A DNA stretch of 31,194 nucleotides from a virus. Numbering within the stretch: the stretch's first letter is position 1; each line of letters begins with the position of its first letter. Where the stretch lies: the IMG/VR virus record IMGVR_UViG_3300030329_001991, positions 1 through 31,194 of that record; one strand, written 5' to 3'. Shown here piece after piece: positions 1 to 31,194 of the stretch. The position numbers and the translations under genes are program-made. The notes under the pieces were generated by a model that searched no databases, was not told the origin of the DNA, and saw only the letters and a list, made by a program, of their open reading frames with translations.

Positions 1-2
1 AT

Positions 3-700
3 GGCAGTGGTGGTGATACAACTTATCTTAGATTAGATGGTAGTTCAAAAAGAATTGATATACCAGATAGTATACCTCTTTGTTTTGGAGATGGTGATGA
101 TCTACAGTTCCAACATAATGGATCAACTTCATATATTCAAAACTTTACTGGAGATTTACAAATACAAAATAATGCAGATGATGGAGATGTTTTATTAAGA
201 TGCGATGATGGTTCTGGAGGATTAGCTACTTATATGTACTTAGATGGTGGTAATACTAGAGTACAATTTAATAAAGACGCTAGATTTGTTGATGATAAAA
301 AAGTAATGCTTGGTACTGGTGATGATCTACAGATATATCATAATGCAACAAATTCTTATATATCTAACAGTACAGGAGATTTATATATAGAACAACTTCA
401 TGATGATGGAGATATATATTTTAAATCAGACAATGGTTCTGGTGGGACTCAGACATATTTGACTATAGACGGTGGCGCAGATAGAACTATATTTAGTAGA
501 AGTTCTAGACATAGCGATAATGTGGTCGGGGCTTTTGGTACAGGTGAAGATTTACAGATATATCATGATGCTACAAATAGTTATATAACAAACGGAACTG
601 GTAATCTATATTTAGATGTTACTGGCTCTGATGACATGATCTTTAGGTTTAAAAGTAATGATACTGCTATGACTATTGACGGCGGTGCTACTAGTATAAT
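3..700 (+). repeat. 75-residue (225-nt) tandem repeats in the fibre shaft
   Basis: The Gly-x-Gly-[DE]-Asp-Leu-Gln block starts at bases 87, 312 and 537, an exact 225-nt period. A partial copy precedes base 87. The companion block GSGG..TY....DGG recurs at bases 3, 210 and 435, where the first interval is 207 nt, so the first linker is six residues shorter. Copies differ by many substitutions, so this is old protein-level duplication rather than recent DNA expansion. The last copy diverges after about base 640. Confidence 0.85.
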
Positions 701-1463
701 AACTTCAGTTGGTCTCCAAGCAAATAGTACAATTACTGTAGGTGTAGACGATACTGGTCATGATGTTAAATTCTTTGGAGCCTCGTCTGGTAGCTATATG
801 TTATGGGATCAAAGCTTAGATAGATTAGTGATTGTGGGTACTATGACAATATCGGGGGATGGTAGTAATGCATCAACCTTTGAAGAGCATCATGGCGGAG
901 CTCTTGATATAACAGTACTTGATGATCTTACATTTGATATTACAGGGGATATTATATTAGATGCTGACGGGGGAGATATAAGGTTAAAAGATGGTGGCAC
1001 AGCAAAACATACTATTTCTATGCAATCAGGTGGAGATACTTATTTTGTAAATGAAACAAGTAATGCTGATGTATTAATTAGAGGAAATGATGGCGGCTCA
1101 ACTATAACTGCAGTAACTTTTGATATGTCAGATGCTGGTAAGGCAACATTTAATAATGATGTTATAGCGTTTTCAGATAGAAAATTAAAGAAAGATATTA
1201 AAACTTTAGATGGTTCTAAAGTATATGATATGCGTGGTGTTGGGTTTACTAGGAAAGATACAAACCTACCTGGAGCTGGTGTTATAGCTCAGGAAATGCA
1301 AGAAGTAGCCCCTGAATTAGTTACTGAAACAAACGACACATTAGGAGTATCATATGGTAACTTAACAGGGTATTTAATTGAAGCTATTAAAGATTTAAAA
1401 GCTGAAATTGAAGAATTAAAAAAATGTAAAAAGTGTGATAACTGTAACTGTGAAAATAAATAA
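3..1463 (+). CDS. Tail fibre/spike protein with C-terminal intramolecular chaperone (5' partial)
   Basis: The reading frame is open from base 3, so the N terminus lies upstream of the window. The visible 486 residues begin with Gly/Asp-rich repeats sharing the cores DDLQ, NSYI and GDLY, as in beta-helical fibre shafts. The end is a peptidase S74 / endosialidase-type chaperone: SDRKLKKDI starts at base 1173, with Ser and, five residues on, Lys (base 1188), matching the known self-cleavage dyad of the family. GAGVIAQEMQEVAPELV follows, typical of the fold. Cleavage before Ser would release a 96-residue C-terminal chaperone after trimerisation. The tail ends in a coiled coil and an unusual Cys cluster, CKKCDNCNC. 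It probably binds the host surface as part of the adsorption apparatus. The chaperone call is firm; the receptor is unknown. Confidence 0.88.
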   Translation, partial: GSGGDTTYLRLDGSSKRIDIPDSIPLCFGDGDDLQFQHNGSTSYIQNFTGDLQIQNNADDGDVLLRCDDGSGGLATYMYLDGGNTRVQFNKDARFVDDKKVMLGTGDDLQIYHNATNSYISNSTGDLYIEQLHDDGDIYFKSDNGSGGTQTYLTIDGGADRTIFSRSSRHSDNVVGAFGTGEDLQIYHDATNSYITNGTGNLYLDVTGSDDMIFRFKSNDTAMTIDGGATSIITSVGLQANSTITVGVDDTGHDVKFFGASSGSYMLWDQSLDRLVIVGTMTISGDGSNASTFEEHHGGALDITVLDDLTFDITGDIILDADGGDIRLKDGGTAKHTISMQSGGDTYFVNETSNADVLIRGNDGGSTITAVTFDMSDAGKATFNNDVIAFSDRKLKKDIKTLDGSKVYDMRGVGFTRKDTNLPGAGVIAQEMQEVAPELVTETNDTLGVSYGNLTGYLIEAIKDLKAEIEELKKCKKCDNCNCENK

Positions 1464-1465
1464 TT

Positions 1466-1942
1466 ATGGCATGTCCAAGTAGCGGCGCAATTTCTATGTT
1501 GGGTATCTTTTCTGAAAAGAACGAGGATGATTATTCTGCAGCGAATTTAGATGGTGAAAATACTCTTAGTTTAAGAGGTTTTTCTTCTAATAGTCATAAT
1601 GATAGTTCTGGAGGTAATATTAATATAAACTCTAGTTCTTCAAATAAACCAGATGGTAATACGCCGCATAATATGTCTGAGTTCCATAGTTATGATCATG
1701 ATGCAACATCATTAACTTCTTTTAGTAGTGCTTCAGGTACTACTAATTCAAAAGCATTCTGTAGCCAATCTATTGATCAAACTTATTATCATGATGGTAG
1801 CGGTACTCTTCCGGCTGTTAATGATAATGTTTATTCAGACTCTGCTGGTAGTAGCCCATTAGCTGATGGGTACTATAAAAACAGTGAGCTTGGCGGGTAT
1901 AGAATTGAAGACGAGCAAGTAGCGAGTCTCGTAAATTGTTAA
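1466..1942 (+). CDS. Ser/Asn-rich small protein, probably tail-associated
   Basis: This 158-residue protein starts two bases after the fibre stop and is probably cotranscribed with it. It is low in complexity (runs of Ser, Asn, Asp, Gly) with no signal peptide or membrane segment. The C terminus, roughly residues 115-158, contains VYSDSAGSSPLADGYYKNSE and ends VNC. From memory this resembles a short module (YSD...ADGYY...G.V...C) at the ends of surface and phage tail proteins in Bacteroidota. A fibre accessory or tip protein fits its position, but the function is inferred. The reading frame itself looks real: it fills the gap and keeps even spacing to both neighbours. Confidence 0.7.
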   Translation: MACPSSGAISMLGIFSEKNEDDYSAANLDGENTLSLRGFSSNSHNDSSGGNININSSSSNKPDGNTPHNMSEFHSYDHDATSLTSFSSASGTTNSKAFCSQSIDQTYYHDGSGTLPAVNDNVYSDSAGSSPLADGYYKNSELGGYRIEDEQVASLVNC

Positions 1943-1964
1943 ATATAAATAAATAAATAAAATT

Positions 1965-2288
1965 ATGGCAACAACATATAAATGGGAAATCGGAGAATTA
2001 AAATGCATCCCAAAAGTAGGCAGTAAAGTAAATGTAGTAAAAGCAATACCTTATAATTATATAGGTACTGCTGATGATTCAGATAATACTCAAGGTATAA
2101 TTTCTGGATCAGTATCAATACAGACAAGTGATCTTAGTAATTGGACTGCTTACGCTAGTTTATCTAAATCTGATGTTGAGGGTTGGTTAGAAGCTAATCT
2201 TACAGTAAATGATTTAAAAACTGAGGTAGATACAATAATAGCTAACAAACAAAATCCACAATCGGTATTTGTTAATGTACCTTGGTAA
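1965..2288 (+). CDS. Small conserved phage protein (DUF7936-like)
   Basis: The protein has 107 residues. It opens MATTYKWEIGELKC, has a middle rich in beta-prone residues, an Asp/Ser stretch, then a helical part (SKSDVEGWLEANL) and ends NPQSVFVNVPW. The pattern of an N-terminal TY.W.I..L, a later GWL and a terminal VPW matches, from memory, a small family common near fibre genes in marine phages (annotated in places as DUF7936). Its role is unknown; association with the tail or fibre is inferred only from the neighbourhood. The start follows an A/T-only leader (1943-1964) with no Shine-Dalgarno sequence, as usual in Bacteroidota. Confidence 0.75.
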   Translation: MATTYKWEIGELKCIPKVGSKVNVVKAIPYNYIGTADDSDNTQGIISGSVSIQTSDLSNWTAYASLSKSDVEGWLEANLTVNDLKTEVDTIIANKQNPQSVFVNVPW

Positions 2289-2291
2289 TAA

Positions 2292-2328
2292 ATATTATTA
2301 AAAAAACGCGAAAATAGCGTAATAATAT
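2292..2328 (+). terminator. Interrupted inverted repeat, possible terminator or processing site
   Basis: ATATTATTA (2292-2300) is exactly complementary to TAATAATAT (2320-2328). Inside it CGC (2307-2309) pairs with GCG (2317-2319) around a 7-base loop, leaving six unpaired A on the left side. It lies just after the stop of the 107-residue gene, in the 84-base gap before the next gene. The stem is AT-rich and there is no T tract, so termination is uncertain. Confidence 0.3.
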
Positions 2329-2372
2329 ATATAGACAATTCAAATTAAGTTTAATAAATAAATTTTAATAAA

Positions 2373-2624
2373 ATGGCAAAAAAAGAAAAAGTAAATAAAA
2401 TTAAAGAAGAGCAATTAAAAGAACTTCAATTAAAACTTGAAAGTATAAGAGAAGCTCAATTAAGATTAGGACAAATAGAATCTCAAAAGTATGATGTTAT
2501 AAGCGTAATATCTACTTTCAAAAAAGATTTAAATGAATATCAAGACACTCTACAAGAAGAATATGGTAAAGTTAGCATAAATATTCAAGATGGAACTTAT
2601 GTTGACGTTGAAGAGACAGAATAA
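2373..2624 (+). CDS. Small coiled-coil protein
   Basis: The protein has 83 residues. The first 60 are charged and helical, with a heptad-like Leu/Ile spacing (EEQLKELQLKLESIREAQL), followed by a short beta-like end, GKVSINIQDGTYVDV. There is no signal peptide or membrane segment. It begins the run of small genes ahead of the terminase and ends two bases before the next start, so they are likely one operon. From memory similar short coiled-coil proteins occur at this place in related marine phages, but no function is known to me. An assembly or packaging cofactor is a guess from position only. Confidence 0.7.
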   Translation: MAKKEKVNKIKEEQLKELQLKLESIREAQLRLGQIESQKYDVISVISTFKKDLNEYQDTLQEEYGKVSINIQDGTYVDVEETE

Positions 2625-2626
2625 TC

Positions 2627-2848
2627 ATGGGTAGTCTAGTAAGAAAAATTAGTATAGGAAAAGACTATAAAAATGACGCTATGCACTATGCTGTTGGTCA
2701 GGAAGTATATGGTGGGCACACGATATGCGATATAATTGAACAGGATAAGAAGTTTTCTATTTTTATAAAAAAGGGGAACGAAGTATTACCATGGAAAGAT
2801 TTCAATAAGAATATGGCTATAGCAGTTGAGTACAATTTAGAATACTAA
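2627..2848 (+). CDS. Conserved hypothetical phage protein
   Basis: The protein has 73 residues, beginning MGSLVRKISIGKDYKND and including MHYAVGQEVYGGHTICDI, a Lys-rich beta-like stretch (KKFSIFIKKGNEVLPW) and a terminal VEYNLEY. It looks like a small compact beta protein. I recall similar proteins just upstream of the GroES-like and terminase genes in marine phage contigs, so the family is probably conserved, but I know of no function. Its stop TAA (2846-2848) shares a base with the ATG of the next gene (2848), indicating translational coupling. Confidence 0.7.
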   Translation: MGSLVRKISIGKDYKNDAMHYAVGQEVYGGHTICDIIEQDKKFSIFIKKGNEVLPWKDFNKNMAIAVEYNLEY

Positions 2849-3444
2849 TGCAAAGTGTATTTGATTTTATAATAAAACCAAAATCCAATAGATACGACAA
2901 TACCAAACAAATCGGTGATTCAGAATTACTGTTAAATACAGAAATTTCTGATCATCGGTATGTTAGTCGTGTTGGAATTGTTTTAGCTACACCAAAATAT
3001 GAAGATACTGAAATACAAGTTGGGGATGAAGTTATAGTCCACCATAATGTTTTTAGGAGATTTTATGATGTATATGGTGTAGAAAAAAATAGTAGGAGTT
3101 ATTATAAAGAAGACCAATATTTTGTAAAATTAGACCAAATATTTCTTTATAAAAGAAATAATAAATGGCATGCACCTAAGGGGTATTGCTTTATCAAACC
3201 AATTGAATCAAATAATATATTATTAGAAAAAGAAGTTCCTTTGAGAGGTATTATAAAATATGTTGATAAACAGCTTAAAGATATAAATAAAAATGATTTA
3301 GTTGGGTTTACACCAAGCAGCGAATATGAGTTTGTTGTTGATGGTGAAAGATTATATAGAGTACTAACTAATTCAATATCTATTAAGTATGAACGTCAAG
3401 GAAACGAAAAAGAATATAATCCAAGCTGGGCAGCGAGCTGTTGA
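2848..3444 (+). CDS. GroES-like co-chaperonin domain protein
   Basis: The protein has 198 residues. Residues about 40-110 read GIVLATPKYEDTEIQVGDEVIVHHNVFR and later YFVKLDQIFLYK. The order (G.V......, a polar linker, ..GD.V...., then a final aspartate-containing strand leading to IFLYK) is that of Cpn10/GroES-fold proteins, which include T4 gp31. A second half (residues 115-198) has its own beta-rich block (YCFIKPIESNN, GERLYRVL), perhaps a second, degenerate GroES-like lobe. If real it would work with host GroEL in folding the capsid protein, as gp31 does in T4; this is inferred. The last 56 bases overlap the next gene in another frame. Stop is TGA, rare here. Confidence 0.6.
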   Translation: MQSVFDFIIKPKSNRYDNTKQIGDSELLLNTEISDHRYVSRVGIVLATPKYEDTEIQVGDEVIVHHNVFRRFYDVYGVEKNSRSYYKEDQYFVKLDQIFLYKRNNKWHAPKGYCFIKPIESNNILLEKEVPLRGIIKYVDKQLKDINKNDLVGFTPSSEYEFVVDGERLYRVLTNSISIKYERQGNEKEYNPSWAASC

Positions 3445-3661
3445 TGAACTTATAAAAGTTGCTAAAGAGCCTATTGTTGATTCAGATGATGATATATCAG
3501 CAGATAGATTAAAAAATGCAGCTGCTACAAAAAAATTAGCTATCTTTGATGCTTTTGAGATATTAAATAGAATTGAAGAGGAAAAAGCATTATTAGATAA
3601 TAAACCTTTAGAAAATAAAGAACAAAGCTTTTCAGGGTTTGCAGAAAAAAGATCTAAGTAA
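3389..3661 (+). CDS. terS: Probable terminase small subunit (TerS-like)
   Basis: The protein has 90 residues, largely helical and charged: KKNIIQAGQRAVDELIKVAK, then an acidic linker, ADRLKNAAATKKLAIFDAFEILNRIEEEKALL, and a short polar tail. The size, helical character and position directly before the large terminase (sharing one base, TAATG) fit the DNA-recognition small subunit. From memory, this short KNIIQAG family is found at this place in many marine phages. The start at 3389 is the only Met that keeps the conserved beginning; it forces a 56-base overlap with the upstream gene. No helix-turn-helix is obvious, so the role rests mainly on context. Confidence 0.6.
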   Translation: MNVKETKKNIIQAGQRAVDELIKVAKEPIVDSDDDISADRLKNAAATKKLAIFDAFEILNRIEEEKALLDNKPLENKEQSFSGFAEKRSK

Positions 3662-5880
3662 TGTATAAGCAAACATTGTATAGCATTATAGAGCCTATAA
3701 AAATCAATACGATTAAAAGGCTTAATAAAGCAAAAAAGTGGAAATACGGATATAACAAAGAACATGATATAATTGTTATAAGCAAAACCGGTCAGATAGG
3801 TGAGATATATGAGATACAAAATCTCAAAGTAGCTTTACCAAAACAACCCAAAGAAGTATTTAAAGGTAATAATAAATGGGAAGTTCAAGTTTATCCAAAA
3901 GAATTAAGTAAAATAAAAACAATATTTGATTGGAGAGATTTACCAGGGGATTTTAAAAATAAGTGGCACACATATATTGATTCAGAGTTTAGTAAAAGGG
4001 AAGATGGATATTGGTTTTATAACAAAGGTAAACCTACTTATATCACTGGTACTCATTATATGTATTTACAATGGGCTAAAATTGATGTAGGTAAACCGGA
4101 TTTTAGAGAAGCGAATAGGTTATTTTATATATTCTGGGAAGCTTGTAAAGCAGATAAAAGATGTTATGGAATGTGTTATTTAAAAAATAGACGTTCTGGA
4201 TTTTCTTTTATGGCCTCAGGTGAAGTTGTGAACTTAGCGACAATATCTAGTGATTCCAGATATGGTATATTATCTAAATCTGGTGCTGATGCAAAAAAGA
4301 TGTTTACAGACAAGGTGGTCCCTATTTCTGTTAATTATCCATTCTTTTTCAAACCAATACAGGACGGTATGGACCGACCTAAAACTGAACTTGCTTACCG
4401 TGTTCCGGCTAGTAAATTCACAAGAAGAAAACTTACATCTAATGAAACTATAGAGGATATTCAGGGACTAGATACTACAATTGACTGGAAAAATACTGGC
4501 GATAACTCTTATGATGGTGAAAAACTTGCTTTACTAGTACATGATGAAGCAGGTAAATGGGAACGTCCAGAGAATATTTTAAATAACTGGAGAGTTACAA
4601 AAACTACATTAAGATTAGGTAGTAGAATTATAGGAAAATGTATGATGGGCTCAACAAGTAATTCATCAGACAAAGGAGGAGAAAACTTTAAAAAATTATA
4701 CCATGACTCAGATATTACCAAAAGAAACCGCAATGGACAGACTCGCTCGGGACTCTATTCTTTGTTCATTCCTATGGAATGGAACTTCGAAGGATTCATT
4801 GATTCTTATGGAATACCTGTATTCGAAACACCAGAAACTCCCGTCGAAGACGTACATGGAGAGGAGATTAATATCGGCGTTATTGAACACTGGGAGAATG
4901 AAGTTGAGGGATTAAAAGGTGATCAAGATGCTTTAAATGAATTTTATAGGCAGTTTCCTAGAACAGAGGAGCATGCTTTTAGAGATGAAACTAGAAATAG
5001 CATCTTCAATTTAGCAAAGATATATGAGCAAATTGATTATAATGATGAAGTTGCAAATTTATCTCAAGTTACCGTTGGTAGCTTCTCATGGAAAAATGGT
5101 ATTAAAGATACAAAAGTACAATTTACACCAAATCCCAGCGGAAGGTTTAAAGTTAGCTGGGTGCCAAGAATAGAATTACAAAATAATATTATAATTAAAA
5201 ATGGTGTAAAATATCCAGGTAATGAACATATGGGTGCTTTTGGGTGTGACTCATATGATATATCAGGGACAACAGATGGGCAGGGTTCTAAAGGAGCTTT
5301 ACATGGTTTGACTAAGTTTAGTATGGAAAATGCTCCCGCTAATATGTTCTTTTTAGAATATATAGCTAGACCACAAACTGCAGAAATGTTTTTTGAAGAT
5401 GTATTAATGGCATTAGTATTTTATGGGATGCCATTATTAGCAGAAAATAATAAACCAAGATTATTATATTATTTAAAAAGAAGAGGCTACAGGCGTTATT
5501 CAATGAATAGACCTGATAGATTAAAAAATAAATTATCTGTTACAGAAAGAGAAATAGGTGGAATACCTAATTCTAGTGAGGATATAAGGCAAGCTCATGC
5601 TGCCGCAATTGAAACTTATATAAATGATTATGTTGGGCTTGTAGGTGATGGACAATATGGTGATTTATATTTTAACAGAACATTAAACGATTGGGCTAAA
5701 TTTGATATAAATAAAAGAACAAGGTTTGATGCCGCTATAAGTTCAGGCTTAGCGATTATGGCGTGTAATAAAAATAGGTATAGACCTAATGCAGAGCGAG
5801 TAAAACAAAAACTTAACATTACTTTAAACAAATACGAAAATAAAGGAACTTTATCAAAAATAATAAAAAATTATGGCTGA
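3661..5880 (+). CDS. terL: Terminase large subunit (packaging ATPase/nuclease)
   Basis: The protein has 739 residues. N-terminal ATPase: a deviant Walker A, KNRRSGFS (residues 175-182), in place of GKT; Walker B LLVHDEAG with Asp295 and Glu296; coupling motif MMGSTSN about 40 residues later. C-terminal RNase H-like nuclease: FGCDSYD with Asp530 and Asp533, and a late acidic residue, Asp690, in RFDAAISSG. The RRxGFS form of Walker A is seen, as I recall, in several large terminases including those of crAss-like phages. The enzyme docks on the portal, pumps DNA into the prohead and cuts concatemers. An N-terminal extension of about 80 residues precedes the usual WRDLPGDF region. It shares one base with terS and overlaps the portal gene by 8 bases. 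Confidence 0.93.
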   Translation: MYKQTLYSIIEPIKINTIKRLNKAKKWKYGYNKEHDIIVISKTGQIGEIYEIQNLKVALPKQPKEVFKGNNKWEVQVYPKELSKIKTIFDWRDLPGDFKNKWHTYIDSEFSKREDGYWFYNKGKPTYITGTHYMYLQWAKIDVGKPDFREANRLFYIFWEACKADKRCYGMCYLKNRRSGFSFMASGEVVNLATISSDSRYGILSKSGADAKKMFTDKVVPISVNYPFFFKPIQDGMDRPKTELAYRVPASKFTRRKLTSNETIEDIQGLDTTIDWKNTGDNSYDGEKLALLVHDEAGKWERPENILNNWRVTKTTLRLGSRIIGKCMMGSTSNSSDKGGENFKKLYHDSDITKRNRNGQTRSGLYSLFIPMEWNFEGFIDSYGIPVFETPETPVEDVHGEEINIGVIEHWENEVEGLKGDQDALNEFYRQFPRTEEHAFRDETRNSIFNLAKIYEQIDYNDEVANLSQVTVGSFSWKNGIKDTKVQFTPNPSGRFKVSWVPRIELQNNIIIKNGVKYPGNEHMGAFGCDSYDISGTTDGQGSKGALHGLTKFSMENAPANMFFLEYIARPQTAEMFFEDVLMALVFYGMPLLAENNKPRLLYYLKRRGYRRYSMNRPDRLKNKLSVTEREIGGIPNSSEDIRQAHAAAIETYINDYVGLVGDGQYGDLYFNRTLNDWAKFDINKRTRFDAAISSGLAIMACNKNRYRPNAERVKQKLNITLNKYENKGTLSKIIKNYG

Positions 5881-8299
5881 ATCAGTTATGAAAGACTACT
5901 TTCCAAGTCAAGCGGTTAATGATGATGAAAAATTATCATTTGCCTACGGCTTAGAGGTTGCAAAAGCTATAGAAAATGAATGGTTTAAGAAAACATCTGG
6001 TATGAACAGATATTTACAAAACCAAAATAATTTTCATAAATTAAGATTGTACGCACGAGGCGAACAAAGTATACAAAAATATAAAGATGAGTTATCTATT
6101 AATGGTGATTTATCATATCTTAATTTAGACTGGAAGCCAGTACCTATTATACCTAAGTTTGTAGATATAGTTGTAAATGGTATCGCAGAAAGAACTTATG
6201 ATATAAAAGCATTTGCACAAGATCCAAATGGCGTTAATAAAAGAACGGCTTATATGGAAAGGTTATTAGTTGATATGCAAACAACCCAAGTAACTGATTT
6301 TATTCAACAAAATTTTGGTATTTCTTTACAATCTACTCCAGGGCAAGATTTACCTGAGAATGATGAAGAGCTTCAATTACATATGCAGCTAAACTATAAG
6401 CAAGCTGTTGAAATAGCTGAAGAACAGGCAATTAGCACTGTTTTTAATTTAAATAATTATGAATTAACTAAGAAAAGATTTTATTATGATTTAACCGTCA
6501 TAGGTGTAGGGTGTGTTAAAAACACATTTAGTAATTCAGAAGGTATTAAAATTGAATATGTTGATCCTGCTAATTTAGTATATTCACATACAGAATCCCC
6601 ATATTTTGATGATGTATACTACATAGGTGAAATGAAAACTATAACCTTAGTTGATCTTAAAAAAGAATTTCCAGATTTAATGGATGAAGATATGCAGGGG
6701 TTATTAAAAAATGGAGGTGCTAATTATAATTTATATAACAGACATACAAGCGGTTCTAATAAAAAAGATAATAATTCAATAGAGGTTTTATATTTTAATT
6801 ATAAAACTTATATGAATGAAGTTTATAAAGTGAAAGAAACTGCTACAGGTGCTGAAAAAATTATTAAAAAATCAGATGCATTTAATCCCCCGCCTAATGC
6901 GAAGGGATTAAGATTTGAACGTATTGCAAAAAATGTAGAGGTATTATATGAAGGAGTATATATACCAGGGGCTAGAAAGCTTTTAAAATGGGGCATTGCT
7001 GAAAACATGCTTCGTGAAAAAAGTGATGTAAATAAAGTAAAATTGAATTATTCACTAGTTGCGCCTAGAATATATAATGGTAAAATTGAATCATTAGTTA
7101 GTAGAATAACAAGCTTTGCTGATATGATTCAATTAACACATTTAAAAATACAACAAATATTATCTAGGATGGTGCCAGATGGTGTCTACGTTGATGCTGA
7201 TGGTCTTGCTGAGGTTGATTTAGGTAATGGTAGTAATTATAATCCACAAGAAGCATTAAACATGTTCTTCCAAACTGGTAGTATTATAGGACGTTCATTT
7301 ACAGCTGATGGTGAAATGAATCCTGGTAAAATACCAATTCAAGAAATAAATAATGCTGCTGGTACAGGTAAATTATCAGCTTTAATTAGCACTTATAATT
7401 ATTATATGCAAATGATTAGGGATGCTACAGGATTAAATGAGGCTAGAGATGCAAGTACACCAGATGCTAATGCTTTAGTTGGTATTCAAAAACTAGCAGC
7501 TGCTAATAGTAATACAGCAACTAGACATATATTACAGAGTGGACTGTTTTTAACTACAGAAACTGCTGAAAAAATATCATTAAGAATATCTGATGTTTTA
7601 GAGTATTCTCCAACAGCGAATGCTTTTATACAATCTATTGGTGCTCATAATGTTGCAACATTAGAAGAAATGTCAGAATTACATTTACATGATTTTGGTA
7701 TATTCTTAGAATTAGAACCAGATGAAGAAGAAAAGCAATTATTAGAAAATAATATCCAAGTTGCTATTGCCCAAAATAATATACATCTTGAGGACGCTAT
7801 AGATATTAGAATGATAAAGAATGTTAAATTAGCAAATCAATTGTTAAAGCTTAGAAGGAAGAAGAAGGCGCAAGAAGATATGGAAAAAAATCAAGCTAAT
7901 ATTCAAGCACAGGCACAAGCAAATGCACAAGCCCAACAAGTAGCTGCGCAAGCAGAGGTTCAAAAACAGCAAGCTTTAACACAAAGCAAAATTCAGTTAG
8001 AACAAGCTAAAGGGCAACTTGAAATGGAGAAATTGCAAGCAGAAGCAGCATTGAAAAAAGAATTAATGGATTTAGAGTTCCAATATAATATGCAACTGCA
8101 TGGGGCTAAGAATGATGTTGAAAAAGAAAAAGTAAAAGAAAAAGAAGATCGTAAAGACGAACGAACAAAAATACAAGCAAGCCAACAAAGCGAGCTTATA
8201 GATCAACGTAAAAATAACTTACCACCAAAAAGTTTTGAATCTGGTGGGAATGATATTATGAGCGGTGATTTCGACTTAGGGGCATTTGATCCTAAGTAA
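5873..8299 (+). CDS. Portal protein
   Basis: The protein has 808 residues, directly after terL and before scaffold and capsid genes. The body holds portal-like elements: KFVDIVVNGIAERTYDIKAF near residue 100, a helical/beta clip, FYYDLTVIGVGCVKNTFSNS, and the long helix with SRITSFADMIQLTHLKIQQI. DATGLNEARDASTPDANALVG near residue 520 matches, from memory, the conserved stretch before the crown in P22-type large portals. Residues about 670-760 form a Gln/Ala-rich coiled coil, which would be the barrel or an extended crown. Twelve copies would form the DNA channel for terminase and tail. The family is assigned by sequence feel and synteny; the role is very likely. Confidence 0.9.
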   Translation: MAESVMKDYFPSQAVNDDEKLSFAYGLEVAKAIENEWFKKTSGMNRYLQNQNNFHKLRLYARGEQSIQKYKDELSINGDLSYLNLDWKPVPIIPKFVDIVVNGIAERTYDIKAFAQDPNGVNKRTAYMERLLVDMQTTQVTDFIQQNFGISLQSTPGQDLPENDEELQLHMQLNYKQAVEIAEEQAISTVFNLNNYELTKKRFYYDLTVIGVGCVKNTFSNSEGIKIEYVDPANLVYSHTESPYFDDVYYIGEMKTITLVDLKKEFPDLMDEDMQGLLKNGGANYNLYNRHTSGSNKKDNNSIEVLYFNYKTYMNEVYKVKETATGAEKIIKKSDAFNPPPNAKGLRFERIAKNVEVLYEGVYIPGARKLLKWGIAENMLREKSDVNKVKLNYSLVAPRIYNGKIESLVSRITSFADMIQLTHLKIQQILSRMVPDGVYVDADGLAEVDLGNGSNYNPQEALNMFFQTGSIIGRSFTADGEMNPGKIPIQEINNAAGTGKLSALISTYNYYMQMIRDATGLNEARDASTPDANALVGIQKLAAANSNTATRHILQSGLFLTTETAEKISLRISDVLEYSPTANAFIQSIGAHNVATLEEMSELHLHDFGIFLELEPDEEEKQLLENNIQVAIAQNNIHLEDAIDIRMIKNVKLANQLLKLRRKKKAQEDMEKNQANIQAQAQANAQAQQVAAQAEVQKQQALTQSKIQLEQAKGQLEMEKLQAEAALKKELMDLEFQYNMQLHGAKNDVEKEKVKEKEDRKDERTKIQASQQSELIDQRKNNLPPKSFESGGNDIMSGDFDLGAFDPK

Positions 8300-8327
8300 T
8301 TATTAATTAATCATATAATATTTTATT

Positions 8328-9533
8328 ATGGCAGAAGAAATTAAAGCAAAAGTTGTAGAGACAGAAGAATTGTCTATACAAGAAAAAGAAGAAGTGGTAC
8401 AGAAAAACTCAGGTTTTGACGAAGAATCTGGTATGTACAAAGTAGATTTAACACAACCTCCAAAACAAGAAGAAACAAAAGAAGAGCCAGTACAAGAAGC
8501 TCCTGCTGAAGAAGCTGTTGAGGAAGTTGTTGAAGAAAAATCTGAAGAAAAAGAAGAGGAAGTCGCAGAAGAATCAATAATTGAAGAAATTACAAATGAA
8601 GAAGATACAACTGACGATCCAGGAGTGGAAGGAAGCATTGAGGCTACCGACGCCACACCGGAACAAGAAGAAGTATTACAGAAAACAGAAACACAAGAAC
8701 AAGTAGATTATCCTGAAAATATTCAAGAACTAGTTAAGTTTATGAATGAAACAGGGGGTACTCTTGAAGATTATGTTGCATTAAATAAGGATTACGATAA
8801 GTTTGGGCAAATGGATTTACTCCATGAATATTATACTCAAACAAAACCACATTTAACTGCAGATGAAATTGTGTTTTTAATTGATGATAAGTTTTCTTAT
8901 GATAAAGAAGTAGACGACCCTAAAGATATTAAAAGGAAAGAATTATCTTTTAAAGAAGAAGTTGCGCAAGCAAAAAATCATTTAAATCAATTAAAAGATA
9001 GTTATTATAGAGAAATTAAAGGAGGTTCAAGGTTAACACCTGAAGCCCAAAAAGCTATGGATTTTTTTAATAGATATAATGAAGAATCTGAAGCTAATAA
9101 AAAAATAACACAATCTCAGAGAGATGTGTTTAACAATGAAACCAATTCGCTTTTTAACGATAAGTTCAAAGGTTTTGAATACAACGTAGGAGAAAAGAGA
9201 TTTAGGTTTAATGTGAAGAATGTAAATGAGGTTAGAGAAAACCAGAGCGACATCAATAACTTTACTAAGAAGTTCTTAGATAAAGAAAATAAGATGGCTG
9301 ATGCTCCTGGCTATCACAAAGCTTTATTTACCGCGATGAATTCCGACGCTATTGCTCAACACTTTTATGAGCAGGGAAAATCAGATGCTATTAAAGAATC
9401 TGTTAAAACTGCAAAAAATATCAACATGGACCCACGGTCAGCGCACCAAGAGGTAGAAGTTGGTGGTATAAAAGCAAGAGTTATTAGTGGAGATGATTTG
9501 TCTGGAATTAAACTAAAATTAAAAAACTATTAA
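8328..9533 (+). CDS. Scaffolding protein (acidic, capsid assembly)
   Basis: The protein has 401 residues and sits between portal and capsid genes, the classic scaffold slot. Residues about 1-125 are extremely rich in Glu, Pro, Val and Thr (EEAVEEVVEEKSEEKEEEV) and should be disordered. Residues 130-380 are helical and charged, with an EEVAQAKNHLNQLKDSYYRE segment. The end carries a small Gly/Val stretch and a basic KLKLKNY terminus, as expected for capsid binding. It would form the transient core of the prohead and be expelled or digested before packaging. No protease domain is visible in it. The strong GAA bias of the acidic part creates false Ser-rich reading frames on the other strand. Confidence 0.8.
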   Translation: MAEEIKAKVVETEELSIQEKEEVVQKNSGFDEESGMYKVDLTQPPKQEETKEEPVQEAPAEEAVEEVVEEKSEEKEEEVAEESIIEEITNEEDTTDDPGVEGSIEATDATPEQEEVLQKTETQEQVDYPENIQELVKFMNETGGTLEDYVALNKDYDKFGQMDLLHEYYTQTKPHLTADEIVFLIDDKFSYDKEVDDPKDIKRKELSFKEEVAQAKNHLNQLKDSYYREIKGGSRLTPEAQKAMDFFNRYNEESEANKKITQSQRDVFNNETNSLFNDKFKGFEYNVGEKRFRFNVKNVNEVRENQSDINNFTKKFLDKENKMADAPGYHKALFTAMNSDAIAQHFYEQGKSDAIKESVKTAKNINMDPRSAHQEVEVGGIKARVISGDDLSGIKLKLKNY

Positions 9534-9546
9534 AAATTAAAACAAA

Positions 9547-10974
9547 ATGGCAACAAACGTTTCATTTGCTGGCCCGGTGGCCGGCAGTATAGTTACTCCT
9601 GCAGCTCAACAAATGACGCTTGCGAGTAATTATTTAAATTTTCATACAGGTGGTGTAAACTGGGCACAACAGTATTTACCTGAACTGTATGCTCAAGAAG
9701 TTGAAAGATATGGCAACAGATCTGTTTCTTCATTCTTGAGAATGGTAGGTGCTGAAATGCCTATGGCTTCTGATCAAGTTATTTGGTCTGAGCAGGGTAG
9801 ATTGCACTTAGCTTATAATGGTGTATGTAACACTGATGTAAGTACAATTGGAACTATAACAGGTATTGACTCTGGTACTACTGAAGCTCACGCTATCAGA
9901 AAAGGAGCTACATTAGTATGTGTTATTGGTACTGTTGTATTTAAAGCTTATGTTACTGCAGGTATAGAAGCTTCAACTAGCTCTATTTCAATTAAGCCTT
10001 ACGGCGCTGAAAATGTAGATGACCTATCTGGAATTGCAGACGATAACTTAGCAATTAAATTCTTTGTTTATGGTTCTGAATTCGGCAAAGGTTCTGCTAG
10101 CATGACTGAATCTGTAGAGCCTGTGTTCAAATCTTTCACTAACAAACCAATGATTATCAAAGATCACTTTGAAATTTCTGGTTCTGATACTGCTCAAATT
10201 GGGTGGGTTGAAGTAAGTGGTGAATCTGGACAATCAGGTTACTTATGGTACATGAAGGCTGAAGGAGATACTAGAGTAAGATATGAAGACTATTTAGAAA
10301 TGAGTATGATTGAAGCAGAAAAATCAGTTGCATCTGCACACGCAGACGTTCCTGTTGGATCTGAAGGTTTATTATCTGCAATTGCAAACAGAGGTATCGT
10401 AGCAACGAATCAATTTGATTCTTCTACTCCTGCTGCTGACAAACTTGCTGAGTTTGACTTATTATTAAAAGAGTTAGACAAGCAAGGTTCAATTGAAGAG
10501 AATATGATGTTCTTAGATAGAGACGCTAATCTTTACATTGACGATTTACTTGCGGGATTAAACCCACATGTAACTGGTGGTGTTAATTACGGTGTATTTG
10601 AAAACTCTGCTGACATGGCTCTTAATTTAGGGTTTACTGGATTTAGAAGAGGTTCTTATGACTTTTACAAAACTGACTGGAAATATCTTAATGATGCTTC
10701 TACAAGAGGTTTAGTAGGTGGATTAAAAGGACTTTTAGTACCTGCTGGTACATCTTCAGTTTATGACCAACAATTAGGTAAAAACGTTAGGAGACCTTTC
10801 TTACACGTAAGATATAGAGCTTCTGAAATGGATGATAGAAGAATGAAATCATGGATTACTGGTTCTGTAGGTGGAGCATCTACAACTGGTGTTGACAAGA
10901 TGGAAATTCACTATCTTTCTGAAAGATGTTTAGTAACACAAGCTGCTAACAACTTTATCAGATTTGATTCTTAA
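9547..10974 (+). CDS. Major capsid protein
   Basis: The protein has 475 residues, right after the scaffold. It has the composition of a capsid protein (Gly, Ala, Ser, Val; few Cys) and no signal peptide. N terminus: Ala/Gly-rich arm, then QMTLASNYLNFHTGGVNW and YAQEVERYGNRSVSSFLRMV, leading into beta-rich domains; the C terminus has FLHVRYRASEMDDRRMKSW and IHYLSERCLVTQAANNFIRF. Codon choice differs from its neighbours (more C-ending codons such as AAC, GAC, TTC), consistent with very high expression, and a strong hairpin terminator follows. It would form the icosahedral shell, presumably with the HK97 fold, which cannot be read directly. From memory similar proteins are annotated as capsid in uncultured marine phages. 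Confidence 0.85.
   Translation: MATNVSFAGPVAGSIVTPAAQQMTLASNYLNFHTGGVNWAQQYLPELYAQEVERYGNRSVSSFLRMVGAEMPMASDQVIWSEQGRLHLAYNGVCNTDVSTIGTITGIDSGTTEAHAIRKGATLVCVIGTVVFKAYVTAGIEASTSSISIKPYGAENVDDLSGIADDNLAIKFFVYGSEFGKGSASMTESVEPVFKSFTNKPMIIKDHFEISGSDTAQIGWVEVSGESGQSGYLWYMKAEGDTRVRYEDYLEMSMIEAEKSVASAHADVPVGSEGLLSAIANRGIVATNQFDSSTPAADKLAEFDLLLKELDKQGSIEENMMFLDRDANLYIDDLLAGLNPHVTGGVNYGVFENSADMALNLGFTGFRRGSYDFYKTDWKYLNDASTRGLVGGLKGLLVPAGTSSVYDQQLGKNVRRPFLHVRYRASEMDDRRMKSWITGSVGGASTTGVDKMEIHYLSERCLVTQAANNFIRFDS
9568..9585 (+). promoter_or_regulatory. GC-rich stem-loop just inside the capsid gene start
   Basis: GCTGGCC (9568-9574) pairs with GGCCGGC (9579-9585), with one G-U pair, around the loop CGGT. 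It begins 21 bases after the A of the ATG, in codons 8-13. The codons used there (GGC CCG GTG GCC GGC) are rare in this AT-rich phage, which suggests selection on the RNA. A role in translation start or mRNA stability is inferred. Confidence 0.35.
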
Positions 10975-10984
10975 CAATTAATTT

Positions 10985-11016
10985 AAGGGGATGGGTGCTC
11001 CGGCACCCTGACCTTT
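10985..11016 (+). terminator. Rho-independent terminator after the capsid gene
   Basis: GGGTGC (10993-10998), the loop TCCG (10999-11002) and GCACCC (11003-11008) form a perfect 6-bp stem closed by a C(UCCG)G tetraloop of the stable UNCG class. Outer AAGG/CCTT pairs (10985-10988 with 11012-11015) extend it across a small internal loop. T-rich sequence follows but there is no uninterrupted T run, so termination may be partial. It lies in the 67-base gap after the capsid gene and probably sets capsid mRNA levels apart from downstream genes. Confidence 0.7.
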
Positions 11017-11041
11017 ATTATAACTTTTATTATATTATATT

Positions 11042-11836
11042 ATGGAAAAAACAAAACAAAAACAACCAGTTGAAAAGGTTGTTAAAAAACCTGTAGAGGT
11101 TAAAAAACCTGTAGAGGTTAAAAAACAATACAAAGATAAAGTGTATGAATTAAATTTAAATCAAACACCTATTGTATATGTATTAAGAAGTAGAGGGCTT
11201 TTTTGGTTTGATGAGGCTCTTGGTTATGAAAGAGAAATGAAATATTGTGAAAATCAAAAAACAATATTTGTTGATGAAATGAAAGGACCAGAAAGATTAA
11301 GTCATATTGTTTTTAGAGATGGACAATTATATGTCCCAAAAGAAAAGCAAACATTACAAAATTTTTTAGATTTACACCCTTGGAATGGGACTAAATTTAA
11401 AGAATATAATCCTGTAAAAATTGCTGAAAATGATATGCAATATCTTGAAGCTGAAATTCATGCATTAAACACAGCCCAAACGCTGGAAGTTGATAGAATG
11501 GAAGCTATATTAAGATCAGAGTTTGGAAATAAGGTATCTAGCATGAGTTCTAAGGAGATAAAAAGAGATTGCTTACTATTTGCTAGGCAAAATCCTTACT
11601 TGTTCTTAGAATTAGCGAATGATGAAAACATAAATATTAGGAATGTTGGAATCAAGGCTGTTGAAATGGGTATAATTAAGTTATCAAATGACCAAAGAAC
11701 ATTTATGTGGGGTACAAATGATAGAAAACTTATGACAGTACCATTTGATGAAAATCCATATTCTGCTTTAGCTGCATACTTTAAAACCGACGAAGGTATT
11801 GAAGTATATCAAACTATTGAGAAAAAACTAAAGTAA
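11042..11836 (+). CDS. Conserved protein of the virion module, function unknown
   Basis: The protein has 264 residues. The first 30 are Lys/Val/Pro/Glu-rich and include KKPVEV twice in tandem, likely a disordered tail. Residues 35-110 contain beta-like stretches (YELNLNQTPIVYVLRSRGLFWF, VFRDGQLYVPKEKQTLQNFL) and LHPWNG; residues 120-264 are mainly helical, with a repeat-like NIRNVGIKAVEMGII. It lies between the capsid gene and the adaptors, and is set off on both sides by hairpin terminators, so its dosage may differ from both. From memory relatives occur after the capsid gene in marine phages. A minor head or head-completion protein is plausible. I do not recognise a characterised family. 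Confidence 0.7.
   Translation: MEKTKQKQPVEKVVKKPVEVKKPVEVKKQYKDKVYELNLNQTPIVYVLRSRGLFWFDEALGYEREMKYCENQKTIFVDEMKGPERLSHIVFRDGQLYVPKEKQTLQNFLDLHPWNGTKFKEYNPVKIAENDMQYLEAEIHALNTAQTLEVDRMEAILRSEFGNKVSSMSSKEIKRDCLLFARQNPYLFLELANDENINIRNVGIKAVEMGIIKLSNDQRTFMWGTNDRKLMTVPFDENPYSALAAYFKTDEGIEVYQTIEKKLK
11081..11126 (+). repeat. 18-nt in-frame tandem repeat
   Basis: GTTAAAAAACCTGTAGAG occurs at 11081-11098 and again, identically, at 11099-11116. A third, partial copy (10 bases) follows to 11126. It encodes the doubled KKPVEV in the flexible N terminus of the 264-residue protein. Perfect identity points to a recent duplication or ongoing slippage. Confidence 0.9.
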
Positions 11837-11843
11837 ACAAATG

Positions 11844-11878
11844 TAGGTAGAGGCCTGCTTTTGTGGGCCTTTAACCTA
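11844..11878 (+). terminator. Hairpin terminator after the 264-residue gene
   Basis: TAGGTAGAGGCC (11844-11855) folds back on GGCCTTTAACCTA (11866-11878): GGCC with GGCC, AGAGG/CCTTT with a G-U pair, and TAGGT with ACCTA across one bulged base, with a 10-base loop containing TTTT. It fills most of the 55-base gap between the 264- and 230-residue genes. There is no long T run after it, so read-through into the adaptor genes is likely. Confidence 0.6.
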
Positions 11879-11891
11879 TAATAAAAATATA

Positions 11892-12584
11892 ATGGCAGTA
11901 AACGTAAACACAGTATACCAAAGGGTATTAGCTATAACAAATAAAGAACAACGAGGTTATATAACGCCTCAGGAATTTAATACATTTGCAAATCAAGTAC
12001 AATTAGATATACTTGAGCAATACTTTTATGATTTAAATCAATTTGGAAGAGTTCCTGGTAACCATAGCGAATACGCCGATATGCTCGCTATAATAGAAGA
12101 AAAAATAAGTTTATTTGAAAAAACAAATCAAACTGTAACTAGCGGGACAACTTTACCCGCTGATTTATATAGATTAGGCTCTATCGTATTTAACGGCGCA
12201 GAGGCTGAATCCATGACTCAAAAAGATTATCTATATATAACACAATCACAATTAGTAAAACCAACAAACGATTTCCCTATGTATATTAGAGACGCTTCTG
12301 GCGTTAAAGTATATGGATCTAATGCCGCAGGGGCAATTGAACAAAAAACAAGTGGTGTATCTTGTAATTATATTAAAGAACCAACAACCGTTTCTTGGGC
12401 TGCTAATAGTACAACTGGTTTATACGATTCAGCATCATCTGTTAATTTCGAATTACATGAATCAGAAGAAACAGAAATAGTAATAAAAATATTAGCATTA
12501 GCTGGGATAGCATTAAAAGATAATTCTATATATGCAATGGCTAGTGGAGAAGACACTAAAAACGTATCACAAGAAAAATCATAA
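11892..12584 (+). CDS. Head-tail adaptor/connector-like protein
   Basis: The protein has 230 residues. N terminus: VNTVYQRVLAITNKEQRGYI, TPQEFNTFANQVQLDILEQY, then YADMLAIIEEKISLFEKTNQ, helices typical, as I recall, of a marine phage family found between capsid and tail tube genes. The middle, LPADLYRLGSIVFNG, is a short beta part, and the end is helical (ETEIVIKILALAGIALKDN). The LPADLYRLGSI element (P.D...L..I) recalls the gp4-like / gp11-like adaptors that seat on the portal. It is translated just ahead of the 365-residue protein (gap 3 bases). The adaptor role is inferred from synteny and pattern; the exact ring cannot be told. Confidence 0.6.
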   Translation: MAVNVNTVYQRVLAITNKEQRGYITPQEFNTFANQVQLDILEQYFYDLNQFGRVPGNHSEYADMLAIIEEKISLFEKTNQTVTSGTTLPADLYRLGSIVFNGAEAESMTQKDYLYITQSQLVKPTNDFPMYIRDASGVKVYGSNAAGAIEQKTSGVSCNYIKEPTTVSWAANSTTGLYDSASSVNFELHESEETEIVIKILALAGIALKDNSIYAMASGEDTKNVSQEKS

Positions 12585-12587
12585 TAA

Positions 12588-13685
12588 ATGGCACTCATAA
12601 ATCAAACACATTATCAGTATTATACGCCAGGACAAAAGTTTACAGCGACTGCAAACCAAACTGAGTTTTTATTAACATTAGATCCCTTGCCAACGGCTGA
12701 ATCAAAATTTATTGTTTTTATTAACAATATAGAGGTAGATGATGATTTATATACTTATTCCCAAACCGGAGGTAATGCAGGTAAAGTAATATTTTCTGCT
12801 GGTAGAACAGTTGGTGATATTGTTGAAGTTAAATTAATAAATCCCATTATTTCTGGTAATTATAGATATATATCTTTATCAAATATAGTTACTAATTTTA
12901 TGATTTCATATGTTGGTCAAGATAAAATAATTCCTAAAATAAAAAGGGCAGATGTATTATTCCATGCTAAGAGAGGAATACAAGAATTTAGTTATGATAT
13001 ATCTAAGGTTGAAAAAATACAAGAAATTGAAATACCGGATAGCTTGGCAATGGTTATGCCACAAGACTATGTGGATTATGTACAAATTTCACGCATAGAT
13101 GATGTTGGATATGAACATGTTTTATACCCCGCAAGATTTACATCAATACCATCTGAATCTATAGCTCAAGATAGTGATGCTGGGTATTTATATGATAATG
13201 ATGATAGTTTATTAACACAAGTACCGGCTACACAAACTAGATTTAAAGAAGCTACTAATACAACTATTGATGATTCTTTAGATAATATAAATACTGTTAA
13301 TGAAAGACATGATGAATATGGAAGAAGATTTGGTATAAATCCTGAATTAGCTTCTAAAAATGGTCAGTATCTAATTGATGAAATAAATGGTAAAATACAT
13401 TTTAGCTCTGATTTAGTTGGAAAAATTATAACCTTAAAATACATATCTGACGGTATGGGTACTGATGCTGAAATGCGCGTCCATAAATTAGCAGAAGAAG
13501 CAATATATAAGCATATTGTTTATTCAATTGTTAGTTCAAGAGTGAACTTCCCTGAATATATTGTGCATAGATATAAAAGAGATAGGTTTGCGGCAATGAG
13601 AACAGCTAAATTACGTTTAGCTAATCTTAATCCACGCGAGCTTGCACAAGTAATGAGAAATAAATCCAAAGTAATAAAACACTAA
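12588..13685 (+). CDS. Tail tubular/adaptor-like protein with N-terminal beta domain
   Basis: The protein has 365 residues. Residues about 8-85 (TPGQKFTATANQTEFLLTLD, FIVFINNIEVDDDLYTYSQT, GKVIFSAGRTVGDIVEVKLI) look like the small beta-sandwich found in T7-like tail fibres and decoration regions. Residues about 105-365 look like a T7 gp11 / P22 gp4-type adaptor: RADVLFHAKRGIQEFSYDIS, a beta part with ALAMVMP-like spacing (DSLAMVMPQDYVDYVQISRI) and a C-terminal helical pair (EMRVHKLAEEAIYKHIVYSI). It would form a ring of the short tail between portal adaptor and nozzle. The gene is 3 bases from both neighbours, so it is tightly coupled. The fusion of a fibre-like beta domain to an adaptor is noteworthy. 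Confidence 0.6.
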   Translation: MALINQTHYQYYTPGQKFTATANQTEFLLTLDPLPTAESKFIVFINNIEVDDDLYTYSQTGGNAGKVIFSAGRTVGDIVEVKLINPIISGNYRYISLSNIVTNFMISYVGQDKIIPKIKRADVLFHAKRGIQEFSYDISKVEKIQEIEIPDSLAMVMPQDYVDYVQISRIDDVGYEHVLYPARFTSIPSESIAQDSDAGYLYDNDDSLLTQVPATQTRFKEATNTTIDDSLDNINTVNERHDEYGRRFGINPELASKNGQYLIDEINGKIHFSSDLVGKIITLKYISDGMGTDAEMRVHKLAEEAIYKHIVYSIVSSRVNFPEYIVHRYKRDRFAAMRTAKLRLANLNPRELAQVMRNKSKVIKH

Positions 13686-13688
13686 AGT

Positions 13689-16600
13689 ATGCCAGAAATT
13701 AAAAATGCTTTTATCCAAGGTAAAATGAATAAAGACCTTGATGAAAGATTAATTCCTAATGGTGAATATAGAGACGCACTAAATGTTGACGTTGATTTTT
13801 CAGACGGCAGCAGTGTAGGCGCCCTAAAAAATATTAAAGGGACTACACAGAGAGATTCTATATCCCTGTCGTCAGCTACATGTATAGGTAATGTTAAAGA
13901 TACTGAAAATAGTAAAATATATTGGTTTATAACATCTTCCGCAAAAGATTTAATATCTGAGTGGAATTATTCAACAAACGCATATGATACAATATTAGTT
14001 GACAGCGGCAGTGTATTAAATTTTAATACTAATAATTTAATAACAGGTGCAAATGTTATTGACGGTATATTATACTTTACAGATAACTTAAATGAACCAA
14101 GACAAGTAGATATTGAATATTGGAGGAGCCAAACATCTGGTTCTACTGGTACAAGCACTGGATTAACAGCGGAAAGAATAACTGTTATTAAAAAATCACC
14201 TTTAGCCGCTCCAACACTAAGTATGAGTAGTTCTACAAGGGGAGGAACTGGTACAGCAGGAGGTAATACAGTAACTTGTAGTATAGATTTATCTGCTTCA
14301 GCAGGTAGTGATTTACAAAATGCAAAAGATGCAGGGACTACTGTTAGCGGTACTTTTAGTGCAGATCCAAATTATCAAGCTAATGATATTATAATATTTA
14401 GTTTTGATTTCTCTGCTTCAGATGGTGAAATAACAAAAACAGAAGCTAGAATAAAAATGGCATCAAATTATGATGGTGGTACAGGTTTTTCAGGCGCTGA
14501 AATATTAACAATAAGCAAACAAGTTAGAGGGGCCGCTGTTGCTTACACATGTTTACTGCAAGAAGACGACCCTCTTTTTGAAAGAAAATTTCCAAGATTT
14601 TCATATAGATATAAATATAATAATGGACAATATTCTTGTTTAGCTCCATTTTCTAATCCAGCATTTTTACCTGATTCAACAGTAGGCAGTGGTACTGGGT
14701 TTGAATATAATGCAGAAGATGGATATAACAAATCAATGGTTAATACATTACGTGCATTAACATTACAAAATTTAGACAGCAATGTTCATGCTGATGTTGA
14801 TGAAATTGATATAATCTATAGGGAATCTGTTGGTACAAACGTTTATATTGTAGATACAATTAAAAGACAATCAAATGGTAGTTTAGCAACCACATTTGAA
14901 GTTAAAGATGAACAAATATTTAAAGTTTTACCTTCAAATCAATTATTAAGATTATTTGATAGTGTTCCTAAAAAAGCAAAAGCACAAGATGTAAGTGCGA
15001 ATAGATTAATATATGGTAATTATACACATCAATTTGACTTACCTGTTGCACCTGTAGCATTTGAAGTGGGATTAAGAAATAGATATGACCCTACTGATTC
15101 AAATAGAAATGAAAGACAATCTATAAAATCAAATAGAACATATCAAATTGGTGTTGTATATATGGATTTATATGGTAGACAAACACCTGTTTTAACAGAT
15201 AAAACTGGTATTATAAAAGTACCACAAGGGCAAGCTAAAAATATGACCCAATTAACTGCAAAAATAACAACATCTGCACCGGCGTTTGCAACAAACTATA
15301 GATATTTTATTAAAGAAATATCATCTTTACAATATAATTTATGTGCAGATAGTTTTTATCAAGATGATCAGGGATATGTATATGTATCATTTCCTTCTGC
15401 AGAAATAAATAAAGTTGATATTGATGATATATTAATATTAAAAAAGAAAACAGGTAATGACCCTTCCGATATTACAGATAAATTTAAAGTATTAGATAAA
15501 CTAACAACACCTCCGCAGTTTTTAGCAAAGCCATTAAGAGAATATTATACCCCAACAACATTTACATTTAGTAAAGATTACGAACAAGACCATGACCAAA
15601 CAACAATAAAGCCGGGCTCTACTCCTGTTCCAGATAGAAATAGAGTGACTATTAGGGATATGCACAATAAGGGTGAATTAAAAGTAGCCAGCGCAAGTGC
15701 AACAATGGGTAGCTCTGATAGAGGTGTTTCAAAAGACGCTTTTTCAGCTGTATCAACAGGTAAAAAAGTAAAATTTATTTGTGGTGATACTGAAAGTAAA
15801 GTTTATGAAATAAAATCTAGAGAACTAAATCTTTCTGATGACGATGATATTGAATTACATTTTACAGAAGAATTTGGTACTGATGTTATAGGTTTATATG
15901 AAGATTATGTTGCTAATCCTCTTACAACTGCTTTAAGACCAGGTGTAAAATTAGTGGGTGTTAAAGAAGAAGATGAATCTGGTAAAGCAGAATTTGAAGG
16001 TAGGTTCTTTTTAAAATTAAAAGCTGATACTAATCTAATTGCCGAGCTTAAAGGTAGCGTAACTAATACAGAAAATTTAAATGCAATTAGTACAATATCT
16101 TTAGATGGTGACCAAGCTGATAATGACCCAAGAGCTCTACATGTATTTACTGGGGGTAATGCAGGGGAAAACACAAGTAGCTCAACCGTTAGAGACGCTG
16201 CCCCGACTGCAGGTGGTTGGACATCACCAAATAATAATGCAAGTGCTACTGGTACGCCTGGGTGGCAAAATAGTGCCCACGGCTCTGTGCTTGTTGCTAA
16301 TCCATATCATTTTTCAATAAGAACAGATAAGTCATATGGGGATGCTGATTCGGATTATGGGGCGCACCCATTTTTACAAAATTTAAAAGCAGGTAATTTT
16401 TTAAAATTTGACAATACAGCTACTGCAGATACAAATTATTATAAGATTGAAAGAGTATACCAATATGATGAAAATTATGATAGTAGTACAAGAAGAGTAT
16501 ATGGTATAGGGTTAGATACAAATCTAAGCCAAACATTAAGAAGACAAGGAGATGATGGGGATGCTAATACTATGCAAATGACTGTATATGAAATTGATAG

Positions 16601-18122
16601 TGAAGATTTAGTTAATATAGTTAATCCACCAATATTTGAAACAGAGCCACAAGATGATGTAGATATTGATTTATATTATGAAACTCAGGAAAACATGACA
16701 GTAAGTAGTAATCATGGTAATAATAACCTATTGTCATATTATAATTGTATTAGTTTTGAAAATGGTGTTGAAGGAGTTACAATAAGAGACGACTTTAATT
16801 CACCACCTGTTGGTAAAGGTGTTAGGGTTTCGACAATATTTGAAGATAATTATCAAGAAGAAGCTGTTACTAATGGTTTAATATTTTCCCAAATATATAA
16901 TGGTAAAACAAATGTTAATAGATTTAATCAATTTATTATAGCAGAAGATATTACGAAAAGACTTAATCCAGAATATGGTAGTATTCAATTATTACATACA
17001 AGATATAATGATATAATTGCATATTGTGAAAATAAAGTTATTAAAATACTTACAAATAAAGATGCATTATTTAATGCTGATGGGAGCACTAACGTAACAT
17101 CTAATAAAGCTGTTTTAGGGCAATCAATGCCTTATAGTTCTAATTATGGTATTGGAACTAATCCAGAAAGCTTTGATGACTTTCTATTTAGAAGTTATTT
17201 TGTAGACGCTAAAAGTGGAGCAGTAGTAAGACATTCAATGGACGGCATGGAAGCTATATCAAATTATGGGATGAAAGATTATTTTAGAGATAATTTAAAT
17301 TTACAATCAGGATATATCCATGGTTCCTATGATGTTGTTAAGTCACAATATAATATTTCTTTACCTACCACTGTTAATACTACAGTTTCTTTCTCAGAAC
17401 CAATAAATGGCTGGTGTAGTAGGAAATCATATGTAAATGAAGGGGGTGTTAGTGTGAATAATAAATACTTTACATTTAAAAATGGGCATATATATGAAAA
17501 TCATGTAGGAACTAGAAATACATTTTATGGCGCTGCAACTACACCATTTGTAGAGTTTATATTTAATGAAGCTCCTGCTAATATGAAAAATTTTAGAACA
17601 TTAAATTATGAAGGAGATTCTGGTTGGACTTGTGCAAGCATAGTTACTGATCAGCAAGACGGTGCTGTTGCTTCTTTTATAGAAAAAGAAAATAAGTATT
17701 TTAATTACATAAGTGGTGTTACAGAAAACGCATCCACAATTGATTTAAAAGCTTTAAATGTACAAGGAATAGGGGTATACAGTAGTGTTTCAACAAGTGG
17801 AGGTGATCATATAACATATAATTTTGCTAATAATACACCACAAGATTTACAAAAAGCTGATACATTATATTATGTTCACCCAACCGGTGATGTTATTACA
17901 GAGATTGGAACTATAACAGCAGTTACAGCAACATCGGTCACAGGAAGGTATTCATCAGCCCCTCCAACAGGTGGATCACCTTATTTTGTGTTTTATTCAA
18001 AAAATGCAAAATGGCAAACAAGCGGACTATTGGGGTACCATGCTACTGTTAAAATGCAAAATACATCTACAGATTCTAAAGAGATATATTCTGTAGGTAG
18101 TGAAATTAGCATAAGCAGTTAA
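13689..18122 (+). CDS. Large tail nozzle/stabilisation protein (T7 gp12 / P22 gp10-like)
   Basis: The protein has 1477 residues. The N terminus, NAFIQGKMNKDLDERLIPNG, then EYRDALNVDVDFSDGSSVGA and KNIKGTT, follows the opening of phage tail nozzle and stabilisation proteins (P..EYRDALNV.....G.....N..GT). Residues 298-315, ERKFPRFSYRYKYNNGQY, and VDEIDIIYRESVGTNVYIVD further on belong, from memory, to a family shared by marine and crAss-like phages. The rest is beta-rich, with no membrane segment or enzyme motif seen. The size is nearly twice T7 gp12, so extra domains are present, perhaps in residues 600-1000, which are Gly/Asp/Asn-rich. It would form the distal tube and attach fibres. The role is inferred from pattern and from its place after the adaptors. 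Confidence 0.7.
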   Translation: MPEIKNAFIQGKMNKDLDERLIPNGEYRDALNVDVDFSDGSSVGALKNIKGTTQRDSISLSSATCIGNVKDTENSKIYWFITSSAKDLISEWNYSTNAYDTILVDSGSVLNFNTNNLITGANVIDGILYFTDNLNEPRQVDIEYWRSQTSGSTGTSTGLTAERITVIKKSPLAAPTLSMSSSTRGGTGTAGGNTVTCSIDLSASAGSDLQNAKDAGTTVSGTFSADPNYQANDIIIFSFDFSASDGEITKTEARIKMASNYDGGTGFSGAEILTISKQVRGAAVAYTCLLQEDDPLFERKFPRFSYRYKYNNGQYSCLAPFSNPAFLPDSTVGSGTGFEYNAEDGYNKSMVNTLRALTLQNLDSNVHADVDEIDIIYRESVGTNVYIVDTIKRQSNGSLATTFEVKDEQIFKVLPSNQLLRLFDSVPKKAKAQDVSANRLIYGNYTHQFDLPVAPVAFEVGLRNRYDPTDSNRNERQSIKSNRTYQIGVVYMDLYGRQTPVLTDKTGIIKVPQGQAKNMTQLTAKITTSAPAFATNYRYFIKEISSLQYNLCADSFYQDDQGYVYVSFPSAEINKVDIDDILILKKKTGNDPSDITDKFKVLDKLTTPPQFLAKPLREYYTPTTFTFSKDYEQDHDQTTIKPGSTPVPDRNRVTIRDMHNKGELKVASASATMGSSDRGVSKDAFSAVSTGKKVKFICGDTESKVYEIKSRELNLSDDDDIELHFTEEFGTDVIGLYEDYVANPLTTALRPGVKLVGVKEEDESGKAEFEGRFFLKLKADTNLIAELKGSVTNTENLNAISTISLDGDQADNDPRALHVFTGGNAGENTSSSTVRDAAPTAGGWTSPNNNASATGTPGWQNSAHGSVLVANPYHFSIRTDKSYGDADSDYGAHPFLQNLKAGNFLKFDNTATADTNYYKIERVYQYDENYDSSTRRVYGIGLDTNLSQTLRRQGDDGDANTMQMTVYEIDSEDLVNIVNPPIFETEPQDDVDIDLYYETQENMTVSSNHGNNNLLSYYNCISFENGVEGVTIRDDFNSPPVGKGVRVSTIFEDNYQEEAVTNGLIFSQIYNGKTNVNRFNQFIIAEDITKRLNPEYGSIQLLHTRYNDIIAYCENKVIKILTNKDALFNADGSTNVTSNKAVLGQSMPYSSNYGIGTNPESFDDFLFRSYFVDAKSGAVVRHSMDGMEAISNYGMKDYFRDNLNLQSGYIHGSYDVVKSQYNISLPTTVNTTVSFSEPINGWCSRKSYVNEGGVSVNNKYFTFKNGHIYENHVGTRNTFYGAATTPFVEFIFNEAPANMKNFRTLNYEGDSGWTCASIVTDQQDGAVASFIEKENKYFNYISGVTENASTIDLKALNVQGIGVYSSVSTSGGDHITYNFANNTPQDLQKADTLYYVHPTGDVITEIGTITAVTATSVTGRYSSAPPTGGSPYFVFYSKNAKWQTSGLLGYHATVKMQNTSTDSKEIYSVGSEISISS

Positions 18123-18148
18123 TACGTAATAATAAATAAATATAAGCA

Positions 18149-19006
18149 ATGAGTATAACAACTAGTACAAAGAGCGCCTTTAGTGCTTTCGACAAATTTA
18201 AAGAATGGCAAAAAACACAGTTATCGCTCGCAGGTATAGGCGGAGGGGGTAGCTTAGGAACAAATACAAATACTATGGATGAAGAAAATCTTTTAACTCC
18301 TTTTGCGCAAACAGCTAAAGGAATGGCAAAAATGGGCGGCGCTTCAGTCGTAGGTGGCGTTGTAAAAACGGTAGGTAGTTTAATAGGTGGCGGAAAAAGA
18401 AGACGTGAGCAAAGGGCGGCACAACAAGAATTAGCTTCAAGAAGAATGGAATTTGAAAATCTAGATATATCAAATCCTTATAAAAATATAACAAATCCTT
18501 ATCAGAATTTAACAGTTAGTACACAGGCTGCTGATTTTGCAGCACAACAAACAGCGCAGGGGTCAGCTAATATAATGCATAGCTTGGCTGGCGCTGCAGG
18601 CGGTGGTGGTGTAGCTGCATTAGCACAGTCATTAGCAAATTCACAAGCAATGGCAGCTCAACAAGCTTCCGCAGATTTAGCTAAGCAAGAACAAAGAAAT
18701 GCAATGTTAGGTGCTCAGGGAGAAAGCTCAAGACAAATGGCAGTTGCAGCAGGGGAAACCCAAAGACAAAAAATGGAATACGAAAAACAAGGTACATTAT
18801 TAGGAATGGCACAACAAAGAAAAGCCGCGGCAGACCAAGCAAGAAAAGAAGCAACAGAAGCATTAGTTGGAGGAATTGCTGATATTGGTATAGGTGCTGC
18901 AATGGGTGGTTTTAGTAGTGCTGGAATAGGTGATGAATTAAAAGCTGGGGCTAAGGGGATTGGCGGCTTCTTTAAAGGAATTTTTGGTGGAGGTGGCAGT
19001 AGCTAA
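18149..19006 (+). CDS. Internal virion (ejection) protein, T7 gp14-like
   Basis: The protein has 285 residues and is dominated by Ala, Gly and Gln. A Gly-rich segment GGASVVGGVVKTVGSLIGGG (about residues 65-85) and a C-terminal ALVGGIADIGIGAAMGGFSS could insert in membranes. Between them lies a long Ala/Gln/Arg amphipathic helical region (QQELASRRMEFENL to MAQQRKAAADQARKEATEAL). NPYKNITNPYQNLTVSTQA is a repeated NPY..(I/L)T element also seen, from memory, in such proteins of marine podoviruses. Position (first of three genes after the nozzle) and composition match T7 gp14, which forms the outer-membrane pore on ejection. No sequence identity is claimed. Confidence 0.65.
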   Translation: MSITTSTKSAFSAFDKFKEWQKTQLSLAGIGGGGSLGTNTNTMDEENLLTPFAQTAKGMAKMGGASVVGGVVKTVGSLIGGGKRRREQRAAQQELASRRMEFENLDISNPYKNITNPYQNLTVSTQAADFAAQQTAQGSANIMHSLAGAAGGGGVAALAQSLANSQAMAAQQASADLAKQEQRNAMLGAQGESSRQMAVAAGETQRQKMEYEKQGTLLGMAQQRKAAADQARKEATEALVGGIADIGIGAAMGGFSSAGIGDELKAGAKGIGGFFKGIFGGGGSS

Positions 19007-19026
19007 TTAAATAAAAATAAAAAAAA

Positions 19027-20460
19027 ATGGCAGATAAATTATTAATATTAGGTGCTGCAATGGCACACGCAAATAAAAGCTACAATATTAGCAGCTCTAT
19101 TACTAAAGCTGTAGACAAGTCTTTAAAAGGCTATGTATCAATGATACAAGCCCAACAAAAAAGAATTGGAAATGCTAGTATTCTTACTCAATCATATTTA
19201 GACAAACTTCCAGAAAATCCTGAAATAGAATTATTAGATGAAAATTTAGCAAAGACGATAACTTCTGAATTAAATGATATAAGAAATACTATTGGTAAAT
19301 TAAATATGGATAGATTTGCTGATCCTTATAAGTATGCTCCTGGTACACAAGAGTATATAAATATAACTGCTGAATTGAAAAAACAAGAAAAGCTTTTAAC
19401 AAAAAGATTAACAGAGGCTAAAACCTTACAAACGGCAAAAGCTAATTGGATAAAAGAACATCCTAATATCTCAGAAACTTGGAAACTTCTTCATGCTGAT
19501 AAATATATTGCTTTGGGGCAAATATTAAATAAAGAAAATCCTAATTATGAGACATCGAGAAATAAAGATGGTGAACTTATTTTATCTACAATGGTTGAAG
19601 GCAAAAAAATTGATATAAAAGTAGACGAGTTAGATGACTGGGAACAATACCCGTTACCAGAAATAAATAAAATAAATGAATTTTATGAATTAGCAAATAC
19701 CACAGGGACTAAAGGTGTAGATATACCTAATTCAACTCTTAATAATATGAAAATATATTTAAATAATTTCATAGGGGAAAATGAAAACGCGCTTTTTTCA
19801 CTTATGTTTGATGATCTACCCATAGGTGATCCAAATAATAAAATGCCATTTTTTACAAATGAAGAATTGGTTGAATTATTTGACACAGATTCATCTGGGG
19901 ATTTTGATCCTAGTAAGGATGACTGGAAAAGTAAGTATGATTTTAAAGATATGAGAGAAAAGGTTGTAAATCGTATTATAGAAAGGGTACAGGAAGAAAA
20001 TAAAAGGGCTAAACCTGAAGAGGTTGGGTATTTTAATAATCCTGATGATAGTTCAACAGAGCGAAAAAGAAAAAATGAAATGGCTAACAACACAACTAGG
20101 CTTATTGATTTATTACAAAAATCAAAAAATATGACTGTTAATGAAATTGCTCAAAAAATAGTTAAAGATTCTTATTTGTCAGCCTTTATTTCTGAAGAAG
20201 CTTCTACAGGAACAGTGATTATGCCTGATAAAACTACAGTAACAGATATGACTATTGATTCTTTTGATATTAAAGACTTGATTGTACAATTTAAAAAGGA
20301 TGGAAATGTTACCCCATTGATTGAAAAATTGATGAAGAAATTAGGAGCAAAAAAATCAGACAGAAATGCTGTTTACACCGATCTTTATCATTATGATAAA
20401 TTAAGTGAAGATCACATACTTAAACAAATAAAGATAAGTGGTGAATTAAGACCAAAATAA
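19027..20460 (+). CDS. Probable internal virion protein, T7 gp15-like by position
   Basis: The protein has 477 residues, hydrophilic, mainly helical and charged. N terminus: ILGAAMAHANKSYNISSSIT, a short hydrophobic start, then KAVDKSLKGYVSMIQAQQKR and a long helical part (ELKKQEKLLTKRLTEAKTLQ). Residues 286-298 read DTDSSGDFDPSKD, an EF-hand/dockerin-like Asp run (D286, D288, S290, G291), but the usual acidic residue at loop position 12 is Lys, so calcium binding is doubtful. It lies between the gp14-like and the giant gene, 20 and 9 bases away. By gene order it may be the middle component of the ejection complex. I do not recognise the family itself. Confidence 0.6.
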   Translation: MADKLLILGAAMAHANKSYNISSSITKAVDKSLKGYVSMIQAQQKRIGNASILTQSYLDKLPENPEIELLDENLAKTITSELNDIRNTIGKLNMDRFADPYKYAPGTQEYINITAELKKQEKLLTKRLTEAKTLQTAKANWIKEHPNISETWKLLHADKYIALGQILNKENPNYETSRNKDGELILSTMVEGKKIDIKVDELDDWEQYPLPEINKINEFYELANTTGTKGVDIPNSTLNNMKIYLNNFIGENENALFSLMFDDLPIGDPNNKMPFFTNEELVELFDTDSSGDFDPSKDDWKSKYDFKDMREKVVNRIIERVQEENKRAKPEEVGYFNNPDDSSTERKRKNEMANNTTRLIDLLQKSKNMTVNEIAQKIVKDSYLSAFISEEASTGTVIMPDKTTVTDMTIDSFDIKDLIVQFKKDGNVTPLIEKLMKKLGAKKSDRNAVYTDLYHYDKLSEDHILKQIKISGELRPK

Positions 20461-20469
20461 AAATAATCT

Positions 20470-23400
20470 ATGCCAAATATAAATCAATTATTAATAAAAG
20501 CTTTATATAATGAGTATGATCCTAATGTGGATATTAATGCTCAAATAAACTTTGTTAATGAAAATTATACTTCACAGGATAAATTTGTGGAAGACTTTTA
20601 TAAAGAATATGGTACTGAGTTAACACCTGAAATAAAATTATTTATAAATCAGAATTTTGGTGGATTTGAACCTGTTGCTAAACCAACTATAGATGTTGAT
20701 GACTATGATGTTTCAATGTCCCCAGAAGGCGCTACTGTTGCTGCAGAAAATAAATTATCAGAGGGAGAATTAAGAGCTATTGATCAAAAGTTTTCAGATA
20801 TTAGTTATTTTGATAAACTTGTTTATGAATTTCAACCAATAGGAGATAATATTTTTGAAAAAGGTATGAATGTTGGTGATACTGAAAAACAAAAAATTGT
20901 TGAAACTGATACGCTTCAAATGTATGAAGATTTAAAAATTACAAAGGATGATCATAATAAAAATGTTGAAAAGGAATACAAAAAATTACTAGAACCTCAT
21001 GCTTATAATTTATCTGAATCTGAAATCGAAAAATTAAATGATATTAGGCGTGAATTAATTTCTCAAGGATTTAAAGGGGAGATTTTGGAAAAAGCTTTAT
21101 TTGAAGAAGCCCAAAAATTAGTATTAGAAAATTATAAATATCAATATATTTATAGCGTAAGACTCGATAAGGTTAATAGATATCTAAGTGATAGAGCAGA
21201 TTTATTTAGCGTAAAAGGCCCATCTTTAAAAAGAGGGGTTTCATCTTATAAAGACACTGTTTTTCCTGTTTCTGTGCCTATGAGAGAAACACCTGATTAT
21301 GATGAATTTAAAGATTTACAGGGTATTATTTTTAAAGATGTTGAAAAATTTCAAGAAGTTAATAAAACCCTTAAAGAAGATTATGAAGAAAATCAAGAAT
21401 TAGGTAGAGAAATATTAGCATATAGAGAGCGTGCGTCCCAACCAGGATTTGAATTTGATAGCGAAGAAGCTATTGCCATGCAGAAAAAATTAGCTTTATA
21501 TAGAGCAAATAAAAAAGTATTACTAGAGGTTTTGCCAGATATTCAATTAGCTACTGGGGATATGGAGACACTAAATGTTGCGGCAGGATTACTAGGTAAA
21601 GATTACGATACATTAAATAAAAATATGGCAACCGTAGTATTGGGCTTTGGAGATTTAGGCTTGGGTGCTATGAGAATTATGTCGGGGGCTGGCAATCTTC
21701 CTATAACTTTAGGAGCCATACCTCTACCTGATGCAGCAAAGTGGGCTGAAAATAGAACAATTGATATGGATAACCTTTCATTAAAGTGGGATAATTTTAA
21801 AGCTGGGGTTAAGAATACATACAAGCCAGATATTAAATTTGAAAATGCTTTTGATAGTTTAGACAATTTTGGTGAATTTGCCATGCAAGAAATTTCTACT
21901 CAAATACCTATATTTACAACAATGATTGCTGGAGGGGGACTTGCGGGTTGGACTGCACGGAAGCTGGGTGTTTCAGGTACAGTTAAAATTTTAGGTAGAA
22001 ATGTACAAAAAATACCTTTAATTGAAGCAACTGGTGCAGGGGCTTGGATTGGAGGTGCTTCAGGTGGCCAACAATATAATACTATGACTGCCCAAGAAAT
22101 GCGAGACCCTTTCTTAGAATATAGTGAAGCTGAAAAATTCTTAGTATCTGCTGGATATGGAGCAGCAGAAGGTATCTTTGGAACTGCTCCTTCATATATG
22201 TTATTACGTAATACAGCAAAATTCTTATTAAGAGACCCTAGTAAACAGGCATGGAAAATAAGTGGAAAACAATTTTTTAAAAATAACATAGCTTTCCCAG
22301 TAATAGCAGAACCTGTTAGTGAGGGTTTAACAATGGTTTCTCAAAACTGGCTATTGGGTAGACCATTGATGGAAAATGTAGACCATGCAATGTTCTCAGG
22401 GCTTATGTTTAGTATTATAATGAACGCAGCGCCGGCAACTGCTGGTAGAATGATGCAGGATTTTAGTTCATTTTCTGATATGAAAAAATTCAATGAAATA
22501 AATTCTGAAATGAATGCTATTGAAAAAGCTTTAAATAGAAAAAATTCAAAGTTTAAAAAAGGAACAACCGAGTATAATAGCCTTGTTAATTCATATAATC
22601 AATTAAAAACAGATAGGGAAGCTATAATAAATGACTTATATAATAATATAACTACCAAAATGTCTAAAAGGGCTTTTAAGCAATTTATGGAGAATACTGT
22701 AGCCCAGCAAGATATTAGAATACAAGCTCAAAAAATTTATGATGAAGCAGGGGGAATGTTTTTATCAGCGGATGACACAAGGGCTCTTAATGCACTACAA
22801 AAAGAATTTGATAAATACCAATTTGCAAGGGATTTATTTAGGTCTCAAGAAAATTTTGGTAATGAATTTGCTAATCTTAAGGGTAAAGATTCAAATCTTT
22901 ATGACACGTATATAAAGAAAGCAAAGCAAAAATTAAAGCGTGATGGAATAAACGACCCTAACACTACTAAAGTTTTCCAAGAAGCATCTAGTATATATTT
23001 TGCTGACCAATTTGATTTACATACAAAAAATGCAAAGGGGAATGAATTACAAAATATAAAAGTTTTTGAAACCAACCAAGACTTAATTAAATTTATTGAG
23101 CAAGACCCTAAACGTAAAGCAGAGCTTGATAAAAAAGGAAAACGTTGGATTATTGAAAATGGTAAAATAGTTTATAAAACTACCACAAGTAGAGATGCCA
23201 TATTAAGAGGGGATATTAATGGTATAAATACTGAAATTAAGGGTAAAAATTTTGAATTAATATCTAAAGAAAATGCCTTAGCAAATGAAAGAGCAGGAAC
23301 TGGTTATCACGAGTTTGCTCATTCAGTATTATTTAAAGCATTAGCTGCAAACCCTGAGCAATACCTTGACATAGCTAAAACTATTAAAGATTATATAAAA

Positions 23401-26400
23401 GACACAGATAAAAAACTGTATAATATAATGTTCAAATCCGGGGGAGGTCAACAAGCGGATATAACTAACCCAGAAGAAGTTATAGTAAACTTTTTAGAAA
23501 GAATTGCAGAAGGTAAAGTAAAAGATCCCAAGCTTATAGGTGTAATTGCGGAGAGCTTAAGTAAAAAAAGCGGGATGGATATTAATTTTAGAAGTGAATT
23601 AGATACTATAAAGTTTCTATATGATATAGGAATGAAAATAAAAAATGGTACTTTTAAAAGAAGTGATTTAAAAAGTATAAGGGTAAATTTAAGAGGGAAA
23701 CTTAATCAAGCTGATGCTGATGTAAAAAAGCTGATTGATGGAATGAAATTTTCAGATTCAACAATAAAACCGGGTTCTGACGCTGATATAATTCAAAAAT
23801 TGTGGAAAAACCTTGGTGCTGAAGCGGTACCTCAGATTGCAAATAATAAATATATTAGAAATGTTATAAATGAAATTTTAAAAAAATATTCAGGAGTTCC
23901 TGGTTTTACTACTTATAAAAAAGAATTTGAAGATGGATTAATTAATGATCCTGTGTATGGAATATTGGGTTCTTTATTAACATACGATCCTAAGAAAAAC
24001 CCAGTACTAGCTTCACATATTATAGCAAGATTAAGACAAAGAAGTAAAACGATTGCCGAAGATATATTCCCACAATTTTTTGGCGGTGACTATAAAGAAA
24101 CAGGGTATGACCCAACTGATCCCGAAGTATTAAATCAAAGGGAAAGCCTTAGGACTGCATTGGGATTAAATCCAGAAATAATTGAAAAAGTAAAACAATC
24201 AGTAATAAAAACATTTGGTACTAGATTACCTAAGGTAGATTCTAAAAAATTTAAATTTGCTTTACAAAAAGCATTTAGGACAGAATTAAAAAAATTAATT
24301 ACTGACTATATAGGTACAACAAAAGAAACCGTTAAACCTGAAGATGATATAGTCGTTGAAATTAATCCTTATAAATTATTTTTAGATGAATATTTTGAAT
24401 TAGCATATGGTATTATATCGCAGGGGAATATTAATAAAAGATTTGAGCAATTTAGCGAAGAGGTTTTTGACCCTAAAAAAGGTAAAAGAGCAAGAGAAAG
24501 TACTCCAGAGGGTAATACAATATTTATTAAAAGAGATATTACAAAAGAAGAGTGGATGAATTATTTCTTAGGTGATGATGTTAAACCTTCTACTAAAGGA
24601 ACAAGGAAAACAGCTTTAGCTGAATCGTTAGCTGAAGAAATTGCATTTGACGCTACACTAGATGTATTAAGAGACGAAAAGATATTAGATAAAGTTCAAC
24701 AAATTGTAGAAATTAATGGTGAACAATTTAGTGAAAATTATTTAGCACAAGTTGCAAAAGAAATTGACAGAGCTGTTGACTTTGAATTTAGTGACTCAAG
24801 CGCTGGTATAACTGTATTAGATTTTGATGATACTGTTGCGATTTCTAAAAGCAAGGTAAGTGTTACAATGCCTAATCAAAGCGCTGTTTACAATGCTAGT
24901 CCAAAAACTTTTGAAGAGCTAGGTAAGAGAACAGGTTTAATATTTTTAGCTACAGATATAAGAGAAGCCCAAGAATATGCTAGAATGAATAGAGGAGAAG
25001 TTAAGCAGTTCTCAATAAATAATTCTAGTTTAGCAGTTGAAACTCAAGTTTTAGATATAATGAAACAGCTAAAAATTGATACTAGTAAAGGTTTATTATA
25101 TGAAATGATAGACCCTAGGTTTAAAAATTTTTATATTGGAAAGAAAAATGTAAACAAAATAAAAGCTGCTTTAAAAGAAAAAGGTTTTGGTGGATTTAAA
25201 TATACTGATGGAACTCAGGTAGTTGGTGGAACAACACAGAGTATAGCTGTTATAGATAAGTCTATAATTAAACAACCAACAAAACTAACTGCTACTGAAT
25301 TTGCAAAACAACATGATGCATTAAAGAAAGACGGTGCTAAATTTGATTTTAGTGAATTTAATAAAGTTATAGGAGGTGAAAAAGGACCTTTATTTAACAG
25401 ATTACAAAAAGCTGTAAATAAATTTGGTAATAAAAATGTATTTATATTAACCGCAAGACCACAAGAAGCAGCACCAGCAATAAAAGCATGGTTAAAATCG
25501 CAAGGTATAGCATTATCTGAAAAAAATATAATTGGATTATCTGATGGTTCTCCGCAAGCAAAAGCAGATTGGATATTAGGTAAAGCAAAAGAAGGATTCA
25601 ATAACTTTTATTTTGCAGATGATGTATTAGAAAATACATATGCCGTTGAACAAGTATTATCACAAGTCGATGTTAAATACCGAATAGATACAAAATTCAG
25701 TGATAGTAAACCGAATATAGTAAACCTTTTAGAGTCATTTGATGGCAATTTAGGTACTTTTGTTGAGTTTTTTGAGGCCTTAATAAAAGGGCAGAAAAAA
25801 TATAATGATATAACTTCTAAACAAATAAAAGGCGCTAAAGGGCAAATTTTAGAATATTATGTTGCAATGGAAGTTAAAGGTTTACTTGGTGACAGGGTTG
25901 AAATTGTTAATATGGACTATTTAAAGCAACTAAAAACTGGCGATAAAGGTATTGATATTCGATTTAGAGTTGATGGCGGTAAAGAGTTTGGAATAGAAAT
26001 TAAAAGCAAATTTACTGATAAAGTTGGTTCAAAAGCTGGGTATACAGAAACAAATAGAGTATTAGGAGGGGAAGCATTAATACAAGTTAAAAATGCCCAT
26101 GAAGTATTATTAAAGAGAACTACAGATGTTCTTGATAAATTAAATATTGAGTATTATATAGATAAAGATAATGACAATAAGCTTTATACTGAAAAGTTTA
26201 TTAATGGTAAAAAAATAGATGATTTATTAAAAGAAAATGGGGTTCTTTTTTCTGACCAACAACTTAATTTTACAATTGATGGATTAGAAACCATTGCTGA
26301 TATATATGCAGAAAAAGGTGGAAGTTATATATATTTTGACGATGTAGGTTTACTATCTTTAACAAATAACCCTATGCATATGGGTACAAATAAAAATTGG

Positions 26401-28974
26401 TGGGGAAGAAGAGTTGGGGGAGTAAGAAGTGTATTAAATTTAACTGATACAAAAGGTGATAGATTTAATACTGAGGTACAACCAACACTTAAAACAGGTA
26501 AAGGTGGCAATACATTCTATAATAAGAAAAGCGGTAAAAATTTAAAAGCTGAAGATGTAAGAACATTTTTTGTAAGAAGTTACTTCTATATACAAAAAGC
26601 AGATGGTAAAAGAGCAACTGCAAAAGATATAGACCCTAGCATTAATATAAATGAAGCATTTACAAACTTTAGTGATAGTGGTGTAAATTTAAATAATGGA
26701 ATAAATAATATAATAGAACAAAGTTCTGGTATTAAAAATATTGTTAAATACTCTGATACTAAAGGGTATGTTCTTGGCGCAAAAGGATTTTATAGAAACG
26801 AATTAAAAGGAGGATTTATATTTAGATTTACCGCAGATGATTTAAAAGGCTTTACATATGAAATGATGAAAAATATAAGGGGTGAAGAAGGTAATAAAGC
26901 AAAAGCATTTTTTATAGAAAATTTACATAGACCTTATAATACCGGTATTCAAGGGCTTAATTTTGAAATGATGAAAATGGCAGATGATATTAAGGCTCTA
27001 AAAGCTAAATACAAAAAAACTGCTGGAAAATTAAAGAAACGAATTAAAGGTGATATATATACTAATGACCAAGCTGTAAGAATATATATATGGAAAACAC
27101 AAGGTATGGATATACCTGGGATTCCTAAACAAGATATTGCCGATATGGTGAACTATGTTAAAGATGATTTAAGTTTAATGCAGTTTGCTGAAGAAGTAAT
27201 TAAACTAAGCGGCAATAAAGGTTACCCTGCGCCAGAGCTTAATTGGGAGGCTGGTACTATAGATATGGATTTAGCTCATGATTTAAATACAAGAAGGAGA
27301 GCCGAACATTTAAAAGAATGGCAAGAAAATGTTGATATAATGTTTTCTAAAAAGAATTTAAATAAAATGAGGGTTGCATATGGTAATGAATTTGTTGAAC
27401 AACTGGAAGGGATGCTTGAGAGAATGCGTACAGGTAAAAATAGGCAGGCTCAGAACAAAATAGTCAGGAATTGGGAAGAATGGGTTAATGGATCTGTTGG
27501 TACAATAATGTATTATAATATGCGTTCTGCTTTGCTACAAACAATATCTATGGCTAACTATATTAATTGGCATGATAATAATCTATATGCAGCTGGTAAA
27601 GCTTTTGCAAATCAAAAACAATATTGGAAAGATTGGTTAATGATTTTTAATTCAGATTATCTTAAAATAAGAAGAGGTGGGTTACAATTAAATATAAATG
27701 AAGCTGAACTTGCTGAAGCCGCAAATAAAGGAGGCGTTAAAGGTGTTACAGCTTTAATATTAAAAAATGGGTTTACACCTACAAGAATTGCAGATAGTTT
27801 TGCAATTGCAATGGGTGGTGCTAGTTTCTATAGAAACAGGGTTAATTCTCTTATTAAAAAGAAAAAAATGAGTGAAGCAGAGGCTAAGAAAAAAGCCTGG
27901 GAAGATTTCATGGAGCTCACAGAAGAAGCACAACAATCTAGTAGGCCAGATAAAATATCTGCTCAACAAGCTTCACCTCTAGGTAGGCTGTTATTAGCGT
28001 TTGCCAACACACCTATGCAGTATAATAGGATAATAAAAAGAGCGGGCCAAGATTTATATTATGGTAGGGGTGATTGGAGATCAAATTTAAGTAAAATAGT
28101 TTATTATAGCTCACTACAAAACTTTTTATTTAACTTTTTACAAAAAGGAGTATATGCTTTAGGGCTCGGGTTATACGATGATGACCCAGACAAGCAAAAA
28201 GAGAAAGTTACTAATGTATTTGAAGGAATGGCAGATTCACTACTAAGAGGATTTGGTACTGGTGGGCAAGTAGTTTTAACAGCAAAAGGTTTTGGGAAAG
28301 ACATGTTAAAAGAAGACCAAAGTTTTTATGATTCAGATTGGAAAAATATATTAGAATTATCACCTCCTATAGGTAGTAAAATTAAAAAACTGATGAGTGC
28401 TGATTATCTAAAAAAGACATATAAAAATAGTAAGCAATGGGAAGAATGGAGTATTCGTAATCCTCGCCTTGGACATTTTGCTAAATATTCTGAAGCATTA
28501 TTTAATATACCATTAGATAGATTATTAATAAAAACTCATAATTTACAATCAGTATTTTCTGATGAAACAGCAGATTGGCAAAAAGTAGCTTTAACTTTAG
28601 GTTGGAATGAGTGGGACTTAGGTATTGAAGGAATGGATTTACATTCTGAGTTTGGTAAAACACCTATAAAAACCGATGAATATTTAAAAGAAAGAGAAGA
28701 GACTAAAGAAAATCATCAAAGAAAAATTGATTCAATTGTAAACTTAGGTTATACAAGAATACCTTTATCAGGCCCAAGGTCGTTTAAACCAGAAGGCGAA
28801 GAAGGTGTGGACTATATAAGGCTTAAAAGAAAGCTTGATGGTAAATGGCAATATTTTGTACCAAAAGCAGTGTTTGATAAAAAATTCCCACCTAAGAAAA
28901 AAGAACCGAAGACTGTTGAAGAAATACTTGAAGATGCTAGAAAAAGATTAAAGAAAAAAGGATTAACAATATAA
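20470..28974 (+). CDS. Giant multi-domain virion protein (polyvalent ejection protein)
   Basis: The protein has 2834 residues, third of the internal protein trio and so in the place of T7 gp16. In order: N-terminal charged helices (1-440); Gly/Ala-rich hydrophobic segments (about 390-420 and 475-665) that could insert in membranes; helical part; metallopeptidase-like HEFAH (947-951) with Glu1002/1003; helical unknown part (1094-1440); HAD-type hydrolase (1448-1740) interrupted by an ART-like domain (about 1472-1602); PD-(D/E)xK-like nuclease (about 1750-1920); unknown beta domain (1930-2060); long C-terminal part (2095-2834) of a kind that, from memory, recurs in giant virion proteins of marine phages. 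[FY]SD recurs at domain borders. This is the build of polyvalent proteins (term of Iyer, Aravind and colleagues). Probably packaged in the head and injected. Individual activities are unproven. Confidence 0.75.
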   Translation: MPNINQLLIKALYNEYDPNVDINAQINFVNENYTSQDKFVEDFYKEYGTELTPEIKLFINQNFGGFEPVAKPTIDVDDYDVSMSPEGATVAAENKLSEGELRAIDQKFSDISYFDKLVYEFQPIGDNIFEKGMNVGDTEKQKIVETDTLQMYEDLKITKDDHNKNVEKEYKKLLEPHAYNLSESEIEKLNDIRRELISQGFKGEILEKALFEEAQKLVLENYKYQYIYSVRLDKVNRYLSDRADLFSVKGPSLKRGVSSYKDTVFPVSVPMRETPDYDEFKDLQGIIFKDVEKFQEVNKTLKEDYEENQELGREILAYRERASQPGFEFDSEEAIAMQKKLALYRANKKVLLEVLPDIQLATGDMETLNVAAGLLGKDYDTLNKNMATVVLGFGDLGLGAMRIMSGAGNLPITLGAIPLPDAAKWAENRTIDMDNLSLKWDNFKAGVKNTYKPDIKFENAFDSLDNFGEFAMQEISTQIPIFTTMIAGGGLAGWTARKLGVSGTVKILGRNVQKIPLIEATGAGAWIGGASGGQQYNTMTAQEMRDPFLEYSEAEKFLVSAGYGAAEGIFGTAPSYMLLRNTAKFLLRDPSKQAWKISGKQFFKNNIAFPVIAEPVSEGLTMVSQNWLLGRPLMENVDHAMFSGLMFSIIMNAAPATAGRMMQDFSSFSDMKKFNEINSEMNAIEKALNRKNSKFKKGTTEYNSLVNSYNQLKTDREAIINDLYNNITTKMSKRAFKQFMENTVAQQDIRIQAQKIYDEAGGMFLSADDTRALNALQKEFDKYQFARDLFRSQENFGNEFANLKGKDSNLYDTYIKKAKQKLKRDGINDPNTTKVFQEASSIYFADQFDLHTKNAKGNELQNIKVFETNQDLIKFIEQDPKRKAELDKKGKRWIIENGKIVYKTTTSRDAILRGDINGINTEIKGKNFELISKENALANERAGTGYHEFAHSVLFKALAANPEQYLDIAKTIKDYIKDTDKKLYNIMFKSGGGQQADITNPEEVIVNFLERIAEGKVKDPKLIGVIAESLSKKSGMDINFRSELDTIKFLYDIGMKIKNGTFKRSDLKSIRVNLRGKLNQADADVKKLIDGMKFSDSTIKPGSDADIIQKLWKNLGAEAVPQIANNKYIRNVINEILKKYSGVPGFTTYKKEFEDGLINDPVYGILGSLLTYDPKKNPVLASHIIARLRQRSKTIAEDIFPQFFGGDYKETGYDPTDPEVLNQRESLRTALGLNPEIIEKVKQSVIKTFGTRLPKVDSKKFKFALQKAFRTELKKLITDYIGTTKETVKPEDDIVVEINPYKLFLDEYFELAYGIISQGNINKRFEQFSEEVFDPKKGKRARESTPEGNTIFIKRDITKEEWMNYFLGDDVKPSTKGTRKTALAESLAEEIAFDATLDVLRDEKILDKVQQIVEINGEQFSENYLAQVAKEIDRAVDFEFSDSSAGITVLDFDDTVAISKSKVSVTMPNQSAVYNASPKTFEELGKRTGLIFLATDIREAQEYARMNRGEVKQFSINNSSLAVETQVLDIMKQLKIDTSKGLLYEMIDPRFKNFYIGKKNVNKIKAALKEKGFGGFKYTDGTQVVGGTTQSIAVIDKSIIKQPTKLTATEFAKQHDALKKDGAKFDFSEFNKVIGGEKGPLFNRLQKAVNKFGNKNVFILTARPQEAAPAIKAWLKSQGIALSEKNIIGLSDGSPQAKADWILGKAKEGFNNFYFADDVLENTYAVEQVLSQVDVKYRIDTKFSDSKPNIVNLLESFDGNLGTFVEFFEALIKGQKKYNDITSKQIKGAKGQILEYYVAMEVKGLLGDRVEIVNMDYLKQLKTGDKGIDIRFRVDGGKEFGIEIKSKFTDKVGSKAGYTETNRVLGGEALIQVKNAHEVLLKRTTDVLDKLNIEYYIDKDNDNKLYTEKFINGKKIDDLLKENGVLFSDQQLNFTIDGLETIADIYAEKGGSYIYFDDVGLLSLTNNPMHMGTNKNWWGRRVGGVRSVLNLTDTKGDRFNTEVQPTLKTGKGGNTFYNKKSGKNLKAEDVRTFFVRSYFYIQKADGKRATAKDIDPSININEAFTNFSDSGVNLNNGINNIIEQSSGIKNIVKYSDTKGYVLGAKGFYRNELKGGFIFRFTADDLKGFTYEMMKNIRGEEGNKAKAFFIENLHRPYNTGIQGLNFEMMKMADDIKALKAKYKKTAGKLKKRIKGDIYTNDQAVRIYIWKTQGMDIPGIPKQDIADMVNYVKDDLSLMQFAEEVIKLSGNKGYPAPELNWEAGTIDMDLAHDLNTRRRAEHLKEWQENVDIMFSKKNLNKMRVAYGNEFVEQLEGMLERMRTGKNRQAQNKIVRNWEEWVNGSVGTIMYYNMRSALLQTISMANYINWHDNNLYAAGKAFANQKQYWKDWLMIFNSDYLKIRRGGLQLNINEAELAEAANKGGVKGVTALILKNGFTPTRIADSFAIAMGGASFYRNRVNSLIKKKKMSEAEAKKKAWEDFMELTEEAQQSSRPDKISAQQASPLGRLLLAFANTPMQYNRIIKRAGQDLYYGRGDWRSNLSKIVYYSSLQNFLFNFLQKGVYALGLGLYDDDPDKQKEKVTNVFEGMADSLLRGFGTGGQVVLTAKGFGKDMLKEDQSFYDSDWKNILELSPPIGSKIKKLMSADYLKKTYKNSKQWEEWSIRNPRLGHFAKYSEALFNIPLDRLLIKTHNLQSVFSDETADWQKVALTLGWNEWDLGIEGMDLHSEFGKTPIKTDEYLKEREETKENHQRKIDSIVNLGYTRIPLSGPRSFKPEGEEGVDYIRLKRKLDGKWQYFVPKAVFDKKFPPKKKEPKTVEEILEDARKRLKKKGLTI
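21625..22470 (+). other. Gly/Ala-rich hydrophobic region of the giant protein
   Basis: Residues about 386-667 hold several uncharged Gly/Ala/Met-rich stretches: VVLGFGDLGLGAMRIMSGAG, IFTTMIAGGGLAGWTA, ATGAGAWIGGASGG, VSAGYGAAEGIFGTAPSYML and AMFSGLMFSIIMNAAPATAG. They alternate with charged pieces. This is what is expected of a protein that is soluble in the virion and enters membranes during ejection. Transmembrane topology is inferred. Confidence 0.45.
23275..23560 (+). other. HExxH metallopeptidase-like segment of the giant protein
   Basis: GTGYHEFAHSVLFKAL places HExxH at residues 947-951 (bases 23308-23322). A third ligand candidate lies 50 residues on, in NPEEVIVNFLERIAEG (Glu1002, Glu1003), followed by a helical stretch, as in gluzincin-type peptidases. 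It could cleave host proteins after injection, or the giant itself. Zinc binding is inferred from the motif only. Confidence 0.55.
24802..25690 (+). other. HAD hydrolase domain interrupted by an ART-like domain
   Basis: HAD motif I is DFDDT (residues 1451-1455). Motif II-like TARP (1661-1664) and the final acidic pair in FADD (1717-1718) follow only after residue 1604. Between VTMP (1467-1470) and TKLTATEF (1604 on) sits a block of about 130 residues resembling ADP-ribosyltransferase-like domains: VYNASPKTFEEL, a LIFLATDIREAQEYA element, EVKQFSI, EKGFGGFKY and the terminal AVIDKSIIK. The expected His of VYHxS is Asn1475 here. The two HAD halves rejoin smoothly if the block is removed. Confidence 0.6.
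25790..26170 (+). other. PD-(D/E)xK nuclease-like domain of the giant protein
   Basis: Motif order is that of the restriction-endonuclease fold: a helix with Glu1795 (KGQILEYYVAMEVK), then GDKGIDIRF with Asp1829, then EFGIEIKSKF with Glu1843 and Lys1845, 14 and 16 residues after the Asp. This D..ExK spacing is canonical. The domain would cut DNA; host chromosome degradation or attack on competing phage or plasmid DNA are the options. The target is unknown. Confidence 0.6.
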
Positions 28975-29031
28975 ATTGATTAAAACACCGAGATAATAAG
29001 TAATTACATATAATATACAAACTTAATAAAC

Positions 29032-29289
29032 ATGATAGGAAATAAACAACTACGAAGAGCAGTTACTGCTGCTAAAAATATAGCGGTGCAAGATAAGCAT
29101 AAACGCACTTATTTAAAAAGAGATGAAAGCAACCCGGTTTATAATACTAACCCAACTACTGCGCAAAGAATAAGTTCGTGGTTTAATGATTTTAAAACAA
29201 TGGTTTTAAAAGGTGCAGGCTATAGCGATAAAGATATATATGGAGCGGATGTAAACCCACCAAAAGCAACAAAAACAATAAAGAAATAA
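29032..29289 (+). CDS. Small basic protein, unknown
   Basis: The protein has 85 residues, rich in Lys and Arg, with no signal peptide. MIGNKQLRRAVTAAKNIAVQ is an amphipathic helix, then a Pro/Asn/Thr linker (ESNPVYNTNPTTAQR), a helix ISSWFNDFKTMVLKGAG and a disordered Lys-rich end. Its gene follows the giant by 57 bases of AT-rich DNA in which I see no clear promoter or terminator. It ends three bases before the barrel gene. A minor virion or DNA-binding protein is possible, but nothing supports a specific function. Confidence 0.6.
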   Translation: MIGNKQLRRAVTAAKNIAVQDKHKRTYLKRDESNPVYNTNPTTAQRISSWFNDFKTMVLKGAGYSDKDIYGADVNPPKATKTIKK

Positions 29290-29292
29290 ATT

Positions 29293-30504
29293 ATGAAGCA
29301 AATTTTAACTATTCTAGTATTATTAATATCTTTTAATAATATTGCACAAGAAAAAGAAAAGGGTAGATTTTTTAAATCTATTTACGATGAGCTATTTAAA
29401 TATAGTACTATCTATGTGGCAGGTGATATGCAAAATCCTAAAGAAGAAGCCCCAGATTACTTTGTAAGACCTGGTGAAGATGGTGGGTTATATAGCGTAC
29501 CACAAGTTGTAGATGGAACTAACTATTATGAATTTGACTATAGATATGGTATAGGTATAAGAAAACTAGCTAGATATGATTATGAAGTTAAAGGTAAGCA
29601 GTATTATGATGGTACTGAAAATAATGTAGGTTTATCCGCTACAAACTCTCCAGTTAAAGGATTAGAATATGTATTCCACTGGGAAAAAGAGAGAGAAAGA
29701 GATGAGCTATATGATAACCATAGATACTTTTTAAAGCACAGTGGTAAATACCACATGGTTAAATTAGAAAGTAGAGCACAAGGTAAAGTAAATTTTGATT
29801 ATAAATCCGCAGAAGTAAGAGCTAAATTACCTATTGGTAAGAAATTTAGTATATCTGCTGGAGTTATTTATAGAACACATGAAAGACCTTATGGATATAA
29901 TCCTGTAGAAATTTGGTTAAATGAAACTACAGAATATGTAGTTGATGGTCAAGTATATGAATATCCTACTAATCCATGGTATACACTCGGTTTTTATTAT
30001 GGTTATGATGATATTTATTATACATCAGAAGACCAAAACGGAAACCAAATAAGTGATTGGTATTGGGTTGATCCTGAAGGTGAGATCGTTGCCTATAGTG
30101 ATTTACAATTCCGTGATACAGTATTTGCTGAGCTTATGAATCGTTATAATGAAGAAATGTGGGAAGGTATAGATGATTTTGGAGTTGTCTCACCTGTGGT
30201 CGGTTTTGATTTTTACCATTACAAAAATTCTTTCTGGCTTCACGCCTATGGGTCCTATTTATTACCATACCATGAGTATGTACACGGTGATACAGATTTT
30301 AGTTATTTAAATAGAAATAACTGGGGACTTGGAGGTTTAAGAGAAGATGCTGAACCTGAGCAGTGGGAGGATTACCAAGCAGGTTTAGTTTTTGGATGGA
30401 AACTTAATAGATCAATTGGTTTATTCTTTGAAGGTGAATATACTAAATTCTGGGATTCAGAAATATATAATAGCTCTGTAGGATTAAATATTACTTTTAG
30501 GTAA
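29293..30504 (+). CDS. Secreted outer-membrane beta-barrel-like protein
   Basis: The protein has 403 residues. The first 19 form a signal peptide, MKQILTILVLLISF-NNIAQ, of flavobacterial type with likely cleavage around Ala18-Gln19. The rest is rich in Tyr, Trp, Phe, Gly and Asp, with alternating hydrophobic and polar residues in strands (YEFDYRYGIGIRKL, FSISAGVIYRTHERPYGYN, SFWLHAYGSYLLPYHEY, AGLVFGWKLNRSIGLFFEGE) and turns of Asp/Asn/Gly. The last residues, SSVGLNITFR, form the closing strand expected of a barrel, though Arg follows the terminal Phe. It would sit in the host outer membrane. Candidate roles are superinfection exclusion, receptor masking or lysis. Similar proteins occur, from memory, in marine flavobacterial phage contigs. 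No enzyme motif is seen. Confidence 0.75.
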   Translation: MKQILTILVLLISFNNIAQEKEKGRFFKSIYDELFKYSTIYVAGDMQNPKEEAPDYFVRPGEDGGLYSVPQVVDGTNYYEFDYRYGIGIRKLARYDYEVKGKQYYDGTENNVGLSATNSPVKGLEYVFHWEKERERDELYDNHRYFLKHSGKYHMVKLESRAQGKVNFDYKSAEVRAKLPIGKKFSISAGVIYRTHERPYGYNPVEIWLNETTEYVVDGQVYEYPTNPWYTLGFYYGYDDIYYTSEDQNGNQISDWYWVDPEGEIVAYSDLQFRDTVFAELMNRYNEEMWEGIDDFGVVSPVVGFDFYHYKNSFWLHAYGSYLLPYHEYVHGDTDFSYLNRNNWGLGGLREDAEPEQWEDYQAGLVFGWKLNRSIGLFFEGEYTKFWDSEIYNSSVGLNITFR

Positions 30505-30605
30505 TGCCAATTTGGAAAGCAATAGTAATAATAGTTATGTCTATAGGATATATCTATTTATTAATAAAAACAACAAAAAAGAAAAACAATGGGAAAAAAT
30601 TATAG
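30504..30605 (+). CDS. Small single-pass membrane protein (33 residues)
   Basis: ATG at 30504-30506 overlaps the barrel stop (TAATG) and the TAG stop is at 30603-30605, so the gene fills the gap and overlaps the next start by 17 bases. The product is MPIWK, a membrane helix AIVIIVMSIGYIYLLI, then a Lys-rich tail KTTKKKNNGKKL. By the positive-inside rule the tail is cytoplasmic. Small proteins of this build can be holin- or spanin-like, and it lies between a secreted barrel and a lipoprotein, but no family is recognised. The evidence is tight coupling at both ends and a clean hydrophobic core. TAG is the only such stop among the genes here, a mild doubt. Confidence 0.5.
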   Translation: MPIWKAIVIIVMSIGYIYLLIKTTKKKNNGKKL

Positions 30606-30984
30606 TGAAATTATGAATACAATTCAGCAATTTCAAAAGCAAACATCTAATAAAAACCCTGAGGGGGTATTAGTAGATATGCCAAAACAAAATATTTTAG
30701 GTAGTTCTGGCCCATTTGGATTTATTGGTGGTGGTGGATTTAAAGTACTTAAAAAAGGGTTTGATCTTATAAAAGCATCACAACAAACTCCAAGACCATC
30801 ACTATCAACATTCAATAGGGTAAAAAACACATTTACAAACATGCCTCTACAATATATAAATAGATTTAAGCGAAGTAATCCTGAAGTTTATGCGGCGGTA
30901 AGAGGGGCAGCTATAGGGTCAGCTGGGGCTTATGTATTATCTACTATTGCACATGGACTAGGTAAATTAAGTAAGAAAAAATAA
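30589..30984 (+). CDS. Small protein with C-terminal hydrophobic segment, unknown
   Basis: The protein has 131 residues. The first 75 are polar and Gln/Asn/Lys-rich with a Gly-rich loop (GPFGFIGGGGFKVLKKGFD); residues about 100-125, EVYAAVRGAAIGSAGAYVLS and TIAHGLG, form a Gly/Ala-rich hydrophobic helix that could enter a membrane, followed by a Lys-rich end (KLSKKK). There is no signal peptide. It overlaps the 33-residue gene at its start and is followed 7 bases later by the lipoprotein gene, so it probably belongs with the envelope cassette. A holin-like role is conceivable, but unsupported by a recognised family. Confidence 0.6.
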   Translation: MGKNYSEIMNTIQQFQKQTSNKNPEGVLVDMPKQNILGSSGPFGFIGGGGFKVLKKGFDLIKASQQTPRPSLSTFNRVKNTFTNMPLQYINRFKRSNPEVYAAVRGAAIGSAGAYVLSTIAHGLGKLSKKK

Positions 30985-30991
30985 ATAAAAA

Positions 30992-31194
30992 ATGAAAATA
31001 TGGAAAATTGTCCTTTATGTGGCGGTTATTGCGGCGTTTGTTAGTAGCTGTGCATCATTAACACCGGCACCATCGAATACTATAAAAGTCTTAGCTGTAA
31101 CAGTTGAGGGTGATACAATACAGCTTGATGTTAATTCATTAAGACCTAGAGTGTATCAAAATATATACCATACATATCCTTATTATCATAATTA
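30992..31194 (+). CDS. Lipoprotein (3' truncated by window edge)
   Basis: From ATG 30992 the frame gives 67 residues plus two bases. MKIWKIVLYVAVIAAFVSSC is a signal peptide ending in the lipobox VSSC (Cys20), so the product is a lipid-anchored protein of the outer membrane or periplasm. The mature part starts ASLTPAPSNT, has a short beta-like stretch, KVLAVTVEGDTIQLDVN, and turns Tyr/His-rich at the edge (IYHTYPYYHN). The last two bases, TA, could begin a stop or a further codon. Possible roles: outer-membrane spanin (o-spanin), superinfection-exclusion lipoprotein, or part of a shell around the host envelope. It lies in the cassette with the barrel and the small membrane proteins. Confidence 0.7.
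   Translation, partial: MKIWKIVLYVAVIAAFVSSCASLTPAPSNTIKVLAVTVEGDTIQLDVNSLRPRVYQNIYHTYPYYHN

Follow-up and report, generated by a model that had tools for sequence, protein, structure and literature searches.

The 31,194-base IMG/VR virus record analysed here over its whole length (hereafter the window) ends its virion gene cluster with a very long ORF whose product carries the tripeptide [FY]-Ser-Asp again and again. The question raised by this locus is whether these repeats mark the borders between the domains of the protein and, if they do, whether they are sites at which the chain is cut. An earlier note, made from the sequence, had listed nine [FY]SD sites and a variant, MFSKK, and proposed that they bracket single domains, either as signals for cleavage by a prohead protease or by the giant's own HExxH domain, or as a conserved linker used in domain shuffling. 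All ten sites sit at the residues named there (Table 1).

The giant gene and its modules

Upstream of the giant ORF lie terminase and portal genes, as well as other virion genes. The presence of a muzzle protein together with the order of the TerL and portal genes identifies this as the virion cluster of a crassvirus-related podovirus, and the relatives of the window TerL come from Flavobacterium elemo, Cellulophaga and Tenacibaculum phages. In elemoE, phi38:1 and phi13:2, the cluster also ends with a giant, annotated as 'structural' or 'virion structural', and because of this synteny we infer that the window giant is likely to be packaged in the virion. A tblastn search of isolate phages with the giant gave no matches. 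The scaffold-like protein encoded between the portal and the next structural gene belongs to a family that is very common in marine sequences (at least 578 relatives).

The 2834-aa product combines several unrelated enzymatic domains, recognized by their motifs (HExxH, HAD motifs and a D..EIK nuclease motif), with a shared module of the LPD/polyvalent type, which was recognized by its fold. The AlphaFold2 model of this C-terminal part (residues 2040–2834; 46 sequences, pLDDT 80) matched uncultured viral proteins in BFVD at an E-value of 1e-40 and further long viral proteins at 1e-12 to 1e-4, including LPD-, MuF_C- and PolyVal(-ART)-annotated ones at 1e-7 to 1e-4. The Pfam LPD/PolyVal models did not match the window giant and its profile–profile comparison with the LPD38 alignment was not significant, so that its membership in the polyvalent class rests on fold and architecture. 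The nuclease-like module had no database match and its profile comparison with PDB was not significant; a Foldseek search of PDB with the model of residues 885–2080, a low-confidence multidomain model (pLDDT 63), returned nothing significant. The ART-like segment, whose comparison with ARTs, including Pfam, gave no significant match, interrupts the HAD domain between its first and second motifs, is absent even from homologues with 64–66% identity and has no FS tag at either end.

Table 1. Features of the window discussed in the text (nucleotide positions in the window; aa, residues of the giant)
Feature	Position	Strand	Basis and remarks
401-aa acidic scaffold-like protein, where a prohead protease or scaffold is usually encoded	8328..9533	+	no family match; acidic, variable N-terminus in homologues
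Muzzle-like protein of crassvirus-related podovirus	13689..18122	+	crAss_MUZ_C, 28 bits vs cutoff of 27
Giant ORF, 2834 aa, polyvalent-type multidomain protein	20470..28974	+	last gene of the virion cluster
F108 (FSD), outside linker set	20791..20799	+	unconserved
F668 (FSD), outside linker set	22471..22479	+	unconserved at that position
Zincin-like metallopeptidase region, HEFAH at aa 947–951 (nt 23308–23322)	23107..23694	+	assigned by motif; no Pfam match
Linker site F1094 (MKFSDS), 147 aa after HExxH	23749..23757	+	coil, pLDDT <50; K[FY]SDS or QFSDS in 4/5 close homologues
Linker site F1440 (FEFSDS), before HAD	24787..24795	+	coil, pLDDT <50; 5/5 close homologues
HAD-type domain (DFDDT ... 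LTAR ... FADD), aa 1446–1742	24805..25695	+	homologue alignment; HAD phosphatase fold matches weak only
ART-like insert within HAD, aa about 1466–1606	24865..25287	+	absent from all aligned homologues; putative ART
Linker site F1743 (TKFSDS), HAD/nuclease border	25696..25704	+	pLDDT <50; homologues keep FSDS, FSET or FSSS although the length varies
Nuclease-like module, D...GIEIK (PD-(D/E)xK-like), aa 1746–1925	25705..26244	+	E-I-K conserved in 4 homologues
Linker site F1927 (VLFSDQ)	26248..26256	+	11-residue coil; [FL]SD in 5/5 homologues
Module aa 1930–2064	26257..26661	+	shared with close homologues; missing in most of the family
Linker site F2067 (TNFSDS), before C-terminal module	26668..26676	+	pLDDT <50 in both models; [FML]S[DEN] in homologues
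C-terminal helical module, aa 2070–2834	26677..28971	+	homologue alignments, AlphaFold2 pLDDT 80, fold match to polyvalent proteins
Y2094 (YSD), inside folded domain	26749..26757	+	pLDDT about 91, before helix; part of conserved block
F2292 (FSK), inside folded domain, helix start	27343..27351	+	pLDDT about 95; conserved IFSxxNLNK block
F2696 (FSD), inside folded domain, helix start	28555..28563	+	pLDDT about 82; unconserved

Frequency and placement of the motif

The motif is real and over-represented in the giant. FSD occurs eight times against 0.53 expected (Poisson 9e-8), which makes it the most extreme of all tripeptides, and no tripeptide as extreme was seen in any of 1000 composition shuffles. 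For [FY]SD, nine copies were observed against 0.90 expected, the maximum across 20,000 composition shuffles being seven, and a first-order Markov model reached eight FSD in two of 5000 runs. Thus, the earlier guess of fewer than about one FSD by chance was correct, and shuffled sequences do not give similar counts.

The ten sites could not be treated as a single class, as five of them are unconserved or lie within folds. The linker class comprises F1094, F1440, F1743, F1927 and F2067, all in coil between modules and kept in close homologues; four of these (1094, 1440, 1743 and 2067) read FSDS, as had been noted. The other five, F108, F668, Y2094, F2292 and F2696, are either unconserved (108, 668 and 2696 in an 11-way alignment) or located at helix starts in folded domains, with 2094, 2292 and 2696 directly preceding helices of the confident C-terminal fold (pLDDT about 82–95). 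In the model of residues 885–2080, sites 1094, 1440, 1743 and 2067 are in coil with pLDDT below 50 and 1927 is in the short coil that separates the nuclease-like unit from the module after it; sites 1440 and 1927 are followed by strands rather than helices. However, 30% of that model lies below 50, the chance of finding four of five sites there being about 0.03, and the evidence for the linker class is stronger from homologue comparison than from pLDDT. The bracketing originally proposed therefore holds for the HAD domain with its insert, between 1440 and 1743, for the nuclease-like unit, between 1743 and 1927, and at 1094 and 2067, but not for the other five sites.

In the close clade of five full homologues (the window, L001, L002, L100 and L101), the linker sites persist while the surrounding linkers vary in length. 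Site 1440 reads F[EK]FSDS in all five members, 1743 reads TKFSDS, SQFSDS, GKFSET, SQFSDS and SQFSSS, and 2067 reads NFSDS, NFSDS, KMSET, NFSDS and MLSNS, whereas [FL]SD is found at 1927 in five and the motif at 1094 in four of the five. In L002, three non-homologous linker sites (aa about 1146, 1657 and 1981) share [DA]FGKxSE[TN], as if altered in concert. Serine codons vary among the sites of a single gene (TCA, TCT and AGT) and family-wide (130 TCN and 113 AGY); with both serine codon families in use, selection must act on the peptide and not on a DNA recombination site.

Profile-guided scans (80 of 568 and 80 of 487 relatives kept) provided 135 non-redundant marine giants. In these, Ser is followed by D, E, K or R; the broader motif is approximately h-x-[FY]-S-[K/R/D/E], of which the five linker sites show the D-form. 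In the part of the chain that precedes the HAD domain, [VILM][KRNQ][FY]S[DEKR] is enriched threefold (38 vs 12.7 expected in 96 giants), but not in control ORFs of the same loci (0.84x) or when Ser is replaced by Thr, Asn or Ala (0.7–1.1x). Simple FS counts in marine giants are inflated by a conserved in-fold EExxTxFS block at about +60 from HExxH, close to what is presumably the third zinc ligand. The residue after Ser is only weakly homogeneous within proteins of the marine family (p 0.02–0.06, with similar p for two control motifs) and not significantly so in the prophage proteins described below; its coevolution as a sign of one trans-acting enzyme was dropped.

The linker between the HAD and C-terminal modules is only 7–13 residues long in most homologues (e.g. 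QQAKVQFSKSLD or QQAKFSKTN). At this junction, 41 of 96 homologues have [FY]S, 35 have a degenerate xS[KRE] and 20 have neither, so that homologues lacking the border motif while keeping the domains, which the earlier note had regarded as refuting, do exist alongside a majority that retain it in one form or the other. Inserts of 174–507 residues at this junction carry FS at both ends in the window, L100 and L096. The L002 insert combines FS at one end and in its interior with MSET at the opposite end, and in L091 one of the two ends carries FS. Junction insertions in L096 (2283–2785), L091 (2103–2277) and L169 contain the HAD tail (VKxVxDVLxxxDVKSKxQQ) for a second time, and this duplication suggests module gain by recombination at the HAD-tail segment.

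A genome scan with the LPD38 alignment returned 80 loci, apparently mostly prophages or prophage fragments, with 85 non-redundant proteins. Here the tag reads [PMR]-F-S-R-S, with P preferred at −2, M at −1 and S at +3 relative to Phe, and FSR occurs 79 times against 27.9 expected. Pfam mapping of ten proteins, mostly picked for having several FS sites, showed two FSR sites enclosing PBECR1 in L331, L322 and L334, and FSR pairs enclosing ART and LPD3 in L304 and GNAT in L336. Domain flanks contain 14 FSR against 4.6 expected, a number reached in none of 3000 circular shifts, while FT, FA and FN are flat. These flanks, like the +110..+150 window below, were chosen after the first examples were known; with symmetric 50-aa flanks there are 11 FSR against 3.4 expected, and p is about 0.012 or lower at 30, 50, 75 and 100 aa, although the FN control is also raised at 75 and 100 aa (p 0.03 and 0.006). 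Total FS in 15 mixed isolate and plasmid giants is only slightly raised, the signal being in FSR and its placement in the larger set.

FS sites are also commoner than expected at certain distances from the zincin motif. They are found at +110..+150 after HExx(x)H in 16 of 65 prophage proteins (4.1 expected; FT, FA and FN not raised) and at +140..+165 after the zincin in 17 of 117 marine giants (7.0 expected; FT, FA and FN flat), with another peak upstream, at −140..−75 (15 vs 6.3 expected). The tag is enriched, specific to Ser, placed at borders and conserved in linkers of variable length; it is independent of codon choice and recurs in polyvalent proteins that are unrelated. It is thus a real, selected signal at domain borders in the window giant and in hundreds of related phage polyvalent proteins. 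As a selected border tag that accompanies inserted modules in homologues and Pfam domains in unrelated polyvalent proteins, the motif bears out the interpretation of the earlier note in part.

Possible roles of the motif

The best single explanation, which we put forward tentatively and at somewhat less than an even chance, is that the border motif is a protease-recognition site cut by some enzyme. This reading fits a motif that is short, specific, located in disordered border linkers, next to a peptidase domain and part of proteins whose separation by built-in peptidases has been proposed (PMC5512222). The linker sites would then be a short linear motif, h-x-[FY]-S-[charged], marking module borders in virion-delivered polyvalent proteins. 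The giant would be made and packaged as one chain and separated around maturation or after injection into an N-terminal part with the zincin, the HAD, the nuclease, the next module and the C-terminal module. A zincin-class enzyme could cut just before Phe (Phe at P1'), not necessarily the copy in the same chain. Against cleavage stand the fifth or so of homologues that keep both domains with no site at the junction, the retention of the motif in giants with a degenerate HExxH, the free variation of the residue after Ser (D, E, K, R or V) and the relatives N4 vRNAP (with an MPTase domain), ArdC and TraC1, which are packaged or transferred uncut (PMC5512222). The main text of the crAss001 structure paper nowhere mentions cleavage or a protease (PMC10172136).

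Cutting by the zincin of the same chain, a sub-case of the cleavage reading, appears unlikely. HExxH is present in 114 of the 135 marine giants and HExx(x)H in 65 of the 85 prophage proteins, an FS site often follows shortly after the zincin and gluzincins commonly cut before aromatic or bulky residues. However, seven giants (L058, L067, L136, L137, L148, L066 and L171) have a zincin domain with EELFH, EEIFH, QEVGH or HHDGLH in place of HExxH; judging from these motifs, they probably retain inactive metallopeptidases. Two of them, L058 and L067, have three copies of the border motif each, and the tag is enriched to the same degree whether or not HExxH is present (3.5x vs 3.6x) and is not confined to proteins with an intact active site. 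This weakens the proposal that the giant's own HExxH domain does the cutting, at least as the sole enzyme, and a trans-acting enzyme or a non-cleavage role is needed at least in the giants with degenerate zincins. As to the other candidate suggested, a prohead protease, none was recognized among the proteins of the virion cluster scanned with Pfam and PHROGs; the gene next to the portal, where such an enzyme would be expected, resembles an acidic scaffold, and the FSD/FSK sites contain no AXE, the SPN3US prohead-protease consensus (PMC10052503).

Only slightly less probable than cleavage is an uncut adaptor, in which the border motif is real but docks the linkers to a virion or chaperone partner, or spaces the domains as beads for one-by-one threading and unfolding through the portal and tail. 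The placement evidence is equally compatible with such a role, as are the many residues tolerated after Ser, the persistence of the motif in giants with degenerate zincins and the transfer of relatives uncut (PMC5512222). Partial unfolding on ejection has been proposed for crassvirus cargo (PMC10172136). An uncut adaptor does not, however, predict the frequent FS position right after the peptidase domain.

It is improbable that the enrichment mainly reflects general protein grammar, in which a Ser/Thr/Asp helix cap is preceded by Phe or Leu (hydrophobic staple and capping box), with a partly coincidental placement in linkers. Cap-like tripeptides such as LSK, TPE and SPE are also enriched, and 2094, 2292 and 2696 are indeed helix starts within folds, but for the five linker sites this explanation is already disfavoured: two of them precede strands, Thr, Asn and Ala variants and control ORFs show no enrichment, and the domain-flank and zincin-spacing tests are specific to FS. 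A DNA-level scar of module shuffling is very improbable, for although inserted modules bring the motif and FGKxSE[TN] recurs at three sites of L002, a DNA repeat or recombination site is mostly refuted by the codon use, and the shuffling linker of the earlier note survives at the peptide level only.

To return to cleavage, its widest form, in which FS-[charged] would be a general processing signal of virion-delivered polyvalent proteins common to Bacteroidota phages, Pseudomonadota prophages and an archaeal virus, turning one injected chain into separate effectors through a common cut site, seems doubtful to us.

Comparison with known systems

We found no description of the border motif in the open-access literature searched; most subscription papers fall outside this search and 'undescribed' is a provisional term. 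The substrates of prohead proteases, such as SPN3US gp245 with its AXE motif (PMC10052503) and P1 DarA, which is cut by Pro (PMC12810830), likewise carry a short linear motif in virion-packaged proteins. However, in SPN3US the cut at AXE releases N-terminal propeptides, whereas in the window giant the motif is at internal borders, AXE is absent and no protease gene was recognized.

In its place at the end of the virion cluster, in the order TerL-portal-...-muzzle-...-giant, the window giant resembles the crassvirus cargo/RNAP proteins and phi38:1 gp101, phi13:2 gp127 and elemoE gp18, although the giants of the Cellulophaga phages phi38:1 and phi13:2 have neither HExxH nor an excess of FS. A parallel in motif placement is the DarB-like giant BcepIL02 gp70, in which FSV immediately precedes LPD3 and flanks the zincin on either side, these sites being at aa 3308, 3520 and 3751 in P0002 numbering. 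Another DarB-like giant, JC1 gp69, is a virion component according to MS, which yielded 51 unique peptides for it (PMC9144972). In both proteins the third residue is V, not D, and we found no published processing map for either.

There is also a likeness to the polyvalent proteins of phages and conjugative elements (Iyer et al. 2017, PMC5512222), which share with the window giant a very long multidomain chain with a zincin, a putative ART and nuclease, and the C-terminal fold of LPD/PolyVal proteins. The text of that paper names no linker, FSR or short motif, and the window giant matches no LPD Pfam model. Polyvalent proteins have been proposed to be dismantled by built-in peptidases that separate their domains, with no site named in the literature text searched, and a border motif readable from the sequence provides exact places to look for neo-termini. 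With such a motif, unannotated giants can also be divided into modules for structure prediction, and the stretches between two tags become places to search for new effector domains. If cut, the motif would explain how a single chain delivers many enzymes; if uncut, it would point to a common handling or threading element of these proteins.

Follow-up and report, generated by a model that had tools for sequence, protein, structure and literature searches.

An ART-PolyVal-like module nested at the flap of a probable HAD phosphatase in a giant phage protein: a candidate slot for interchangeable cassettes

HAD phosphatases, ADP-ribosyltransferases (ARTs), polyvalent proteins and cap insertions are each already known. 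T4 Pnkp, for instance, carries its kinase and its phosphatase side by side. For the ARTs of polyvalent proteins, a role in modifying the host has been proposed (PMC5512222) and, in crassviruses, packaged cargo is specified by genes that follow the muzzle (PMC10172136). In our literature searches, whose coverage was partial and which are weak evidence in this respect, no description was encountered of an ART within a HAD, nor of a socket such as the one considered below.

Genomic setting of the giant protein

The window (i.e. the whole 31,194-base virus record that was analysed) displayed the gene set of a phage structural block (Table 1). Its terminase was 62% identical to that of an environmental Caudoviricetes record and about 45% identical to those of Flavobacterium phages, further matches being found in Cellulophaga phages. 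Three genes past the muzzle-type gene lies an ORF of 2834 aa, which combines several domains of catalytic type (a HAD, an ART-like module and a zincin-type HExxH motif) and thereby belongs with the giant multidomain polyvalent proteins. The HExxH motif was also present in all ten relatives of the giant protein that were looked at. Crassvirus cargo, too, comprises large proteins whose genes follow a muzzle homologue (PMC10172136), whereas the 2834-aa protein had no sequence match in the phage collection (tblastn against named phages). Since the muzzle homologue and the gene order resemble those of crassviruses, this protein of a marine phage is probably a packaged component of the virion that is carried into the host, as far as gene order can tell.

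Table 1. Features of the window and of related loci (L numbers), with residues numbered in the 2834-aa ORF.
Feature	Position	Strand	Residues	Remarks
S74-type tail fibre	window			
Terminase	3661-5880			
Portal	5873-8299			
Virion protein	9547-10974			
Muzzle-type virion protein	13689-18122	+		PF25729 above its cut-off; phrog_14478
Giant polyvalent-type ORF	20470-28974	+		2834 aa; houses the nested unit
HEFAH	23308-23322		947	Zincin-type metallopeptidase motif
HAD, N-terminal part	24784-24873	+	1439-1468	
HAD motif I, DFDDT	24820-24834	+	1451-1455	
ART-PolyVal-like module	24874-25284	+	1469-1605	137 aa
Strand-1 position, Asn	24892-24894	+	1475	YNASP begins at 1474
HAD, C-terminal part	25285-25701	+	1606-1744	LTATEF at 1606
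HAD motif II, TAR	25450	+	1661	TARP
HAD motif III, Lys	25561	+	1698	
HAD motif IV, FADD	25612-25623	+	1715	
GIDIRF...EFGIEIKSK	25948-26010		1827-1847	PD-(D/E)XK nuclease-like motif directly past the HAD; by eye only
LAGLIDADG_3 match			1867-1922	Under cut-off
Empty counterpart of second ART site of L095/L096	27859-27867	+	2464-2466	
Second ART site	L095:~5998-6399; L096 from 6001			Different region of a homologous giant protein
P-loop kinase in HAD slot	L040:8088-8690; L037, L038, L047, L049, L054, L062, L070, L072, L074, L075, L078			about 199 aa; Zeta/AAA_33-type
YYHGT module in HAD slot	L127:3127-3588; L134:3148-3609; L137			Possibly a second ART type
143-147-aa module in HAD slot	L031:7545-8000; L112 from ~3079			Weak matches to families of unknown function
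44-46-aa insert in HAD slot	L025-L028, L052, L060, L146			Helical-looking
67-aa insert in HAD slot	L041, L048			
Two ART-type domains in tandem	L203:3977-4700			

A HAD split at the tip of its flap

The HAD was complete, with intact motifs I (DxDx(T/V)), II (Thr/Ser), III (Lys) and IV (acidic pair), and was split by the module just after motif I. A scan of viral contigs gave 80 loci, and at least 475 HAD relatives were confirmed. The spacing between LDFD and FDFSEF was 43-44 aa in 55 of the first 81 sequences and 175 aa in the window. In an alignment of 52 rows the extra length appeared as a single clean block insertion, flanked by invariant D13/D15/T17, T223, K260 and D279/D280 (alignment numbering). 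The block was absent from most relatives, including the nearest ones (L003-L006), whose DNA aligned to the window on both sides of it. Their HAD C-terminal parts were 85-91% identical to that of the window, the value being 91% in the insert-free L004 and L005.

An AlphaFold (AF2) model of residues 1439-1744 was confident (pLDDT 92.4, pTM 0.81). There, the insert emerges between flap strands 25-28 and 166-168 of the model, i.e. at the tip of the HAD flap hairpin, which is the C1-cap position. The original prediction of a HAD interrupted by an ART-family domain at the cap position was thus borne out by the clean block, the intact motifs, the insert-free relatives and the model. It could have failed on two points, an ordinary HAD cap or homologues without a gap; the insert is not such a cap, and many relatives lack the block.

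HAD structures filled the VIA-align list for the whole model, in agreement with a HAD Rossmannoid fold, and the top match of the HAD part was the 3'-phosphatase of T4 Pnkp (5uj0, Z 11.3, rmsd 2.9, 127 aa). Matches in a viral structure library comprised PNKP-phosphatase proteins, large polyvalent proteins and ART-PolyVal-like proteins. A Foldseek search of the PDB with the full model returned nothing at E<=0.001, and the HAD profile found no match among PDB sequences. At the sequence level, Pnkp-type families gave weak matches (phrog_415, 0.0014; TIGR01664, 0.007) and NCBIfam sub-threshold ones only. The T4 enzyme and the window HAD share their fold, the four HAD motifs and T-x-R in motif II; they differ in that identity is about 13%, that the flap loop of the window HAD takes large inserts and that it is part of a 2834-aa protein. 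The HAD, a probable phosphatase, is closest in fold to the T4 Pnkp 3'-phosphatase and so probably acts on nucleic-acid ends or nucleotides, a substrate read from fold similarity at this low identity.

The inserted module and its relatives

Submitted alone, the window insert gave no Pfam match. Among members of its family, ART-PolyVal (PF18760) recurred with alignments over most of the domain, C-terminal strands included, and with E-values of 4e-6 (L192), 3e-5 (L180), 1.8e-4 (L095), 2.7e-4 (L188), 8.5e-4 (L002) and 1.1e-3 (L086), others being weaker. The Pfam curated cut-off of 31.2 bits was never reached (best member 28.1 bits) and the module is therefore named ART-PolyVal-like rather than a member. 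Profile-profile comparison with the ART-PolyVal domains of roseophage vRNAPs gave an E-value of 1.8e-5 over the N-terminal core, with YHGT aligned to YNAS. A structure prediction of the ART part only (5 rows) was poor (pLDDT 64.5) and its matches, NatT being the best (Z 2.9), were uninformative. When named phages were searched with the ART by tblastn, only Phage C75C1 was found, at about 30% identity; a search of genome contigs with the ART profile retrieved no relative. The window insert is likely related to ART and, given this relationship, the His-to-Asn change at strand 1 is secure. ART-PolyVal domains (PF18760; PMC5512222) resemble the window module in their strand-1 motif, in the next strand and helix, which align, and in being housed by giant phage proteins that also bear a zincin-type HExxH. 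The window module differs in its strand-1 Asn, in an expanded helical middle and in being nested in another enzyme.

The strand-1 residue varied across the family. His was kept in L101-L103, L186-L188, L192, L197 and L201-L203, some of which are relatives with the module in the same slot. The earlier assignment of the usual His to Asn1475 was supported, YHGT falling on YNAS in the profile alignment. Asn marked the window group (L082, L085, L086, L002, L095, L096 and L180), while Ala was found in L184 and L185, Thr in L181 and Arg in Phage C75C1. Many members of the module family displayed HGG or HGA at this motif. The late acidic position was E, Q, K, T or N across the family, and the idea that the acidic residue had been lost in all nested copies was dropped, since this position varies freely. 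In the Asn-bearing group dN/dS was 0.14-0.32; such purifying selection indicates that the module is not decaying. The suggestion of a binding domain rather than an enzyme is plausible for the window copy, but does not extend to the family as a whole, which is not defined by loss of the His (L101-L103 and L186-L188 keep it).

Several comparisons point to movement of the module. In L190 and L191, ART modules that are 94% identical reside within HADs that are 56% identical, and DNA identity is about 80-93% from some 45 bases before the module to the module end, falling outside these limits. Likewise, L082 and L085 share 88% identity in the ART versus 59% in the HAD. In all eight pairs compared, which are not all independent, dS was lower in ART than in HAD, a difference to which differing constraint may contribute. 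The same ART module also interrupts a different region of homologous giant proteins (L095 and L096), for which the window offers an empty counterpart. In L184, L185, L192 and L198 it lies just ahead of a segment that matches the window protein from residue 2054 or 2083 on, and these module sites displayed no HAD match to the window. In L197 and L201-L203 it occurs in giant proteins without other detectable similarity to the window protein. In L203 the ART-like module is directly followed by a canonical ART-PolyVal (61 bits).

Occupancy and interpretation of the slot

No insert was present in 106 of the 140 distinct HADs compared, a sample drawn with an ART-containing query and thus biased as regards occupancy. 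The nested ART-in-HAD arrangement was common to 16 contigs, and besides the ART-PolyVal-like module the slot held at least five other kinds of insert (Table 1). The kinase was found at 12 loci, its L040 copy matching AAA_33 (3.6e-11), Zeta toxin (1.3e-9) and the polynucleotide-kinase family phrog_505 (4e-7). With a kinase and a phosphatase in a single nested unit, the content of these loci is reminiscent of polynucleotide kinase-phosphatase; the two are side by side in T4 Pnkp, whereas in L040 and the others the P-loop kinase is within the HAD. The YYHGT module was judged to be a possible ART by eye, without Pfam support. On a tree of the 140 distinct HADs, built with inserts left out, the insert state changed at least 20 times by parsimony, gains and losses being counted together. 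The ART type required 9 changes for 13 rows, and a single clade was rejected.

The reading that we favour, with a probability of roughly 0.6, is that of a HAD phosphatase in a probably injected polyvalent protein, whose flap tip is an interchangeable cassette slot and whose ART-like occupant in the window is a binding domain or passenger. It draws on the nesting itself, on the slot being empty in close relatives and otherwise occupied in further ones, on several acceptor contexts, on the spread of the module over HAD backbones and on purifying selection, all seen in the sequences. The tip of the flap hairpin, at the C1-cap site, would be permissive, and recombination would place self-contained modules there in frame, either homologously via conserved flap sequence or by illegitimate insertion. 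The window module would be an ART-PolyVal-family domain that lost its strand-1 His, most likely a binding domain (for an NAD-like ligand, a protein or nucleic acid) or an independent passenger, and not an ADP-ribosyltransferase.

A further step, still tentative and with chances somewhat short of even, would make the flap tip an evolved socket on a conserved phosphatase scaffold of an injected protein, where phages swap in-frame effector domains (ART types, kinase, others) by recombination at the domain boundary, the ART being a mobile domain that enters other loops as well.

A coupled modifying and dephosphorylating unit had been put forward originally. There, the ART-like insert would function as a cap, binding or processing ADP-ribose or phosphates derived from NAD, and the HAD would then dephosphorylate these compounds. 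The cap position of the insertion, the conservation and selection of the insert sequence and the 16 contigs sharing the arrangement are consistent with such a reaction. Yet, most HAD relatives have no insert, unrelated domains use the slot elsewhere, the same ART is found away from any HAD and the window copy lost its strand-1 His. As each of the two parts, HAD and insert, also occurs without the other, the coupled reaction is unsupported and we regard it as unlikely.

A module that is still active as a toxin-like or host-modifying ART, and for which the loop is no more than a tolerant site, would require Asn1475 to be compatible with activity. The host-modifying role proposed for polyvalent-protein ARTs (PMC5512222), the His of relatives in the same slot and purifying selection all agree with it, but the strand-1 position is Asn in the window group and Ala, Thr or Arg in others, and the late acidic position is free to vary, which makes this reading quite unlikely. 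Finally, it is very improbable that the insert, instead of an ART, is a nucleic-acid-binding domain made up of a beta-hairpin and a winged helix, which would assist the phosphatase in holding DNA or RNA. Over their helices, YNASP-type members weakly match winged-helix F93 (0.0013) and the 'DNA binding protein' family phrog_25401 (2.8e-6 to 0.009), which may serve as a lead only, whereas His-group members have no phrog_25401 match, ART-PolyVal matches in many members extend to the C-terminal strands, and the profile match to true ART-PolyVal takes in the HGT strand, where many members display HGG or HGA.

Should the flap tip indeed be a socket, it would represent the sub-gene counterpart of effector cassette exchange. 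The closely related empty and filled alleles, with boundaries visible at the DNA level, allow asking how domains enter giant phage proteins, whether the cap position serves as a socket and whether inserts retarget the enzyme that harbours them or are merely carried along. Mosaicism of polyvalent proteins is known and is usually read as end-to-end joining, whereas here exchange would take place in a single defined loop of a folded enzyme. The C1 caps known from HAD enzymes tend to be helical and do not usually change within a family; at this locus, in contrast, the occupant differs between close relatives and is often absent.
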